Of a stretch of DNA of 64,000 bases, positions 1 to 64,000 are shown in pieces; position 1 is the first letter of the stretch, and each line of letters opens with the position of its first letter. The notes beneath the pieces are model-generated. The model was not told the origin of the DNA. It saw only the letters and a list, made by a program, of their open reading frames with translations, and searched no databases. Position numbers and translations under genes: made by a program. Origin of the DNA: Deltaproteobacteria bacterium (lineage in GTDB: Bacteria; Myxococcota; Myxococcia; SLRQ01); assembly GCA_029210625.1 (NCBI GenBank), contig JARGFU010000005.1, forward strand, positions 124,001 through 188,000. Reading direction: 5' to 3'.

Positions 1-649
1 CCACCGGGGTCCAGTTGGCCTCGGAGACCAGGACCTGGCCGGTGAGGATCACCGGGGCGGTGGCCAAATCCAGGGGGAGCACGAAGGTGGAGTCGGCGGT
101 GGGGACCACGCCGCTCTGCCGCACCGGGGCCGTGCACTCGCCCGCGCCCCCGCAGCAGCCGCCCGCCAGGGGCTCGGCCACCAGGTCGTAGGCCATCGGG
201 ATCAGCGCGTCGCTGGCGCCGTCCCGCACGCCGGCCATCAGGGCCAGCTCGGCGCGGGCCTGGGTGGTGCCCTGATCGATCTCGAGCAGGGTCTCGAAGG
301 TGCGGGAGCGGCGCAGGCCCTCGGAGGTCGTGAAGCGCGCGCTGGCCTCCACCGGGGACTCCAGGGAGAGGAGGAGGGGCTCGGCCACCAGGACCTTCAG
401 CGGCTCGGTCCGGTCGAAGTCGATGGCCTCCACCGACTGGAAGAGGTAGCCGGAGGCGGGGAGGGGGGTGACCTCGAGGTCCAGCGCGAACTCGGGCTGC
501 CAGGTGCAGCGGGCGAAGCTGCACTGCTGACCGGCGTAGCACTCCGAGTCGTCGAAGCACTCCACCTCCGGGAGGAAGTTCATCCCGTCCATCGCGGCGC
601 AGCCGGCGAGGGCCGCCAGGAGCGGCAGCATGAGGAGGTTTCGCTTCAC
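1..649 (-). CDS. Cys-rich lipoprotein, 3' part missing at window edge
   Basis: The gene reads leftwards out of the window, so only its first 216 codons are seen. It starts at a GTG at 649 whose bases overlap the TGA stop of the preceding gene (GTGA), which suggests translational coupling. The N-terminus has a short charged stretch, a hydrophobic core and a lipobox ending LAGC near residue 17, so the product should be an exported lipoprotein. A short Cys-rich segment follows (pattern C-DDSEC-GQQC-C, residues about 31-48); such segments are common in myxobacterial surface lipoproteins. A second Cys cluster (GGCCGG) lies near residue 175. I do not recognise a catalytic domain and assign no function. 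It is the last visible gene of the kinase/activator operon. Confidence 0.75.
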   Translation of the reverse strand, partial: MKRNLLMLPLLAALAGCAAMDGMNFLPEVECFDDSECYAGQQCSFARCTWQPEFALDLEVTPLPASGYLFQSVEAIDFDRTEPLKVLVAEPLLLSLESPVEASARFTTSEGLRRSRTFETLLEIDQGTTQARAELALMAGVRDGASDALIPMAYDLVAEPLAGGCCGGAGECTAPVRQSGVVPTADSTFVLPLDLATAPVILTGQVLVSEANWTPV

Positions 650-1249
650 AGGCACTGCTCGTCACGCACGTCGAGGACCCAGCGATAGGAGGCCGGGTGG
701 GTGGAGATGCAGTCGTCGGGGTAGCCCGAGGCCGCGCAGTCCTTGGTCGCCCGGAAGAGCGGCACATCGGTGTCGTCGCCGGTGAGGGCATCGACCTCGA
801 CCACGAAGGCCTCGAGGACGTAGACCCCCGGGGACGAGAACTCGCCGACGAGATCCGCGGGATCGAAGTCGTCGGAGCGCCAGACGGTGCCGTTCGGGTC
901 GACCAGTCGCTGCTGGAGGAAGCCCGCGCCGTTCTGCCCCGAGACGTCGTAGTCGAGGAACCAGCGCACGGAGAGCAGCTGGTCGGTGTCCAGCTCGATG
1001 AATCGAACCGTGAAGAGGTCGGTCTGCTCCGGGCAGTCGAGGTAGAGCTGCACCACGGGCGCCGAGGGCTGCACGTTCACCAGGTCGATGGCGGGCGGTC
1101 GGTTCACGTAGATGGGCTCGGGAGGCATGGGCGTGGTGTCCTGGGGGATCAGACAACCCCCTGAGAAAGCAACCACCAGGCCAAGTGCCAACCCACTGGA
1201 AATACGGAGGAAAGCGCCCCGGGGCGGGAGCCGGAACGCGACATCGATG

Positions 1250-1263
<14 letters not shown>
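646..1263 (-). CDS. Putative secreted lipoprotein of unknown function
   Basis: This 205-residue protein has a basic N-terminal region of about 20 residues, a hydrophobic segment (LALGLVVAF) and a Cys after SGG at about residue 37, which could be a slightly atypical lipobox. The mature part begins with a Pro-rich stretch and then a region with beta-strand-like alternation and three Cys (DCPE, DCAA, DDCIS). The start overlaps the end of the upstream sigma-54 activator gene by 14 bases, and the stop overlaps the next gene's GTG, so it belongs to the same operon. I do not recognise the family. The long region before the hydrophobic stretch means the true start could lie further in, but I see no better start codon. 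Confidence 0.7.
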
Positions 1264-3067
<1,804 letters not shown>

Positions 3068-3077
3068 GGGGGCTCCT

Positions 3078-4130
3078 CTAGAAGGTGAGGACCAGGGTGG
3101 CTCCGGCGGCCTTCGGGCCGAACCAGGGGGCGAGGTGGAGGCGGGCCTGGGGGGTGGGGCCGGCGTCGGGGGTCTCGGGCGAACCCGTGGACGTGTCCGT
3201 GGACGTGGACGGCGGTTCGGAGGTCGCTTCGGTCGGCGGTGCTGTGGGCAGCTTGCGGGTGGTCTGGGAGCGGAGGACGACGGGCTCCCAGTGGAGGTGG
3301 GCGTCGATGATCCCGTAGGCGAAGAGGCCCCAGAAGGCCGCGCCCGCGATCCACTTCATCGAGATCATGGTCGCCGCGAGGTTCTGGCTGCCCTCGGGGA
3401 TGCCGCAGCGCTGCCCCTCCTGGTCGGGCTGCCCGAGGGAGCCGCCGGGGATCGTCAGGGGCTTGCAGGTCCGCAGGTTCGCGGTGACGAGGTAGCCCAG
3501 CACGCTGGCGCCCGCGGCGAGGGTCTGGCCGCCGGCGAGGAGGCTGCCCTTGAGGACGTCGCCGTTCTGGAACTGACCGACGCCGAAGGGCAGCCAGTTG
3601 AGGAGGTAGGGGTGGTTCTCCTCGACCCGCTCGACCACCTCCGAGGGCTGCAGCCGCTCGGCCGCCTCCTCCCGGCGCTTGCGCTCCTCCTCCAGGAGCC
3701 GCAGGCGGGCCTGCTCGGCCCGGAAGCGCTCGGCCTCGATCCGCGCCTTCTGCTCCCGGATGGGGGCGAGCAGGGTCTCGTTCTCGGCCTTCACCTGATC
3801 GAAGAACTCGACCACCTTCGGCGGGTAGAAGAAGGGGTCCAGCTTGAAGTCGGGATCCACCGAGAGGAGGCTGACGAGGGCGCTGCGGGCCTCCTCCTTG
3901 CGGTCCAGGTAGTAGTAGGCGAGGCCGAGGATGCGGTGGGCCTCGACCAGGGACTCGTCCGAGGTCAGGCGGTTCTGCTCCAGCAGGCGGCTCACCTGCT
4001 GCACCGCGTCGGCGTAGTCGCCGTACTGGAAGCGGTCCTGCGCCCGCTTCAGCTGGGGGTCGCCCGCCGCGCTGGCGCCGAGGGGGAAGAGGAGGGCGGC
4101 GAGCGCCACGATCAGCAGGCGCCGCCTCAT
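3078..4130 (-). CDS. Exported TPR/coiled-coil membrane protein of unknown function
   Basis: The 350-residue product starts with a clear signal peptide (basic MRRR, hydrophobic core, GASAAG cleavage region). It continues with TPR-like helices (about 25-110) and a charged coiled coil rich in E, R and A (about 120-165). A segment with two likely membrane stretches follows (about 185-215 and 240-265); its NWLPFGVGQFQNG start resembles the DUF5683-type membrane family, though I am unsure of this. After a Thr/Ser/Pro-rich linker comes a C-terminal stretch ending in alternating hydrophobic residues. Its ATG overlaps the TGA of the Ser/Thr kinase gene by four bases, so the two are probably co-translated and may work together at the envelope. 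The function is unknown. Confidence 0.8.
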   Translation of the reverse strand: MRRRLLIVALAALLFPLGASAAGDPQLKRAQDRFQYGDYADAVQQVSRLLEQNRLTSDESLVEAHRILGLAYYYLDRKEEARSALVSLLSVDPDFKLDPFFYPPKVVEFFDQVKAENETLLAPIREQKARIEAERFRAEQARLRLLEEERKRREEAAERLQPSEVVERVEENHPYLLNWLPFGVGQFQNGDVLKGSLLAGGQTLAAGASVLGYLVTANLRTCKPLTIPGGSLGQPDQEGQRCGIPEGSQNLAATMISMKWIAGAAFWGLFAYGIIDAHLHWEPVVLRSQTTRKLPTAPPTEATSEPPSTSTDTSTGSPETPDAGPTPQARLHLAPWFGPKAAGATLVLTF

Positions 4131-5995
4131 GACGAGGGCACCATGCTGGCGGTCAGCCTCACCGTCTGCCCGGGACGGAACCTCACCGTCTCGGTCCAGG
4201 GCTCGAAGCCCTGCTTCTCGACCTTCAAGAGCTCGGGGCGCTCGAGGAGGTACTCGCCGTCGGCGGTCTCGAAGGTGATGGGCACCTCGCGCCGGCCGCC
4301 CACCACCGGACCGATCAGCTTGTCACCCACCGAGAGGACGCCCTCCTGGGCGCTCTCGATCACCAGGGTCGCCGGGCGGGGGACCAGCCGGCGTCGCAGC
4401 TCCTGCACCCCCTCGCCGCTCGCCACCTCGAAGCTCTCCTCGAGGGTGACGAAGCCCTCGCGCACCACCTTCAGCTCGTGAGGCCCGTGGAAGAGGGTCG
4501 CCTTCGCCTCGGTGAACTTCTCGACCGCCAGCTTCCCGTCGATGTAGATGTCCGCCCAGTTGTCGAGGAGGATCCGGACCGGCCGCGGCACCTTCCTCAC
4601 CGGCGGCCGCACCAGCGGCCTCACCACCGGCGAGACCTCCGGCTCCGGCCGCGGCGTCACGGTGGCCACCTCCACCGGCTCCTCCGTCACACCTTCGATC
4701 GCCGGGCGTACCCCTGCCGCATCTGGTTCCGCGGCGGCCACCTCCGTCTCGCCTGTGCCCGCAGTCAGCGTCGGCGTCAGCGGCTTTTCCTCTGGACCCA
4801 CCACGGTTCCCGGATCACCCGCGTCCGAGACCACCGCCGGCGGCCAGTAGACGACGACCGCCCCCGCCGCACACGCCATCACCGCCGTGACCCCCAACGC
4901 CGAGAACGCCCGCAGCCGCTCCCTCCGCCGCCGCATCTGCGCCAGCAGCAGGGTCGCCCGCTCGTTGCTCGGATCCAGGCCGAGCACCGCGTCGCAGGCG
5001 CCGATGGCCTCGGGGATCTTCTTCTGCGCGACCGCGCGCTCCGCGCGGCCGAGCCAGGCCACGATCAGGCGCTCGCGCAGGCTCTCCTTGTAGCGGGGCG
5101 GATCGGCGAAGAAGGCCTTCACCTCGTCCGCGGGCCGCTCGAGGCCCAGATCCGCGAGGTGAGCGGCGATGGCGTCCGCCATCTCCTCGGCGCTCTGGTA
5201 GCGGTCCTCCTTCTCCCGGGCCATCGAGGTCCGCACGATCTCGGCGAGGGGATCCGAGACCCGGGGATCCAGCTGCCGCGGGTCCGGGTACTCGCCCTCG
5301 AGGATCTTCCGCAGCACCTCCGCCGGGCTCTCCCCCTGGAAGGGCAGCGAGCCGCAGACCAGCCAGTAGAGCACCGTGCCGAGGCTGAAGACGTCCGAGC
5401 GCGCGTCGCAGCCCTTGCCCTCGATGATCTCCGGCGCCATGTGGGCCGGCGAGCCCAGGAGGGTGCCCGTGGTCGTCATCCGGGTGTCCCGGTCGACCAT
5501 CCGGGCGATGCCGAAGTCGGTGAGCTTGATGGTGCCGTCGTCCTGCACCATCACGTTCTCGGGCTTCAGATCCCGGTGGATGATCCCGATGCCGTGCGCG
5601 TGGGCCAGGGCCCGGGCGAGGCGCTCGGCCACCAGGGCGCCGATGGTCGGCAGGCCGAAGCCGAGGGTCTCGGCGAAGCCCCGCAGGGTCGGGCCCCGGA
5701 TGAACTCCGAGACGATCCAGGCGTCGGCGGTGTCCTCCCCCGAGTAGTCGTGGATCTCCAGGATGTTGGGGTGGGAGAGGCGCGCCACCGCCTGGGCCTC
5801 CTGGCGGAAGCGCTTGCGCTCGGCGTCGCGCCCCGCCAGGTGCCGGTGGAGCACCTTGACCGCCACCTCCCGGTCCAGGGTGGTGTCCACGGCGCGGTAG
5901 ACCACGCTCATGCCGCCGCTGCCCACCTCCTCGAGGAGGTCGTAGCGGGGGATGCGCGGGAGGTCGGTCACCTGCGATGACCTCCGAGCGTCCAT
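4127..5995 (-). CDS. Transmembrane Ser/Thr protein kinase with PEGA-like C-terminus
   Basis: A Hanks-type kinase domain fills residues about 15-280: the Gly loop GSGGMSVVY, the invariant Lys in VAVKVLHRH, the catalytic loop HRDLKPENV near residue 138, DFG in LTDFGIAR and APE-like MAPEIIEG. All key residues look intact, so the kinase should be active. A TPR-like linker is followed by one membrane helix (about 363-385), a Thr/Pro/Glu-rich extracytoplasmic linker, and a C-terminus with PEGA-like repeats (DIYIDGKL, HELKVVREGF). I chose the ATG at 5995; an in-frame TTG at 6028 would add 11 residues, but a GGCAGGA sits only one base before it. It heads a minus-strand operon with an FHA-sigma-54 activator, a likely downstream partner. 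Confidence 0.95.
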   Translation of the reverse strand: MDARRSSQVTDLPRIPRYDLLEEVGSGGMSVVYRAVDTTLDREVAVKVLHRHLAGRDAERKRFRQEAQAVARLSHPNILEIHDYSGEDTADAWIVSEFIRGPTLRGFAETLGFGLPTIGALVAERLARALAHAHGIGIIHRDLKPENVMVQDDGTIKLTDFGIARMVDRDTRMTTTGTLLGSPAHMAPEIIEGKGCDARSDVFSLGTVLYWLVCGSLPFQGESPAEVLRKILEGEYPDPRQLDPRVSDPLAEIVRTSMAREKEDRYQSAEEMADAIAAHLADLGLERPADEVKAFFADPPRYKESLRERLIVAWLGRAERAVAQKKIPEAIGACDAVLGLDPSNERATLLLAQMRRRRERLRAFSALGVTAVMACAAGAVVVYWPPAVVSDAGDPGTVVGPEEKPLTPTLTAGTGETEVAAAEPDAAGVRPAIEGVTEEPVEVATVTPRPEPEVSPVVRPLVRPPVRKVPRPVRILLDNWADIYIDGKLAVEKFTEAKATLFHGPHELKVVREGFVTLEESFEVASGEGVQELRRRLVPRPATLVIESAQEGVLSVGDKLIGPVVGGRREVPITFETADGEYLLERPELLKVEKQGFEPWTETVRFRPGQTVRLTASMVPSS

Positions 5996-6051
5996 TCTGC
6001 TGGCTCTGGGCTGGCCATCTGCGGGCAAATCCTGCCGTCTGAGTCCCGGTG

Positions 6052-6071
6052 CCCTGACGCCCCTGTCAGGG
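6052..6071. repeat. Perfect 7-bp inverted repeat upstream of the kinase operon
   Basis: CCCTGAC (6052-6058) and GTCAGGG (6065-6071) are exact inverse complements around a six-base loop. The site lies just downstream of the proposed kinase promoter start point and after the end of the TPR gene. It could be a leader hairpin, an operator or a terminator for the gene upstream. There is no T-run, so a classical intrinsic terminator is less likely. Confidence 0.5.
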
Positions 6072-6079
6072 ATGCCCCG

Positions 6080-6109
6080 AGTCTAGCCTGGCACCTGCGT
6101 CATGGACAA
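6080..6109 (-). promoter_or_regulatory. Candidate promoter of the kinase operon
   Basis: On the minus strand TTGTCC (6104-6109) is followed after 18 bases by TAGACT (6080-6085). Spacing and both hexamers fit a sigma-70-type promoter in a GC-rich genome. The same TTGTSN-TAGNNT style recurs upstream of other genes in this window. It lies about 85 bases upstream of the chosen kinase start. Confidence 0.45.
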
Positions 6110-6120
6110 GGACGCAGGGG

Positions 6121-6729
6121 TCAGGGTTTCGCCGCGCCTCGGAGCGGTCGACGGCGGGCCTGGATCCGCTCCAGGAAGAGCTCGAGCAGCGCGATGGGAT
6201 CCCGGGGATCCTCCGGCACGGCGGCCGGCGCGGGGGCGGCCTCCGGCTCGTCCACGTCGAAGAGGGAGGCGGAGAAGCTGCGCTCCCGGGTGGCGGCGGC
6301 GCTCGGCGTCATCGCCTGGGCCGAGATCCCGGGCTTCGGCGCCGTGGCCTGCGCGGCGAGGAGGCCCTCGAGCTCCTGCAGGCGATCGGCCGCCAGCTCG
6401 TTGTCGGGGTCGGCGGCGACCACCCGCCGGTAGCAGGCGACGGCCCGGGCGTAGTCCTCCACGTTGGCGGCCGCCTCGCCCTCCTGGAGATCGTTGGCCA
6501 GGGGCCGGGCGGCGGCGCCGGCGGCGGCCTTGGGGTGGTGGAGCTCCATGGGCTGCAGCCCCTCCTCCAGGGTCGCGATCCGGGCGGCGTAGGCGGCGTT
6601 GCCGGGGTCGGCGGCCGCCAGCTCCTTGAAGAGCGCCAGGGCGCCCCGGAAGTTGCCGTGCCGCACCTCTCGCTCGGCCTCTCGGCGCTTCTCCTCGTTC
6701 GGGTCGGCTCCACCGATGGGATCGCTCAT
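6121..6729 (-). CDS. TPR-domain protein
   Basis: This 202-residue soluble protein has no signal peptide. It begins MSDPIGGADPNEEKRR and has a TPR-like unit at residues about 15-50 (HGNFRGALALFKELAAADPGN), then a second unit (EDYARAVACYRRVVAADPDN) at about 85-120. An Ala/Pro-rich linker and a short basic C-terminus (RIQARRRP) follow. Such small TPR proteins usually serve as binding adaptors; its partner is unknown. The start at 6729 abuts the divergent membrane-protein gene. No Shine-Dalgarno is visible, but TAGCAT lies eight bases upstream, so the mRNA may be leaderless. It reads towards the kinase operon but is separated from it by an inverted repeat and a candidate promoter. Confidence 0.8.
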   Translation of the reverse strand: MSDPIGGADPNEEKRREAEREVRHGNFRGALALFKELAAADPGNAAYAARIATLEEGLQPMELHHPKAAAGAAARPLANDLQEGEAAANVEDYARAVACYRRVVAADPDNELAADRLQELEGLLAAQATAPKPGISAQAMTPSAAATRERSFSASLFDVDEPEAAPAPAAVPEDPRDPIALLELFLERIQARRRPLRGAAKP

Positions 6730-6737
6730 GGCGAAGG

Positions 6738-6766
6738 ATGCTACCCTCCACCCCGTGGTGGTCCAA
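6738..6766 (-). promoter_or_regulatory. Candidate promoter of the TPR gene, possibly leaderless
   Basis: On the minus strand TTGGAC (6761-6766) is followed after 17 bases by TAGCAT (6738-6743), which ends eight bases before the ATG at 6729. Transcription would begin within a few bases of the start codon. The -35 match is weak (three of six), so this is tentative. Confidence 0.35.
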
Positions 6767-7431
6767 GTATCGAGCGTACGCCGGGTGGGGCTCCTGCTGG
6801 CCTCGGTGCTCCTCTGCGCCCTCCACCCCGCCGTGGCCTCGGAGCCCGCAGCGCCCTGGGCCGACAGCGGCTGGCTCCCCGAGGGCTGGCGGGCCCGGGA
6901 GACCACCACGCTGGGTCCCTCGGATCTCGGCACCCTCCCGTCCCTGATCGGGCGGGCGCCGGGCGAGGTGCTCCTCGCCGCCGAGACCCTCGAGGAGGAC
7001 ACGGCCCTCTTCCTGGTGGAGGTGGAGGCGCCCCTCACCGCGGACAACGCCTCCAGGGAGGCGCTCCTCCTCTCGGCCCCCGAGGCCCTGCGACACCTCT
7101 GGGGGGTCGAGGCCGAGGTCCGCTGGGTCGATCTGGTCCAGGTGGGAGGCGAGCCCACCCTCCAGCTCCAGGGCCGCTTCCGCCGCAGCGGGAGGAAGCG
7201 GCACCTCCGGCTGGCGTTGCTGCCACGGGGGGAGCACCACCTCCTCCTGGTGCTCACCTGGCCCGAGGAGGGCGCCAGCGAGCTGGCCGTGAAGGCCGAG
7301 CAGGTGCTCCTGGCCGTGCCCGGCGCTCCGCAGGCGAGCGCGCCCTTCTGGACGGCGTCCACGGTGGTGAGCACCGTGGTCGCCTTCCTGGCCGCCTTCG
7401 GGGCGTTCCTCCTGCTGGGGCGCCGCCGGCG

Positions 7432-7435
<4 letters not shown>
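6755..7435 (+). CDS. Small exported protein anchored by a C-terminal membrane helix
   Basis: The 226-residue product has a signal-peptide-like N-terminus (RRVGLLLASVLLCAL, then HPAVAS) and a single C-terminal membrane helix (about residues 200-220) ending in GRRRR. Most of the chain should therefore be extracytoplasmic with a short basic cytoplasmic tail. No Cys cluster or catalytic motif is evident and I do not recognise the family. I prefer the GTG at 6755. An in-frame ATG at 6728 would overlap the start of the divergent TPR gene and give an unusually long N-terminal region. The stop codon shares the bases CTAG with the stop of the convergent lon gene, so the two genes overlap by four bases. 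Confidence 0.65.
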
Positions 7436-9873
<2,438 letters not shown>

Positions 9874-10035
9874 CGGGTCTCTCCTGACGAAGGGCTGGGC
9901 TGGAAGGTAACCACCCTCGCCGGCCGCGCCAGCGAAAGCTGCCGCGAGGCCCCTCGACCGTCTCTCGAAGCACGATCCCGGGTGGGTGGCAAGCCCGGTG
10001 GAAGGGCCGGGGAGGGAAGGAGGAGGGCAGGGGGA

Positions 10036-10062
10036 TCGACCGGGGACCGCTTGGGCTATACT
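10036..10062 (+). promoter_or_regulatory. Candidate promoter of the VWA lipoprotein gene
   Basis: TATACT (10057-10062) is a good -10 match about 34 bases before the ATG at 10096. The best -35-like sequence is TCGACC (10036-10041), only 15 bases upstream, so the assignment rests mostly on the -10. The rest of the 9874-10095 gap shows nothing further that I can name. Confidence 0.35.
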
Positions 10063-10095
10063 GTGGCCTACGTACCTTCCCTCCGGAGGATCTCC

Positions 10096-11427
10096 ATGAA
10101 GCGTCATATCCGGCCCATCCTCGGGTTGGCCGCCGGGGCGGCCCTCGTCTTCGCGACGGCCACCGCGGCGGGGTGCCAGAGCTACGTCTTCGAGCCGGCC
10201 GTCACCTCCCTGCTGGCGGTGAACAACACCACCTACGAGCTGCCCGACGTCTCCTCGGCGGACATCCTCTTCGTGATCGACGACTCGGGCTCCATGGCCG
10301 GTGAGCAGGCCAACCTGGCGGCGAACTTCGACGTCTTCATCAACGCCCTGGACCAGGAGAACGCCAACCGGCGCAACGAGGGGAAGGCCGAGCTGAAGTA
10401 CCGGCTGGCGGTGGCCAGCACCTCGGTGAGCCTGAAGTACCAGCTCACCGACGGCACCCTGGTCGAGCAGAACACCTACTCCTCCACCGCCAACTGCCAG
10501 ACCCCCTACAACATCACCGCCGGTGACCCCTTCCCGGTGGGGCGCTTCATGGCGGCCCCGGGCAACCAGGCCATCCTCGACTCGACGACGATGGACAGCA
10601 ACACGATCATCACCCAGTTCCGCCAGAACGTGCAGCTGGGGGTGTGCGGCTCCGGCCAGGAGCAGGGCCTCCTGGCGGCCCGTCGGGCCCTGGAGGCGAA
10701 CCCGACCTTCGTCCGCGACAAGTCCCGGCTGGTCGTGGTCTTCCTCTCCGACGAGGAGGACTGCTCGGATCCCGACGGGGACCTGATCCTCTCCCTGACC
10801 ACCGACCGCTGCATCGAGGAGGCGGCCCAGCCCGGCGGCGGCCTGCTCGGCCCGGTCTCGGACTACGCCGATTTCTTCCGGGGCGTCGCCGCCGACGCCG
10901 GCAGCGACGTCATCGTCGGCAGCATCGTCAGCGCCAACGGCACGCGCCCCAACATCACGCCCGGCCTCTGCACCGACAGCGCCTGCGAGGCGGCCTGCAC
11001 GACCGGCGATCCCCGGGCGGATCCCTGCTGGTGCGGCGGCTTCTCCGCTGGCGGCCGCTACCTGCAGCTGGCCGATCTCGTGGCCAACGGCAGCCTCAAG
11101 GACTCGATCTGCCAGTCGAGCTTCTCCGACACCCTTCGGTCCCTGGCCGAGGTGATCGTCACGCCCGACGCCATCTTCCTCAGCGCGCGACCCTTCGAGG
11201 ACGATCCCTCCCTGGTGCTGCTGAAGATCATCCGGGACGGCGAGGAGATCCTCTGCTCGTCCCCGATCGACGCGACCCAGACCTGCGCCGATGGGGTGGA
11301 CTGGGTCTACGACCCGGTCGACGTGGCGATCCGGCTCTGCAACACGCCGAACTGCACGATCCAGCCGGGCGACTCCTACAAGGTGAGCTTCGTCGAGCAG
11401 GCCTGCTCCACCGAGAACCCCTGCTGA
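10096..11427 (+). CDS. von Willebrand factor A domain lipoprotein
   Basis: The 443-residue product has a signal peptide ending in the lipobox TAAGC (Cys about residue 27), so it should be lipid-anchored outside the cytoplasm. A VWA domain starts near residue 55 with ADILFVIDDSGSM, whose D-x-S-x-S motif is the metal-ion-dependent adhesion site. The domain continues through VVVFLSDEEDCSDPDG. The second half is Cys-rich (for example CTDSACEAACTTGDPRADPCWCGG), which suggests several disulfides. VWA lipoproteins of this kind are frequent in myxobacteria, where they are thought to mediate protein-protein or surface contacts; the ligand is unknown. The ATG follows a strong GGAGGA ribosome site. It is divergent from lon and separated from the next gene by 126 bases. 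Confidence 0.9.
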   Translation: MKRHIRPILGLAAGAALVFATATAAGCQSYVFEPAVTSLLAVNNTTYELPDVSSADILFVIDDSGSMAGEQANLAANFDVFINALDQENANRRNEGKAELKYRLAVASTSVSLKYQLTDGTLVEQNTYSSTANCQTPYNITAGDPFPVGRFMAAPGNQAILDSTTMDSNTIITQFRQNVQLGVCGSGQEQGLLAARRALEANPTFVRDKSRLVVVFLSDEEDCSDPDGDLILSLTTDRCIEEAAQPGGGLLGPVSDYADFFRGVAADAGSDVIVGSIVSANGTRPNITPGLCTDSACEAACTTGDPRADPCWCGGFSAGGRYLQLADLVANGSLKDSICQSSFSDTLRSLAEVIVTPDAIFLSARPFEDDPSLVLLKIIRDGEEILCSSPIDATQTCADGVDWVYDPVDVAIRLCNTPNCTIQPGDSYKVSFVEQACSTENPC

Positions 11428-11484
11428 ATCCGGGGGCCGGTCGGCCCGTCTCTTCCGGCAACCCTTTTGATGGCCGGACGCTGC

Positions 11485-11514
11485 TTGTCGCTCCCGGCGG
11501 CGCGGTGGTAGCGT
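11485..11514 (+). promoter_or_regulatory. Candidate promoter of the exported TPR gene
   Basis: TTGTCG (11485-11490), an 18-base spacer and TAGCGT (11509-11514) lie about 40 bases before the ATG at 11554. The pattern matches those proposed upstream of the kinase operon and yajC. Confidence 0.45.
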
Positions 11515-11553
11515 CCTCCGCCTGATTTCGGCCCTTTTGGTCGGGGAGGTCCC

Positions 11554-12423
11554 ATGAAACGGCTCGTCGCACTCGGTGCATCTTCTCTGTTCACCTGCGC
11601 CCTCGCCCTGTCGCCGGCCCTCGCCGAGGACGTCGCCGCTGCGCCGGAGGCCGCCGCCGAGGCCGCCCCGGAGCCCGCGGCGGAGGCGCCCGCCGAGGCC
11701 CCGGCCGCTGAAGCTCCTGCCGGCCCCGCCACCGTGGAGGAGTTCGCCGCCGAGGCCGATCGCCTCTGGGGCGTCCGGGACGCCACCTTCGCCGGCAAGA
11801 ACAACACCCTCCACACCGAGCTGCTCGAGAAGGCCCTGGAGAAGCACCCGGGCGAGTTCGAGCTGCTCTGGCGGATGGCCCGCATCTACTGGTGGCGGGC
11901 GGACGTCTCCCCCGACGAGAAGACCAAGAGCGCCTGGGGCAAGAAGGCCATGGAGAAGGGCGACGAGGCCCGGGCCCTGCAGCCCAAGCGGGTGGAGGGG
12001 CACTACTTCGCCGCCATCGGCACCGGCGCCTGGTCCCAGGGCATGGGGATCGCCAAGGCCCTCTGGAAGGGCCTCGAGGGCAAGTTCAACGAGCGCCTCG
12101 ACACGGCCATCGGCATCGACTCCAGCTTCGACTGCGGCGGCCCGAACAACGCGAAGGGGCGCTACTTCGACGAGCTGCCCTGGCCCAAGCACGACTTCGA
12201 CAAGTCGATCGAGTGGCTGAACAAGACCATCGCCATCTGCCCGAAGAACCCCCGCACCCACCTCTTCCTCGCGGACGCCTACCACAAGGAGGGCAAGGAC
12301 GAGGAGGCGAAGAAGCACCTCGAGATCGCCCTGAAGTCCACCCGGGCCGGCTTCCCGCAGGATCCGGGCGCCGTGGGCATCGTGGTGAAGTGGGCGAAGG
12401 ACCGGCAGAAGGACTGGAAGTGA
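11554..12423 (+). CDS. Exported TPR-like protein with Ala/Pro/Glu linker
   Basis: The 289-residue product has a signal peptide (MKRLVALGASSLFTCALALSPALA, cleavage near residue 24), then a low-complexity Ala/Pro/Glu linker to about residue 62. A helical TPR-like body follows; helices such as LLEKALEKHPGEFELLWRMARIYWW and DKSIEWLNKTIAICPKNPRTHLFLADAYHKEGKDEEAKKHLEIAL are typical. Two Cys are present in the mature part. It is probably periplasmic. Its job is unknown, but TPR repeats point to protein binding. A ribosome site (GGGGAGG) precedes the ATG. The next gene, an acyl-CoA synthetase, starts 44 bases on, so they may share a transcript. Confidence 0.82.
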   Translation: MKRLVALGASSLFTCALALSPALAEDVAAAPEAAAEAAPEPAAEAPAEAPAAEAPAGPATVEEFAAEADRLWGVRDATFAGKNNTLHTELLEKALEKHPGEFELLWRMARIYWWRADVSPDEKTKSAWGKKAMEKGDEARALQPKRVEGHYFAAIGTGAWSQGMGIAKALWKGLEGKFNERLDTAIGIDSSFDCGGPNNAKGRYFDELPWPKHDFDKSIEWLNKTIAICPKNPRTHLFLADAYHKEGKDEEAKKHLEIALKSTRAGFPQDPGAVGIVVKWAKDRQKDWK

Positions 12424-12467
12424 GCGCGGGCCGGCCGGGGGAGAGCGCAGCGCAGGGAAGGGGAGGG

Positions 12468-14258
12468 ATGGAGAACCTCCCTGCCATCTTCCTGCGCACC
12501 GTGGGGCGCCTGGGGGAGCGCACCGCCGCTCAGCACTTCGAGGGCGGCCACTGGCGGGAGAGCACCTGGAGCGAGCTCGAGGAGCGCGCCCGGGCGCGGG
12601 CCGCCGGCCTGCTGGCCCGGGGCATCCGGCCCGGAGACCGGGTCGCCCTCATGGCCCAGACCTCCCTCGACTGGATCGTCTGCGAGCTCGCCATCCACTT
12701 CACCGGCGCGGTCTGCGTCCCCATCTACGCGACCCTGCTGGCCGAGGACATCGCCTACCTGGTGAACGACTCCGGCTCGCGCCTGGCCTTCGTCCAGGGC
12801 CGCGAGCTCCTCACCCGCTTCGAGGAGAAGCGGCCCTCCATGCCGGACCTCGAGGGGGTGATCCTCATGGAGGGGGAGGGGGACGGAGAGTGGGTCTCGG
12901 ACCTCCCCCAGCTGCGCCAGCAGGGGGAGCGGCACCTCGCGGACCACCCCGAGGGGCTCGAGGAGCGGCTGGCGGGCATCCAGGCCGACGACGTCGCCCA
13001 CTTCATCTACACCAGCGGCACCACCGGCCCGCCCAAGGGGGTCGTCCTCACCCACGCCAACTGGGCCTTCGAGGCGAAGGCCACCGAGGCGGTGGGGCTG
13101 GTCGGCCCCGAGGATCAGAGCCTGGCCTTCCTTCCCCTGGCGCACTCCTACGCCCAGGTGCTCAAGACGGTGTGGTTCACCCTGGGGCACCCGACCTGCT
13201 TCGCCCGGGACCTCACCACCATCGTCGAGGACATGGCCCACGCCCGCCCGACGGTGATGGCCGGCGTGCCCCGGATCTTCGAGAAGGTCCACGCCAAGAT
13301 CGTCGCCACCGGCATGGCCTCCCCGGGCCTCAAGGGGGTGCTCTTCGCCCAGGCGATGCGGCAGGTCGACGCCTACGCGGCGGCCCGCCGGTCGGGGCGC
13401 CGCTACGCCTCCCCGGGCTTCTTCCTGATGAAGCGCCTGGTCTTCACCAAGCTCGCGGCCCGGCTGAAGGAGCTCTTCGGCGGGCGCCTGCGCTTCTTCG
13501 TCTCGGGCGGCGCGCCCCTCTCACCGACCATCGCCTACTTCTTCGAGCTCTGCGGGGTGGAGATCCTCGAGGGTTACGGCCTGACCGAGACCTCGGCGGC
13601 CTCGACCGTCTGCCGGCCGGGCCGCAACAAGATCGGCACCGTCGGCATCCCGGTCCCGGGGGTCGAGGTGAAGATCGCCGAGGACGGCGAGGTGCTCATC
13701 CGCGGCCCGCACATCATGCGGGGCTACCACGGGAAGCCCGAGGCCACCGCCGAGGTGCTGGAGCCGGACGGCTGGTTCCACAGCGGCGACATCGGTCGGC
13801 TCGACGACGAGGGCTACCTGAAGATCACCGACCGCAAGAAGGACCTGATCGTCACCGCGGGCGGGAAGAACATCGCCCCGCAGAACATCGAGAACCGGCT
13901 CAAGGCCTATCCGCTCATCTCCCAGGCCGTGGTCCACGGTGATCGCCGGAAGTTCCTCACCGCCCTCGTCACCCTCGACGAGGAGGCGGCGGCCAAGGTC
14001 GCCGAGGAGGCCCGCTCGCCGGCCCGCGGCCTGGCCGAGCTCTCGGTGGACTCCGCGGTGAAGGCGGCGGTCGCCGCGGCGGTGGCCGACCTCAACGGGA
14101 GCCTGGCCTCCTACGAGACGATCAAGAAGCACGCGATCCTGCCCTACGAGCTCTCCCAGGAGGGAGGCGAGCTGACGCCCTCCCTGAAGGTGAAGCGGCG
14201 CGTCCTGGAGACGCGCCACGCGGAGCTGCTCGACGGCTTCTACGACGAGAAATACTGA
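12468..14258 (+). CDS. Long-chain acyl-CoA synthetase (AMP-forming), copy 1
   Basis: This 596-residue member of the adenylate-forming family should activate fatty acids to acyl-CoA by way of acyl-AMP. The phosphate-binding signature YTSGTTGPPKG sits near residue 180. The second core motif GYGLTETSA is near 369, followed by the GDIGRLDDEGYLKITDRKKD hinge region and the Lys-containing C-terminal lobe (SLKVKRR). The architecture matches FadD/FAA-type long-chain ligases of about 600 residues. A strong ribosome site (GGGGAGGG) decides the ATG at 12468. Immediately downstream is a paralogue of exactly the same length with many identical motifs, so this is a tandem duplication. The substrates could differ between the two; this cannot be told from the sequence alone. 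Confidence 0.94.
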   Translation: MENLPAIFLRTVGRLGERTAAQHFEGGHWRESTWSELEERARARAAGLLARGIRPGDRVALMAQTSLDWIVCELAIHFTGAVCVPIYATLLAEDIAYLVNDSGSRLAFVQGRELLTRFEEKRPSMPDLEGVILMEGEGDGEWVSDLPQLRQQGERHLADHPEGLEERLAGIQADDVAHFIYTSGTTGPPKGVVLTHANWAFEAKATEAVGLVGPEDQSLAFLPLAHSYAQVLKTVWFTLGHPTCFARDLTTIVEDMAHARPTVMAGVPRIFEKVHAKIVATGMASPGLKGVLFAQAMRQVDAYAAARRSGRRYASPGFFLMKRLVFTKLAARLKELFGGRLRFFVSGGAPLSPTIAYFFELCGVEILEGYGLTETSAASTVCRPGRNKIGTVGIPVPGVEVKIAEDGEVLIRGPHIMRGYHGKPEATAEVLEPDGWFHSGDIGRLDDEGYLKITDRKKDLIVTAGGKNIAPQNIENRLKAYPLISQAVVHGDRRKFLTALVTLDEEAAAKVAEEARSPARGLAELSVDSAVKAAVAAAVADLNGSLASYETIKKHAILPYELSQEGGELTPSLKVKRRVLETRHAELLDGFYDEKY

Positions 14259-14275
14259 CGAAGGAGAGAAAGAAG

Positions 14276-16066
14276 ATGAGCGAGAACGTCGCCTCGATCT
14301 TCCTGGCCACCTGCGCCCGCAAGGGGGACACGGTCGCCGCCCGCTTCAAGAAGGACGGCGCCTGGCGCACCTACAGCTGGAAGGAGCTGGAGGGCCGGGC
14401 CCGGGCCATCGCCGCCGGCCTGATCCTGGACGGGGTGCAGGCGGGGGACCGCGTGAACATCCTCGGGAGCACCAGCATCGACTGGGTGCTGGCCGAGCTG
14501 GGCGTCCACCTGGCCGGCGCCACCTCGGTGCCCATCTACCACTCCAACACCCCCGACGAGGTGCAGTACGTCGTGGAGAACTCGGGGGGCAGCTACGCCT
14601 TCGTCGACGGGCCGGAGCAGCTGGCCAAGTTCGAGGAGATCAAGGCCCGGATCCCGGCGGTGAAGCGGGTGGTGCGCTGGGACGCCGCCGGCGAGGGCGA
14701 CTGGATCCGGGGCGTCGAGGACCTGATGAGCGCGGGGGAGGGTGACGAGGGGGCGAAGAAGACCCTCGAGGAACGGATCGAGGCCATCGATCCGGACCTG
14801 ACCGCCGTCATCATCTACACCTCGGGGACCACCGGGCCGCCCAAGGGCGTGATCCTGCCGCACTCCGCCTGGGCCTACGAGGCCAAGGCCGTGGAGAAGC
14901 TGAACCTGGTGGAGGAGGACGACATCCAGATGTTCTGGCTGCCGCTCGCGCACTCCTTCGCCCAGGTGCTCAAGACGGCCTGGTACCACCTGGGCCACGA
15001 GATGGCCTTCGCCGAGAGCATCGAGCGGCTGGTGCCGAACCTGGCCGAGGCCCGCCCCACGGTGATGGCCTGCGTGCCGCGGATCTTCGAGAAGGTGTTC
15101 ACGAAGGTGATCTCCGGCGGCCTGGAGTCCCCGGGGATCAAGGGGAAGCTCTTCGCCTGGGCGATGGGGCACTTCGACCGCTACGCCGACGCCAAGCGCA
15201 AGGGTCAGGAGTACGGCGGCGTGGGCTTCGCCCTGGCCAACAAGCTGGTCTTCTCCAAGGTGGCCGAGAAGCTCTCGGGCACCTTCGGCGGCCGGATGCG
15301 CTTCTTCCTCTCGGGTGGGGCGCCCCTCTCGCCGACCATCGCCTACTTCTTCGATATCGCCGGCATCATGATCCTCGAGGGCTACGGCCTCACCGAGACC
15401 TCGGCGGCCACCTGCGTGAACCTGCCCCACAAGATCAAGATCGGCACCGTGGGGCCGGCGATCCCGGGCTCCGAGCTGAAGATCGCCGCGGACGGCGAGA
15501 TCATGATCCGCGGCCCGGGCGTGATGAAGGGCTACTACGGCAACGAGGAGGCGACGAAGGAGGCCTTCGACGCGGAGGGCTGGTTCCACAGCGGCGACAT
15601 CGGTGAGCTCGACGCGGACGGCTACCTGAAGATCACCGACCGCAAGAAGGACATCATCGTCACCGCGGGCGGGAAGAACGTCGCCCCGCAGAACATCGAG
15701 AACCAGCTGAAGACCGCGCCCCTGGTCTCCCAGGTCGTGGTCCACGGGGACAAGCGCAAGTTCCTCTCGGCCCTCTTCACCCTCGACGAGGAGAACGCGA
15801 AGGCGCTGGCGGCGAAGGAGGGGCTCGGAGACCTCTCGATCCCCGAGCTCGCGAAGCACCCCCGCATCCGCGAGGAGATCCAGAAGCACGTCGACGCGGT
15901 GAACGCCGGCCTGGCCTCCTACGAGACCGTGAAGAAGTTCGCCATCCTCGAGGCCGACTTCACCCAGGAGTCCGGCGAGCTGACCGCCTCCCTGAAGGTG
16001 AAGCGCCGGGTGGTGGAGAAGGGCAACCAGGCCATCCTCGATGCCTTCTACGGGGAGTCCTACTAG
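14276..16066 (+). CDS. Long-chain acyl-CoA synthetase (AMP-forming), copy 2
   Basis: Also 596 residues, with the AMP-binding motif YTSGTTGPPKG near residue 181, GYGLTETSA and GDIGELDADGYLKITDRKKD. It is 17 bases downstream of the first copy and has its own strong ribosome site (AAGGAGAG), so the pair is probably one operon. Conserved blocks are shared along the full length (for example FFLSGGAPLSPTIAYFFDI against FFVSGGAPLSPTIAYFFEL), but the N-terminal third and the loops differ clearly, so the duplication is not recent. The stop codon lies inside an 18-base perfect palindrome that may act as a terminator. The role is fatty-acid activation, with substrate preference unknown. Confidence 0.94.
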   Translation: MSENVASIFLATCARKGDTVAARFKKDGAWRTYSWKELEGRARAIAAGLILDGVQAGDRVNILGSTSIDWVLAELGVHLAGATSVPIYHSNTPDEVQYVVENSGGSYAFVDGPEQLAKFEEIKARIPAVKRVVRWDAAGEGDWIRGVEDLMSAGEGDEGAKKTLEERIEAIDPDLTAVIIYTSGTTGPPKGVILPHSAWAYEAKAVEKLNLVEEDDIQMFWLPLAHSFAQVLKTAWYHLGHEMAFAESIERLVPNLAEARPTVMACVPRIFEKVFTKVISGGLESPGIKGKLFAWAMGHFDRYADAKRKGQEYGGVGFALANKLVFSKVAEKLSGTFGGRMRFFLSGGAPLSPTIAYFFDIAGIMILEGYGLTETSAATCVNLPHKIKIGTVGPAIPGSELKIAADGEIMIRGPGVMKGYYGNEEATKEAFDAEGWFHSGDIGELDADGYLKITDRKKDIIVTAGGKNVAPQNIENQLKTAPLVSQVVVHGDKRKFLSALFTLDEENAKALAAKEGLGDLSIPELAKHPRIREEIQKHVDAVNAGLASYETVKKFAILEADFTQESGELTASLKVKRRVVEKGNQAILDAFYGESY

Positions 16067-16080
16067 GGGGCGCCCCCTAG
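16063..16080. terminator. Perfect 18-bp palindrome at the end of the acyl-CoA synthetase pair
   Basis: CTAGGGGGCGCCCCCTAG is its own reverse complement and includes the TAG stop codon of the second synthetase. Folded as RNA it would give a seven-base-pair stem with a GCGC loop. Only a weak T-rich stretch (TCTTT) follows at 16093, so it may be a terminator or a protein-binding palindrome. Confidence 0.5.
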
Positions 16081-16095
16081 ACCCGGCCCGGATCT

Positions 16096-16123
16096 TTGTG
16101 CTGAAAGGGAAGTCTGGTAGCGT
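16096..16123 (+). promoter_or_regulatory. Candidate promoter of the FHA/Tad-like locus
   Basis: TTGTGC (16096-16101), a 16-base spacer and TAGCGT (16118-16123) lie about 55 bases upstream of the RHH-FHA gene start. The same TTGTSN / TAGNNT style is seen elsewhere in this window. This is the only candidate in the 111-base gap. Confidence 0.4.
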
Positions 16124-16177
16124 TTCGGGAAAGTTGCGTCGCGAAGTGGACGCACGTTCTCGAGCAGCGAGAGGGAC

Positions 16178-17001
<824 letters not shown>

Positions 17002-17002
<1 letters not shown>

Positions 17003-17021
17003 GTCGGGCGTCAGCCCGACC
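17002..17021. terminator. Hairpin after the RHH-FHA gene
   Basis: GGTCGGGC (17002-17009) and GCCCGACC (17014-17021) form a perfect eight-base-pair stem with a GTCA loop, beginning at the last base of the TAG stop codon. No T-run follows. It could attenuate read-through into the prepilin peptidase gene. Confidence 0.55.
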
Positions 17022-17059
17022 GATGACCTGACACCGCCAGGCGCCCTATAAGGGTAGCC

Positions 17060-17671
17060 ATGGAAATGCTCGGGGAAGGCGCGCCCTTCACCACGCCACA
17101 GTGGGTGCTCGCCGGCGTCGCGACGCTGATCTGTCTGATCTCGATCTACACCGACCTCAAGGATCGCAAGATCCTGAACGTCGTGACCCTCCCCGCCATC
17201 GTGGTGGGGCTGGTGCTCCACCTGGTCTTCTGGGGCTGGTCCCAGAGCACCGGGATGGGCCTGAAGTGGAGCTTCATCGGCCTCGTCGCCGGTGCGCTGC
17301 CCTTCCTGATCTTCGTCTCCATCAACGCCCAGTCCTTCGGGATGGGGGATCTGAAGCTGGTGGCGGCCCTGGGGGCGCTCACGGGCTTCCCCTTCATCCT
17401 CGACATCTTCGTGCGCCTGGCCCTGGCCGGCGGGATCCTCGCCATCGCGGTGCTGCTCTGGCAGGGGAAGCTCGGCCGGACCTTGCTGGGGATGGTGCGG
17501 CGCGAGCGCGCCCCCGAGGGCGCGCAGGGCAATGAAGAGGGGGAAGAACCCTCGACGGAGGGCTATCCCTCGGGAGACAAAAAGGTCTACATTCCTTACG
17601 GCGTTGCGATCGCCGCGGGTGCCATCTGGGCCTTCGTGGCTGAATTCTCGAGATCTGGCATGGGGAATTGA
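17060..17671 (+). CDS. cpaA: Type IV prepilin peptidase, CpaA/TadV-like
   Basis: The 203-residue polytopic membrane protein belongs to the A24 aspartic peptidase family, which cleaves and sometimes methylates prepilins at the inner membrane. The two catalytic Asp are visible: Asp32 in IYTDLKDRKI and Asp97 in the GMGD motif (FGMGDLKL). It lacks the large N-terminal methylase domain of PilD, as expected for the short CpaA/TadV class. About five or six membrane helices are evident, with a hydrophilic acidic loop (about 150-175) before the last one. It sits four bases upstream of the secretin gene, so co-transcription is likely. A TATAAG seven bases before the ATG and an overlapping AAGGGT leave open whether initiation is leaderless or Shine-Dalgarno led. 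Confidence 0.92.
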   Translation: MEMLGEGAPFTTPQWVLAGVATLICLISIYTDLKDRKILNVVTLPAIVVGLVLHLVFWGWSQSTGMGLKWSFIGLVAGALPFLIFVSINAQSFGMGDLKLVAALGALTGFPFILDIFVRLALAGGILAIAVLLWQGKLGRTLLGMVRRERAPEGAQGNEEGEEPSTEGYPSGDKKVYIPYGVAIAAGAIWAFVAEFSRSGMGN

Positions 17672-17674
17672 GAG

Positions 17675-19168
17675 ATGAGGCGGACGACGAACTTCTACCG
17701 GTGGGCGGTTTCCTCTCTTCTCGCCCTTGGGCTGACCCTGGGGCTTTCGACCGCCGCGATGGCAGAGGAAGGTGGGAACATCTCCATCGCCGTCGGCCAG
17801 CAGCGCGTCCTCACGGTGAAGGGAATCACCCGGATCTCCATCGGTGACGACAGCATCGCGGCCGTGAAGGCCATCGCCGCGACCAACCAGGTGCTGATCA
17901 CCGGCGTGAAGAAGGGCCGGACGACCCTGATCGTGTGGCGCTCCAGCGGCCAGCGGGTCTCCTACCTCGTCAACGTCACCATGGTGCCGGCGAGCGAGGT
18001 CATCCGCGAGGTGCAGGCCCTGCTGGGCAGCATCGAGGGTGTGACCATCCGCACCGTCGGTGACCGGGTCTACCTGGACGGCTCGGCCTACACCACCGAG
18101 GACTTCCAGCGGATCAACGAGGTGACCGAGCTCTACCCCTCGGTGAAGAGCTTCGTGAAGGTCGCCCCCAACGCCAAGAAGCTGGTCGCCAACACCCTGA
18201 ACCAGGAGCTGCAGCGCGCGGGCCTCAAGAACGTGCAGGCCAGCGTCGTGGGCACCACGATCTTCCTCGAGGGCTCGGTCGAGTCCCAGCAGGACCTCCA
18301 GAAGGCCGAGCTGATCACCAAGGCCGTGGGCGAGCGGGTCGAGAACCTGCTGGTCGTCGGTATCAAGCGGATGATCCTCACCGAGGTCCAGTTCGTCGAG
18401 ATCCGGAAGAAGGGCACCGACAACATCGGCGTCGCCTGGCCGCTCGATATCAACGGCAGCGTGACCTACAACATCGACGTCGCCCAGCCCTTCCAGGCGG
18501 GCTCGTCGGTCGGCTGGGTCAACACCAACCCCGACTACAAGGCGACCTGGGGTGGCGGCCTCGAGGCCTCCTCGCCCTTCGCCTTCGGCCTGAACCTCTC
18601 CGACGGCTACGGCCGCCTCCTGGCCCAGCCCAAGCTGGTCTGCGCCTCCGGCGAGAAGGCCGAGTTCCTCGCCGGCGGCGAGGTGCCGATCCCGATGATC
18701 ACCGCCAACGAGATGTCGGTGGAGTACAAGGAGTTCGGCGTGAAGCTGGAGATCCAGCCCACGGCCGACCGCCACGGCAACATCCAGACCCAGATCTACG
18801 CCGAGGTGAGCGAGGTCGACGACTCGGTCTCGGTGAAGGTCGGCGCGAACATCAACATCCCCGGCTTCCGCAACCGCCACGTGAAGACGAACGTCACGGT
18901 CCGCCACGGTGAGACCATCGTCCTCTCCGGCGTGTTCAACCACGACCAGCAGAAGAGCGTCGCGAAGTTCCCCCTCCTGGGGCACATCCCGATCCTCGGT
19001 GAGCTCTTCAAGTCCCGGAAGTTCCAGGAGACGAAGTCCGAGCTGGTCATCTTCGTCATCCCGCGCATCGTGAACCCGGACACCGAGCGCATCCGGAAGA
19101 CCATCGCGGACATCAAGACGCGCTACAAGCAGGCGCGCCGCCAGGTGAACTTCTCGATCTTCGACTGA
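17675..19168 (+). CDS. cpaC: Tad-type outer-membrane secretin, CpaC/RcpA-like
   Basis: The 497-residue product has a signal peptide (cleavage near AMAEEG, residue about 30). A pilus-assembly N-terminal domain follows (about 35-110, VGQQRVLTVKGITRISIGD), then BON-like segments (about 110-220), and a secretin core from about 230. The secretin hallmark near the C-terminus is LLGHIPILGELFKS followed by ELVIFVIPRIV. It should form the gated outer-membrane ring through which a Tad pilus or Tad-like machine passes. It directly follows the prepilin peptidase gene and is followed by a strong terminator-like hairpin at 19205. The ATPase that would drive the machine is the next gene. Confidence 0.94.
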   Translation: MRRTTNFYRWAVSSLLALGLTLGLSTAAMAEEGGNISIAVGQQRVLTVKGITRISIGDDSIAAVKAIAATNQVLITGVKKGRTTLIVWRSSGQRVSYLVNVTMVPASEVIREVQALLGSIEGVTIRTVGDRVYLDGSAYTTEDFQRINEVTELYPSVKSFVKVAPNAKKLVANTLNQELQRAGLKNVQASVVGTTIFLEGSVESQQDLQKAELITKAVGERVENLLVVGIKRMILTEVQFVEIRKKGTDNIGVAWPLDINGSVTYNIDVAQPFQAGSSVGWVNTNPDYKATWGGGLEASSPFAFGLNLSDGYGRLLAQPKLVCASGEKAEFLAGGEVPIPMITANEMSVEYKEFGVKLEIQPTADRHGNIQTQIYAEVSEVDDSVSVKVGANINIPGFRNRHVKTNVTVRHGETIVLSGVFNHDQQKSVAKFPLLGHIPILGELFKSRKFQETKSELVIFVIPRIVNPDTERIRKTIADIKTRYKQARRQVNFSIFD

Positions 19169-19204
19169 TCCTCGAGCTCGAGGCGAACGCCTGACCGATG
19201 AGGG

Positions 19205-19232
19205 AGGGGGGTGACCGGCCGGTCGCCCCCCT
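19205..19232 (+). terminator. Strong terminator hairpin after the secretin gene
   Basis: GGGGGG (19206-19211), then GACC, a GGCC loop, GGTC and CCCCCC (19226-19231) form an almost perfect stem of eleven or twelve pairs with one T-G wobble, followed by TTCTC. It lies 36 bases after the secretin stop. The remaining 150 bases before the ATPase gene hold only a weak -10-like TATGCT at 19285-19290. Confidence 0.7.
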
Positions 19233-19381
19233 TCTCGCGTCTGGGGCCCGAGGAAGAGGCGTGCAGCGTTCCGGCGACCCGGGGTATGCTCCCGTATTGC
19301 CTGCGGGATCCCTTGCCTCGGATCCGACCCCTCGTTGCCGGGCGCGGGCGGACTCTCTCACAGCTTCAAGGAGCAACAGGC

Positions 19382-21154
19382 ATGGGTTTGACGCTCGTCA
19401 TCCGGGAGAAGGGCGGCTCCGCCGAGCGGAAGACGTTCTCCAAGGACGCAGTGACCATCGGCCGGGTGGCCGGGAACGACATCGTCCTGGGCAAGGGCAA
19501 CGTCTCCAAGCAGCACTCGAAGATCGTCCTGAAGGACGGGAAGTTCATCGTCCTGGACCTGAAGTCCACCAACGGGACCTACGTGAACGGCAAGCGGATC
19601 ACCGCGCCGCAGGTGGTGCGAGGCTCCGACAAGATCTACGTCGGCGACTTCATCATCAACGTGGACGACGGGGCCGACGAGGAGGAGGGCACCGGTGATC
19701 TGCCGGCCCGCCGTCCCCGGGAGAGCGTGCCGGCGCCGGTCGCGAGAGGCGGCGGCGACCAGGAGGACGAAGCTCCCCGCAAGAAGCGACGGCGGAAGAG
19801 CACCCAGAACATGCCGGCCTCCCTCGCGGCGGCGGCCGAGCGCGAGGCGGCGAAGCGGGCGTTGATGGATCCGCGGATCGAGCGCCAGAACGCCCTCATC
19901 CGCGAGATCCACGACCGCCTGGTCGAGTACATGGACCTGCGGCGCCTCGACATGGACAAGATCGGCGACGAGCAGCTCTGGTCCAGGACCGAGCGCGGCG
20001 TCACCGACATCCTCGCCCAGATGGACGCCGACGGTGAGCTCCCCTCGGGCTTCGACATCGACGAGCTGAAGACGGATGTCCTCAACGAGGCCCTCGGCCT
20101 CGGGCCCCTCGAGGAGTTCCTGGCTGACGACGACATCTCCGAGATCATGGTCAACCACTCCACGCAGATCTACGTGGAGAGGGGCGGCAAGCTGACCCTC
20201 TCGCCGAAGACCTTCTCGTCGAACCAGGCGGTGCTCTCGGTCATCGAGCGGATCGTGGCCCCCATCGGCCGCCGCATCGACGAGTCGAGCCCCCTGGTCG
20301 ACGCGCGCCTGAAGGACGGCAGCCGGGTGAACGCCATCATCCCGCCCCTGGCCCTGAAGGGGCCCTCGATCACCATCCGGAAGTTCAAGAAGGAGGCCCT
20401 CGGGATCGAGGACCTCATCGGCTACAAGACGATCTCTCCCCAGGGGGCCGAGTTCCTCCGGGCCTGCATCCAGTCGCGGAAGAACGTGATCATCTCCGGC
20501 GGCACGGGCTCGGGGAAGACCACCACCCTCAACATCATCTCGAACTTCATCCCCGAGGGTGAGCGCATCGTCACCGTCGAGGACGCGGCCGAGCTTCAGC
20601 TCCGGCAGGATCACTGGATCCAGCTCGAGACCCGGCCGGCCAACATCGAGGGCAAGGGCCGGATCTCGATCCGCGACCTGGTGAAGAACTGCCTCCGGAT
20701 GCGCCCCGACCGGATCGTCGTCGGCGAGTGCCGTGGCGGCGAGGCCCTCGACATGCTGCAGGCGATGAACACCGGTCACGATGGCTCGCTGACCACGGCC
20801 CACGCCAACAGCCCCCGGGACGCCCTGGCGCGCCTCGAGACCATGGTGCTGATGAGCGGCATGGAGTTGCCGGTGCGCGCCATCCGCGAGCAGATCGCCT
20901 CCGCGGTGGACATCATCGTGCAGCAGACCCGCTTCTCGGACGGCTCTCGTAAGATCACCCACATCTCCGAGGTCGCGGGCATGGAGGTCGACATCGTCAC
21001 CCTCCAGGACATCTTCATCTTCAAGCAGGAGGGCTTCGACGAGAACGGCAAGGTGAAGGGCCGCTTCCTGGCGACCGGCTTCATCCCGAAGTTCTACGAC
21101 GAACTTCAGCGCCGGGGCATCCCGGTCAACATGGAAATCTTCCGGGAAGAGTAG
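19382..21154 (+). CDS. cpaF: Tad secretion ATPase CpaF with N-terminal FHA domain
   Basis: The 590-residue product fuses an FHA domain to a CpaF/TadA-type secretion ATPase. The FHA domain (about 5-95) has all landmarks: [15 protein letters not shown] and [11 protein letters not shown] basic linker (KKRRRKST) follows, then the CpaF N-terminal helices (about 160-260) and the motor domain, with Walker [10 protein letters not shown] near residue 375 and the Walker B region [19 protein letters not shown] near 445. The ATPase should power pilus or pseudopilus assembly at the inner membrane. The FHA domain suggests regulation by, or docking to, a threonine-phosphorylated protein. I chose the ATG at 19382, after AAGGAG; the frame is open further upstream but that part does not look coding. 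Confidence 0.95.
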
Positions 21155-21169
21155 GCGAGAGGCGAAAGC

Positions 21170-23248
21170 ATGTACGTGCTGGTGGTTCGAGAGGCGGATG
21201 GCAACGAGACCGAGTACGACCTCGGGGGCGAGGTCATCCTCGGTCGCGACGAGAGCGCAGACATCCGGCTGGGCGACGGCAGCGTCTCCCGGCAGCACGC
21301 CCGGCTCTTCATGGAGGACGGGCTCTGCTACCTGGAGGATCTCGGCTCCTCCAACGGCACCTCGATCGCCGGGCGGCCGGTGGTGGGCGCCGTGGTCCTC
21401 GAGCCGGGCCAGGAGGCCCAGCTGGGCTCCTTCGTGATCTACATCGAGGATCCCGACGCCCCGTCGGGGGGTCACCAGGAGGACTTCCCCGCCACGGTGG
21501 CCGGCGCGCCGGCCCTCGACTCCCAGGGGACCTTCTCCGGGCCCCCGCCGGCGGCGCCCGAGGGGGCGCCCCAGCTCGAGGGCCTCGGCGGCGTGGCCTA
21601 CGGCCAGACCTGGGATCTCTCCACCCGCAACTCCGTGGGGCGGGTCGAGGGCAACACCATCGTCCTGGCCGATCCCTCCATCTCGCGGCAGCACGCCGAG
21701 GTGGTGCTGCGGGGCGCCTCGATCGTCGTGCGCGATCTGGGCTCGTCGAACGGCACCTTCGTCAACGACCAGCCCATCTCGGGGCCCCAGGAGGTCTTCG
21801 AGGGCGACATCGTCCGCTTCGGTGACGTCGAGCTGCAGGTGAAGGCCGGCGAGATGGCGATGCCCCTGGCCGCGGCCGCCGACGGCGCGCCGCCGCCTCC
21901 GATCCGCCCCGGCGCGCGCCGGAGCGCGCGTAGGGGCTCGGGGGGAGGCTCGGGCGGAGGCGGCAAGAAGAAGCTGCTCCTGGTGGGCGCCACCGTGGTG
22001 GTCGCGATCATCGCCGTGGCGGCCGTCCTCAAGCCCAAGCCGCCGCCGCCCAAGCCGGCGGGGAACGACGCGGGAGCGGGCGGTGGCGCCGCCGTCCAGA
22101 AGAGCGTCGCCGAGGAGGGCTACCGCCTGATGCGGCAGTGCCGCGCCCAGGCCGAGGCCCAGGAGTGGGCGACCGCCGAGAAGCTCTGCCAGCAGGTGGT
22201 CGAGCTCGATCCGATCAACAAGGAGGCCCGGGACAAGCTGCGCCAGATCCAGCTCGACAAGAAGATGGCCCAGAAGTTCCGGGACGCGAAGTCCAAGAAG
22301 GACCTCGGCGACCTGCGCATCGCCCTGGAGATCTTCGTCGAGATCGACAAGCAGTCCTACTACTACGGGCAGGCCCAGTACGAGGTGTCCCTCCTGGTGA
22401 AGGACATCATCAAGAAGGCCGCCGGCGACTGCCTCGGCAACTACCGGGCGCGGCGCTACAAGGACGCCGTGGACAGCTGCCGCCTCCACGAGAACTTCGC
22501 CTGCCAGTGCCCCTCCGAGTACGACAGCACTCAGGTGAGGCGCTACCTGGTCGACTCCGAGCGGGCCACCAAGGTGCCCGTCGAGAAGCGTTGGAAGTGC
22601 CCGGTCGAGTACGCCCAGTGGGTGCCCTGCTCGGCGGCGCCGGTGGGGGACTGCGCCGAGGCGGCCACCAAGCGCTACACCGACGATCAGGTCAAGGAGG
22701 CCATGTCCGAGTACTGCCAGGGCTCGGCCCTCAAGGGGATGAAGATCCTCAAGAAGATCACCGACAAGTACTCCCACCCCAGCCGCGACCAGGCGGTGGA
22801 CATCTCCACCAGCATGCAGGTCGTCGAGGGCAAGTGGAAGGAGGGCCAGGCGCTGATCCTCAAGGGCGATCCCGAGGAGGCCGAGCGGGTCTGGCAGGTG
22901 ATGCTCACCGCCGACGGCAAGATCGTCCCCGACGGCGCCGACAGCTACTACCGGCGGGAGGCGCGCAAGGGGCTCCACCAGGCCTATCGCGACAAGGGCC
23001 AGATGGAGATGAACATGGAGCGCTACCCCGAGGCCTACGAGTGGGCCCAGAAGGGCATGCGCGTCGGCAAGGGCGATCCGAAGATCAAGGAGCTGCTCTA
23101 CCGCCTCGAGCAGCAGGCGGCGGTGGACATCCGCCGGGCGGCCTCCTGCGGCGAGTTCGCCAAGATCCTCGCCTTCACCCAGTCGGATCCCCCGAGCGCC
23201 ACCCACAAGCAGGCGCAGCAGGAGATGGAGCGGCGCGGCTGCCGCTAG
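21170..23248 (+). CDS. Double-FHA, single-pass membrane, TPR-like protein
   Basis: The 692-residue product has two consecutive FHA domains: residues about 1-95 (GRDESADIRL, SRQH, GSSNGTSI) and about 140-230 (GRVEGNTIVL, SRQH, GSSNGTFVN), both with intact phosphothreonine-binding motifs. A Gly-rich basic linker precedes one membrane helix (about 266-287), followed by a Pro/Lys stretch and a long helical, TPR-like C-terminal region with several Cys (residues about 310-692). With the FHA domains in the cytoplasm, the C-terminal part would lie in the periplasm. It starts 15 bases after the CpaF gene and is surely in the same operon. It is probably a structural or signalling part of the Tad-like machine, with its FHA domains reading phosphothreonine; this is inference. 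Confidence 0.88.
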   Translation: MYVLVVREADGNETEYDLGGEVILGRDESADIRLGDGSVSRQHARLFMEDGLCYLEDLGSSNGTSIAGRPVVGAVVLEPGQEAQLGSFVIYIEDPDAPSGGHQEDFPATVAGAPALDSQGTFSGPPPAAPEGAPQLEGLGGVAYGQTWDLSTRNSVGRVEGNTIVLADPSISRQHAEVVLRGASIVVRDLGSSNGTFVNDQPISGPQEVFEGDIVRFGDVELQVKAGEMAMPLAAAADGAPPPPIRPGARRSARRGSGGGSGGGGKKKLLLVGATVVVAIIAVAAVLKPKPPPPKPAGNDAGAGGGAAVQKSVAEEGYRLMRQCRAQAEAQEWATAEKLCQQVVELDPINKEARDKLRQIQLDKKMAQKFRDAKSKKDLGDLRIALEIFVEIDKQSYYYGQAQYEVSLLVKDIIKKAAGDCLGNYRARRYKDAVDSCRLHENFACQCPSEYDSTQVRRYLVDSERATKVPVEKRWKCPVEYAQWVPCSAAPVGDCAEAATKRYTDDQVKEAMSEYCQGSALKGMKILKKITDKYSHPSRDQAVDISTSMQVVEGKWKEGQALILKGDPEEAERVWQVMLTADGKIVPDGADSYYRREARKGLHQAYRDKGQMEMNMERYPEAYEWAQKGMRVGKGDPKIKELLYRLEQQAAVDIRRAASCGEFAKILAFTQSDPPSATHKQAQQEMERRGCR

Positions 23249-23249
23249 A

Positions 23250-23381
23250 AGCTGTCAGCTATCAGCCATCAGCTATCAGCCTGGCCGTTGCCGTCTCGGC
23301 AGCCGGCGGACGACTCCACGGTCGATCGGTCGCAGAGCGTCGAGGCAGCACGGCAGAGCTGAACGCTGACAGCTGATAGCT
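23250..23381. repeat. Intergenic inverted-repeat element with AGCTRTCAGC units
   Basis: AGCTGTCAGC (23250-23259) and AGCTATCAGC (23271-23280) on the left are matched by their inverse complements GCTGACAGCT (23365-23374) and GCTGATAGCT (23372-23381) on the right, around an 84-base core. It fills the gap between two convergent genes. A related AGCTGTCAGC lies in another convergent gap at 49444. It could be a small dispersed repeat or a bidirectional termination structure. Confidence 0.6.
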
Positions 23382-23402
23382 CGCGCGGCAGAGTCCGCGC
23401 GA
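23381..23402. terminator. Bidirectional hairpin between convergent genes
   Basis: TCGCGCGG (23381-23388) and CCGCGCGA (23395-23402) form a perfect eight-base-pair stem with a six-base loop, ending exactly at the stop codon of the MlaC-like gene on the minus strand. It could terminate transcription from either side, although no T-run is present. Confidence 0.55.
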
Positions 23403-24080
23403 TCAGCCGTCGGCGGAGGCGCTGCCGCCGCCGCCGGCGGTCTTCTCCTCCAGCTCCTTGCGCTTGCGCTCGAGGGTCGAGAGCAGGCCCTCGAAGCCCT
23501 TCTTCTTGATGAGCTGGTTGAACTGGCTGCGGTAGCTCTCCAGGAGGGAGAGGTCGTCGGTGATGACGTCGTAGACCAGCCACTTCCCCTCGCGGCGGTA
23601 GAGCTCGTAGTCGATCTTGATCGAGCCCTTGTTGGCGCGCAGCTCGGTGCGGACCTTCACCTCCCCCTGCTCGAGGGCGTCCTCGCCCAGATAGGCCACC
23701 GTGTAGTCGCCCCGCTCACTGACCCGGGCCAGGTAGGCGGCCTCGACCAGGGCCTGCATCGTGTCCTGGAAGCGGGTGCGCTCCTCCTCGCTGCGCTCCT
23801 CCCAGTGGCTGCCCAGGGCGCGCCGGGCGAGCTCCTTGAAGTCGATGAACCCGTTCACCGCCGCCCGCAGCTGGTCCTCGGCGGCCCCGTGGTCGGCGCC
23901 CTCGCCGGTCATCTTCTCGAGCGCGGCGTCGATGCGCTTCTGGCCTCCCTTGAGGGCCGCGGTGGCGGCGGTGCCCTTCTTGCCGGGGGCCTTCTTGGCG
24001 GTCTCGGCGAGGGCGGGCGCGGCCAGGAGGAGGGGGATCAGGGCGAGGAGGACGTGGAACGGCCGGATTGGTTGAACCAT
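23403..24080 (-). CDS. MlaC/Ttg2D-family periplasmic phospholipid-binding protein
   Basis: The 225-residue product has a signal peptide (core LLALIPLLLAAPALA) and a single MlaC/Tol-tol-Ttg2 domain (about 60-205). Typical stretches are FIDFKELARRALGSHWEERSEEE, FQDTMQALVEAAYL and WLVYDVITDDLSLLESYRSQF. In the known Mla pathway this protein carries phospholipids between the outer-membrane complex and the inner-membrane MlaFEDB transporter. None of the other Mla genes are nearby; instead it follows a TolC-like gene by 27 bases, probably in one operon. The C-terminus carries an extra Lys/Glu coiled region and a Gly/Ser-rich tail. Family assignment is firm; the exact transport direction and partner are not. 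Confidence 0.9.
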   Translation of the reverse strand: MVQPIRPFHVLLALIPLLLAAPALAETAKKAPGKKGTAATAALKGGQKRIDAALEKMTGEGADHGAAEDQLRAAVNGFIDFKELARRALGSHWEERSEEERTRFQDTMQALVEAAYLARVSERGDYTVAYLGEDALEQGEVKVRTELRANKGSIKIDYELYRREGKWLVYDVITDDLSLLESYRSQFNQLIKKKGFEGLLSTLERKRKELEEKTAGGGGSASADG

Positions 24081-24107
24081 GGTCCCATAGACATAGCCCG
24101 AGCGGAT

Positions 24108-25658
24108 TTATTCTCCTAGCACGGTTGCGCTGCGCCCCTCGGCCTTCAGGAGCTGGGCCTCGGCGATCCGGGCCCGGTAGAGGGCCTGGGAGTGCAGGCT
24201 GCGGGTCATCGCCCAGGCCAGGATCGGCTGGAGGAGGTCCTGCACCTCGCCGATCCCCAGCTCGAAGCTGCTCTGGGCCGCGATCACCCAGCGGCGGGCC
24301 GTGCGGGTGGCCTGCTCCAGCTGCATGGCCTCCTCCCGGGTGGAGCGCAGGTCTCGCCAGGCCTTCTCGGTCTCGAGCCGGACGGCCCGCTGCACCAGCT
24401 CGTTCTGGCGCTCGAGCTGCTTCAGCTCGGCCCGGGTGCGGTCCATCCGCGCCTTCTTCTGGGGAAAATCGAAGGTCTGGCGCAGCAGCAGGCCGGCGCC
24501 GGCGGTGACGTAGTTGTAGGGGTCGTAGACGAAGGGGTTGCGCTGGTCGGTGGCCGCGTTGGACCAGGACCACTCGCCGTAGCCGCCGACCAGGAGGTCG
24601 GGGAGGAACATCGCCCGGCGCACCTCCAGCTCGGCCTCCCGGGCCTGGCAGGCGGCGTCGAGGGCCATCAGCTCGGGGCGGTTCTCCAGGGCCCGGCCGG
24701 TGGAGACCTCCAGCTCGGGGAGCTCGCCGGGCAGCGAGAGGGCCTCGCGCTTCACGGTGGGGGAGTGGTCGCTCTCGTTGCCGGCCAGCAGGCCGATGGC
24801 CGCCAGGGACATGGCCTCGGCCTCCTCGGCCTTGCCGCGCTGGGCCAGGAGGTGCTGGAGGACCAGCTCGGCCGCCAGCTTGTCCTCGACGGTGGCCTGC
24901 TCCGAGTCGCGGTCCAGGAGCTCCTGCACCTCCTGGATGGCCTGGCGGGCGCGGGCGATGGCGTCGTCGAGGCCCTCGCCGAGCTGGCGGGCGGCCTGGT
25001 AGCTCCAGTAGGCGCGGGCGGCGTCGTAGGCGGCCTCATCGGCGGCGATCCGCACCTGGGCGGCGCCCACGTCCACCAGCTTGCGGGTGGCGGTCTCGAG
25101 GCCGGCGAGCTTGCCGAAGGTCCAGACGGGGAGGGCGGCGTCCATCCGCGCCCGGGCCAGCACGCCCATCCGGCCGAAGTTCCAGTCGCCCTCCACCGAG
25201 GCGTCGGTGATGTTCAGGGGGTCGCGGATCAGGTCGGCCCCGTCGGCGACCCGGGCCTCGGGCACCGGCCCGCCGAAGAGCATCGTGGTGGTGAAGGCCG
25301 GGAACCAGGCCCACGAGGCCTCCTGGTGCTGGGCCTCGAAGGCGTCGAGCTGGGCGCGGGCGGCGGCCACCCGCAGGTCGTCCTGCCGGGCCCGGGCCAC
25401 CAGGGTGGGCAGGTCGAGGGGCTCGTCGCCCCCCACGGCGCCACTGCCCTTCACGTGGACCTTCAGGGCCAGCTCCTCCCCCTTCTTGCTGGCCTGCTCC
25501 GCCCCCTGGGTGAGGGGGATGACCCGGCCGGCGAGGATGGGCGGCGGCGAGCCCGCGGTGGGCGGCGTCCCGCCGGCCTGAGCGCGCGCGGGCGCCGGGA
25601 GCCCGGCCAGGGCGAGCACGAGCAGTGCCGTGTTTACAGCCCGGGAGATCGCCGCCAT
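24108..25658 (-). CDS. TolC-family outer-membrane efflux protein
   Basis: The 516-residue product has a signal peptide (MAAISRAVNTALLVLALAGLP, then APARAQA). It consists mainly of two long alpha-helical repeats typical of the TolC/OEP family: LDLPTLVARARQDDLRVAAARAQLDAF near the start, and NRPELMALDAACQAREAELEVRRAMFLPDLLVGG in the second half. It should form trimeric outer-membrane channels with a periplasmic helical barrel. No membrane-fusion protein or pump gene lies next to it; the neighbour downstream encodes an MlaC-like lipid carrier. The ATG at 25658 is set by a perfect AGGAGG six bases upstream. The start is only 12 bases from that of the divergent polA gene, so its promoter must lie inside polA or share that spacer. 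Confidence 0.92.
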   Translation of the reverse strand: MAAISRAVNTALLVLALAGLPAPARAQAGGTPPTAGSPPPILAGRVIPLTQGAEQASKKGEELALKVHVKGSGAVGGDEPLDLPTLVARARQDDLRVAAARAQLDAFEAQHQEASWAWFPAFTTTMLFGGPVPEARVADGADLIRDPLNITDASVEGDWNFGRMGVLARARMDAALPVWTFGKLAGLETATRKLVDVGAAQVRIAADEAAYDAARAYWSYQAARQLGEGLDDAIARARQAIQEVQELLDRDSEQATVEDKLAAELVLQHLLAQRGKAEEAEAMSLAAIGLLAGNESDHSPTVKREALSLPGELPELEVSTGRALENRPELMALDAACQAREAELEVRRAMFLPDLLVGGYGEWSWSNAATDQRNPFVYDPYNYVTAGAGLLLRQTFDFPQKKARMDRTRAELKQLERQNELVQRAVRLETEKAWRDLRSTREEAMQLEQATRTARRWVIAAQSSFELGIGEVQDLLQPILAWAMTRSLHSQALYRARIAEAQLLKAEGRSATVLGE

Positions 25659-25670
25659 GTTGTCCTCCTG

Positions 25671-28400
25671 ATGGCCAAGCGAAACACCGACACACCGGTG
25701 CTCTACCTGGTGGATGGTTCCTCTTACGTCTTCCGCGCGTACCACGCCATGCCCCATCTCTCCAACCGGAGGGGAGAGGCCACGGGGGCGGTCCTGGGCT
25801 TCTACAAGATGCTCACCAAGACCCTGCGGGAGTCGAACCCCACCCACGTCGGGGTCGCCTTCGACACCAAGGGGCCGACCTTCCGCCACGAGCGCTACGA
25901 CCAGTACAAGGCCAACCGGGAGGCGATGCCCGAGGACCTGCGGGCGCAGATCCCCCGGATCCGGGAGGTGGTGGAGGCCCTGGAGCTGCCCATCCTCGAG
26001 CTGCCCGGCTGGGAGGCCGACGACGTCCTGGGCACCCTGGCGGTGCAGGCCCTGGAGGAGGGCGCCGAGGTGGTGCTGGTCTCGGGGGACAAGGACTTCC
26101 TCCAGCTCCTGCCCCGGGGGTTGAAGATCTGGGACGGGATGTTCGCCCGCTGGCTGGACGAGGAGACCTCCCTGAAGAAGCTCGGGGTGAAGCCCGAGCT
26201 GGCCATCGAGGCGATGGCCCTCATCGGGGACGCCTCGGACAACGTGCCCGGCGTGAAGGGCATCGGCCCCAAGACCGCCGGCAAGCTCCTGGAGGACTTC
26301 GGGAGCCTGGCGGGGATCTACGAGCACCTCGACGAGATCAAGTCCAAGAGCCAGCGCCAGAAGCTGGAGGAGGGGCGCGCGGAGGCCGAGCTCTCGCGGG
26401 AGCTGGTCACCATCGATCTCGCGGCGCCGGTGGAGCGCGGCTGGCGCAGCCTCGACTGGAGCCCCGGGCGGCCCACCGAGCACCTCCGGGAGCTCTTCAC
26501 CGAGCTGGGCTTCAAGCGCGAGCTCGACGAGCTGGAGCGCGAGACCGCCTCCCTGCCGCGGGCGGGGGCCCCGGCCGGCGGCGCCCCGGCCGTCGATCGC
26601 TCGGCCTACGAGCTGATCCTCGAGGAGGCCCAGCTGAAGGCGCTGCTGCGCGAGCTGGAGGCGGCCGAGCGCTTCGCGGTGGACACCGAGACCACCTCCC
26701 CCGACCCGATGCGGGCCGAGCTGGTCGGCTTCTCCTTCTCGGTGCGGGAGGGCCACGGCTGCTACCTGCCGGTGGCCCACCGCTACGAGGGCGCGCCCGC
26801 CCAGCTCCCCCGGGAGCAGGTGCTCGAGGCGCTGCGCCCCCTCCTCGAGGATCCGGCGCGGCCCAAGGTGGCGCAGCACGCCAAGTACGACGCCCTGGTG
26901 CTGCGGCGCCACGGCGTCGAGCTGCGAGGGGTGGTGGGGGACCCGCTGCTCTTCGACTACCTCCTCGATCCCGGGCGGCCGGGGCACGGCCTCGACACCC
27001 TCGCCCGGGAGGAGCTCGGCCACGAGAACATCCCCTTCTCGGAGGTCGCGGGGAAGGGCAAGAGCCAGAAGACCTTCGACCAGGTCGAGCTCGAGAAGGC
27101 GCTGCCCTACGCCGCCGAGGACGCGGACGTCACCCTGCGGGTGGCCGCCCTCCTGGAGCCCCGGGTGCGGGAGGCCGGGCTCTGGGCCCTCTTCGAGACC
27201 CTCGAGCTGCCCCTCTCGTCCGTGCTGATGGACATGGAGGAGGCCGGCGTGAAGGTCGACGCCGCCCGCCTCGAGGCGCAGTCCGGGGAGCTGGAGGGCT
27301 CCCTCCTGCGAATCGAGCAGGAGATCTACGGCCACGCCGGGCACGAGTTCTCCATCCAGTCGCCCAAGCAGCTCGGGGTGATCCTCTTCGAGGAGCTCGG
27401 CCTGCCGGTGGTGAAGAAGACCAAGACCGGCCCCTCCACCGACCACTCGGTGCTGGAGAAGCTGGCCGACGAGCACCCGCTGCCCCGGGCGATCCTCGAC
27501 TACCGCCAGCTGGCCAAGCTCAAGAGCACCTACCTCGACACCCTGCCCACCCTGGTCCACCCCGAGACCGGACGGATCCACACCAGCTTCTCCCAGACCA
27601 CCGCCGCGACCGGGCGGCTGGCGAGCTCGGATCCCAACCTGCAGAACATCCCGATCCGCAGCGAGGAGGGCAGGAAGATCCGCGAGGCCTTCGTCGCCGA
27701 GGAGGGCATGGTGCTCGTCTCGGCGGACTACTCCCAGATCGAGCTGCGGGTGCTGGCCCACGTCGCCCAGGACGCCGGGCTGATCGACGCCTACCTCGCC
27801 GGCCAGGACATCCACGCCCGCACCGCCTCCGAGCTCCTCGGGGTGCCCCTCGACGCGGTCGACGCCGAGCACCGGCGCATCGCCAAGGCGATCAACTTCG
27901 GCGTGCTCTACGGCATGGGCGCTTTCCGGCTCTCGCGGGACCTGGGCATCCCCCACGCCGAGGCGGCCGCCTTCATCGAGCGCTACTTCGAGCGCTACCC
28001 CAACGTCCGCACCTGGATCGAGCGCACCCAGGCCGCGGCGCTGGCGGACGGCAAGGTCGAGACCCTCCTGGGCCGGCGGCGCCTCCTGCCCGATCTGAAG
28101 TCCCCCAACCGCGTCGCCCGGCAGGCCGCCGAGCGGATGGCGATCAACACGCCGATCCAGGGCAGCGCGGCGGACATCATCAAGCTGGCGATGATCTCGG
28201 TGCACGCGGGCCTGCCCGCCCGCTGGCCCGAGGCGAGGCTGATCCTCCAGGTCCACGACGAGCTGCTGGTCGAGGCGCCGGCGGGGGAGGCGGAGGCGGT
28301 GGGGGAGTACCTGGCGAAGACCATGAGCGGGGCCCTCGAGCTGAAGGTGCCCCTGGAGGTGGAGGTCGGAATCGGTGCGTCCTGGGCCGAAGCACACTAG
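25671..28400 (+). CDS. polA: DNA polymerase I with both exonuclease domains
   Basis: The 909-residue product is full length (E. coli has 928). The 5'-3' nuclease domain (about 1-290) starts LYLVDGSSYVFRAYHA and includes the Asp-rich motif WEADDVLG and the helix-hairpin-helix VKGIGPKTA. The proofreading 3'-5' exonuclease (about 315-490) has the first catalytic pair in AVDTETTS, so it is probably active. The polymerase (about 520-909) has motif A LVSADYSQIELR, motif B in the O-helix (RRIAKAINFGVLYGMG) and motif C QVHDELLVE. It acts in Okazaki-fragment maturation and repair. No clear Shine-Dalgarno precedes the ATG, only 12 bases separate it from the divergent tolC-like gene, and its stop codon overlaps a TAGAAT that may be the promoter of the next gene. 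Confidence 0.97.
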   Translation: MAKRNTDTPVLYLVDGSSYVFRAYHAMPHLSNRRGEATGAVLGFYKMLTKTLRESNPTHVGVAFDTKGPTFRHERYDQYKANREAMPEDLRAQIPRIREVVEALELPILELPGWEADDVLGTLAVQALEEGAEVVLVSGDKDFLQLLPRGLKIWDGMFARWLDEETSLKKLGVKPELAIEAMALIGDASDNVPGVKGIGPKTAGKLLEDFGSLAGIYEHLDEIKSKSQRQKLEEGRAEAELSRELVTIDLAAPVERGWRSLDWSPGRPTEHLRELFTELGFKRELDELERETASLPRAGAPAGGAPAVDRSAYELILEEAQLKALLRELEAAERFAVDTETTSPDPMRAELVGFSFSVREGHGCYLPVAHRYEGAPAQLPREQVLEALRPLLEDPARPKVAQHAKYDALVLRRHGVELRGVVGDPLLFDYLLDPGRPGHGLDTLAREELGHENIPFSEVAGKGKSQKTFDQVELEKALPYAAEDADVTLRVAALLEPRVREAGLWALFETLELPLSSVLMDMEEAGVKVDAARLEAQSGELEGSLLRIEQEIYGHAGHEFSIQSPKQLGVILFEELGLPVVKKTKTGPSTDHSVLEKLADEHPLPRAILDYRQLAKLKSTYLDTLPTLVHPETGRIHTSFSQTTAATGRLASSDPNLQNIPIRSEEGRKIREAFVAEEGMVLVSADYSQIELRVLAHVAQDAGLIDAYLAGQDIHARTASELLGVPLDAVDAEHRRIAKAINFGVLYGMGAFRLSRDLGIPHAEAAAFIERYFERYPNVRTWIERTQAAALADGKVETLLGRRRLLPDLKSPNRVARQAAERMAINTPIQGSAADIIKLAMISVHAGLPARWPEARLILQVHDELLVEAPAGEAEAVGEYLAKTMSGALELKVPLEVEVGIGASWAEAH

Positions 28401-28403
28401 AAT
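28398..28403 (+). promoter_or_regulatory. TAGAAT -10 element six bases before the kinase start
   Basis: TAGAAT includes the TAG stop codon of polA and lies exactly six bases before the ATG at 28410, where no Shine-Dalgarno is visible. This is the arrangement expected for a leaderless mRNA. No -35 is evident. Confidence 0.4.
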
Positions 28404-28409
28404 GGGCGC

Positions 28410-30254
28410 ATGAAGCAGGGGGAAGAGAGCGGGGGTGCCGGCACCGCTTCGCGCGCCGTGACCCTGCCCAAGGGGACCGACCTCGAGAGCGCGCCGCCGG
28501 AGCAGCTGCGGGAGACCATCGCCTGGCAGCAGCGGCGCTTCGACGCCGTCATCGAGATCGGGCGGGCCCTGGGCCGCACCCTCGACCTCGACACCGTGCT
28601 CCAGATCATCATGGAGCAGGTCACCCTGCTCATGGACGCCGATCGCTCGACCCTCTTCCTGCTGGACCGCAGGGCCGGCGAGCTGTGGTCGATGGTCGCC
28701 CAGGGGGTCGAGATCAAGGAGATCCGGATGGCCGCGGGGAAGGGCATCGCCGGCTGGGTCGCCCAGACCGGGGAGGTCGTGAACATCCCCGACGCCTACT
28801 CCGACGAGCGCTTCAACCGGGAGATCGACCAGGCCACCGGCTACAAGACCGAGTCGATCCTCACCGTGCCGGTCTTCGACAGCCGCCACGAGGTGATGGG
28901 GGCGGTCCAGTGCCTCAACAAGCGCGGCGGCCCCTTCACCGAGTACGACGAGGCCCTGGCGGCCTCCCTGGTGGCGCAGGCGGCGGTCTCCCTGGAGAAC
29001 TCGCAGCTCTACCGGGACCTGATCCAGCGCAACCAGGCCCTGGTCGACGCCCGGTCGGCGCTCGAGCACAAGGTGCAGGAGGTCGACCTCCTCTACAACG
29101 TCGAGCGGAGCATCTCGGCCGCGGCGGACCTCGAGGAGACCCTCGACACCCTCCTGGAGCAGTGCTGTCAGGTCATCCGGGCCGAGGCGGCCTCGGTGAT
29201 GCTGCTGGAGGAGGAGTCCGGCCAGCTCTTCTTCAAGGCGGCCTCGGGCCCCTCGGCCGAGGCCCTCCGCCGGGTGCGCATCGGCCTGGACCGCGGCATC
29301 GCCGGCATGGTGGCCCGCCTCGGGGTGGCGCGGATCGTCAACGACGTCAGCCAGGATCCGCACCACGACACCTCGATCGACCAGGAGGTCCACTTCGAGA
29401 CCCACAGCCTGCTGGCCGCGCCGCTGCGCGCCCGGGGCAAGGTCATCGGGGCGATCGAGGTCCTCAACCGCCAGTCCGGCGGGGGCTTCACCGAGGGCGA
29501 CCTGAAGCTCCTGGTGCTCATCGCCGGGCAGGCCTCCCGGGCCATCGCCATCCGCCAGGCCCGAGAGGCCGAGGAGAAGGCCGAGCGCCTCTCCCTCCTC
29601 GGGCAGATGGTCAGCGGCATCCTCCACGACCTGAAGACCCCGATGACGGTCATCTCCGGGCACGCCCAGCTCATGGCCCTCGAGGACGACGGCGCCAAGC
29701 GCGAGGCCCACTGCGAGTCTCTCCTGGCGCAGTTCGACAACATCAACGCCATGACCCGGGAGATCCTCGCCTTCGCCAAGGGCAAGCGCGAGATCCTCGT
29801 GCGGCGCGTCTTCCTCAACCGCTTCATCGACGAGACCCGCGAGCTGCTCCAGCCCGAGATCGAGCGCCACAAGATCATCCTCAAGGTGATCGACGGCTAC
29901 CGGGGCGCCGCGCGCTTCGACGAGGGGAAGATGAAGCGGGTCGTCGCCAACCTGGCCCGGAACGCCTGCGAGGCGATGGAGCCCGGCGGCACCTTCACCT
30001 GGGAGATCAGCCGGCAGGACGATCACCTCGTCTTCCGCTTCGCGGACGACGGGCCGGGCATCCCCCCCGAGATGGAGGGGCGCCTCTTCCAGTCCTTCGC
30101 CTCCCACGGCAAGAGCTCGGGCACCGGCCTGGGCCTGGCGATCGTGAAGAAGATCGTGCAGGAACACGGCGGGGCCATCACCTACGAATCGAAGGAGGGG
30201 GAGGGGACGACCTTCACCGTCACCCTGCCTCTCGCCGGAGAAGACCAAGTATGA
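28410..30254 (+). CDS. Soluble GAF-GAF sensor histidine kinase
   Basis: The 614-residue product has no membrane helix. Two GAF domains (about 45-190 and 225-375) are followed by a HisKA dimerisation domain, with the phospho-accepting His in [12 protein letters not shown] near residue 407. The HATPase domain (about 505-614) has N-box [11 protein letters not shown]1 [11 protein letters not shown] and G2 [11 protein letters not shown]. All catalytic boxes are intact. It should sense a cytoplasmic small molecule or redox state through its GAF domains and phosphorylate a response regulator, but no receiver domain is encoded nearby. Its TGA overlaps the ATG of a cNMP-binding-domain protein (ATGA), so the two are co-translated and likely act together. 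Confidence 0.94.
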
Positions 30255-30697
30255 GCATCGAAGGCATGACCCGGGAGGAGTTCGCGAAGGCGTCCAAGCT
30301 CTTCGGCTTCCTCGACGACGCCGGGCGGCAGCGGATGATGGCGATCGCCCGGGAGGAGCAGTACGCGGCCGGCAGCGTCATCTGCCGGGAGCTGGAGGCC
30401 GGCGCGGTGTTCTGGGTGATCCAGGAGGGCGAGGTCCAGGTCTCGGTCGAGGACGTCCTCGACGAGAAGGAGGTCGCCACCCTCGGCCCGCGCCAGTTCT
30501 TCGGTGAGATCTCGGCGATCCTCGGGCAGCCCCGGACGGCGACGGTGGTCGCGAAGAGCGATCTGGTGCTCCTGGCCTTCGACCGCCAGCCGGTGCTCGA
30601 GATCCTCGACGACTATCCCAAGGTGAAGGAGATCCTCGGCAAGGTCGGGCTGATCCGCTCCGAGGACACCGTCGAGAAGCTGATGTCCGACGACTGA
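30251..30697 (+). CDS. Stand-alone cyclic-nucleotide-binding-domain protein
   Basis: The 148-residue product is essentially one cNMP-binding (CAP_ED) domain: AGSVICRELEAGAVFWVIQEGEVQVS, then a phosphate-binding-cassette-like stretch FFGEISAILGQPRTATVVAKSD. There is no DNA-binding helix-turn-helix, so it is not a Crp-type transcription factor by itself. In place of the usual Arg-containing binding cassette it reads GEISAILGQPRTATV, which keeps the Glu and Arg expected for cNMP contact. A short helical tail follows. The start overlaps the stop of the upstream histidine kinase gene by four bases. It may deliver a second-messenger signal to that kinase; this is inference from context. Confidence 0.88.
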   Translation: MSIEGMTREEFAKASKLFGFLDDAGRQRMMAIAREEQYAAGSVICRELEAGAVFWVIQEGEVQVSVEDVLDEKEVATLGPRQFFGEISAILGQPRTATVVAKSDLVLLAFDRQPVLEILDDYPKVKEILGKVGLIRSEDTVEKLMSDD

Positions 30698-30712
30698 TCA
30701 CCTTCGCCTGCC

Positions 30713-31777
30713 TTGAAGCTCTCGGACTTCGACTACGAGCTCCCGGGCGAGCGCATCGCCCAGGCGCCGCTCGCCCGCCGCGACGACTCCCGGCTGATGG
30801 TGCTGCCGCGCCTGCCGGTCACGGACCCGCCCTCTCACCGGCGCTTCCGGGACCTGCCCGGCCTGCTGCGCGCCGGGGATCTGCTCGTCTTCAACGACAC
30901 CCGGGTCTTCCCGGCGCGGCTGCAGGGGCGCAAGGCCACCTCGGGCGGCAAGGTCGAGGCCCTGCTCCTCGAGTCCCTCGGCGAGGGCCGCTGGCGGGCG
31001 CTCTGCGGCTCCTCCAAGCCCCTGCGCCCCGGGGGCGAGCTCCTCTTCGCGGAGGGGAGGGGCGAGCCGATCCGCGCCTGGATCGAGGAGGCCGAGGGGG
31101 AGGGGGTCCAGCGGCTGCGCTTCGAGCTGCCGGACGAGGCGCTCCTCGCGCGCCTCGAGGCCGGCGCCGGCGAGGTCCCGCTGCCCCCCTACATCCAGCG
31201 CGAGGAGGACGACGCTGCGGCGGGCGCCGACCGGGAGCGCTATCAGACGATCTTCGCCCGGGAGCGGGGCGCGGTGGCGGCGCCCACCGCCGGCCTCCAC
31301 TTCACCGAGGAGACCTTCGCCGCCCTCGCGGCGGCCGGGACCGAGCGGACCTTCATCACCTTGCACGTGGGCCCCGGGACCTTCCTGCCGGTGCGGGGGG
31401 AGAGCGTGGCCGGACACAAGATGCACGAGGAGAGCTACGAGATCGGCGAGGCGGCGGCCGGGGCCATCGCCGCCTGCAAGGCCCGCGGGGGGCGGGTGAT
31501 CAGCGTGGGCACCACCAGCCTGCGGGCGCTGGAGGCGGCCGCCAGCGCGGCCGGCGAGCTCGCCGTGGGGCCGGGCCGCACCGAGCTCTTCGTCACCCCC
31601 GGCTTCGGCTTCCGGGTGGTGGACGGCCTGCTGACCAACTTCCACCTCCCGCGCTCGACCCTGCTGATGCTCGTCGCGGCCCTGGCCGGCCGGGAGCGGC
31701 TCCTCGCCGCCTACCGCGAGGCCATCGACGAGGGCTACCGCTTCTACAGCTACGGCGACGCGATGCTGCTGGTCTGA
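30713..31777 (+). CDS. queA: S-adenosylmethionine:tRNA ribosyltransferase-isomerase QueA
   Basis: The 354-residue product has the QueA family landmarks: LSDFDYELPGERIAQAPL at the N-terminus, FNDTRVFPARL, the central GAVAAPTAGLHFTEE, LHVGPGTFLPVR and the C-terminal FHLPRSTLLMLVAAL. It transfers and isomerises the ribosyl part of S-adenosylmethionine onto 7-aminomethyl-7-deazaguanine in tRNA to make epoxyqueuosine. The length is normal (about 350). It begins at a TTG codon with no strong ribosome site, 15 bases after the cNMP-binding gene. The next queuosine gene, tgt, is separated from it by a nucleotidase gene. Confidence 0.97.
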   Translation: MKLSDFDYELPGERIAQAPLARRDDSRLMVLPRLPVTDPPSHRRFRDLPGLLRAGDLLVFNDTRVFPARLQGRKATSGGKVEALLLESLGEGRWRALCGSSKPLRPGGELLFAEGRGEPIRAWIEEAEGEGVQRLRFELPDEALLARLEAGAGEVPLPPYIQREEDDAAAGADRERYQTIFARERGAVAAPTAGLHFTEETFAALAAAGTERTFITLHVGPGTFLPVRGESVAGHKMHEESYEIGEAAAGAIAACKARGGRVISVGTTSLRALEAAASAAGELAVGPGRTELFVTPGFGFRVVDGLLTNFHLPRSTLLMLVAALAGRERLLAAYREAIDEGYRFYSYGDAMLLV

Positions 31778-31791
31778 GGCGGCGCCTGGTT

Positions 31792-31797
31792 TAGGAT
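31792..31797 (+). promoter_or_regulatory. TAGGAT six bases before the nucleotidase start
   Basis: TAGGAT ends exactly six bases before the ATG at 31804, the same spacing as TAGAAT before the histidine kinase gene. It could be the -10 of a leaderless transcript. Alternatively the AGGA it contains may be a plain Shine-Dalgarno seven bases from the ATG. Confidence 0.3.
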
Positions 31798-31803
31798 GCG
31801 CCG

Positions 31804-33564
31804 ATGCTCACGCGCGCACCGGTCCTTCCGCCGCTCCTCCTCGCTGGCCTCCTCGCCGCTCTCGCCGCGGGTCCGGTGGCCTGCAAGACGACGCCCGACG
31901 CCCCCGCGGCTCCGCAGCGCCTGACCGTGGTCGGCATCTCGGACTTCCACGGGGCCCTCGAGCCCGTCCTGCTGCGGAGCGCCGGCGGCCGGGAGGTGCC
32001 GGTGGGGGGCGCCGCCCTGATGAGCGCCTACCTGGAGCGCATCCGGGAGCGGGCCCCCGGCCCGGTGCTCCTGCTGGACGCCGGCGACATGTACCAGGGC
32101 ACCCTCGCCTCGGGGATGGCCGAGGGGGCGCCGGTCATCTCCCTCTACGATCACCTCGGGGTGGCCGCGGCGGCCCTGGGCAACCACGAGTTCGACTTCG
32201 GGCCGGTGGGCCCCGACGGCGTGGTGCGCGAGGAGGGGCAGGATCCCCGCGGCGCCCTGCGGGCCCGCATCGAGGAGGCGGGCTTCCCCTTCCTGGCGGC
32301 GAACCTGCGCGCGGAGGGCGGGGGCGACGAGGTCCCGGAGCCCTTCCAGGCCAGCCACCTGGTGGAGGTGGGGGAGTGGCAGGTCGGCATCGTTGGCCTG
32401 GCCTCGATCAACACGGCGAGCACCACCGTGGCCCGGAACCTGGTGGGGCTGACCTTCGTGGATCCGGTGCCGGTGGCCGTGGCCGAGGCCCGCCGCCTGC
32501 GGGCGGCCGGCGCCGACCTGGTGATCGTCCTCCTCCACGACGGCTCCTACTGCAGCCCGGCGCTGGGGGAGGGGCTCGAGGGCTGCGCCGAGGGGGAGCT
32601 CCTGCGCCTGCAGGCCGGCCTCCCGGAGGGGCTGGTGGATCTGATCCTGGGTGCCCACACCCACGGGCTGGTGGCCCGCCGGGTCGGCAACCGGGCGCTC
32701 CTCCAGGGCGCGGCGCGGGGGCAGTTCCTCTCCTGGGCCGAGCTGGCGCCGGGCCAGCCGCCGGTGGTGCACGCGCCGGTGCAGCTCTGCGGGGCCACCG
32801 TGCCCGGCGCGGAGGGCCCGACCTGCGAGAAGAAGGCCGTGCAGGCCAGCGAGGTCGAGCCCGAGGCCGCCACCTTCCTCGGCGCCCCGCTCTTGCCCGA
32901 CCCCGAGGTGGCGGCGCTCGTCGCTCCGGCGCTGGAGCAGGCGAGGGTGCTGGAGGCCCGCCCCCTGGGCGTCTCCCTCGCCGCCCCCTTCACCCGCGCC
33001 TACGGCGAGGAGTCGGCGCTGGGGAACCTGGTCGCCGACGCCTTCCGGGCCGCGGTCGAGGGGGCGCAGATCGGGCTGACGAACGGCGGGGGCCTGCGGG
33101 CGGACCTGCCGGCGGGGGAGATGCGCTGGGGGCATGTCTTCCAGGCGCTGCCCTTCGACAACCACCTCGCCGTGCTGAAGCTCGAGGGGGCCCAGCTGCG
33201 CCGGCTGGTGCAGCACGGGATCGACAGCGGCCACGGCGCGCTCTCCTACTCGGGCCTCTCCCTCGAGGCCCGGGGCTGTGAGCTCCTCTCCATCCGGATC
33301 GGGGAGGCGCCGCTGGACGACGCGGCGACCTACACCCTCGTCACGAACGACTACCTGAGCGGCGGGGGCAGCGGCTTCGACACGCTGGCGATCCCGGGCG
33401 ACCGGATCGAGGTCCTCTGGGAGCGTCCCCTCCTGCGCGAGATCGTCGCGGACCACCTCGGTGGGCTCCAGGGGCCGCTGGAGCCCGCGAGCTACTTCGA
33501 CCCGGCCTCGCCGCGGCAGCGGCGCGACGGGGACTGCAAGCCCGCCCGGAAGGCGGGCTCGTGA
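31804..33564 (+). CDS. 5'-nucleotidase/UshA-family metallophosphatase lipoprotein
   Basis: The 586-residue product has a signal peptide ending in a Cys (GPVACKTT, residue about 27) and so is a probable lipoprotein. The calcineurin-like metallophosphatase domain (about 35-340) shows the metal-binding motifs DFHGALEP, DAGDMYQGT, GNHEFDFG and GAHTHG. The C-terminal 5'-nucleotidase substrate-binding domain (about 375-555) has ALGNLVADAF, TNGGGLRADL and the aromatic/Asn stretch LPFDNHLAVL. It should hydrolyse nucleotides or related phosphoesters outside the cytoplasm. It is inserted between queA and tgt, and its TGA overlaps the GTG start of tgt, so tgt translation is coupled to it. Confidence 0.93.
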   Translation: MLTRAPVLPPLLLAGLLAALAAGPVACKTTPDAPAAPQRLTVVGISDFHGALEPVLLRSAGGREVPVGGAALMSAYLERIRERAPGPVLLLDAGDMYQGTLASGMAEGAPVISLYDHLGVAAAALGNHEFDFGPVGPDGVVREEGQDPRGALRARIEEAGFPFLAANLRAEGGGDEVPEPFQASHLVEVGEWQVGIVGLASINTASTTVARNLVGLTFVDPVPVAVAEARRLRAAGADLVIVLLHDGSYCSPALGEGLEGCAEGELLRLQAGLPEGLVDLILGAHTHGLVARRVGNRALLQGAARGQFLSWAELAPGQPPVVHAPVQLCGATVPGAEGPTCEKKAVQASEVEPEAATFLGAPLLPDPEVAALVAPALEQARVLEARPLGVSLAAPFTRAYGEESALGNLVADAFRAAVEGAQIGLTNGGGLRADLPAGEMRWGHVFQALPFDNHLAVLKLEGAQLRRLVQHGIDSGHGALSYSGLSLEARGCELLSIRIGEAPLDDAATYTLVTNDYLSGGGSGFDTLAIPGDRIEVLWERPLLREIVADHLGGLQGPLEPASYFDPASPRQRRDGDCKPARKAGS

Positions 33565-34700
33565 GCGCCCCCCTCTACGAGCTGCTGGCGACGGATCCGA
33601 GCGGCGCCCGCCGGGGCCGCCTCCACCTGCGCCACGGCACGGTGGAGACTCCGGTCTTCATGCCGGTGGGCACCGCGGGCAGCGTGAAGGGCCTCGACCA
33701 GCACGAGCTCGAGACCCTGCTGGAGGTCGAGATCCTCCTGGGCAACACCTACCACCTCTACCTGCGGCCGGGGCACGAGCTGGTGGCCCGCCACGGCGGC
33801 CTGCACCGCTACATGTCCTGGCCCCGGAACATCCTCACCGACTCCGGCGGCTACCAGGTCTTCTCCCTCTCCAAGCGCCGGAAGATCCGGGAGGAGGGGG
33901 TCGAGTTCCGCTCCCACCTCGACGGCTCGCGCCACCTCATCTCGCCCGAGCGGAGCATGGAGATCCAGCTGGCCCTCGACAGCGACGTGATCATGGCCTT
34001 CGACGAGTGCCCGGCCACCGACGCCCCGCGGGCCGAGGTGGCCTCGGCCGTCGAGCGCACGACCCGCTGGCTGGATCGCTGCATCGAGGTCTGGCGGCCG
34101 GCCCGGGAGGCGGGGAAGGGCGAGCTCTTCGGGATCGTCCAGGGCGCCCTCGACGGAGAGCTCCGGGACGAGCACACCGCGATCCTCCTCGAGCGGGACC
34201 TCCCCGGCTACGCGGTGGGCGGCCTCGCCCTGGGCGAGGAGCCCGCGAGGATGCGGGAGATCGCCCACCGGGTGGCCTCCCGGCTGCCGGCGGACCGGCC
34301 CCGCTACCTGATGGGGGTGGGCTTCCCCGAGGACCTGCTGCGCTGCATCCCCCTGGGGCTGGACATGTTCGACTGCGTCCTGCCCACCCGCTGCGCTCGC
34401 AACGGGCTGCTCTTCACCTCCTACGGCCGGCTGCCCATCCGCAACGCCACCTGGAAGGACGACGAGCGCCCGATCGACCCCTCCTGCGCCTGTCCGGCCT
34501 GTCAGCGCTACAGCCGGGCCTACCTCCGGCACCTCTGCCGCTCGGGGGAGCTCACCGGGATGAAGCTCTCCACCCTGCACAACGTCTGGTTCTATCTCAC
34601 GCTGATGCGGGAGGCGCGGCAGGCCATCGAGGAGGGCCGCTACGAGGCCTTCGCGGCCGAGAGGCTCGAGCGGCTGGGCCGGGGCCCGGCCGAAGCCTAA
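33561..34700 (+). CDS. tgt: Queuine/preQ1 tRNA-guanine transglycosylase Tgt
   Basis: The 379-residue product exchanges guanine 34 for the queuosine precursor in GUN-anticodon tRNAs. The catalytic Asp residues are visible in LTDSGGYQVFS (about 94) and MFDCVLPTR (about 274). The zinc site is formed by C-x-C-x-x-C in SCACPACQRY and a His in LHNVW. Length is typical of bacterial Tgt. It begins at a GTG overlapping the nucleotidase stop (GTGA). It is followed after 123 bases by yajC, secD and secF, the widespread queA-tgt-yajC-secDF order, here interrupted only by the nucleotidase. Confidence 0.97.
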   Translation: MSAPLYELLATDPSGARRGRLHLRHGTVETPVFMPVGTAGSVKGLDQHELETLLEVEILLGNTYHLYLRPGHELVARHGGLHRYMSWPRNILTDSGGYQVFSLSKRRKIREEGVEFRSHLDGSRHLISPERSMEIQLALDSDVIMAFDECPATDAPRAEVASAVERTTRWLDRCIEVWRPAREAGKGELFGIVQGALDGELRDEHTAILLERDLPGYAVGGLALGEEPARMREIAHRVASRLPADRPRYLMGVGFPEDLLRCIPLGLDMFDCVLPTRCARNGLLFTSYGRLPIRNATWKDDERPIDPSCACPACQRYSRAYLRHLCRSGELTGMKLSTLHNVWFYLTLMREARQAIEEGRYEAFAAERLERLGRGPAEA

Positions 34701-34739
34701 GTCCCCGGGATCGCGGGCTTTCGACCGGAAGCGGTGCTC

Positions 34740-34768
34740 TTGTGGCCCCCCCCACCCGGTGGTAGGGT
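34740..34768 (+). promoter_or_regulatory. Candidate promoter of yajC-secD-secF
   Basis: TTGTGG (34740-34745), 17 bases and TAGGGT (34763-34768) lie about 55 bases upstream of the yajC ATG. It matches the TTGTSN-TAGNNT style seen in the window and would let the secretion genes be expressed independently of tgt. Confidence 0.45.
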
Positions 34769-34823
34769 GCGCGCCCTTTAGCGCCCCTTCGAGCGCACTC
34801 CTTCCTTCTCGCAGGTGAACCCC

Positions 34824-35168
34824 ATGTTCTCGTCGATCCCCACTCTCCTGGCCCAGGCCGCGGATGGCGCGGGTGGCCCTCCGGGCTGCGGTGGCGTCAA
34901 CATGATCCCGATCCTGCTCATGTTCGCGGTGGTGTATTTCCTGATCCTGCGGCCCCAGAGCAAGCAGGCCCGCGAGCACCAGAACCTCCTCGGCGCCCTC
35001 AAGAAGGGTGACGAGGTCGTGACGCAGGGCGGCATCGTCGGCAAGGTCTTCGCGGTTCAGGACCACCTGGTGACGCTCGAGATCGCCCGCGACACGCGCA
35101 TTCGCATCCTCAAGACCAACATCAGCTCGCTGTACACCTCGCCCGCCGCGGAAGCGGACGGCGAGTAA
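34824..35168 (+). CDS. yajC: Sec accessory subunit YajC
   Basis: The 114-residue product has one membrane helix (MIPILLMFAVVYFLI, about 28-45) followed by the conserved RPQSKQAREHQNLLGALKKG region and a small cytoplasmic beta domain (GDEVVTQGGIVGKV). YajC associates with SecDF and SecYEG at the inner membrane. The short N-terminal extension is Gly-rich (DGAGGPPGCGG). I chose the ATG at 34824 because AGGTGA lies five bases before it; an in-frame GTG at 34815 has no ribosome site. secD starts 18 bases downstream. Confidence 0.95.
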   Translation: MFSSIPTLLAQAADGAGGPPGCGGVNMIPILLMFAVVYFLILRPQSKQAREHQNLLGALKKGDEVVTQGGIVGKVFAVQDHLVTLEIARDTRIRILKTNISSLYTSPAAEADGE

Positions 35169-35186
35169 CGAGAGCCGGAGAGACCG

Positions 35187-36950
35187 ATGGATCGTGGCTG
35201 GATCACCAAGCTGGGAATCGTCATCGCACTGACCGTGGCAGCGGTCTGGATGCTCTTCCCCACCTACGTCTACTTCTCCCTGCCTGCGGAGGAGCGCAAC
35301 GACGCGACGACCTACGAGAAGGCCGTGCCGAGCTGGATGCGAACCCAGCACCTGACCCTCGGCCTCGATCTCCAGGGCGGCATCCACCTGGTGATGGGCG
35401 TCGAGGTCGAGAAGGCCGTGATGGACCGGGTCCAGCGGCGGGTGGACGAGATCACGTCCTACGCCAAGGACAAGGAGATCGCCCACGGCAAGATCAAGGC
35501 CGACGTGAAGGAGCCGCTGCTGCGGGTCGAGCTCACGGCCGACCAGCGGGAGCAGTTCGAGAGCGAGATGCTCGGCTACTTCCAGGACATGACCCTGGTC
35601 ACCTCCTTGGAGTCCGGGCTCGAGCTGGCCTTCACCGCCGACACCGTCGAGCGCATTCGCACGTCCGCGGTGGATCAGGCCGTGAAGACCATCCGCAACC
35701 GCGTCGATCAGTGGGGCGTCACCGAGCCGCAGATCATCCGCCGCGGTGAGGACCAGATCCTCATCCAGCTGCCGGGCGAGAAGGACCCCGAGCGGGCCAA
35801 GGGCCTCCTGGGCAAGACCGCCCAGCTCGAGTTCCGCATCACCCAGGATCACCAGACCGGCTTCCTGGTCGAGAACCAGGCTCTCCTGCCGGAGGGCGTG
35901 ACCCTCAAGACGGACCGCGGCCGCGGCCCCGAGGGTGAGGTCGCCACCCACTACCTCGAGGCCAGCGACCGCCGGCCCCTCGACCAGGCCAAGGAGGCGC
36001 TGCTGCCCCACACCCCCGAGGGCACGACCCTGGCCTTCCAGAAGATCCCGGCCCCGGACGGGACCGCGACCTACCGCACCTACCTGCTGACCGCCGCGCC
36101 CGGCATCACCGGCGACTACCTCGTCGACGCCCGGGTGGCGACCGACTCCCAGCAGAACGGCCGCCCCTACGTCGCCTTCGAGTTCGACCAGGAGGGCGCC
36201 CGGATCTTCGGCGAGCTCACCGAGGCGAACGTGAACCGCTTCATGGCGGTGGTCCTCGACAACATGGTCGAGTCGGCCCCCGTCATCCAGAGCAAGATCA
36301 CCAACCGCGGCCAGATCACCCTGGGCAGCTACAAGTCGAACCAGGACCTCTTCATCGAGGCGAACGACCTGGCCCTGGTGCTCAAGGCCGGCGCGCTCCC
36401 CGCGCCGGTGCGCATCCTCGAGGAGCGGACCGTCGGCGCCACCCTCGGCCCCGACCTGATCCGCCGCGGCCTCTTCGCGCTGATGATGGGCGGCATCCTC
36501 GTGCTGCTCTTCATGCCCCTCTACTACAAGGCCTCGGGCCTGGTCGCGAACCTCACCCTGGTCCTGAACGTGCTCTTCCTGCTGGCGATGCTAAGCGCCA
36601 TCGGCGCGACGCTCACCCTGCCGGGCATCGCGGGCATCGTCCTCACCGTCGGCATGGCGGTGGATGCGAACGTGATCATCTTCGAGCGCATCCGGGAGGA
36701 GATCGAGGCCGGCAAGACGGCCTGGGCCTCCATCCAGGCCGGGTACGAGCAGGCCTTCTCCGCGATCCTCGACGGCAACGTCACCACCGGCATCGCGGCC
36801 CTGGTGCTCCTGCAGTACGGCTCCGGCCCCATCAAGGGCTTCGCCGTGACCCTCTTCGCGGGCATCCTCTCGACCCTCTTCACGGCCTACTACGCCAGCC
36901 GAGTGTTCCAGGAAGGCCTCAACCGCAACTCGAAGACGGTGAGCGTCTAG
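35187..36950 (+). CDS. secD: Protein-export membrane protein SecD
   Basis: The 587-residue product has an N-terminal membrane helix, a large periplasmic region and five C-terminal membrane helices of the RND-like SecD fold. Family motifs include LGLDLQGGIHLVMGV near residue 57, IRNRVDQWGVTEP (about 170-183), the SecD head domain, and GMAVDANVIIFERIREE in the C-terminal half. It uses the proton-motive force to pull exported proteins out of the Sec channel, together with SecF encoded 12 bases downstream. The periplasmic part is of usual size and nothing is missing. Confidence 0.98.
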   Translation: MDRGWITKLGIVIALTVAAVWMLFPTYVYFSLPAEERNDATTYEKAVPSWMRTQHLTLGLDLQGGIHLVMGVEVEKAVMDRVQRRVDEITSYAKDKEIAHGKIKADVKEPLLRVELTADQREQFESEMLGYFQDMTLVTSLESGLELAFTADTVERIRTSAVDQAVKTIRNRVDQWGVTEPQIIRRGEDQILIQLPGEKDPERAKGLLGKTAQLEFRITQDHQTGFLVENQALLPEGVTLKTDRGRGPEGEVATHYLEASDRRPLDQAKEALLPHTPEGTTLAFQKIPAPDGTATYRTYLLTAAPGITGDYLVDARVATDSQQNGRPYVAFEFDQEGARIFGELTEANVNRFMAVVLDNMVESAPVIQSKITNRGQITLGSYKSNQDLFIEANDLALVLKAGALPAPVRILEERTVGATLGPDLIRRGLFALMMGGILVLLFMPLYYKASGLVANLTLVLNVLFLLAMLSAIGATLTLPGIAGIVLTVGMAVDANVIIFERIREEIEAGKTAWASIQAGYEQAFSAILDGNVTTGIAALVLLQYGSGPIKGFAVTLFAGILSTLFTAYYASRVFQEGLNRNSKTVSV

Positions 36951-36962
36951 GGAGCCACGATC

Positions 36963-38111
36963 ATGCAGCTCATCGGAAAGACCAACTTCGACTTCGTCGG
37001 CAAGCGCCGGACCGCGCTGATCTTCAGCCTGGTGGCCGTGCTCGGCACCACGCTGCTGCTCACCACCCGGGGCCTGAACCTCGGCGTGGACTTCGCCGGC
37101 GGCACCGAGATCCAGCTCAAGTTCTCCAAGGACGTGGACGCGAACACCCTGCGCAACACCATGAAGGAGATCGGCTTCGACAAGGCGTCGGTGCAGGTCT
37201 TCGGCGAGGAGGGGACCAGCGAGTACCTCGTGCGGGTGGAGCGGATGAGCCTGCTCACCCCCGAGGAGCACGGTCAGATCGTCTCCGAGCTCAAGGGCAA
37301 GCACGGCGAGCAGGTGACCGTCGGCGACTATGATCCCAACAAGGGTGACGCCGTCGAGGTCATCTCGACCGAGGAGATCCAGCGGGAGACCTTCGACACC
37401 ATCGTGAAGGACGCCGGGCTGGCCCTCGACGAGGTGCGGGCCCTGCGCCGGGGCACCGGCTGGCAGTACACCCTCATCCTCGAGGGCGTCTCCAAGCGCC
37501 TGACCGAGCAGCTCGAGGCCCAGGTGGGCGAGGGCACCGTCGATCTGCGCCGGGTGGAGTACGTCGGCCCGCAGGTCGGCAAGGAGCTGCGGCGCCGCGG
37601 CTTCCTCTCGCTCTTCTACGCCTGCATCTTCATCCTCATCTACCTGGCGATCCGCTTCGACTTCTCCTTCGCCCCGGGCGCGGTCGTGGCCCTGGCCCAC
37701 GACGCCTTCCTGGCGGTGGGCCTCTACGCCGTCACCGGGCTGGAGTTCAACCTGACCTCGATCGCGGCCATCCTGACGATCATCGGCTACTCGGTGAACG
37801 ACACCGTGGTCATCTACGACCGGGTCCGGGAGAACCGGCAGCGCTTCTCCGGCCGGGGTCTCTCCGACCTGATCAACCAGTCGATCAACGAGACCCTCTC
37901 CCGGACGCTGATCACCTCCGGGACGACCGTCCTCGCCCTCATCGGCCTGCTGGTCTACGCGCAGGGGACGATCCGGGACTTCGCCATCGCGATGACCTTC
38001 GGCATCCTCGTCGGCACCTACTCGACGGTCTTCATCGCCTCGCCGATGGTCCTGGCCCTCGAGGGGCTGATCAACAAGAAGCTCGCCAAGTCCTCGACCG
38101 CCCGGGCCTGA
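36963..38111 (+). CDS. secF: Protein-export membrane protein SecF
   Basis: The 382-residue product has six predicted membrane helices. The first is followed by a periplasmic domain beginning GLNLGVDFAGGTEIQLKF. Other family signatures are EYVGPQVGKELRRRG, AAILTIIGYSVNDTVVIYDRVREN and SINETLSRTLITSGTT. It partners SecD. The periplasmic domain is somewhat extended (residues about 45-195) and contains a charged insertion around DPNKGDAVEVISTEEIQRETF. The stop lies inside a GC-rich hairpin. It ends the long plus-strand run that began at polA. Confidence 0.98.
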   Translation: MQLIGKTNFDFVGKRRTALIFSLVAVLGTTLLLTTRGLNLGVDFAGGTEIQLKFSKDVDANTLRNTMKEIGFDKASVQVFGEEGTSEYLVRVERMSLLTPEEHGQIVSELKGKHGEQVTVGDYDPNKGDAVEVISTEEIQRETFDTIVKDAGLALDEVRALRRGTGWQYTLILEGVSKRLTEQLEAQVGEGTVDLRRVEYVGPQVGKELRRRGFLSLFYACIFILIYLAIRFDFSFAPGAVVALAHDAFLAVGLYAVTGLEFNLTSIAAILTIIGYSVNDTVVIYDRVRENRQRFSGRGLSDLINQSINETLSRTLITSGTTVLALIGLLVYAQGTIRDFAIAMTFGILVGTYSTVFIASPMVLALEGLINKKLAKSSTARA

Positions 38112-38122
38112 AGCCCCGGGCG
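38099..38122. terminator. GC-rich hairpin at the secF stop
   Basis: An eight-base-pair stem (CGCCCGGG at 38099-38106 with CCCGGGCG at 38115-38122) has a loop that contains the secF TGA. It lies in the short gap between convergent genes and could end both transcripts. No T-run is present. Confidence 0.45.
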
Positions 38123-38151
38123 CCTCCCGCCTCCCGACTCCCGGCCCCCGG

Positions 38152-39792
38152 TCAGTCGCGGAGGCGGTGGAGATCGGAGAGGGTCCACTCGGTGGTGAAG
38201 AAGGTCTCCGCCTCCGGCGGGATCGGCTTCTTGCTGCGGAGGATGGCCTTCACCCAGGCCTCGGTGCGCTCCTCGCGGGGGGCGCCGGCCGAGAGCTGCA
38301 GCGGCGCCTCGATGATCTTCTCGTTGTGAGCCTGGCAGAGGCCGAGCACCCGCTCGGAGATCTGCCGGCTCATCTGGTCGAGGATGGTCTGCTCCAGCTC
38401 CTCGTCGGTCTTGGGGAAGACGAGGGGGTCGGCCTCGATCTGGGCCCGGGGCAGCGCCCGGTGGGTGCTGTCCTCGGTGGAGGCCTCGGCGCGCAGGATG
38501 GTGCTCGGGATGGCGAGCTCGCCGGTCTCCAGGTCCTTGGCCGCGATGCGCACCTCGAGCTCGGCGCGACGGGTGACGTCGGCGATCTCCAGCTCGACCT
38601 CCTTCTCGATCGCCTGGTCGATCATCTTCGGGGTGTCTGCCAGGCGGCGCCGCGCCAGGCCGAGCTCCTTGGCGGCCGCCTCGGCTGCCTGCCGGGCACC
38701 GGAGGCGGTCTGCCGGGCGTCGGAGAGGGCCTGCCGCAGCTGCTCGGTGTCGGACTCGGGCGGGGCCTCGGCGAAGCCGATCTCCCGCTCGCTCACCTTC
38801 CCCAGCGCCGCCTTGTACTCGGCGACCGCCGCCTCGAGCTTGGCCTGACCCAGCGTCACCGCCTCGGCCGCCTCGGCCTTGGCCGGGTTCGGGACCCGGC
38901 GGCTGCCGGCGACGTAGCGCTTCTGCTCCGTGCGGGTCTTGCGCTGGGAGAGCACCGCGTAGTTCTCCACGGCGAGGCGCAGGCTCGCCCCGGGGCCCTC
39001 GAGGGCGACCCGCACCAGCTCGAGCCCCTCACAGGTGGCGTTGTCCTCCAGCGCGCCGAGGGTGCGCACCAGCTCCACGGCCACCCGGCGCCGGGCGGCG
39101 CCGCCTGCGCTGACCTGGAGCTCGGTGGCGTAGCCGTTGGCCTCGCGCGCGGCGAGGCGGGCATCGAAGATGCGGGCGACGACGTCGTTCTCCCCCGGCG
39201 CGACCTCCTCCAGCCGGAGGAGCGAGACGAGGGCGTTCCCCGGGCGCCCCTCGCGCAGGTGGCGCTGGGCCTCCCGGGAGAGCTCGTCGCTGTAGGCGTG
39301 CCGGGCCGCGGAGAGCACGCTGACGGCCTCGGGGTCGTCGGGCGTGAGATCGGCCGCGCGGTCGGCGGCGTGGAAGGCCCGATCCAGCTCGCCGGCCCCG
39401 GTGGCCACGATCACCTGATCGAGGTGGGCGCGGGCCAGCCGGGGGCGGAGCGGCGCGAGCGCCGGGGAGCCGGCGTCCAGGGCCTCGGCCTCGAGGAAGA
39501 GCCCGTCGGCCCGGGCCAGCTCTCCGAGGTTGAGCGCCGGCTCGACCTCCCGGGCCAGCTCGGCGGCCAGCTGGCGCTCGGCCTCGGCCAGCCGGCTCTG
39601 CGCCGCGGCGTCGCGGGGATCCTTCTCGAGGGCCGCCGCGTAGGCCGCGCTGGCCTGGCGCCAGAGACCCTTGGCCGCGAGATCGTCGCCCCGGCGCAGC
39701 TCCGCCGAGCCGAAGGGGCACGCCGTCAGAGAGAGCCCCAGGAGCAGGCAAGACAGGAGCGAGCTCCCCCGGTTCGTGATCGCAAGCCGCAT
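38152..39792 (-). CDS. Coiled-coil/TPR-like lipoprotein of unknown function
   Basis: The product (546 residues from the ATG at 39792) has a lipoprotein signal (SSLLSCLLLGLSLTAC, Cys about residue 25). It is followed by TPR-like helical repeats (about 30-220: LWRQASAAYAAALEKDPRDAAAQSRLAEAERQLAAEL). A mixed central region and a long Ala/Glu-rich coiled coil (about 300-400) come next, and the end is globular. An in-frame GTG at 39831 would overlap the end of the plsB-like gene, but the inner ATG gives a proper signal peptide, so I prefer it. It is probably anchored at the outer membrane. I do not recognise a named family. Gene order suggests co-transcription with the upstream acyltransferase. 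Confidence 0.75.
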   Translation of the reverse strand: MRLAITNRGSSLLSCLLLGLSLTACPFGSAELRRGDDLAAKGLWRQASAAYAAALEKDPRDAAAQSRLAEAERQLAAELAREVEPALNLGELARADGLFLEAEALDAGSPALAPLRPRLARAHLDQVIVATGAGELDRAFHAADRAADLTPDDPEAVSVLSAARHAYSDELSREAQRHLREGRPGNALVSLLRLEEVAPGENDVVARIFDARLAAREANGYATELQVSAGGAARRRVAVELVRTLGALEDNATCEGLELVRVALEGPGASLRLAVENYAVLSQRKTRTEQKRYVAGSRRVPNPAKAEAAEAVTLGQAKLEAAVAEYKAALGKVSEREIGFAEAPPESDTEQLRQALSDARQTASGARQAAEAAAKELGLARRRLADTPKMIDQAIEKEVELEIADVTRRAELEVRIAAKDLETGELAIPSTILRAEASTEDSTHRALPRAQIEADPLVFPKTDEELEQTILDQMSRQISERVLGLCQAHNEKIIEAPLQLSAGAPREERTEAWVKAILRSKKPIPPEAETFFTTEWTLSDLHRLRD

Positions 39793-39823
39793 CGCGCGGC
39801 GAGGGTACCCGATGACCGGATCC

Positions 39824-42478
39824 TCAGTCACCGGTGCGGGCTGCCGAAGAGGACTCTCCGGCGCCCGGCGCCTCCCGGGTGCCGACGTGCGGCGCCAGGG
39901 TCGCGATCAGCGCCGTCAGGGCCAGGGGGTCGCCCAGCTCGAGGAGCGCCTCGCGCCCGGGCCCCCGCACCAGCGCGCCGCGCTGCACGAGCATGTCGAT
40001 GGCGCCCTCGACCAGCGGGCGGTTGAGCGCCTCCGGGGCGTCGATCTCGCCGATCAGGGTGCGGGCCCGCCCCTCCTCGAGGATGGCCTGCCGCAGCTCG
40101 GCCCGGGGGAGGGGAGCCTCCGAGAGGAGGCGGGAGGCCGTGGTCAGCGTGATCCAGTAGCCCTCCACCAGCGCGAGGGTCATGGCGCGCAGGAGGAGGA
40201 GCACCGGCCAGCCCTCGGGCGTCGGCTCGAGGAAGACGGCGTCGGCGGTGGCGCCCACGGCGAGGCGGGCGCGGCCGTCCTGGACCAGCTCCTCGAAGGC
40301 GGCGTCCAGGGCGCCCTCGGCGCCGCTGGCGGGATCGAAAACGAACTCGGGGGCCAGGGTCTCGGCCAGCGCCAGGGCGGCGCCCCGCACCGGATCCTCG
40401 CCGCCCCCGGCGAGGCCTTCCCGCAGGCGGCGGGCGTCCACCAGCGCCGTGGCCGCCAGGGCCCGGCCGGCCAGGAAGGGGATCAGCGCGTTCTTGTAGT
40501 AGTCGAGGCCGAGGCGGCCCTCGGGGTGGAGCTCGACGATCGTCCGGTCGCCCAGCTGGTGGGTGCGCACCAGGCCCTCGTCCTGGAGGGTGGCGACGGT
40601 CTCGCGGACGGTCGGCTCCTCGAGGCGGCCCTCGTCGTCGTAGCGCACGGCGTCGCTCACCCGCGCGTCTCCCTCCTTCGCCACGAAGTCCACCAGGAGG
40701 GTCGCCCGCTCGACGATGGTCGAGAGGTCCAGCCCGCGCCGCCGCTCGCCGAGGAGCGCGGCCGCGATGGGGGCGGTGGGCGTGACGGTCGTGAGGGCGC
40801 CGATGCGGTGGTTCAGCGTGTTGGCGAGCTCCACGACCAGATCCCGGCGGGTGTCCTCGTCGACCGCCTCGCGGTCGATCCCCCGCTCGCGGAGGAAGGC
40901 GCCCAGCTCGATGGGCTCCCCGACCTGGATGTAGATCCGGCCCCAGCGCTTGCGCAGCACCTTGCGGGCGCCCAGCAGCCCGGAGACGTCCTCGCTCTGC
41001 TTCTCCTCCCCCCGCAGCTCCTTCCCGTAGGCCCGGGCCTCGATGACCCGGGTGTAGCCGATGGAGATCGGGATGAAGCTCAGGGTGGAGCGGCTGCCCT
41101 CGAGGAAGGCCTCGACCTCGTAGGTCGCCAGCCCCATGCGGGCGGGGAGGGGCTTTCCGCTCCGCGAGCGGGTGCCCTCGATGAAGAACTCCACCGGGTG
41201 GCCGTCGTGGAGCAGGCGGCGGATGTAGGCCCGGAAGGTCGCGGCGTAGACCGGGTTGCCCCGGAAGGTGCGGCGCAGGAAGAAGGCGCCGGCCCGCCGG
41301 AGGATGGGGCCGATGGGGAAGAAGGAGAGGTTCTTGCCCGCCGCGATGTGGGGCGCGGTGAGGCCCCGCATGTGCATCGCCCAGGACATGACGAGGTAGT
41401 CGATGTGCGAGCGGTGGCTGGGGCAGAGCACGATCGGCCCGCGCCGGCCGGCGTCGGTCATCCGCTGGAGGCCCTCCTCGTCCACCCAGATGCCGTCGTA
41501 GATCCGGTTGAAGACGATCCGGAAGAAGGAGGCCATGGCGGCCACCACGAAGGGCGTGTAGCGGGCCGCGATCTCCTTGAGGTAGCGGTCGGCCCGCCGC
41601 TCGATCTCCGAGAGGGGCTTGCCCTCCTCGCGGGCGGCCTCGGCGAGGGAGGCGCGGAGCTGGTGATCCCGGAGGATCTCCATCCGCAGCCGGCGAGGGG
41701 CCTTGCGGACCGGGCCGGTGACCGAGCGCTCGGCCCGGGCGAGGTGCTGCACCAGCGAGCCCCGCACCATCCGGGCGAGCTTGTCGGCGGGGACCTCGGT
41801 GGAGCGGGCGAGGAGGGCGGCGAGGTCGACCGCCTCACCCAGCTGGAGCCGGGCCCGCTTGCGGTAGCGCAGGAAGGTGAGGAAGGCGCGGATCGCGCCG
41901 GGCATCTCCCGGGGCCCGAAGAGGGCGTCGAGGATCGGCGTGCGGCCGAGCTGGGTGCCCGGATCGAAGCCGAGGAGGAGGGTCACCGGGACCAGGAAGA
42001 TGGGCCGCTCCTGCTCGGCCTGGAGCTCGAGGAGGGCGGAGACCTCCCGCACGTCGAGGGCCGGCTGCTTGAGGCGCAGGCCCGCGGAGCGCTTCCAGAG
42101 GAAGCAGAGCGCGCTCTCCCCCCGGCAGACCACGTCCAGGAGGGGGGAGGGGGTGGGCTGCCCCACCTTCGAGGCGGCGGGAGACTTGCCCAGGCTCCCG
42201 GCGAGCCGGCCCCGCCAGCCGTCGACGTGCATGGCCAGGGGGAGGCCGAAGCGCAGGGCCATCCAGTTGAGGAGGAGGCCGAAGATCCAGCCCCGGGTGC
42301 GGCCCACGTAGACGATGGTCCCCCGGCTGGCGAGCTCCCGCAGGTCCTTCACCGCCACCTCGGGGAAGCGGACGTTGGCGAAGAGCCAGGACCAGAGGCC
42401 CCGGAAGCCTCTCCAGAAGCGGCTGCGCATCGGCACGGCCCGGTGGGGGCGGGGGCTCTTGACGGGGAGGTTGCTCAC
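39824..42478 (-). CDS. plsB: PlsB-type glycerol-3-phosphate acyltransferase
   Basis: The 884-residue product carries the acyltransferase motifs of PlsB in order: block I with H-x4-D in CPSHRSHIDYLVMSW (about residue 350), block II GAFFLRRTFRGN, block III FFIEGTRSRSGKPLPAR and block IV ISIGYTRVIE. The N-terminal 300 residues and the C-terminal half match the overall size of E. coli PlsB (about 807), with some additions. It transfers an acyl chain to the sn-1 position of glycerol-3-phosphate, the first step of phospholipid synthesis, at the inner membrane. The start is a GTG at 42478. It is divergent from aspS, with a good promoter candidate at 42582-42610 and a leader of about 100 bases containing a threefold repeat. 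Confidence 0.93.
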   Translation of the reverse strand: MSNLPVKSPRPHRAVPMRSRFWRGFRGLWSWLFANVRFPEVAVKDLRELASRGTIVYVGRTRGWIFGLLLNWMALRFGLPLAMHVDGWRGRLAGSLGKSPAASKVGQPTPSPLLDVVCRGESALCFLWKRSAGLRLKQPALDVREVSALLELQAEQERPIFLVPVTLLLGFDPGTQLGRTPILDALFGPREMPGAIRAFLTFLRYRKRARLQLGEAVDLAALLARSTEVPADKLARMVRGSLVQHLARAERSVTGPVRKAPRRLRMEILRDHQLRASLAEAAREEGKPLSEIERRADRYLKEIAARYTPFVVAAMASFFRIVFNRIYDGIWVDEEGLQRMTDAGRRGPIVLCPSHRSHIDYLVMSWAMHMRGLTAPHIAAGKNLSFFPIGPILRRAGAFFLRRTFRGNPVYAATFRAYIRRLLHDGHPVEFFIEGTRSRSGKPLPARMGLATYEVEAFLEGSRSTLSFIPISIGYTRVIEARAYGKELRGEEKQSEDVSGLLGARKVLRKRWGRIYIQVGEPIELGAFLRERGIDREAVDEDTRRDLVVELANTLNHRIGALTTVTPTAPIAAALLGERRRGLDLSTIVERATLLVDFVAKEGDARVSDAVRYDDEGRLEEPTVRETVATLQDEGLVRTHQLGDRTIVELHPEGRLGLDYYKNALIPFLAGRALAATALVDARRLREGLAGGGEDPVRGAALALAETLAPEFVFDPASGAEGALDAAFEELVQDGRARLAVGATADAVFLEPTPEGWPVLLLLRAMTLALVEGYWITLTTASRLLSEAPLPRAELRQAILEEGRARTLIGEIDAPEALNRPLVEGAIDMLVQRGALVRGPGREALLELGDPLALTALIATLAPHVGTREAPGAGESSSAARTGD

Positions 42479-42505
42479 GGTGCTTCGGGTCGATGACGGG
42501 AGGGG

Positions 42506-42545
42506 GCCGGGAGGTGCGGGCCGGGAGGTGCGGCCGGGAGGTGCC
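42506..42545. repeat. Three tandem copies of a 13-14 bp unit in the plsB leader
   Basis: GCCGGGAGGTGCGG (42506-42519), GCCGGGAGGTGCG (42520-42532) and GCCGGGAGGTGCC (42533-42545) are adjacent. On the minus strand, the direction of plsB, each unit contains CACCTCC, the same sequence as the anti-Shine-Dalgarno end of 16S rRNA. The array lies 28-67 bases before the plsB start codon. Confidence 0.85.
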
Positions 42546-42581
42546 AGCCGAATGTCAGGATCGTGTCAGGGGCGGGGCCGG

Positions 42582-42610
42582 ACCCTAGGTGGGGCGGTGA
42601 GAGGTGTCAA
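42582..42610 (-). promoter_or_regulatory. Promoter of the plsB gene
   Basis: On the minus strand a consensus TTGACA (42605-42610) is followed after exactly 17 bases by TAGGGT (42582-42587). This is the best sigma-70-type promoter I see in the window. Transcription would start near 42575, giving a leader of about 97 bases. Confidence 0.6.
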
Positions 42611-42661
42611 GGCGCAACCCCTTGGAATCCCGGGGGAATACGGGGGAGGGTGCTTGACACC
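42603..42661. promoter_or_regulatory. Inverted GGTGTCAAG / CTTGACACC pair between plsB and aspS
   Basis: GGTGTCAAG (42603-42611) and CTTGACACC (42653-42661) are perfect nine-base inverse complements 41 bases apart. Each arm contains a TTGACA, one facing plsB and one facing aspS. The aspS-facing copy has no convincing -10. Two further TGTCAGG words lie 11 bases apart at 42553 and 42564. The rest of the 269-base gap shows nothing else I can name. Confidence 0.5.
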
Positions 42662-42747
42662 CGGAGACCTCGATGGCAATCGTGCGGCTCGACATCGACC
42701 GGCCCGCTCCTTCGAGCGAGCAGGTCCTATCCGGCCAGGAGAACGAC

Positions 42748-44541
<1,794 letters not shown>

Positions 44542-44572
44542 AGAACATCCTTCGAATCGGGGGAGTCGTGCC

Positions 44573-46174
44573 GTGAGCAGGGAGTCCCTGGACAAGCGCC
44601 TCGAGGCCATCGTCGGTCCTCGTTGGGTGAGCGCCCGGCCGGAGCACCTGCGCGCCTACGGCCGCGACGCCTGGCCCCGCACCTACCTGCTCGCCCGGGA
44701 GGGCGTGGCCTTGAAGACCCCCGAGCTGGTGGTCTGGCCGGGCCGGCTGGAGGAGCTGGTGCGGCTGGTGAAGCTCTGCGCCGAGGTGGGGGTGCCGATG
44801 ATCCCCTACGGCGCCGGCAGCGGGGTCTGCGGCGGCGTCCACGCCCTCCACGGCGGCGTCACGGTCTCCCTGGAGCGCTTCGACACGATCGGCCCGATCG
44901 AGCCCCTGGATCGCCTGGTCCGGGTGGGGGCCGGGGTCATCGGGCAGCACCTCGAGGACGCCCTCGGGCGGCAGGGCTACACCGCCGGGCACTTCCCCTC
45001 CTCGATCCAGTGCTCGAGCGTGGGCGGCTGGGTCGCCGGCCGGGGCGCCGGCCAGTGCTCCTCCCGCTACGGCAAGATCGAGGACATCGTCGCCGGGATG
45101 ACCCTGGTGGACGGCCGGGGAGAGGTCCACCACTTCGCGCCGCGCCCCCGGCTGGGGCTGGGCCCCGATCCCCTCCACCTGATCGTGGGCAGCGAGGGCG
45201 TGCTGGGCTTCATCCCGGAGCTCACCCTGCGGGTGCGCCGGAGGGCGCGCCACCGCCGGATGCGCGGGCTCCTCATGCCCACGGTGGGCGCCGGGTTGCG
45301 GGCCATCCAGCGGATCTTCGCCGCCGGGCATCGCCCCTTCGTCGCGCGCCTCTACGATCCCCTCGACACCACGGTGAACAAGGGCAAGGGGACCGGCACC
45401 GCTGAGCGGCGCCTGCCCGCCTTCCTGGGCCGCGGCCTCTCCTGGCTCAAGGGACAGGAGCCCATCGAGGCCCTGCTGCGCCAGGCCATGAAGGGCGGCC
45501 TCCACCGGCCGGCGCTCCTGAACCGGGCGGTGGACGCCCTCGGCAAGCAGGCGCTCCTGATCCTCGGCAGCGAGGGCGCCGACCCCTCGCTGGTCGAGCA
45601 CGAGCTGGCCGAGTGCCTGGTGCTCGCCGCCGAGGCGGGGGGCGACGACCTGGGCCCCGCGCCGGGGGAGCACTGGCTCGAGCACCGCCACGCCGTGAGC
45701 TACAAGCTCTCTCCGATGCTCTCCCTGGGGGCCTTCGTGGACACCATGGAGGTGGCGACCACCTGGGAGCGGCTCCTCCCCCTCTACGAGCGGGTGCGGC
45801 GGGCGGTCGCCGACGAGGCCTTCGTCATGGCCCACTTCAGCCACGCCTACGAGGACGGCGCGTCGATCTACTTCACCTTCGCCGGCTGGGCGCCGGAGCT
45901 GGCCTCCCGCGAGGCGGCCTACGATCGGACCTGGCAGAAGGCCCTCTCCGCGGTGCGCGAGGGTGGGGGGACGCTCTCCCACCACCACGGGGTCGGGATG
46001 AGCAAGCAGGCCTTCCTGCGCGACGAGCTGGGCGAGGGCGGGATGAAGCTCCTGCGGGGGCTGAAGGACGCCCTCGATCCCGCCGGGCTGGCGAACCCCG
46101 GCAAGCTGGGCCTCGGCGAGGGACCGAGCCTGCCCGGCGGCGCCGCGGCCCTGCGGGCGGAGGTGCGCTCATGA
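44573..46174 (+). CDS. FAD-dependent oxidase family protein, alkylglycerone-phosphate synthase-like
   Basis: The 533-residue product has an FAD-binding type-4 domain (about 50-225) with the PP-loop IPYGAGSGVCGGV and an AGPS-like stretch (SSVGGWVAGRGAGQ, YGKIEDIV). Its C-terminal cap has SIYFTFAGW and SHHHGVGMSK, the His-His-His motif typical of alkyl-DHAP synthase. That enzyme swaps the acyl chain of acyl-DHAP for a fatty alcohol, the committed step of ether-lipid synthesis. The nearest alternatives are D-lactate or glycolate dehydrogenase subunits, which share the FAD fold and often travel with GlcE/GlcF-like genes, as here. It starts at a GTG and ends overlapping the next gene (ATGA). I lean to AGPS because of the HHH motif. 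Confidence 0.85.
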   Translation: MSRESLDKRLEAIVGPRWVSARPEHLRAYGRDAWPRTYLLAREGVALKTPELVVWPGRLEELVRLVKLCAEVGVPMIPYGAGSGVCGGVHALHGGVTVSLERFDTIGPIEPLDRLVRVGAGVIGQHLEDALGRQGYTAGHFPSSIQCSSVGGWVAGRGAGQCSSRYGKIEDIVAGMTLVDGRGEVHHFAPRPRLGLGPDPLHLIVGSEGVLGFIPELTLRVRRRARHRRMRGLLMPTVGAGLRAIQRIFAAGHRPFVARLYDPLDTTVNKGKGTGTAERRLPAFLGRGLSWLKGQEPIEALLRQAMKGGLHRPALLNRAVDALGKQALLILGSEGADPSLVEHELAECLVLAAEAGGDDLGPAPGEHWLEHRHAVSYKLSPMLSLGAFVDTMEVATTWERLLPLYERVRRAVADEAFVMAHFSHAYEDGASIYFTFAGWAPELASREAAYDRTWQKALSAVREGGGTLSHHHGVGMSKQAFLRDELGEGGMKLLRGLKDALDPAGLANPGKLGLGEGPSLPGGAAALRAEVRS

Positions 46175-47277
46175 ACCTGCGCCTGCGACTGGAGGCCGTC
46201 TGCGGCTCCCGCCGGGTGCGGGGCGAGCAGCCCCTCATCGTGCGGCCGGCGGACGAGGCGGCCCTGCGGGGCGCGCTGGCGGCCGCCGCCGAGGCCGGGG
46301 TCCCGACCAAGCTGGAGGGCCTGCGGGCGCACAGCGAGACCGAGGCCGCGGTCACCTTCGAGCTCTCCGGCTTCGACGAGCTCGAGCTGGACCGCGAGAA
46401 TCACCTGGCGCGCGTGGGCGCCGGGCTGCCGGTGAGCGTGATCGAGCAGCGCCTGGAGGCCGAGGGCTTCTCCCTTCGCTGGGGACACCTGCCGCCGATC
46501 CCGGTGGGCGTCTGGCTGGCGGCCCACGCCGGCGCGATCCACTCCCCCCGGGGGCTGCCCGGGCACGGCCCGGTGGCCGGGGTGGAGGCGGTCCTCTGGG
46601 ACGGGACGCCGCTGCGTAGCTGCCTGGCGCCGCGCAGCGCCACCGGGCCCGAGCTCTCCGCCTTCTTCCTCGGCGCGCGGGCGCGCTTCGGGCTGCTGAC
46701 CCGGCTCCACCTGCGGGTCCACCCCGCGCCGGCCGAGCGGGAGCGGCTGGCCTGGACCTTCCCGGGGCACGCCGCGGCCCTGCGGGCCTGCGTGGACCTG
46801 CTCGAGGCCGACCTCTGGCCCGAGGCGATGACGCTCCACGACGGCGCCGGGGGCGTGCAGCTCTGCTGGGAGCTCGCCGAGAGCGCCGTGCAGGTGCGGG
46901 TGAGGCGCAGCGCGGCCGAGATCGTGGCGCGGGGCGCGGGCGGCGCGCCCGCCCCGGCCGGCTGCGAGCGGCTGGCGGGCTCGAGCGAGCTGCGCGCCGC
47001 CACCGCGGATCGCGCCGAGACCGCCGCCTCCCGGGCCTGGCTGCTCTTCTCCCAGGTCGAGCCGCTGGTCGAGCGCCTCCGGGCCGAGCACCCCGCGGCG
47101 CGCCTCCACCTCGAGGCGGTCGCGCCGGAGGGGGCGGCGGCCTGGATCGTGGGCCTGCCGCCGGCGGCGCTCGACGCGCTCCTCGCCGAGGTCGGCGCGC
47201 TGCGGGACACGCCTCCGGCCGAGCTCGCGCTGCTCGACGCCGTCGCGGCGAAGGTCTTCCCGGAGGTGCGCGCGTGA
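46171..47277 (+). CDS. FAD-binding oxidoreductase subunit, GlcE-like
   Basis: The 368-residue product resembles the glycolate oxidase GlcE subunit: an FAD-binding type-4 domain only, without the large catalytic cap. The nucleotide-binding region reads VPTKLEGLRAHSE and is degenerate compared with the usual PP-loop. Later landmarks are LARVGAGLPVSVIEQRLEAEG and GVWLAAHAGAIHSPRG, where the usual run of Gly in this region is partly replaced. It overlaps its neighbours on both sides by four bases (ATGA, GTGA), so the three proteins are made together and are probably a complex. Whether it binds FAD or serves only as a structural subunit is uncertain. Confidence 0.8.
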   Translation: MNLRLRLEAVCGSRRVRGEQPLIVRPADEAALRGALAAAAEAGVPTKLEGLRAHSETEAAVTFELSGFDELELDRENHLARVGAGLPVSVIEQRLEAEGFSLRWGHLPPIPVGVWLAAHAGAIHSPRGLPGHGPVAGVEAVLWDGTPLRSCLAPRSATGPELSAFFLGARARFGLLTRLHLRVHPAPAERERLAWTFPGHAAALRACVDLLEADLWPEAMTLHDGAGGVQLCWELAESAVQVRVRRSAAEIVARGAGGAPAPAGCERLAGSSELRAATADRAETAASRAWLLFSQVEPLVERLRAEHPAARLHLEAVAPEGAAAWIVGLPPAALDALLAEVGALRDTPPAELALLDAVAAKVFPEVRA

Positions 47278-48515
47278 GGTCCGAGCTCCCCGGCCTCGAT
47301 CTGGCCGCCCACGAGAAGGAGCTGCTGCTCTGCGAGCTCTGCCCCCGGATGTGCCGCCACGCCTGTCCGGTGGGGGTGGTGGCCCGGGACGAGGCGCTCA
47401 CCCCGCAGGAGAAGATGGCCGAGGCCCGGCGCCAGCTGCGCGGCGAGAGCGAGGTCGGCGTGCACACCGCCTGGGACTGCGCGGGCTGCGGCCTCTGCAC
47501 CGCCACCTGCGAGCACGACAACCCCGTCGGGGAGCTCCTCCTCGCCGCGCGCGCCCGGCGCTTCGTCGCCGGTGACGCCCCCGAGGCCGCCCGGGCGCTG
47601 GCGCGCCGCTGCCGGGAGGAGGGCACCCCGCGCGGCCCGGTGGATCGCCGGCGCCTGGAGTCGATCCAGGAGGCCCGGCGGATCCGCCGCACGGTGAGGG
47701 AGTTCGAGGGGCCGCGGGTGCCCGGCCGGGGCCTGCGGGTGCTCTTCCCGGGCTGCGAGCTGGTGGAGGACGCGCCGGAGCGGGTGGGGCGGCTCCTGGA
47801 CATCGCCGACAGCCTCGGCGAGGGCGACCTGGTGGTCTGGGACGGGGCGGCCCGCTGCTGCGGCTACCCGCTCCTGGCGGCCGGGGACGCCGCGGGCTAC
47901 GCGGCCCACGCGAGCCGGCTCGCGAGCGCCCTGGCGGGGGCCAGCCTGATCACCACGCCCTGCGCCCACTGCGCCACGACCCTGGAGCTGGCGAGCGAGC
48001 GCTTCGGGATCGGCTTCCCGCCGGTCGAGCACCTCTCCCAGACCCTCGCCAAGGCGCTGCGCCGCAAGGGCGTCACCCGGGTCGTCGAGGACCTGCTCCC
48101 CCGGGGCTGGGTCCTCCACGAGCCCTGCCACCTGGTGCACGGCCTGGAGGAGAGCGAGGCCCCGCGGCAGCTCCTCGAGGCGATCACCGGCGGGCGGCCC
48201 GAGGCCGCCGAGGGGACGGGCGAGTCGATCTGGCAGGGCGAGCGCAGCTGGTGCTGCGGGGGCGGCGGGGCGCTGCCCCACACCCGCCCCGAGCTCGCCC
48301 GGGAGATGGCCCGGGTGCGGGCGGCGGATCTCCTGGGGGAGAGCGCCGGGCCGCCGGCCCTCGAGGGCCTGCCGGGGAGCGCGCGGCAGCTGGTCACGGC
48401 CAGCCCCTGCTGCGAGCGGCACTTCTGGGAGGCGGGCGTCGAGAGCGAGGATCTCTTCGAGCTCCTCGGGCGCTTCCTCGAGGGCGGACGCAGCGAGAGC
48501 AGGGAGGAAGGATGA
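47274..48515 (+). CDS. Fe-S and CCG-domain oxidoreductase subunit, GlcF-like
   Basis: The 413-residue product has two 4Fe-4S ferredoxin-type clusters near the N-terminus: CELCPRMCRHACP (about 22-34) and CAGCGLCTATCEHDNP (about 67-82). Two cysteine-rich CCG domains follow. The first has FPGCELVED, RCCGYPL and TPCAHC; the second has HEPCHLVHG, WCCGGGGALPH and SPCCERHF. This is the layout of glycolate/lactate oxidase GlcF and of heterodisulfide-reductase-like electron carriers. It should pass electrons from the flavin subunits to quinone or another carrier at the membrane. It starts at a GTG overlapping the previous stop and its own stop overlaps the lipid kinase gene. Confidence 0.9.
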   Translation: MRSELPGLDLAAHEKELLLCELCPRMCRHACPVGVVARDEALTPQEKMAEARRQLRGESEVGVHTAWDCAGCGLCTATCEHDNPVGELLLAARARRFVAGDAPEAARALARRCREEGTPRGPVDRRRLESIQEARRIRRTVREFEGPRVPGRGLRVLFPGCELVEDAPERVGRLLDIADSLGEGDLVVWDGAARCCGYPLLAAGDAAGYAAHASRLASALAGASLITTPCAHCATTLELASERFGIGFPPVEHLSQTLAKALRRKGVTRVVEDLLPRGWVLHEPCHLVHGLEESEAPRQLLEAITGGRPEAAEGTGESIWQGERSWCCGGGGALPHTRPELAREMARVRAADLLGESAGPPALEGLPGSARQLVTASPCCERHFWEAGVESEDLFELLGRFLEGGRSESREEG

Positions 48516-49444
48516 GTCAGGGCGGCTTCAAGACCTACGTGGTGCTCAACCCGCGCTCCGCCGGGGGCGCCACCGGGAAGAGCGTGCAGAAGATCCTCGC
48601 CGCGGTGGGCGCGCGGGTGGGGGAGCTCGAGCACGGGCTCACCGAGGGGCCGGAGCACGCGACCGTGCTGGCGCGGGAGGCCCTCGAGCGCGGCGCCGAG
48701 ATGGTGGTCGCCGTCGGAGGCGACGGCACCTTCAACGAGGTCACCAACGCCTTCCTCCAGGGAGGCGAGGCCCGCTTCCCCGAGGCCGTGCTCGGGCTGC
48801 TCCCCCAGGGGACCGGCGGCGACTTCCGCAAGACGGTCGGCGTCGAGCGCAAGCTCGAGAGCGCCTGCGAGAAGCTCGCCGGGCGGGCCACGCGAAGGAT
48901 CGACGCCGGCTGGCTCGACTTCGTCGATCACCAGGGCAGCCCCGCCGGCCGGGCCTTCATCAACATCTCCTCCTTCGGCGTCTCCGGCGCGGTGGTGAAG
49001 ACGGTGAACGAGAGCTCCAAGGCCCTCGGGGGCAAGCTCTCGTTCATGATCGGCTCGGCCCGGGCGCTCTGGCACTACCGGGACCAGCGGGTGCGCCTGA
49101 TCGTCGACGGCGAGGCCGAGGAGCCGATCGCGATGACCACGGTGGCCGTCTGCAACGGGCGCTTCTTCGGCGGCGGGATGATGGTCGCCCCGCGCGCCGA
49201 GCTGGACGACGGCCTCTTCGACGTGACCATCTGGCGGGACTTCGCCCTGAAGGACTTCGCCTTCAAGAAGGCGATGCTCTACAAGGGCACCCACCTCTCC
49301 GACCCGCGCACCCGCGCGCTGCGCTGCAAGGAGCTGCGGGCCGAGTCCGACGAGAAGGTGCTGATCGACGTGGACGGCGAGCAGCCCGGAGTGCTGCCGG
49401 CGACCTTCCGGATCCTGCCCGGGGCGATCAACCTGAAGATCTGA
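48512..49444 (+). CDS. Diacylglycerol kinase/YegS-like lipid kinase
   Basis: The 310-residue product belongs to the DAGK catalytic-domain family. Visible landmarks are VVLNPRSAGG at the start, the nucleotide-binding GGDGTFNEV near residue 70, LPQGTGGDFRKT (usually GTGNDFAR) near 98, and the C-terminal CNGRFFGGGMMVAPRAELDDGLFDV. Such enzymes phosphorylate diacylglycerol, sphingosine-like or other lipid alcohols. The Asn-to-Gly change in the GTGND motif may affect substrate or metal use. Its ATG overlaps the Fe-S gene's stop, so it is the fourth member of a tightly coupled operon, which fits a lipid-related role for the whole unit. Confidence 0.9.
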   Translation: MSQGGFKTYVVLNPRSAGGATGKSVQKILAAVGARVGELEHGLTEGPEHATVLAREALERGAEMVVAVGGDGTFNEVTNAFLQGGEARFPEAVLGLLPQGTGGDFRKTVGVERKLESACEKLAGRATRRIDAGWLDFVDHQGSPAGRAFINISSFGVSGAVVKTVNESSKALGGKLSFMIGSARALWHYRDQRVRLIVDGEAEEPIAMTTVAVCNGRFFGGGMMVAPRAELDDGLFDVTIWRDFALKDFAFKKAMLYKGTHLSDPRTRALRCKELRAESDEKVLIDVDGEQPGVLPATFRILPGAINLKI

Positions 49445-49455
49445 GCTGTCAGCTG
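49444..49455. repeat. AGCTGTCAGCTG repeat fragment in a convergent gap
   Basis: AGCTGTCAGC recurs here from the longer intergenic element at 23250. As there, it sits between the ends of two convergent genes and starts on the stop codon of the plus-strand gene. Confidence 0.4.
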
Positions 49456-49459
49456 GTGT

Positions 49460-51226
49460 CTAGATGATCAGCCGCACCCCGCCGAGCTCCGCGAGCCCGA
49501 AGGGGAAGTGATCGCCGGGCGAGCCGATGAACATGAAGTTGCGCGGGATCTTCCACTGCTCGGAGAGCTCGCCGATCAGCTCGGGGCCGAAGACGCCCTC
49601 CACGACCACGAAGTCGACCTGGATGTCCGGGTAGACCTCGTCGAGGAACTTCAGGTCGGGCGCGAGGGCCTCGGGGGGCTCCTCTCCCTTCTTCACGACG
49701 TGCGCCACCTTCAGGCGGTTGGTGTGCTCGTTCTTGCGGACGTAGAGCATCGCCTCGTTGAGGTTCGCGCGCGAGTCGCCCCGGGTGAAGAAGACGACCT
49801 GCTGGCTGTTGATCTCCTCGATCTTGGCGCGGATGCCCGAGGACCACTGGCCCGTCACCCGCCCCACCGCGTCGGACACGCCCCGCACGGCGAAGAGGGC
49901 CGCCTTCAGGAGGCCGATCCGCCCGAGCATCACCCCGACGAAGATCACCGTCGGGATGAAGTAGATCAGGAACATCTGGAAGTAGTCCGGGTGCTTGATG
50001 ACGTTGCCCGCGATGCCGACGATCACCGCCGGCAGGGCGATCATGATGGCCAGCCAGGAGGCCTTCTCGGGCCGCGGCAGCCGCGCCCGCCTCACCTTCA
50101 GCAGGATGTTGCCGATGGCGAAGAGCGCCATCACGCAGAGGAAGGAGATGGTGTAGACGCCCGCCAGCGCCTCGAGGTTGCCGCCGGTGAGGTAGAGCAC
50201 CGAGACCGCGAGCAGGAAGAAGGCGATGACGATGCGGTGGGTCGTCCCCCGGCGGTTCGTCTGGAGGAGGAACTGGGGGAGGATCCGGTCGAGGGTCATC
50301 CGCTTGACCAGCCCGGTGACGCCGACGAAGGAGGTGAGCACGGCGCCGGAGAGGACGAGGGCGGCGTCGATGGAGATCACCACCGAGAGCCAGCCGCCGG
50401 CGGCGACGTCGCCGAGGTGGGCCAGCAGGGCCTCCTGGTGCTCGGCCACCTCGGGGATGGGGATCAGCGCCACGGCGAGGAGGGCCATCGCCGGGTTGAA
50501 GACCGTCACCGCGACCCACATGTTGCGCAGGGTCTTGGGGAAGACCCCCGGCGCCTGCTCCTCGACGAAGTTCGAGGAGGACTCGAAGCCCGAGATGCCC
50601 AGCATGGCGGCGGCGAAGCCGAAGACCAGCGCCTTGCCCAGCCCGCCCTCGACCGGCCGGGCGAAGTTCTCTCCGAAGGTGCCCAGGCCGTGGGTGAGGA
50701 CGTAGTAGCCCCCGGCGACCAGGAGCACGGTGAGGGTGACCATGTGGAAGAGGAAGATCGCGATGGCGACCATCGAGGACTCGCCGATGCCGATGATGGT
50801 CAGCACCATGAAGATCGCCAGCAGCACCACCGTGGCGATCATCACGGGCCACCCGTGCCAGAGGTTGTGCACGTAGTGCATCGACTCGATCGCCGAGATC
50901 ACCGCCGTCGCCATGTAGGAGAGGAGGGTGAGGGTGGCCGCCATCGAGGCGAAGCCCTTGGAGGTGGTGTTGAGCAGGGCGTTGTAGGCGCCGCCGTTCA
51001 GGGGCAGCGCGCCGACCACCTCCCCGTAGATCTTGCGGAAGAGGAAGAGGACCGCCGCCACGATGGCCAGCGAGACCCAGGCCCACCAGCCCGCGGCCAC
51101 GATGGCGAGGGCGGAGACGTAGAGACAGGAGGAGGTGATGTCGTTGCCGCAGATGGCGGTCGCCGGGAGCTCCCCCAGGCTGGGGTGCGCGGGAGGGGTC
51201 CGGGTGGGGGTGGCGGTCTCGCTCAT
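49460..51226 (-). CDS. APC-family amino-acid permease with C-terminal cytoplasmic domain
   Basis: The 588-residue product has about 12 membrane helices over residues 25-430, with APC-type features in the first helix region (ICGNDITSSCLYVSAL), GGAYNALLNTTSKG and SGFESSSNFVEE. The substrate is probably an amino acid or related cation, but it cannot be fixed from sequence. After the last helix there is a soluble domain of about 150 residues (IEEINSQQVVFFTRGDSRANLNEAMLYV onwards) that resembles a universal-stress-protein-like alpha/beta fold and may be regulatory. It is the last gene of a long minus-strand run and starts 37 bases after the DUF58 gene, with which it need not be functionally linked. 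Confidence 0.88.
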   Translation of the reverse strand: MSETATPTRTPPAHPSLGELPATAICGNDITSSCLYVSALAIVAAGWWAWVSLAIVAAVLFLFRKIYGEVVGALPLNGGAYNALLNTTSKGFASMAATLTLLSYMATAVISAIESMHYVHNLWHGWPVMIATVVLLAIFMVLTIIGIGESSMVAIAIFLFHMVTLTVLLVAGGYYVLTHGLGTFGENFARPVEGGLGKALVFGFAAAMLGISGFESSSNFVEEQAPGVFPKTLRNMWVAVTVFNPAMALLAVALIPIPEVAEHQEALLAHLGDVAAGGWLSVVISIDAALVLSGAVLTSFVGVTGLVKRMTLDRILPQFLLQTNRRGTTHRIVIAFFLLAVSVLYLTGGNLEALAGVYTISFLCVMALFAIGNILLKVRRARLPRPEKASWLAIMIALPAVIVGIAGNVIKHPDYFQMFLIYFIPTVIFVGVMLGRIGLLKAALFAVRGVSDAVGRVTGQWSSGIRAKIEEINSQQVVFFTRGDSRANLNEAMLYVRKNEHTNRLKVAHVVKKGEEPPEALAPDLKFLDEVYPDIQVDFVVVEGVFGPELIGELSEQWKIPRNFMFIGSPGDHFPFGLAELGGVRLII

Positions 51227-51263
51227 GATTCGGTGGGTCTTCCTGGCGTTGGCGTTCTGGCCA

Positions 51264-52571
51264 TCAGAGCATTCCGCGGCCCTTGATCTGGAGGTAGCGC
51301 TCGACGGTGCAGAGCGTCAACTCCGGCGCCGGGGCCTCGATGACCTGGGCGCCGCCGGAGAGGAGGTGGTGCCGCAGCCCCTCCCGCTCCCGGGAGAGCT
51401 TGCCCGCGGCGACCCGGCGGTAGGCCTCGCGCTCGCTCCGGGGGACGCTGGTGGCGGCCTGCTCCAGCTCCGTGTCGCGCTGGCAGACGACCAGCGGCAG
51501 GTGCCGCCCCCGCAGCAGGGAGAGGCGGTCGAGGAGGGGGCGGGCGCTCGCCTCGTCGGGCAGGTCGGTGAAGAGCACCAGTAGCGCCCGCCGGTGGGTG
51601 AGGCGGGCGAGGGCGTCGAAGGCCGCCGGGTAGCTCGACTCGGTGAGGGTGGGCTCGACGTGGAAGAGCTGCTCGGTGAGGCGCATCCGCTGCTCACGCC
51701 CGCCGTGCGGGGGCACGAAGCCCACGACCTCGTGGTGGAAGACGATCAGCCCGACCTTGTCCCGCTGCTCGAGCGCGACGTGCGCCAGGGAGAGGGCCGC
51801 GTTCACGGCGTGGTCGAGCTTGCGGTGGTTGCCGACCCGGGGGCGCATCTGGCGTCCGCAGTCGAGCATCAGGATGATGTCCTGGTGCTGGTCCGGGCGG
51901 TACTGCCGGGTGATCGGCAGCCCCCGCCGGGCGGTCGCCTTCCAGTCGATGCGGCGGATGTCGTCCCCCGGGACGTAGTCCCGCAGGGAGTCGAACTCCC
52001 TCCCCTCGGTGGGGCGGCGCCGGGCGCGGAGGTCGCCGGCGTCCGGCCGCCGGATGAGGGCGTCGAGGCCGTCGGTGAGGGTGGCGAGATCGGGGTAGAC
52101 CTTCACCCGCTGCGGCGCGCGCCGCTGGTGGAGGATCCAGCAGAGGCCCAGCGGACCGCGCAGGCGCAGGTGGAGGTCACCGAAGCTCCCCTCACCGCGC
52201 TGGAGGGGCCGCAGGCGGTAGTGGGTGTCCACGACCCCGCCCGCGGGGAGGTCGAAGCGCTGGCGCGCGCCGCTCACCTCCATCCGCTCCGGCGGGGCGT
52301 CCACCAGGGCCAGGCGCAGGGTGCGGCGCCCGTGCCACCGCAGCCGCAGCTGGACCTCGGTCGGGCGGGCGAGGGAGAGGATGTCCTCGACCTGCCGCCG
52401 GATCTCCAGGGCTTCGGGCCGCGGCCGCAGGAAGAGGTCGACGCCCAGGAGCACGACCAGGCTCACGTCCCAGATCGCCGCGACCACGGCCATGCCCTGC
52501 CAGGCCATGCCGAAGAGCGCGGGCACGATCCCCAGGGCGACCAGGAGGACGAAGCGGCGGGAGGGAATCAA
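51264..52571 (-). CDS. DUF58 domain protein
   Basis: The 435-residue product has two N-terminal membrane helices (about 7-45), a beta-rich region, and the DUF58 signature EFDSLRDYVPGDDIRRIDWKATARRG near residue 190-215. A VWA-like fold follows, with DCGRQM in place of the full D-x-S-x-S. DUF58 proteins are regularly encoded next to MoxR ATPases, and the pair is thought to act on folding or assembly of metal-dependent or envelope complexes. Here it directly follows moxR. The start appears to be a TTG at 52571 without a clear ribosome site; translation may be coupled to the gene upstream. Confidence 0.9.
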   Translation of the reverse strand: MIPSRRFVLLVALGIVPALFGMAWQGMAVVAAIWDVSLVVLLGVDLFLRPRPEALEIRRQVEDILSLARPTEVQLRLRWHGRRTLRLALVDAPPERMEVSGARQRFDLPAGGVVDTHYRLRPLQRGEGSFGDLHLRLRGPLGLCWILHQRRAPQRVKVYPDLATLTDGLDALIRRPDAGDLRARRRPTEGREFDSLRDYVPGDDIRRIDWKATARRGLPITRQYRPDQHQDIILMLDCGRQMRPRVGNHRKLDHAVNAALSLAHVALEQRDKVGLIVFHHEVVGFVPPHGGREQRMRLTEQLFHVEPTLTESSYPAAFDALARLTHRRALLVLFTDLPDEASARPLLDRLSLLRGRHLPLVVCQRDTELEQAATSVPRSEREAYRRVAAGKLSREREGLRHHLLSGGAQVIEAPAPELTLCTVERYLQIKGRGML

Positions 52572-52592
52572 GGGGAGGCTCGCCTCGCGCGA

Positions 52593-53543
52593 TCAGCGGG
52601 GGACGTCGACCTCGTCGAGGATCTCCCCGATGACGTCGTCGACCGAGAGGCCCTCGATCTCGGCCTCGGGCTCGAGGAGGAGGCGGTGGCGGAGGACCGG
52701 CCGGGCGGTGCTCTTCACCTCGTCGGGCGTGAGGAAGTCCGAGCCCATCAGGGCGGCCCGGGCCTTGGCGGCGCGCAGGAGGGCCACGCCCCCGCGAGGG
52801 GAGGCGCCCAGGCGAACCCGCGGAGAGGTGCGGCTGGCCTCCACCAGCTGGGAGAGGTAGCCGAAGAGGGTGTCGTCCACCTTCACCGCGTCGGCGTCGG
52901 CGCGGGCCGCGGCGAGGCGCGCACGGTCGGCCACCACCTCGACGCGGGAGAGGTCGTGAGGGTCGAAGCCCTCGTGGTGGCGCCGCAGGATCCGGTCGTT
53001 CTCCTCGGTGCTCGGGTAGTCGACCAGGATCTTCAGCAGGAAGCGGTCGGTCTGCGCCTCGGGCAGGGGGTAGGTGCCCTCGTACTCGAGGGGGTTCTGG
53101 GTGGCGACCACGAAGAAGGTGTCGCCGAGCTGGTGGGTCTCCCCGCCGATGGTCACCTGGTGCTCCTCCATCGCCTCGAGGAGCGCCGCCTGGGTCTTGG
53201 GGGGCGTGCGGTTGATCTCGTCGGCCAGGAGCAGCTCGGTGAAGACCGGGCCCTTGGTCAGGACGAAGCGCCCCTCCTGGGGCAGGTAGACCGGCGTGCC
53301 GGTGATGTCCGAGGGCATCAGGTCCGGGGTGAACTGCACCCGGCCGTAGTCGAGGGCCAGGGCCTTCGCGAAGCTCTTGGCCAGGAGGGTCTTGGCCACC
53401 CCCGGCACCCCCTCGAAGAGGACGTGGCCGCCGGCCAGCAGGGCCACCGTCAGCTCCTCGAGGGCCTCGGCCTGGCCGACGATGATGGGCGCGAGCGCCC
53501 CCGCCAGATCCTCGTGCAGCCCTGCTGCGTTCTTCGCTGTCAC
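52593..53543 (-). CDS. MoxR-family AAA+ ATPase
   Basis: The 316-residue product has the MoxR layout: [33 protein letters not shown] (with Walker A GVPGVAKT), Walker [25 protein letters not shown], sensor 1 FFVVATQNP and the lid region [20 protein letters not shown]. MoxR ATPases act as chaperones for VWA-containing partners such as the DUF58 protein encoded next. I chose the GTG at 53543 because GGAGGAG lies seven bases before it. An in-frame ATG at 53579 overlaps the DUF4350 gene's stop but has no ribosome site, so the protein may be 12 residues longer. Confidence 0.95.
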
Positions 53544-53575
53544 CGCGGTCTCCTCCCCTCGAGTCCTCGAGTTCG

Positions 53576-54754
53576 TCATGCCATCGATCGGGTATGGAGG
53601 CGAGCCTCGAGCGTCGCCACGGCCCGCACCGCCTGCAGGAGATCGGGCCGCGGGTGCAGGCAGGCGCCGGCGGCCTCGAGGAAGACCTCGGGCGGCAGGC
53701 CGGTGCGCTGCTGGAAGCGCTCGGCAGCCTCGGCCAGGGGCAGGCCGGCGCTGATCCCGTGGCGCCGCCAGAGGGTCTGCCGCAGCTCGCGGTAGGTCGC
53801 CTCGCAGAGCGCCTGCTCCTGGTGCGAGCGCCGGTAGAGCGCGGCCAGGCTCTCCACGTACTCCAGCGCGCTGCGGCGGGCGTCGGCCACCAGGGGGCGC
53901 ACCGGACCGAAGCGCCGGCCCAGGGCCAGGAGGAGGAGGATCACCGCCGTGAGCCCCTGGAGCGCGGCGCCCAGGACCGCCGGGTGGCGCAGGAGGGAGC
54001 CGGTCGTGATCACCGGGGGCTGGTGGTGCTCGTCGTCGAAGTGGACCGGGCGGCCGCCGGCGATGGCAGCCAACCCCTCCAGCAGGTGGAGGTTGTCGCC
54101 CAGATCGATGCGGTGGTTCTCGAGCAGGCTCGGGGTGGAGACGAGGTAGAGCCAGCCCTCGTGGTAGGGCCGGCGCAGCACGACCGGGGTCTCCCCGGTG
54201 CCGGCGATGGGCTGGAAGGCCTCGGCGGCGATCCCGCGCCGCACCCGGGCGTGGAAGCGCTGCCCCCCGCCGAAGAGGGGATCGGCCAGCCAGGGGACGA
54301 CCAGCTCCGAGGGGTCGCGGCCCGGGACGACCTCCACCGGCACCTCCCCCCGGCGGCGGACGGTCTCCACCTTCCACTTGCGGGCGAGGGCGGGCTGGAG
54401 CTGCTCCAGGGGCTCGGTGTCCGGGGCGAAGACCACCACCGATGCCCCGCGCCGCGCGGCCTGCATCAGCCGGCCGACCTCGGCCCGCGAGAGGACCCGC
54501 TGCTCGGGTCCCAGGATCAGGGTGACCCCGGCGTCGCGGGCCCGGCGCGCCGAGTCCGCGAGGAGGACCTCCACGCTCGTGCCCCGCTCCTCCAGGTAGC
54601 GGCGGGCCGCCAGCACCCCCCGGGCGTCGCCGCTGGAGGCCAGCGGGCGCTGCTCTCGCTCGGTCTGGCCGCCCGCGCGCTCGATCAGGGCCGCGGCGGC
54701 CGCGGTGGCGATCACCGCGCCGATCATCAACCCGGTGGAGACGCGGGAGGCCAT
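53576..54754 (-). CDS. DUF4350 domain membrane protein
   Basis: The 392-residue product has an N-terminal membrane helix ([17 protein letters not shown]) and an extracytoplasmic DUF4350-type domain (about 40-240: [29 protein letters not shown]). A second helix ([21 protein letters not shown], about 265-290) and a cytoplasmic helical tail follow. DUF4350 proteins are known mainly by their constant place beside DUF4129, MoxR and DUF58 genes; their biochemical role is unknown. The ATG at 54754 overlaps the upstream TGA (TGATG) and follows a GGAGG ribosome site. Confidence 0.88.
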
Positions 54755-55461
54755 CAACCGGCCTCCCCCGCGGAGGAGAGGGCAGGCGCCGGCGAGGCGG
54801 CGCCCTCCCGGGGGCTCCGCGCGGCGGCATCGCGAGCGGCGGCCGCCAGCCGGCCGATGGCCTCCAGCTGGGGCGGGCCGACCTCCTCCTGGCCGTACCA
54901 GAGGGGGTCGTAGGTGCGCACCAGCTCGCCGAAGGCCTCGCAGAGCGCGGCGGGCGCGCCCCGGCGCTCGATCGAGCGAAGGTACTCGCGGTTCGTCTTG
55001 TGCCGGCCGTAGGAGGCCCAGCGGCTGCGCTCGAGCGCCGCGAGGGCGGAGAGCAGCAGGTGGCGCAGCGCCTCCCGCGGCCGGCCCGCCGCCACCGCGG
55101 CCTCCGCCAGCGCCTCGTGGTGCTCGGGCGACTCGAGGCGCAAGGGGGAGAGGGGGTCGAGCTGCGCGCGCGCGGGGGGCGGGGAGAGGCGCTGGAGGAG
55201 CTTCCGGATCAACCAGACGACGACGATCGCGGTGAGGACGAAGAAGATCAGCCGGGTCACCTCGGCGGCCCCCACCGCGCCCTCGCTGCCCAGGAGGGTG
55301 CCCAGGAGGGTCTGGAGGGCCTCGATGATCGAGGCGATGGCCGAGCCGGCCTGGCTGGCGCCCGAGAGCTCGGGCTCCTCCAGGATCCGCGTGAGCAGCT
55401 CCCGGTCCGGCTCGGCGGCCTGCAGGGCGGCCTCGCTGGCGGCGGCGAGGAGCGGGCTCAC
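54754..55461 (-). CDS. DUF4129 domain membrane protein
   Basis: The 235-residue product has one clear membrane helix ([16 protein letters not shown], about 68-85) and a cytoplasmic DUF4129-like region (about 110-200: [47 protein letters not shown]). It starts at a GTG overlapping the previous stop by four bases. It belongs to the DUF4129-DUF4350-MoxR-DUF58 gene set, whose shared function is not established. The N-terminal stretch before the helix is helical and probably extracytoplasmic. Confidence 0.85.
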
Positions 55462-56534
55462 CCTCGGGGGGTCTCCGGGGTGAGCGCCGCCGGTTCGACC
55501 GGCACGGCCGCCAGGGGCTGGCCCGCCTCCGCGAGGCGGGAGGCCTGCAGCTCCAGGTCGAGTCCTTCCCGGCGGATCCGCAGGTCGAAGTAGAAGAAGA
55601 CCATGGCCAGGATCCCCAGCGGGGTGAGCACCGAGGAGAGGAAAATCTGGGCGATGTCGAAGGGCAGCCGGACGACGAAGGGGATCGAGAAGACGTCCGG
55701 CGGCATCCCCGCGGGGGTGTAGGCCGCGGCCACCAGGTACTGGGGGACCCCGATGAGCAGCCCCGGGATGGCCAGCAGGAGGAAGAGCACGAGCAGGAGC
55801 AGGCTCGCCCGCATCTTCACCAGCCCCAGGATCCCCGAGTCCACCCGGCCGGCCATCAGCCCGGTGGAGCGCCTGAGGGCCGCGAGGCCCGAGCCGCCCT
55901 CGAGGACCACCACCGGCAGGATCAGGTACCAGCGCAGGTAGAGGACCAGGACGACCACGAAGGCCCCGAGGAGGGCGACCAGCAGACCGAGGATGGCCAT
56001 CGCCGAGGAGGCGGAGAGCGCCCCGGCGACCACCAGGCCCAGGCCCGGCACCATCCCCGCCACCCCCCCGATGAAGAAGAAGACCTGCACCAGGAGGTAG
56101 GTGAGGACCACCGCCCCCAGGCGCGCCTGGATCCCCCGGGCGACGTCCGAGGTGAGGGGCACCCCGCCGCGCCAGGCCTGGTCGCCCCCGTGGATGATGG
56201 CGCCGTAGGCCACCGCCAGGAGGAACATCATGCCCAGGAAGGTCAGGGGGAAGGCGACGCCGAGGGTCGCGAGGACCTCGAGGGCGATCTCGGGCGTGAC
56301 CAGCTCGGGCCGCAGCCCTCCGACCGGCATCGCCGAGCGCAGGACCGTCTCGTAGATCTTCTGCAGCAGGTAGATGGGCAGCTGGGCCACCAGCATCACC
56401 AGGAAGAAGGTCCGGAAGTTGGCCCGGTAGAGGCGCAGCGCCCGATCGATGAGATCGCCCACGCTGGCCTTCGTCAGGTGCTCCGCCGGCGGCACCGGAG
56501 GCAGCGCGGTCTCGGCCTGTGTCGCCTCGTTCAC
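55458..56534 (-). CDS. Polytopic membrane protein of the MoxR/DUF58 cluster
   Basis: The 358-residue product has about six membrane helices: for example FFLVMLVAQLPIYLLQK, LGMMFLLAVAYGAI, VLTYLLVQVFFFIGGVAGM, SAMAILGLLVALLGAFVVVLVLYL and LLLLVLFLLLAIPGLLIGV. The N-terminal motif SVGDLIDRALRLYRANFRTFF recalls membrane domains of the glycerophosphoryl-diester-phosphodiesterase-associated family, but no catalytic domain is present. It starts at a GTG ten bases after thiE and overlaps the DUF4129 gene by four bases, so it is expressed with the MoxR cluster. The function is unknown. Confidence 0.82.
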   Translation of the reverse strand: MNEATQAETALPPVPPAEHLTKASVGDLIDRALRLYRANFRTFFLVMLVAQLPIYLLQKIYETVLRSAMPVGGLRPELVTPEIALEVLATLGVAFPLTFLGMMFLLAVAYGAIIHGGDQAWRGGVPLTSDVARGIQARLGAVVLTYLLVQVFFFIGGVAGMVPGLGLVVAGALSASSAMAILGLLVALLGAFVVVLVLYLRWYLILPVVVLEGGSGLAALRRSTGLMAGRVDSGILGLVKMRASLLLLVLFLLLAIPGLLIGVPQYLVAAAYTPAGMPPDVFSIPFVVRLPFDIAQIFLSSVLTPLGILAMVFFYFDLRIRREGLDLELQASRLAEAGQPLAAVPVEPAALTPETPRG

Positions 56535-56544
56535 GGGCGAGAGC

Positions 56545-57177
56545 TTAGCGCGAAGCGGTGGCTGCGAGCAGCCCGGCCACGGCGGCGGCGGGATCCGGGG
56601 CCTCCAGGACCACCCGGATCCCGGCGACGCCGTCGGCGCCGGCGGCGATCACCCCGGGGGCCCGCGAGAGGTCGATCCCCCCGAGGCCGTAGAGGGGGAG
56701 GGCGCAGGCGCGACGGGCGGCGGCCAGGCCCGCGAGGCCCGGCGGCGCGCCGTAGGCGGCCTTGGAGGGGGTGGGGTGGACCGGCCCGAAGGTGAGGTAG
56801 TCGGCGCCGGCCGCCTCGGCCGCGGCCGCCTCCTCCGGGGCGTGGGTCGAGCGACCGAGGAGCAGGGAGGGCGCGGCCGCGCGGGCCTTCGCGATCGGCA
56901 GCCCCGCGGCCGGCAGGTGCAGGCCGTCGGCCTCGCAGGCCAGCGCGACGTCGAGGCGCTCGTTGACGAGGAGCAGGCTGCCGCGCTCCCGGGTGAGGGC
57001 GCGCAGGCGGCGGGCCAGGGCGAGGAGCTCCCCCCCGGGCAGGTCCTTCTCCCGGAGCATGAGGGCCACGGCGCCCTCGGGCACCCCGCGGAGGGCGCGC
57101 TCGAGGGTCGCGACGAGGTCGCCGCAGGCCCCGCGGTCGGTGATGATCAGCAGCCGGAAGGGGAGGCCGCGGCTCAA
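56545..57177 (-). CDS. thiE: Thiamine-phosphate synthase, ThiE/TenI family
   Basis: The 210-residue TIM-barrel product has ThiE landmarks: [73 protein letters not shown] and YGLGGIDL. ThiE couples the thiazole and pyrimidine phosphates to make thiamine phosphate. TenI homologues share these features, so an aminase-like or thiazole-tautomerase role is the alternative. The start is a TTG whose bases overlap the thiG stop (TTGA). Confidence 0.92.
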
Positions 57178-57944
57178 TCCACCATCCCCTCGAGGGGGCT
57201 CGAGGCGGTGGCGTAGAGCTTGCGCGGGATGCGGCCGGCGAGGAAGGCGGCGCGGCCGGCCTCGACGCCGAGGCGCATCGCCCGGGCCATGCCCACCGGA
57301 TCCTTCGCCCCGGCGATGGCAGTGTTCATCAGCACGCCGTCCACGCCCAGCTCCATGGCGAGCGCCGCGTCCGAGGCCGTGCCCACGCCGGCGTCGACGA
57401 TCACGGGCACGGTGGCCTGCTCGAGGATGATCCGCAGGTTGTAGGGGTTGCGGATGCCGAGGCCCGAGCCGATGGGGGCGGCCAGGGGCATCACGGCGTG
57501 GCAGCCCATCGCCTGCAGCTCCTTGCAGACGATCGGGTCGTCGGTGCAGTAGGGCAGGATGGTGAAGCCCTCGTCGAGGAGGACCTTCGCCGCCTCGATC
57601 GTCGCCCGGTTGTCGGGGAAGAGGGTCTTCTCGTCACCGATCACCTCCAGCTTGAGCAGGTCGCCCATGGAGGCCTCGCGGGCCAGCCGCGCGGTGCGGA
57701 TGGCGTCCTCGGCGGTGTAGCAGCCGGCGGTGTTCGGCAGCAGCACGGTGCCCTCGGGCAGCCAGTTGAGGAGGCTCTCCTCGCCGGTGGCCGAGAGGTC
57801 GATCCTCCGGACCGCGACGGTGACGACGTCGGCGCCCGACTCGGTGATCGCGGCCTTGGTGGTGGGGAAGTCGGCGTACTTGCCGGTGCCGACGATCAGC
57901 CGGCTCTTGAGGGTGTGCTCGCCCACCTTGAAGGTGTCGCTCAT
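57174..57944 (-). CDS. thiG: Thiazole synthase ThiG
   Basis: The 256-residue TIM-barrel enzyme forms the thiazole phosphate ring from deoxyxylulose phosphate, dehydroglycine and the ThiS thiocarboxylate. Family landmarks are [66 protein letters not shown] and [20 protein letters not shown]. The sequence is full length. It starts five bases after thiS, and its stop overlaps the thiE start. Confidence 0.97.
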
Positions 57945-57949
57945 GGTCG

Positions 57950-58150
57950 TCAGCCTCCTCCGACGAAGGAGACGATCTCGAGCTCGTCGCCCTCGCGAAG
58001 CGTGGTCCCCGCGTACTCGCTCTTGGGGACGATGGTTCGGTTCTTCTCGACGGCGACCCGGCTCGTGCGCACCTCGAGGTGCGTCAGGAGGGTCTCGATC
58101 GTGAGGTCCTCCGGGACCTCTCGCTCTTCGCCGTTCACTCGGAGCTTCAT
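57950..58150 (-). CDS. thiS: Sulfur-carrier protein ThiS
   Basis: The 66-residue ubiquitin-like protein begins [14 protein letters not shown] and ends with the Gly-Gly motif (SFVGGG), whose terminal carboxylate is adenylated and turned into a thiocarboxylate that feeds ThiG. The adenylating enzyme ThiF (or MoeB) is not encoded in this window and must be elsewhere. It lies 11 bases downstream of pepP and 5 bases upstream of thiG, so all are probably on one transcript. Confidence 0.95.
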
Positions 58151-58161
58151 GCCAGTGCTTC

Positions 58162-59487
<1,326 letters not shown>

Positions 59488-59543
59488 GCGGCGCCACGCT
59501 AGACCGCTCGCCTCGACCGGGCAAGGATGGCTGCGCCCCTCGC

Positions 59544-59572
59544 TTGACCGGGGTAGAGGCCACCGATAGCCT
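59544..59572 (+). promoter_or_regulatory. Candidate promoter of the Crp/Fnr gene
   Basis: TTGACC (59544-59549), 17 bases and TAGCCT (59567-59572) lie about 70 bases before the regulator ATG. The -10 is inside an imperfect dyad (CCGGGGTAGAGGC at 59548-59560 against GCCTCTCGACCCGG at 59569-59582) that could be an operator, perhaps for autoregulation. Confidence 0.42.
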
Positions 59573-59641
59573 CTCGACCCGGATCGCCGGATCCGGTGGG
59601 AGGGCCGGCAGGAAAGGTCAGAGGGCCAGGAGGACCAAGGG

Positions 59642-60328
59642 ATGGGCCGATACCGAGAGCTGCTGAGGAAGGTCACGATCTTCTCCGACCTGGACGAGGC
59701 CGGGCTGGACGATCTCGAGGGGCTCTTCGTCTCCAAGACCTACGGGAAGGACGCCCTGATCGTCGGCCACGACGAGGAGGGCGACTCCCTCTTCATCATC
59801 GTCGAGGGCCGCGCCAAGGCGATGCTCCTCGGTGAGTCCGGCCGGGAGATGATCCTCTACGTCTTCCGCCCCGGAGACTTCTTCGGAGAGATGTCGCTCC
59901 TCGACAACGAGCCGCGCTCGGCCACGGTGCAGGCCTCCGAGGAGACCACCGTGCTGGCCCTGCGCCGGGACGCCTTCCACCGGCACATCGAGAAGTACCC
60001 GAAGACCGCGCTCTCCATCCTGCGGGAGATGAGCGCCCGCCTGCGCCGGGCCGACGAGATCATCGGCTCCCTGGCCCTCCTCGACGTCTACGGCCGGGTC
60101 GCCCGCCTCCTGCGCGAGCTGGCCGATCGCGACGGCGAGGAGGTCGACGAGGGGATGATGATCGCCGAGCGCCCGACCCAGCAGGACATCGCGGCGATGA
60201 TCGGGACCAGCCGGGAGACCGTCTCCCGCGCCCTCTCGGACTTCGCCAAGCGCGGCTTCGTGGAGATGAGCGGCAAGAGCATCCTCTTGCGGGCCCACTT
60301 CCTCCACGGCGGCCAGATCAGCCGCTAG
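59642..60328 (+). CDS. Crp/Fnr-family transcription regulator
   Basis: The 228-residue product has an N-terminal cNMP-binding fold (about 12-130: LFIIVEGRAKAML, PGDFFGEMSLLDNEPRSATV). This contains the Glu and the Arg-Ser-Ala pattern expected in cyclic-nucleotide binders. A long dimer helix and a C-terminal winged helix-turn-helix follow (RPTQQDIAAMIGTSRETVSRAL, about 180-201). There are no FNR-type cluster Cys at the N-terminus, so it is a Crp-like rather than an oxygen sensor. The ATG follows a perfect AGGAGG seven bases upstream. It stands alone, divergent from pepP and convergent with the phospholipase-D-type gene. Confidence 0.93.
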   Translation: MGRYRELLRKVTIFSDLDEAGLDDLEGLFVSKTYGKDALIVGHDEEGDSLFIIVEGRAKAMLLGESGREMILYVFRPGDFFGEMSLLDNEPRSATVQASEETTVLALRRDAFHRHIEKYPKTALSILREMSARLRRADEIIGSLALLDVYGRVARLLRELADRDGEEVDEGMMIAERPTQQDIAAMIGTSRETVSRALSDFAKRGFVEMSGKSILLRAHFLHGGQISR

Positions 60329-60338
60329 GGAGCTCGCT

Positions 60339-61583
60339 TCAGAGCCACCGCCGCAGCCGGTACGCGATGAAGGCCCGCAGCCGCCGCCACAGGCCGCGCT
60401 TGCGCCAGTGCTCCAGCTCCACCTCCTCGCAGACCGCCGTGTCGAGGCGGAAGGCGCGGGCCAGCAGCCCCACCACCTCCTCTCCGAGGAGGGTGGCGTT
60501 GACCTCGAGGTTGTAGCGGTAGGAGCGCTGGTCGAGGTTGTAGGTGCCGATGGTGCACCAGCGCTCGTCGACCAGCGCGGTCTTGGCGTGGAGGACGGTG
60601 CGGGTCCAGCGGAAGATCCGCACGCCGCCGCGCAGCAGGCGATCGTAGAGGTGCTCCCCGGCCCAGGTCACCGGTGGGACGTCGCTCTGGCCGGCCAGGA
60701 TGACCCGCACGTCGACCCCCCGGCTGGCCGCCCGGAGCATCGCCCGCAGGAAGCGCCGATCGGGGGCGAAGTAGGAGTTGGTGATCCAGACCCGCCGCCG
60801 GGCGTGGTAGAGCGCGTCGAAGTAGCTGCCCCGCACCAGCGAGCGCCGGGCCCGCTGCCGGTTCTCGACGATCCGGGCGTGGAGACCGGCGGGCCGCGCG
60901 GCGGCCATCGGCGCCTCGGGGAGGACCTCGCCGCCCTGGCGGATCCACTCCTCGACGAAGAGGCGCTGGAGCTGCACCACCACCGGGCCCTCCAGGCGGA
61001 CGTGGGTGTCGCGCCAGCCCTCGCCCCCACGCTCCACCGAGAGGTGGGCGTCGGAGAGGTTCATCCCTCCGACGAAGCCGACGCTGCCGTCGCAGACCAG
61101 GATCTTGCGGTGGTCCCGCTGGTTGAGGGCCCAGCGCTGCTTCCAGGGCCAGAGGGGGTGGTAGGCCTTCACCTCCACGCCCGCGCCGCGCAGCTCCGCG
61201 AGCAGCGCGTCGTCGAGGCCCAGGGAGCCGAAGGCGTCGTAGAGGAGGGCGACCTTCAGGCCCTCCCGGGCCCGCTCGGCGAGCGCGTCCGCGATGCGCC
61301 AGCCGGTGGTGTCGGCCCGGAGGATGTAGGTCTCGAGGTAGACGTACTCCCGGGCCGCCGCGATGGCCTCGGCCATGGCGTCGAAGCAGGCGCCCCCCTC
61401 GAAGTAGACCTGAGTCAGGTTCCCGGCCACGTAGGTCTCGGGGAAGGGCCAGTCCTGAGCGTGGCTCTCCCGGAGCGCCCGGCCCCGCAGGGCGGGACCG
61501 AGGAGCTTCGGACGGGGAAGCCGGGTGAGCAGCTCGGCGCCGCGCGCCCTCGTCCGGGGCGGCGGAGTGGTGGGAGGACCCAT
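60339..61583 (-). CDS. Cardiolipin synthase/phospholipase D-family protein
   Basis: The 414-residue product has two HKD catalytic motifs: DHRKILVCDGSVGFVGGMNL (about residue 158) and HAKTALVDERWCTIGTYNLDQRS (about 345). This is the arrangement of bacterial ClsA/ClsB-type cardiolipin synthases and other phosphatidyltransferases. There are no N-terminal membrane helices, which is closer to ClsB than ClsA. The C-terminus has a basic amphipathic tail (HWRKRGLWRRLRAFIAYRL) that may bind membrane. The ATG at 61583 is chosen; a TTG at 61649 would add 22 residues. It is divergent from the HAD hydrolase gene, with a small hairpin at 61597-61612 in between. Confidence 0.9.
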   Translation of the reverse strand: MGPPTTPPPRTRARGAELLTRLPRPKLLGPALRGRALRESHAQDWPFPETYVAGNLTQVYFEGGACFDAMAEAIAAAREYVYLETYILRADTTGWRIADALAERAREGLKVALLYDAFGSLGLDDALLAELRGAGVEVKAYHPLWPWKQRWALNQRDHRKILVCDGSVGFVGGMNLSDAHLSVERGGEGWRDTHVRLEGPVVVQLQRLFVEEWIRQGGEVLPEAPMAAARPAGLHARIVENRQRARRSLVRGSYFDALYHARRRVWITNSYFAPDRRFLRAMLRAASRGVDVRVILAGQSDVPPVTWAGEHLYDRLLRGGVRIFRWTRTVLHAKTALVDERWCTIGTYNLDQRSYRYNLEVNATLLGEEVVGLLARAFRLDTAVCEEVELEHWRKRGLWRRLRAFIAYRLRRWL

Positions 61584-61669
61584 CGAGGGCCAAGGTAGCC
61601 CCCTCCGGGGCTGTTCCGCTACAGTCCCGACTCGAAGATGGGACGCCAACGAGCAGCAGCGGTCGCGAC

Positions 61670-62539
61670 GTGAAGGCGTCCTACCGGGCCGTCATCACGG
61701 ACATGGACGGCACGCTCTACTCCTGGGTGGACTACATCGTGCCCGCCCTGGAGGCGATGGTGACCTCCCTGCAGCAGACCACCGGCCTGCCGCGGATCCG
61801 GATCGTGCAGTCGCTCAAGGAGGTCTACGAGCGCTACGACACCAACGAGTACGCCTTCGCGATCCAGGAGTCGTCGATCTTCCGAGAGTACGCCCAGGAC
61901 TTCGACTCCTTCAACTCGCTGGTGATCACCCCCGCCCGCAAGGCCTTCTCGGACTGCCGCCGCCGCTTCCTGCGCCCCTACCGGGGGGTGCTGCCGACCC
62001 TGCGGACCCTGCGGGCCCGGGGCGTGAGGATCGTGGCGCTGACCGACGCCCCGCGCTCGCCCGCCGAGCGGCGCCTCAAGCAGCTCGAGCTCGACGGCCT
62101 GGTCGACGCCCTCTACTCCCTGGAGGGCTTCGCCGTCCCCGACCTGGTGGATCCGGCGGTGAAGATCCGCGAGCAGGAGGGCTACTACCGCTCGGCGCTC
62201 GGGCTGGTGGTCGAGCTGCCCCGCACCCACGAGAAGCCCTCGCCCCTGGGCATCCAGCGGATCCTCTCGGACTTCGACCTGGCGCCGGAGGAAGTGCTGA
62301 TGGTCGGCGACAACCTGAAGAAGGACGTCGCTGCGGCGGCCGCCGCCGGGGTGCAGGCCGCCTGGGCCGAGTACGGCACCTACATCTCCCCGGAGTACCG
62401 CGAGCGCCTCGACACCTTCTCGGCCGCGGCGGTGACGGCGAAGAACGTCGCCGCCGAGACCGATCACGAGACCTACCGCCCGGGGGCGACCCTGAGTAAC
62501 TTCCGGCAGGTTCTCGAACTCCTCGAGCGCGGAGCGTGA
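61670..62539 (+). CDS. HAD-superfamily hydrolase
   Basis: The 289-residue product has all four HAD motifs: nucleophile TDMDGTLYS near residue 11, motif II IVALTDAPRSP, the Lys in THEKPSPLGIQ, and motif IV MVGDNLKKDVAAAAAAG. A cap domain of about 100 residues lies between motifs I and II. It should be a phosphatase with a small-molecule substrate, which I cannot name. It starts at a GTG without a clear ribosome site, and its stop is close to the next gene's start, suggesting coupling. Confidence 0.9.
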   Translation: MKASYRAVITDMDGTLYSWVDYIVPALEAMVTSLQQTTGLPRIRIVQSLKEVYERYDTNEYAFAIQESSIFREYAQDFDSFNSLVITPARKAFSDCRRRFLRPYRGVLPTLRTLRARGVRIVALTDAPRSPAERRLKQLELDGLVDALYSLEGFAVPDLVDPAVKIREQEGYYRSALGLVVELPRTHEKPSPLGIQRILSDFDLAPEEVLMVGDNLKKDVAAAAAAGVQAAWAEYGTYISPEYRERLDTFSAAAVTAKNVAAETDHETYRPGATLSNFRQVLELLERGA

Positions 62540-62544
62540 CGCAC

Positions 62545-63300
62545 ATGGGACTCCTCGACATCTTCGACAAGGACAAGCGCCGCGAGGCCTCCATCGCCAA
62601 GAACGTGAAGCGGCTGAAGGAGGTCTACGGTCAGCCGGAGGGCCGCCAGAAGGCCATCGCCACGCTCCGGGACGAGGGCAGCGAAGAGGCCCTCGCGGGC
62701 CTGCTGATGCGCTTCACGGTGAGCAGCCAGCCGGGCATCACCGATCAGGAGGAGAAGGAGTGGGTGAAGGAGATCCTGGTCGACTTCGGCAAGCGCAGCC
62801 TCGGTCCCATCCGCGACTTCCTCCGCCGGCAGACCGCGGTGAGCTGGCCCTTGAAGGCGGTGCAGGAGATCGCCGGCACGGCGATGGTCGAGGAGATGGT
62901 CTGCGACGAGCTGACCAAGCTCTCCCAAGAGTACCAGCGCGAGCACACCAAGAAGGTCACCCTCATCAAGCACCTGGCCGAGCTCGGCCGGAAGTCGGAG
63001 CGGATCCAGCAGACCCTGATGCTCTTCCTCGATGACGAGCCCGATCAGGACACCATGGTGGCCGCCATCGAGACCCTGGAGGTCCTGGACGACGAGGGCG
63101 GGTTCCGGGATCGCCTCCTCGAGCTCTTCAAGGAGCACGCCGCCGACAAGCCCCGGATCGAGAAGCTGATCCTCGAGGTCTTCGCCCGGCGCGCCTGGGA
63201 CGTGAAGGGCTTCCGCCCCACCTTCGAGGAGCGGATCGAGGAGCCCTTCTATCTGACCTCGGACGGCGTGGTGAAGCTGCGGGGCGCTGCGGCCTCCTAG
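62545..63300 (+). CDS. HEAT-repeat-like protein of unknown function
   Basis: The 251-residue product is almost entirely helical, with repeated units such as RQKAIATLRDEGSEEALAGLLMRF, WPLKAVQEIAGTAMVEEMVCDEL and DTMVAAIETLEVLDDEGGFRDRLLELF that suggest HEAT-like repeats. It begins MGLLDIFDKDKRRE. I chose the ATG at 62545; a GTG at 62536 overlaps the HAD gene's stop (GTGA) and would add three residues. No catalytic motif is seen. The close coupling to the HAD hydrolase gene suggests they act together, perhaps with this protein as an adaptor. Confidence 0.82.
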   Translation: MGLLDIFDKDKRREASIAKNVKRLKEVYGQPEGRQKAIATLRDEGSEEALAGLLMRFTVSSQPGITDQEEKEWVKEILVDFGKRSLGPIRDFLRRQTAVSWPLKAVQEIAGTAMVEEMVCDELTKLSQEYQREHTKKVTLIKHLAELGRKSERIQQTLMLFLDDEPDQDTMVAAIETLEVLDDEGGFRDRLLELFKEHAADKPRIEKLILEVFARRAWDVKGFRPTFEERIEEPFYLTSDGVVKLRGAAAS

Positions 63301-63302
63301 CC

Positions 63303-64000
63303 TCAGGACTTCTTCAGGCCCGCCCGGGGCCGGTGGGTGTAGGCGGCCTCGAGCGTGTCGAGGGCGGCCTCGAGCTCCTCGCCGAGCTTCCCCGGCCGGG
63401 GCACCTCGATCACGAGCTCGACGGTGAGGTTGCCGGCGGGCCGATCCTTCCGGGTCGGGACGCCCTTGCCCTTGAGGCGCAGGCGGCTGCCGCTCTGGGA
63501 GCCGGCCGGGATCTTGAGCTTCACCGAGCCCTCGAGGGTGGGCACCTCGACGGTGGCGCCCCGCATGGCCTCCCCCACGGTCACCGGCAGCGAGAGGAGG
63601 AGGTCGTCCCCCTCGCGCCGGAAGTGCTCGTGGGGGCGGATCCGCACCGTGATCAGCAGGTCGCCGGGCTTGCCGCCGTCGGGGCTGGCCTGGCCCTGGC
63701 CGGAGAGGCGGATCTTCTTCCCGTCCTCGATCCCGCTGGGGATGGTGACGGTGAGCTGCTGGGGGCGGGGGCGGTCGGGGCGGGCGACCCGGATCTTGGT
63801 CTTGCCGCCCAGGACCGCGCGCTCGAGGTCGATCTGGATCTGGGTGTCGACGTCCTCGCCCCGGGTCGGGCCCGCGGGCCGCTTCCGCTCACGCCCGCCG
63901 CCGCCCATGCCGAAGAGGTCACCGAGGGCGTCGCCGAGGTCGGAGAAGGAGAAGCCCCCGGTGTCGGCGCCGCGCCCGGAGCTGCGCAGCAGCTCGTCGA
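63303..64000 (-). CDS. DnaJ/CbpA-type co-chaperone, 5' part missing at window edge
   Basis: The visible 232 codons read leftwards from the right window edge. The first 30 residues seen are Gly/Phe-rich (for example GGFSFSDLGDALGDLFGMGGG), as in the G/F linker of DnaJ proteins. The DnaJ C-terminal peptide-binding domains follow: IDLERAVLGGKTKIRV, LTVTIPSGIEDGKKIRLSGQG, VRIRPHEHFRREGDDLLLSLPVTVGEAMRGATVEVPTL and KIPAGSQSGSRLRLKGKGVP. There is no zinc-finger (CxxCxGxG repeats), so it is a CbpA/type II co-chaperone that should stimulate DnaK. The J-domain lies outside the window. Confidence 0.92.
   Translation of the reverse strand, partial: DELLRSSGRGADTGGFSFSDLGDALGDLFGMGGGGRERKRPAGPTRGEDVDTQIQIDLERAVLGGKTKIRVARPDRPRPQQLTVTIPSGIEDGKKIRLSGQGQASPDGGKPGDLLITVRIRPHEHFRREGDDLLLSLPVTVGEAMRGATVEVPTLEGSVKLKIPAGSQSGSRLRLKGKGVPTRKDRPAGNLTVELVIEVPRPGKLGEELEAALDTLEAAYTHRPRAGLKKS

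Follow-up and report, generated by a model that had tools for sequence, protein, structure and literature searches.

The proteins D, E and F, encoded by the first three genes of a four-gene block at positions 44573-49444 of the window (the whole stretch of 64,000 nucleotides which was analysed), may form a quinone-linked flavoprotein dehydrogenase complex for a putative phosphorylated glycerol or glycerolipid. The kinase K, encoded by the fourth gene, would belong to the same route, as would GlpA/GlpB and a small Fe-S protein encoded in related loci. This explanation, held with about even confidence, keeps the uncharacterised lipid-linked redox complex of the original prediction as the best reading. 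The block and its upstream neighbours consist of the following genes:

39824-42478, minus strand: PlsB-like glycerol-3-phosphate acyltransferase (PF19277 GPAT_C, 2.4e-53; PF01553)
42673-44541, plus strand: aspS, aspartyl-tRNA synthetase (ORF, named from its sequence)
44573-46174, plus strand: D, AGPS-branch FAD enzyme, 533 aa, GTG start (PF01565 and PF02913, FAD_binding_4 and FAD-oxidase_C)
46171-47277, plus strand: E, degenerate D paralogue, 368 aa, ATGA overlap (FAD_binding_4 only)
47274-48515, plus strand: F, Fe-S protein of GlpC/GlcF type, 413 aa, GTGA overlap (two Fer4 and CCG)
48512-49444, plus strand: K, YegS/Rv2252/BmrU-family lipid kinase, 310 aa, ATGA overlap (PF00781 DAGK_cat, PF19279 YegS_C, TIGR00147)

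The PlsB-like gene is a neighbour divergent to aspS and lies outside the operon.

As predicted, the four genes overlap start to stop, each neighbouring pair of ORFs sharing 4 bp, and all four have a very strong GC3 signal, with values of 0.97-0.98 in D and F. Since aspS ends just 31 bp before D, the transcription unit probably begins at aspS, which would be co-transcribed as its first gene; no promoter- or terminator-like site was found by scanning between the two, which is weak evidence at this GC content. Homologues of aspS precede the cluster in sister loci, and are found upstream of D in 17 of the 50 loci whose upstream sequence exceeds 6.5 kb and near D in 20/84 loci. The cluster is conserved across many myxobacterial relatives, which bears out its description as one unit, and the arrangement exceeds chance: E directly follows D in 70 of the 75 related loci where the sequence is long enough; among 57 related loci, F follows in 36 and K in 30. 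A longer order, glpA-glpB-FeS-D-E-F-K, is found in a sister genus (L024) and in loci L029, L037, L038, L042 and L114. The operon of the window encodes neither GlpA nor GlpB, a close GlpB was not found in its own genome either, and GlpA is near D in 12/84 loci only. Three unannotated plasmids (L125, L129 and L132) yielded no gene context of use.

D had been predicted to be an AGPS-type enzyme with an HHH motif, and the SHHHGVG sequence at residues 469-475, the tree and the fold all agree. Its closest solved structures are AGPS (2uuu, 3.5e-53; 4bby, 2.4e-52), and 4bby is also the top Foldseek match (3.0e-36) of its AF2 model (pLDDT 90). In a phylogeny against AGPS, GlcD and D-lactate dehydrogenases, proposed as a check of the original prediction, D and AGPS are split from GlcD, LDHD and D2HGDH-like proteins by a 100/100 branch, D lying outside GlcD/D-LDH, so that the placement named as refuting the prediction did not arise; canonical AGPS and actinobacterial homologues form a 100/99 clade which does not include D. 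Four of seven minus-strand paralogues were not recovered, so that a third AGPS-like group is left unplaced.

All 78 D proteins have H470-472, Tyr433 (equivalent to Tyr578) and Arg259 (equivalent to Arg419), and read HHH where GlcD has EHG; an intact FAD loop, Trp368 and Arg372 are likewise kept throughout. The column of canonical Arg515 (YIRD motif), a residue which we take to be catalytically important in AGPS, holds R in 0/78 and Q, M or L instead, with K or R one position before it in 70/78. Judged by sequence, the D proteins are a separate Myxococcota family within the AGPS branch, distinct from canonical AGPS; 372 D relatives are encoded in one genome collection. Identification of D as canonical AGPS was ruled out by the tree, the missing Arg515 and the genome context, and membership of GlcDEF by the tree, the HHH motif and the score against the GlcD equivalog model TIGR00387 (138 bits vs a cut-off of 568).

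For E, the predicted degenerate nucleotide loop was found, whereas the predicted likeness to GlcE did not hold. The G-x-G-[ST] pattern is absent from the E protein of the window, and is kept in just 8 of 50 E orthologues. E as GlcE was rejected because hhalign places it much nearer to the D profile (5.4e-52, covering D residues 4-439) than to E. coli GlcE (2e-12), and a search for the GlcE NCBIfam match gave none for E. By these alignments E (AF2 model pLDDT 87) is a degenerate paralogue of D, in which the FAD loop was lost and the HHH-bearing C-terminal part is missing. Full-length natural D-E fusions exist in four loci (L029, L054, L097, L111), and about 16 D-E fusions from Polyangiaceae have a truncated E, covering E positions about 73-220 only; the latter were re-examined, since the E profile contained D signal, and confirmed to be real. 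F is near 3 of 15 fused D-E loci, the Polyangiaceae fusions mostly having neither F nor K nearby. Polyangium fumosum, a cultured species, has a natural D-E fusion, and the cluster is present in cultured Archangium or Polyangium.

The Fe-S/CCG part of the prediction stood for F, which contains two [4Fe-4S] motifs (C20, C23, C27, C31 and C69, C72, C75, C79), with all eight cysteines invariant in 45 orthologues, plus two CCG domains, CCG scoring above cut-off. Its supposed likeness to GlcF has to be revised, F being nearer by hhalign to GlpC (1.5e-24) than to GlcF (2.1e-17). As F stays beside D-E even where GlpAB is missing, as in the window, it most likely serves D-E. K proved to be diacylglycerol kinase-like, as anticipated: its GGDGT motif is intact, as in 35/35 orthologues, and it scores above the TIGR00147 cut-off (142.6 vs 118.65 bits).

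Neither canonical AGPS nor FAR-acyltransferase was found in the genome of the window, which has a separate GlcD-type gene at C8. Among 156 Myxococcota genomes, no D-bearing genome contains either of them, FAR-acyltransferase being found in 0/54. That D and canonical AGPS exclude each other is partly a phylogenetic effect: P=1.6e-4 by genome and 0.015 by genus, over only 5 genera and uncorrected for kinship. AGPS matches at E<=1e-40 are present in 58/156 genomes and canonical AGPS in only 19. A published survey, which relied on AGPS matches with 30% identity and an E-value under 1e-30, reported 120 of 347 Myxococcota MAGs (PMC11868695); given the 58 genomes against 19, AGPS-based ether-lipid or plasmalogen surveys of this kind would count many D relatives. 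D defines a large Myxococcota family, an AGPS look-alike tied to electron-transfer genes and never found with the real AGPS/FAR pathway in the sampled genomes.

Related clusters are known in other bacteria. In P. aeruginosa, PA3026-PA3025-PA3024 and PA3023 encode an AGPS-like FAD oxidoreductase, a GlpD homologue and a YegS kinase; the PA3026-PA3024 operon is under GliR control (AraC regulator), PA3026-PA3023 are co-activated with the phospholipase PlcA, an alkyl-DHAP synthase (ether-lipid) pathway has already been proposed, and deletion of PA3026-PA3024 gave no phenotype under the conditions tried (PMC8151288). A G3P dehydrogenase, an AGPS-like protein and a lipid kinase are encoded together also in Streptomyces fungicidicus (L124) and Tsukamurella (L133), with neither E nor F in the annotated stretches. 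Rv2249c-Rv2252 is a further example of this actinobacterial block. Rv2252 is cited as a demonstrated diacylglycerol kinase (Owens 2006, as cited in PMC3229680); the literature on Rv2251/Rv2252 contained passing mentions only, and a function for Rv2251 was not found in it. The alphaproteobacterial homologue has FGGY-kinase, ABC-importer and LacI-regulator genes as its neighbours, in what looks like a catabolic setting.

In the proposed dehydrogenase route, K would make a glycerol-3-phosphate lipid by phosphorylating a glycerolipid, either a mono- or diacylglycerol or an alkylglycerol, and GlpAB or another G3P dehydrogenase would act on the G3P or DHAP end. In the pocket which it has in common with AGPS, D would bind a phosphorylated glycerol or a substrate of DHAP type and pass the electrons to FAD, with E as a catalytically dead structural partner, and F would relay them onward to the membrane quinone by way of its Fe-S clusters. 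Complex formation with F, this direction of electron flow and this order of steps are what we infer. The reading is favoured by the AGPS clade (100/100 from GlcD, LDHD and D2HGDH) and fold of D, by its conserved residues and the adjacency (70/75) and fusions of D and E, by an F which keeps its cluster cysteines, resembles GlpC and adjoins D-E, by the GlpA/GlpB genes of sister operons and the recurrent linkage to G3P dehydrogenase and kinase, by the PlcA co-activation in P. aeruginosa (PMC8151288) and the catabolic look of the alphaproteobacterial setting, and by the lack of FAR-acyltransferase and canonical AGPS in D genomes. Against it, AGPS chemistry is redox-neutral and most AGPS catalytic residues are kept, so that D could be an alkyl transferase and F serve elsewhere; F, seldom near the Polyangiaceae fusions, is not always needed at the locus; GlpA is near D in 12/84 loci only, and aspS in 20/84; and the P. 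aeruginosa deletion had no phenotype (PMC8151288).

The retained residues (HHH and the Tyr578 and Arg419 equivalents), with the AGPS clade and fold, would also suit a divergent true alkyl-DHAP synthase, with E/F accessory or regulatory and K salvaging alkylglycerol. The adjoining PlsB-like acyltransferase, DHAP provided by GlpA/GlpD, the same pathway suggested for PA3026-PA3024 (PMC8151288) and the lack of co-occurrence of D with canonical AGPS in 156 genomes, as expected of functional substitutes, are in line with it. This is nevertheless somewhat unlikely, as the Arg515 position is Q, M or L in 78/78 D proteins, the known fatty alcohol source is lacking with FAR-acyltransferase missing from all D genomes, that of the window included, and the redox partners are left unexplained. 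The making of ether lipids, one of the roles originally suggested, is accordingly not supported, with no canonical AGPS or FAR-acyltransferase alongside D and Arg515 missing. AGPS run in reverse is a doubtful candidate: K would phosphorylate a 1-O-alkyl- or 1-O-substituted glycerol, a GlpA/GlpD-type enzyme oxidise C2, D cut the C1-O ether through an FAD adduct, and E/F re-oxidise the flavin or the dehydrogenase. The recurrence of the kinase, G3P dehydrogenase and AGPS-like triad in four groups, the catabolic look of the alphaproteobacterial versions (ABC import, LacI, FGGY kinase) and the PlcA co-regulation in P. aeruginosa, consistent with lipid breakdown, fit this scheme; yet simple reversal requires no electron carrier, the substrates are guessed and the dehydrogenase is missing from some clusters. 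AGMO has been described as the sole known enzyme cleaving alkylglycerol ethers (PMC7911779); oxygen-independent oxidation or cleavage of glyceryl ethers, or of related phosphorylated glycerolipids, by an AGPS-type flavoenzyme that delivers electrons to the quinone pool is considered unlikely.

The D-E-F subunit plan matches GlcDEF, Trp368-x3-Arg372 and K478 of D are as in GlcD, and E and F have a distant likeness to GlcE and GlcF, respectively. A drifted 2-hydroxy-acid oxidase of this type (for glycolate, D-lactate or D-2-hydroxyglutarate), with the kinase as a bystander, is still very unlikely, in view of the position of D outside GlcD/LDHD/D2HGDH (100/100), HHH for EHG in 78/78, the TIGR00387 score (138 vs 568), the fact that E is a D paralogue and not a GlcE, and the separate GlcD-type gene. 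That the genes are neighbours by habit, in an aspS-linked housekeeping block with no common function, is highly improbable: the unrelated aspS is conserved nearby and gene content differs between loci, but the 4-bp overlaps, the D-E fusions and the kinase/dehydrogenase linkage in distant phyla, amid different neighbours, argue against it.

Compared with known systems, D shares with AGPS (mammalian 4bby, Dictyostelium 2uuu, Myxococcus MXAN_1676) the fold, the FAD domain, HHH and the Tyr578/Arg419 equivalents, and with the Dictyostelium enzyme also W..RY and AH.SH.Y. It differs in its identity of about 24-31%, its separate clade, the lack of Arg515 (YIRD) and an operon with E/F/K/Glp in place of FAR-acyltransferase and NAD-epimerase. 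E. coli GlcDEF likewise has adjacent genes for two FAD_binding_4 proteins and one Fe-S/CCG protein, whereas here D is of the AGPS branch, E is a D paralogue without FAD loop, F is nearer to GlpC and a lipid kinase is added. E. coli GlpABC has in common the GlpC-like F and, in sister operons, GlpA and GlpB; these two are missing from the window operon, and D, E and K are unmatched in glpABC. The P. aeruginosa operon shares an AGPS-like protein beside a GlpD homologue and a YegS kinase, in a glycerolipid context, but has no reported E, F or GlpB, its own FGGY kinase and AraC regulator, and no aspS. The actinobacterial block (GlpD, TetR, FAD oxidoreductase, YegS/Rv2252 kinase) likewise combines a G3P dehydrogenase and an AGPS-like enzyme with a lipid kinase, but its AGPS-like member branches as the sister of canonical AGPS and has Arg515 in place (YLRD). 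The link to a lipid kinase is not unique to this block, since a related triad is present in Pseudomonas, in Actinomycetota and in Alphaproteobacteria, and the original contrast with a GlcDEF lacking a lipid kinase understated the lipid-kinase clusters of Pseudomonas (PMC8151288) and Actinomycetota. All these clusters would fit one idea, in which an AGPS-like flavoenzyme acts on the same substrate as a kinase and a G3P-type dehydrogenase; E and F are what myxobacteria add to it.

The four genes of the operon follow one another from start to stop, at the positions and in the arrangement of the original prediction, with a 4-base overlap at each junction.

39824-42478, minus strand: PlsB-like glycerol-3-phosphate acyltransferase (GPAT, PF19277), divergent to aspS, on the side away from D
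44573-46174: D, AGPS-branch FAD enzyme, first gene
46171-47277: E, paralogue of D, second gene
47274-48515: F, Fe-S/CCG protein, third gene
48512-49444: K, YegS-type lipid kinase, fourth gene

The aspS gene ends at 44541, 31 bases ahead of D; because of this spacing, and as sister loci again show aspS upstream of D, it is probably the first gene of the transcription unit. As the PlsB-like gene is divergent to aspS, glycerolipid genes lie on both its flanks, GPAT on one side and the operon on the other. A 559-aa protein with no Pfam match (38152-39831, minus strand) adjoins the PlsB-like gene.

D contains FAD_binding_4 and FAD-oxidase_C domains. Among solved structures, the nearest in sequence were those of AGPS (2uuu, 3.5e-53; 4bby, 2.4e-52), followed by glycolate oxidase (9e-36), and the best fold match of the AF2 model (pLDDT 90) was again AGPS 4bby (E=3e-36, TM 0.78), with LDHD 8jde behind (5e-32). 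Maximum-likelihood trees place D with AGPS and split the two from GlcD, LDHD and D2HGDH-like proteins at 100/100 support, which bears out the AGPS-like label originally given to D. Canonical AGPS (mammal, Dictyostelium, Myxococcaceae) and actinobacterial homologues form a 100/99 clade without D; grouped with AGPS yet outside this clade, D is an AGPS-branch family of its own. The predicted AGPS-type HHH motif was found as a His triad, essentially invariant in 78 D orthologues together with Tyr433 (=Tyr578), Arg259 (=Arg419), Trp368, Arg372, His421, His424 and the FAD loop. Arg515 is important for AGPS catalysis; its column holds Q, M or L in all 78 orthologues, and 70 carry Lys or Arg one residue before it. 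At one locus (L030, G012:C37, 6611-13996), where F is absent and E and K are kept, D lacks the HHH motif (GATLSYSTGVG) and is possibly a dead enzyme.

The remaining subunits had been described as a GlcE-like flavoprotein with a degenerate nucleotide loop, a GlcF-like Fe-S/CCG protein and a diacylglycerol-kinase-like enzyme. The loop is indeed degenerate, G-x-G-[ST] being retained in 8 of 50 E orthologues, with loss of the FAD loop; in profile comparison, however, E matches D (5e-52, across D residues 4-439) far better than E. coli GlcE (2e-12), and stops short of the HHH segment. E is thus a degenerate copy of D. Its origin by tandem duplication fits locus L099, where a second D-like protein at the E position (10457-11908) still has HHH (SHHHGIG); L088 also has a second D-like protein there (10579-12030). 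End-to-end D-E fusions occur in L029, L054, L097 and L111, and in Polyangiaceae D is joined to a truncated E; upstream of the fusion, some Polyangiaceae carry a phosphatidylserine decarboxylase or methyltransferase gene (L069, 1099-2040; L072, 3-1772). F has CCG domains and eight [4Fe-4S] cysteines, invariant in 45 orthologues, but is closer to GlpC than to GlcF. K, as predicted, is a YegS-type lipid kinase, scoring above the TIGR00147 cut-off with GGDGT in 35/35 orthologues. Lipid kinases usually have a GTGND loop; in 32 of these 35 orthologues (alignment A7) it is GTGGD, and in 2 it is GTGSD. The change from Asn to Gly could point to another lipid substrate.

The assembly (6.1 Mb, 98% complete) has relatives among Myxococcota, which makes the organism an uncultured member of this phylum. 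In other parts of the own genome, a 487-aa degenerate FAD_binding_4-like protein (L004, G000:C41, 721-2184, minus strand) is possibly a further cofactor-less paralogue, and the GlcD-type gene is unusually paired with a GMC oxidoreductase gene, which ends 3 bp before it (L002, G000:C8, 37-2796).

A scan of GTDB genomes revealed 372 loci encoding a D relative; of the best 80, almost all carry the label Myxococcota, Myxococcales or Deltaproteobacteria. Neighbors were counted by using iterated profiles: of the 75 loci with enough sequence, 70 have E behind D, F and K lie downstream in 36 and 30 of the 57 loci where the downstream sequence exceeds 5 kb, and upstream glpA is found in 12 of 84 loci and aspS in 20. 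The complete order glpA-glpB-FeS-D-E-F-K occurs in six loci (L024, L029, L037, L038, L042, L114); in L024, from the window's own family, the upstream genes match NCBIfam GlpA (2.9e-110) and GlpB (1.1e-61). The own genome contains no close GlpB, and its single GlpD/GlpA homologue is located elsewhere.

F most likely works for D-E, since it adjoins them even without GlpAB, window included. Electrons would pass from the flavin of D to F, as GlpC-type Fe-S subunit, and then to quinone, while the D pocket, of a family binding DHAP derivatives, would take a phosphorylated glycerol-type substrate. We therefore rank highest, at about an even chance, a quinone-linked dehydrogenase acting on phosphorylated glycerol or glycerolipid, on the basis of the GlpC-type F, the pocket family and the glycerolipid partners (lipid kinase, G3P dehydrogenase, and phospholipase co-regulation in Pseudomonas). 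AGPS-type synthesis by D, close as the enzyme is to AGPS, seems unlikely: it is redox-neutral and would not need F, whose type implies electron flow from flavin to quinone. Ether cleavage by the D system is somewhat less probable still, and a 2-hydroxy-acid oxidase, of the kind represented by GlcD, is doubtful to a further degree. That the genes are chance neighbors is the least credible of these alternatives.

The making of ether lipids, also suggested originally, found no support in genome distribution. The Myxococcus AGPS gene MXAN_1676, 42% identical to human AGPS, is located together with a FAR-acyltransferase gene (PMC9131029). Taking at least 35% identity to P0001 as D, and at least 48% to the Myxococcaceae protein as canonical AGPS, 156 Myxococcota genomes contained D in 54 cases, canonical AGPS in 19 and FAR-acyltransferase in 18; none combined D with either of the others (without correction for descent, the chance of zero overlap is 1.6e-4 when genomes are counted and 0.015 when genera are), and the own genome has neither. 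For these reasons D stands outside the known FAR-dependent route, and could only replace AGPS given another alcohol source. A third AGPS-like group, different from D and sharing about 30-34% identity with canonical AGPS, occurs in large Myxococcaceae-type genomes (G070-G075, G010, G012:C13, G022:C168, others).

Outside Myxococcota, neighborhoods were read from annotated plasmids. The D homologue is flanked by a GlpD/TetR pair and a YegS/Rv2252 kinase in Streptomyces and Tsukamurella, and by GlpD and an FGGY kinase in Novosphingobium; it is followed by an FGGY kinase and an ABC importer, with a LacI regulator in control, in Shinella, Paracoccus and Roseibium, and adjoins a kinase, LacI regulator and ABC importer in Mesorhizobium. 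In Pseudomonas, a published operon, PA3026 (FAD oxidoreductase)-PA3025 (GlpD)-PA3024 (FGGY kinase) with PA3023 (lipid kinase), is activated by GliR along with phospholipase PlcA; its deletion gave no phenotype under the conditions used (PMC8151288). Kinase, G3P dehydrogenase and AGPS-like enzyme thus form a recurring module, to which Myxococcota add E and F.
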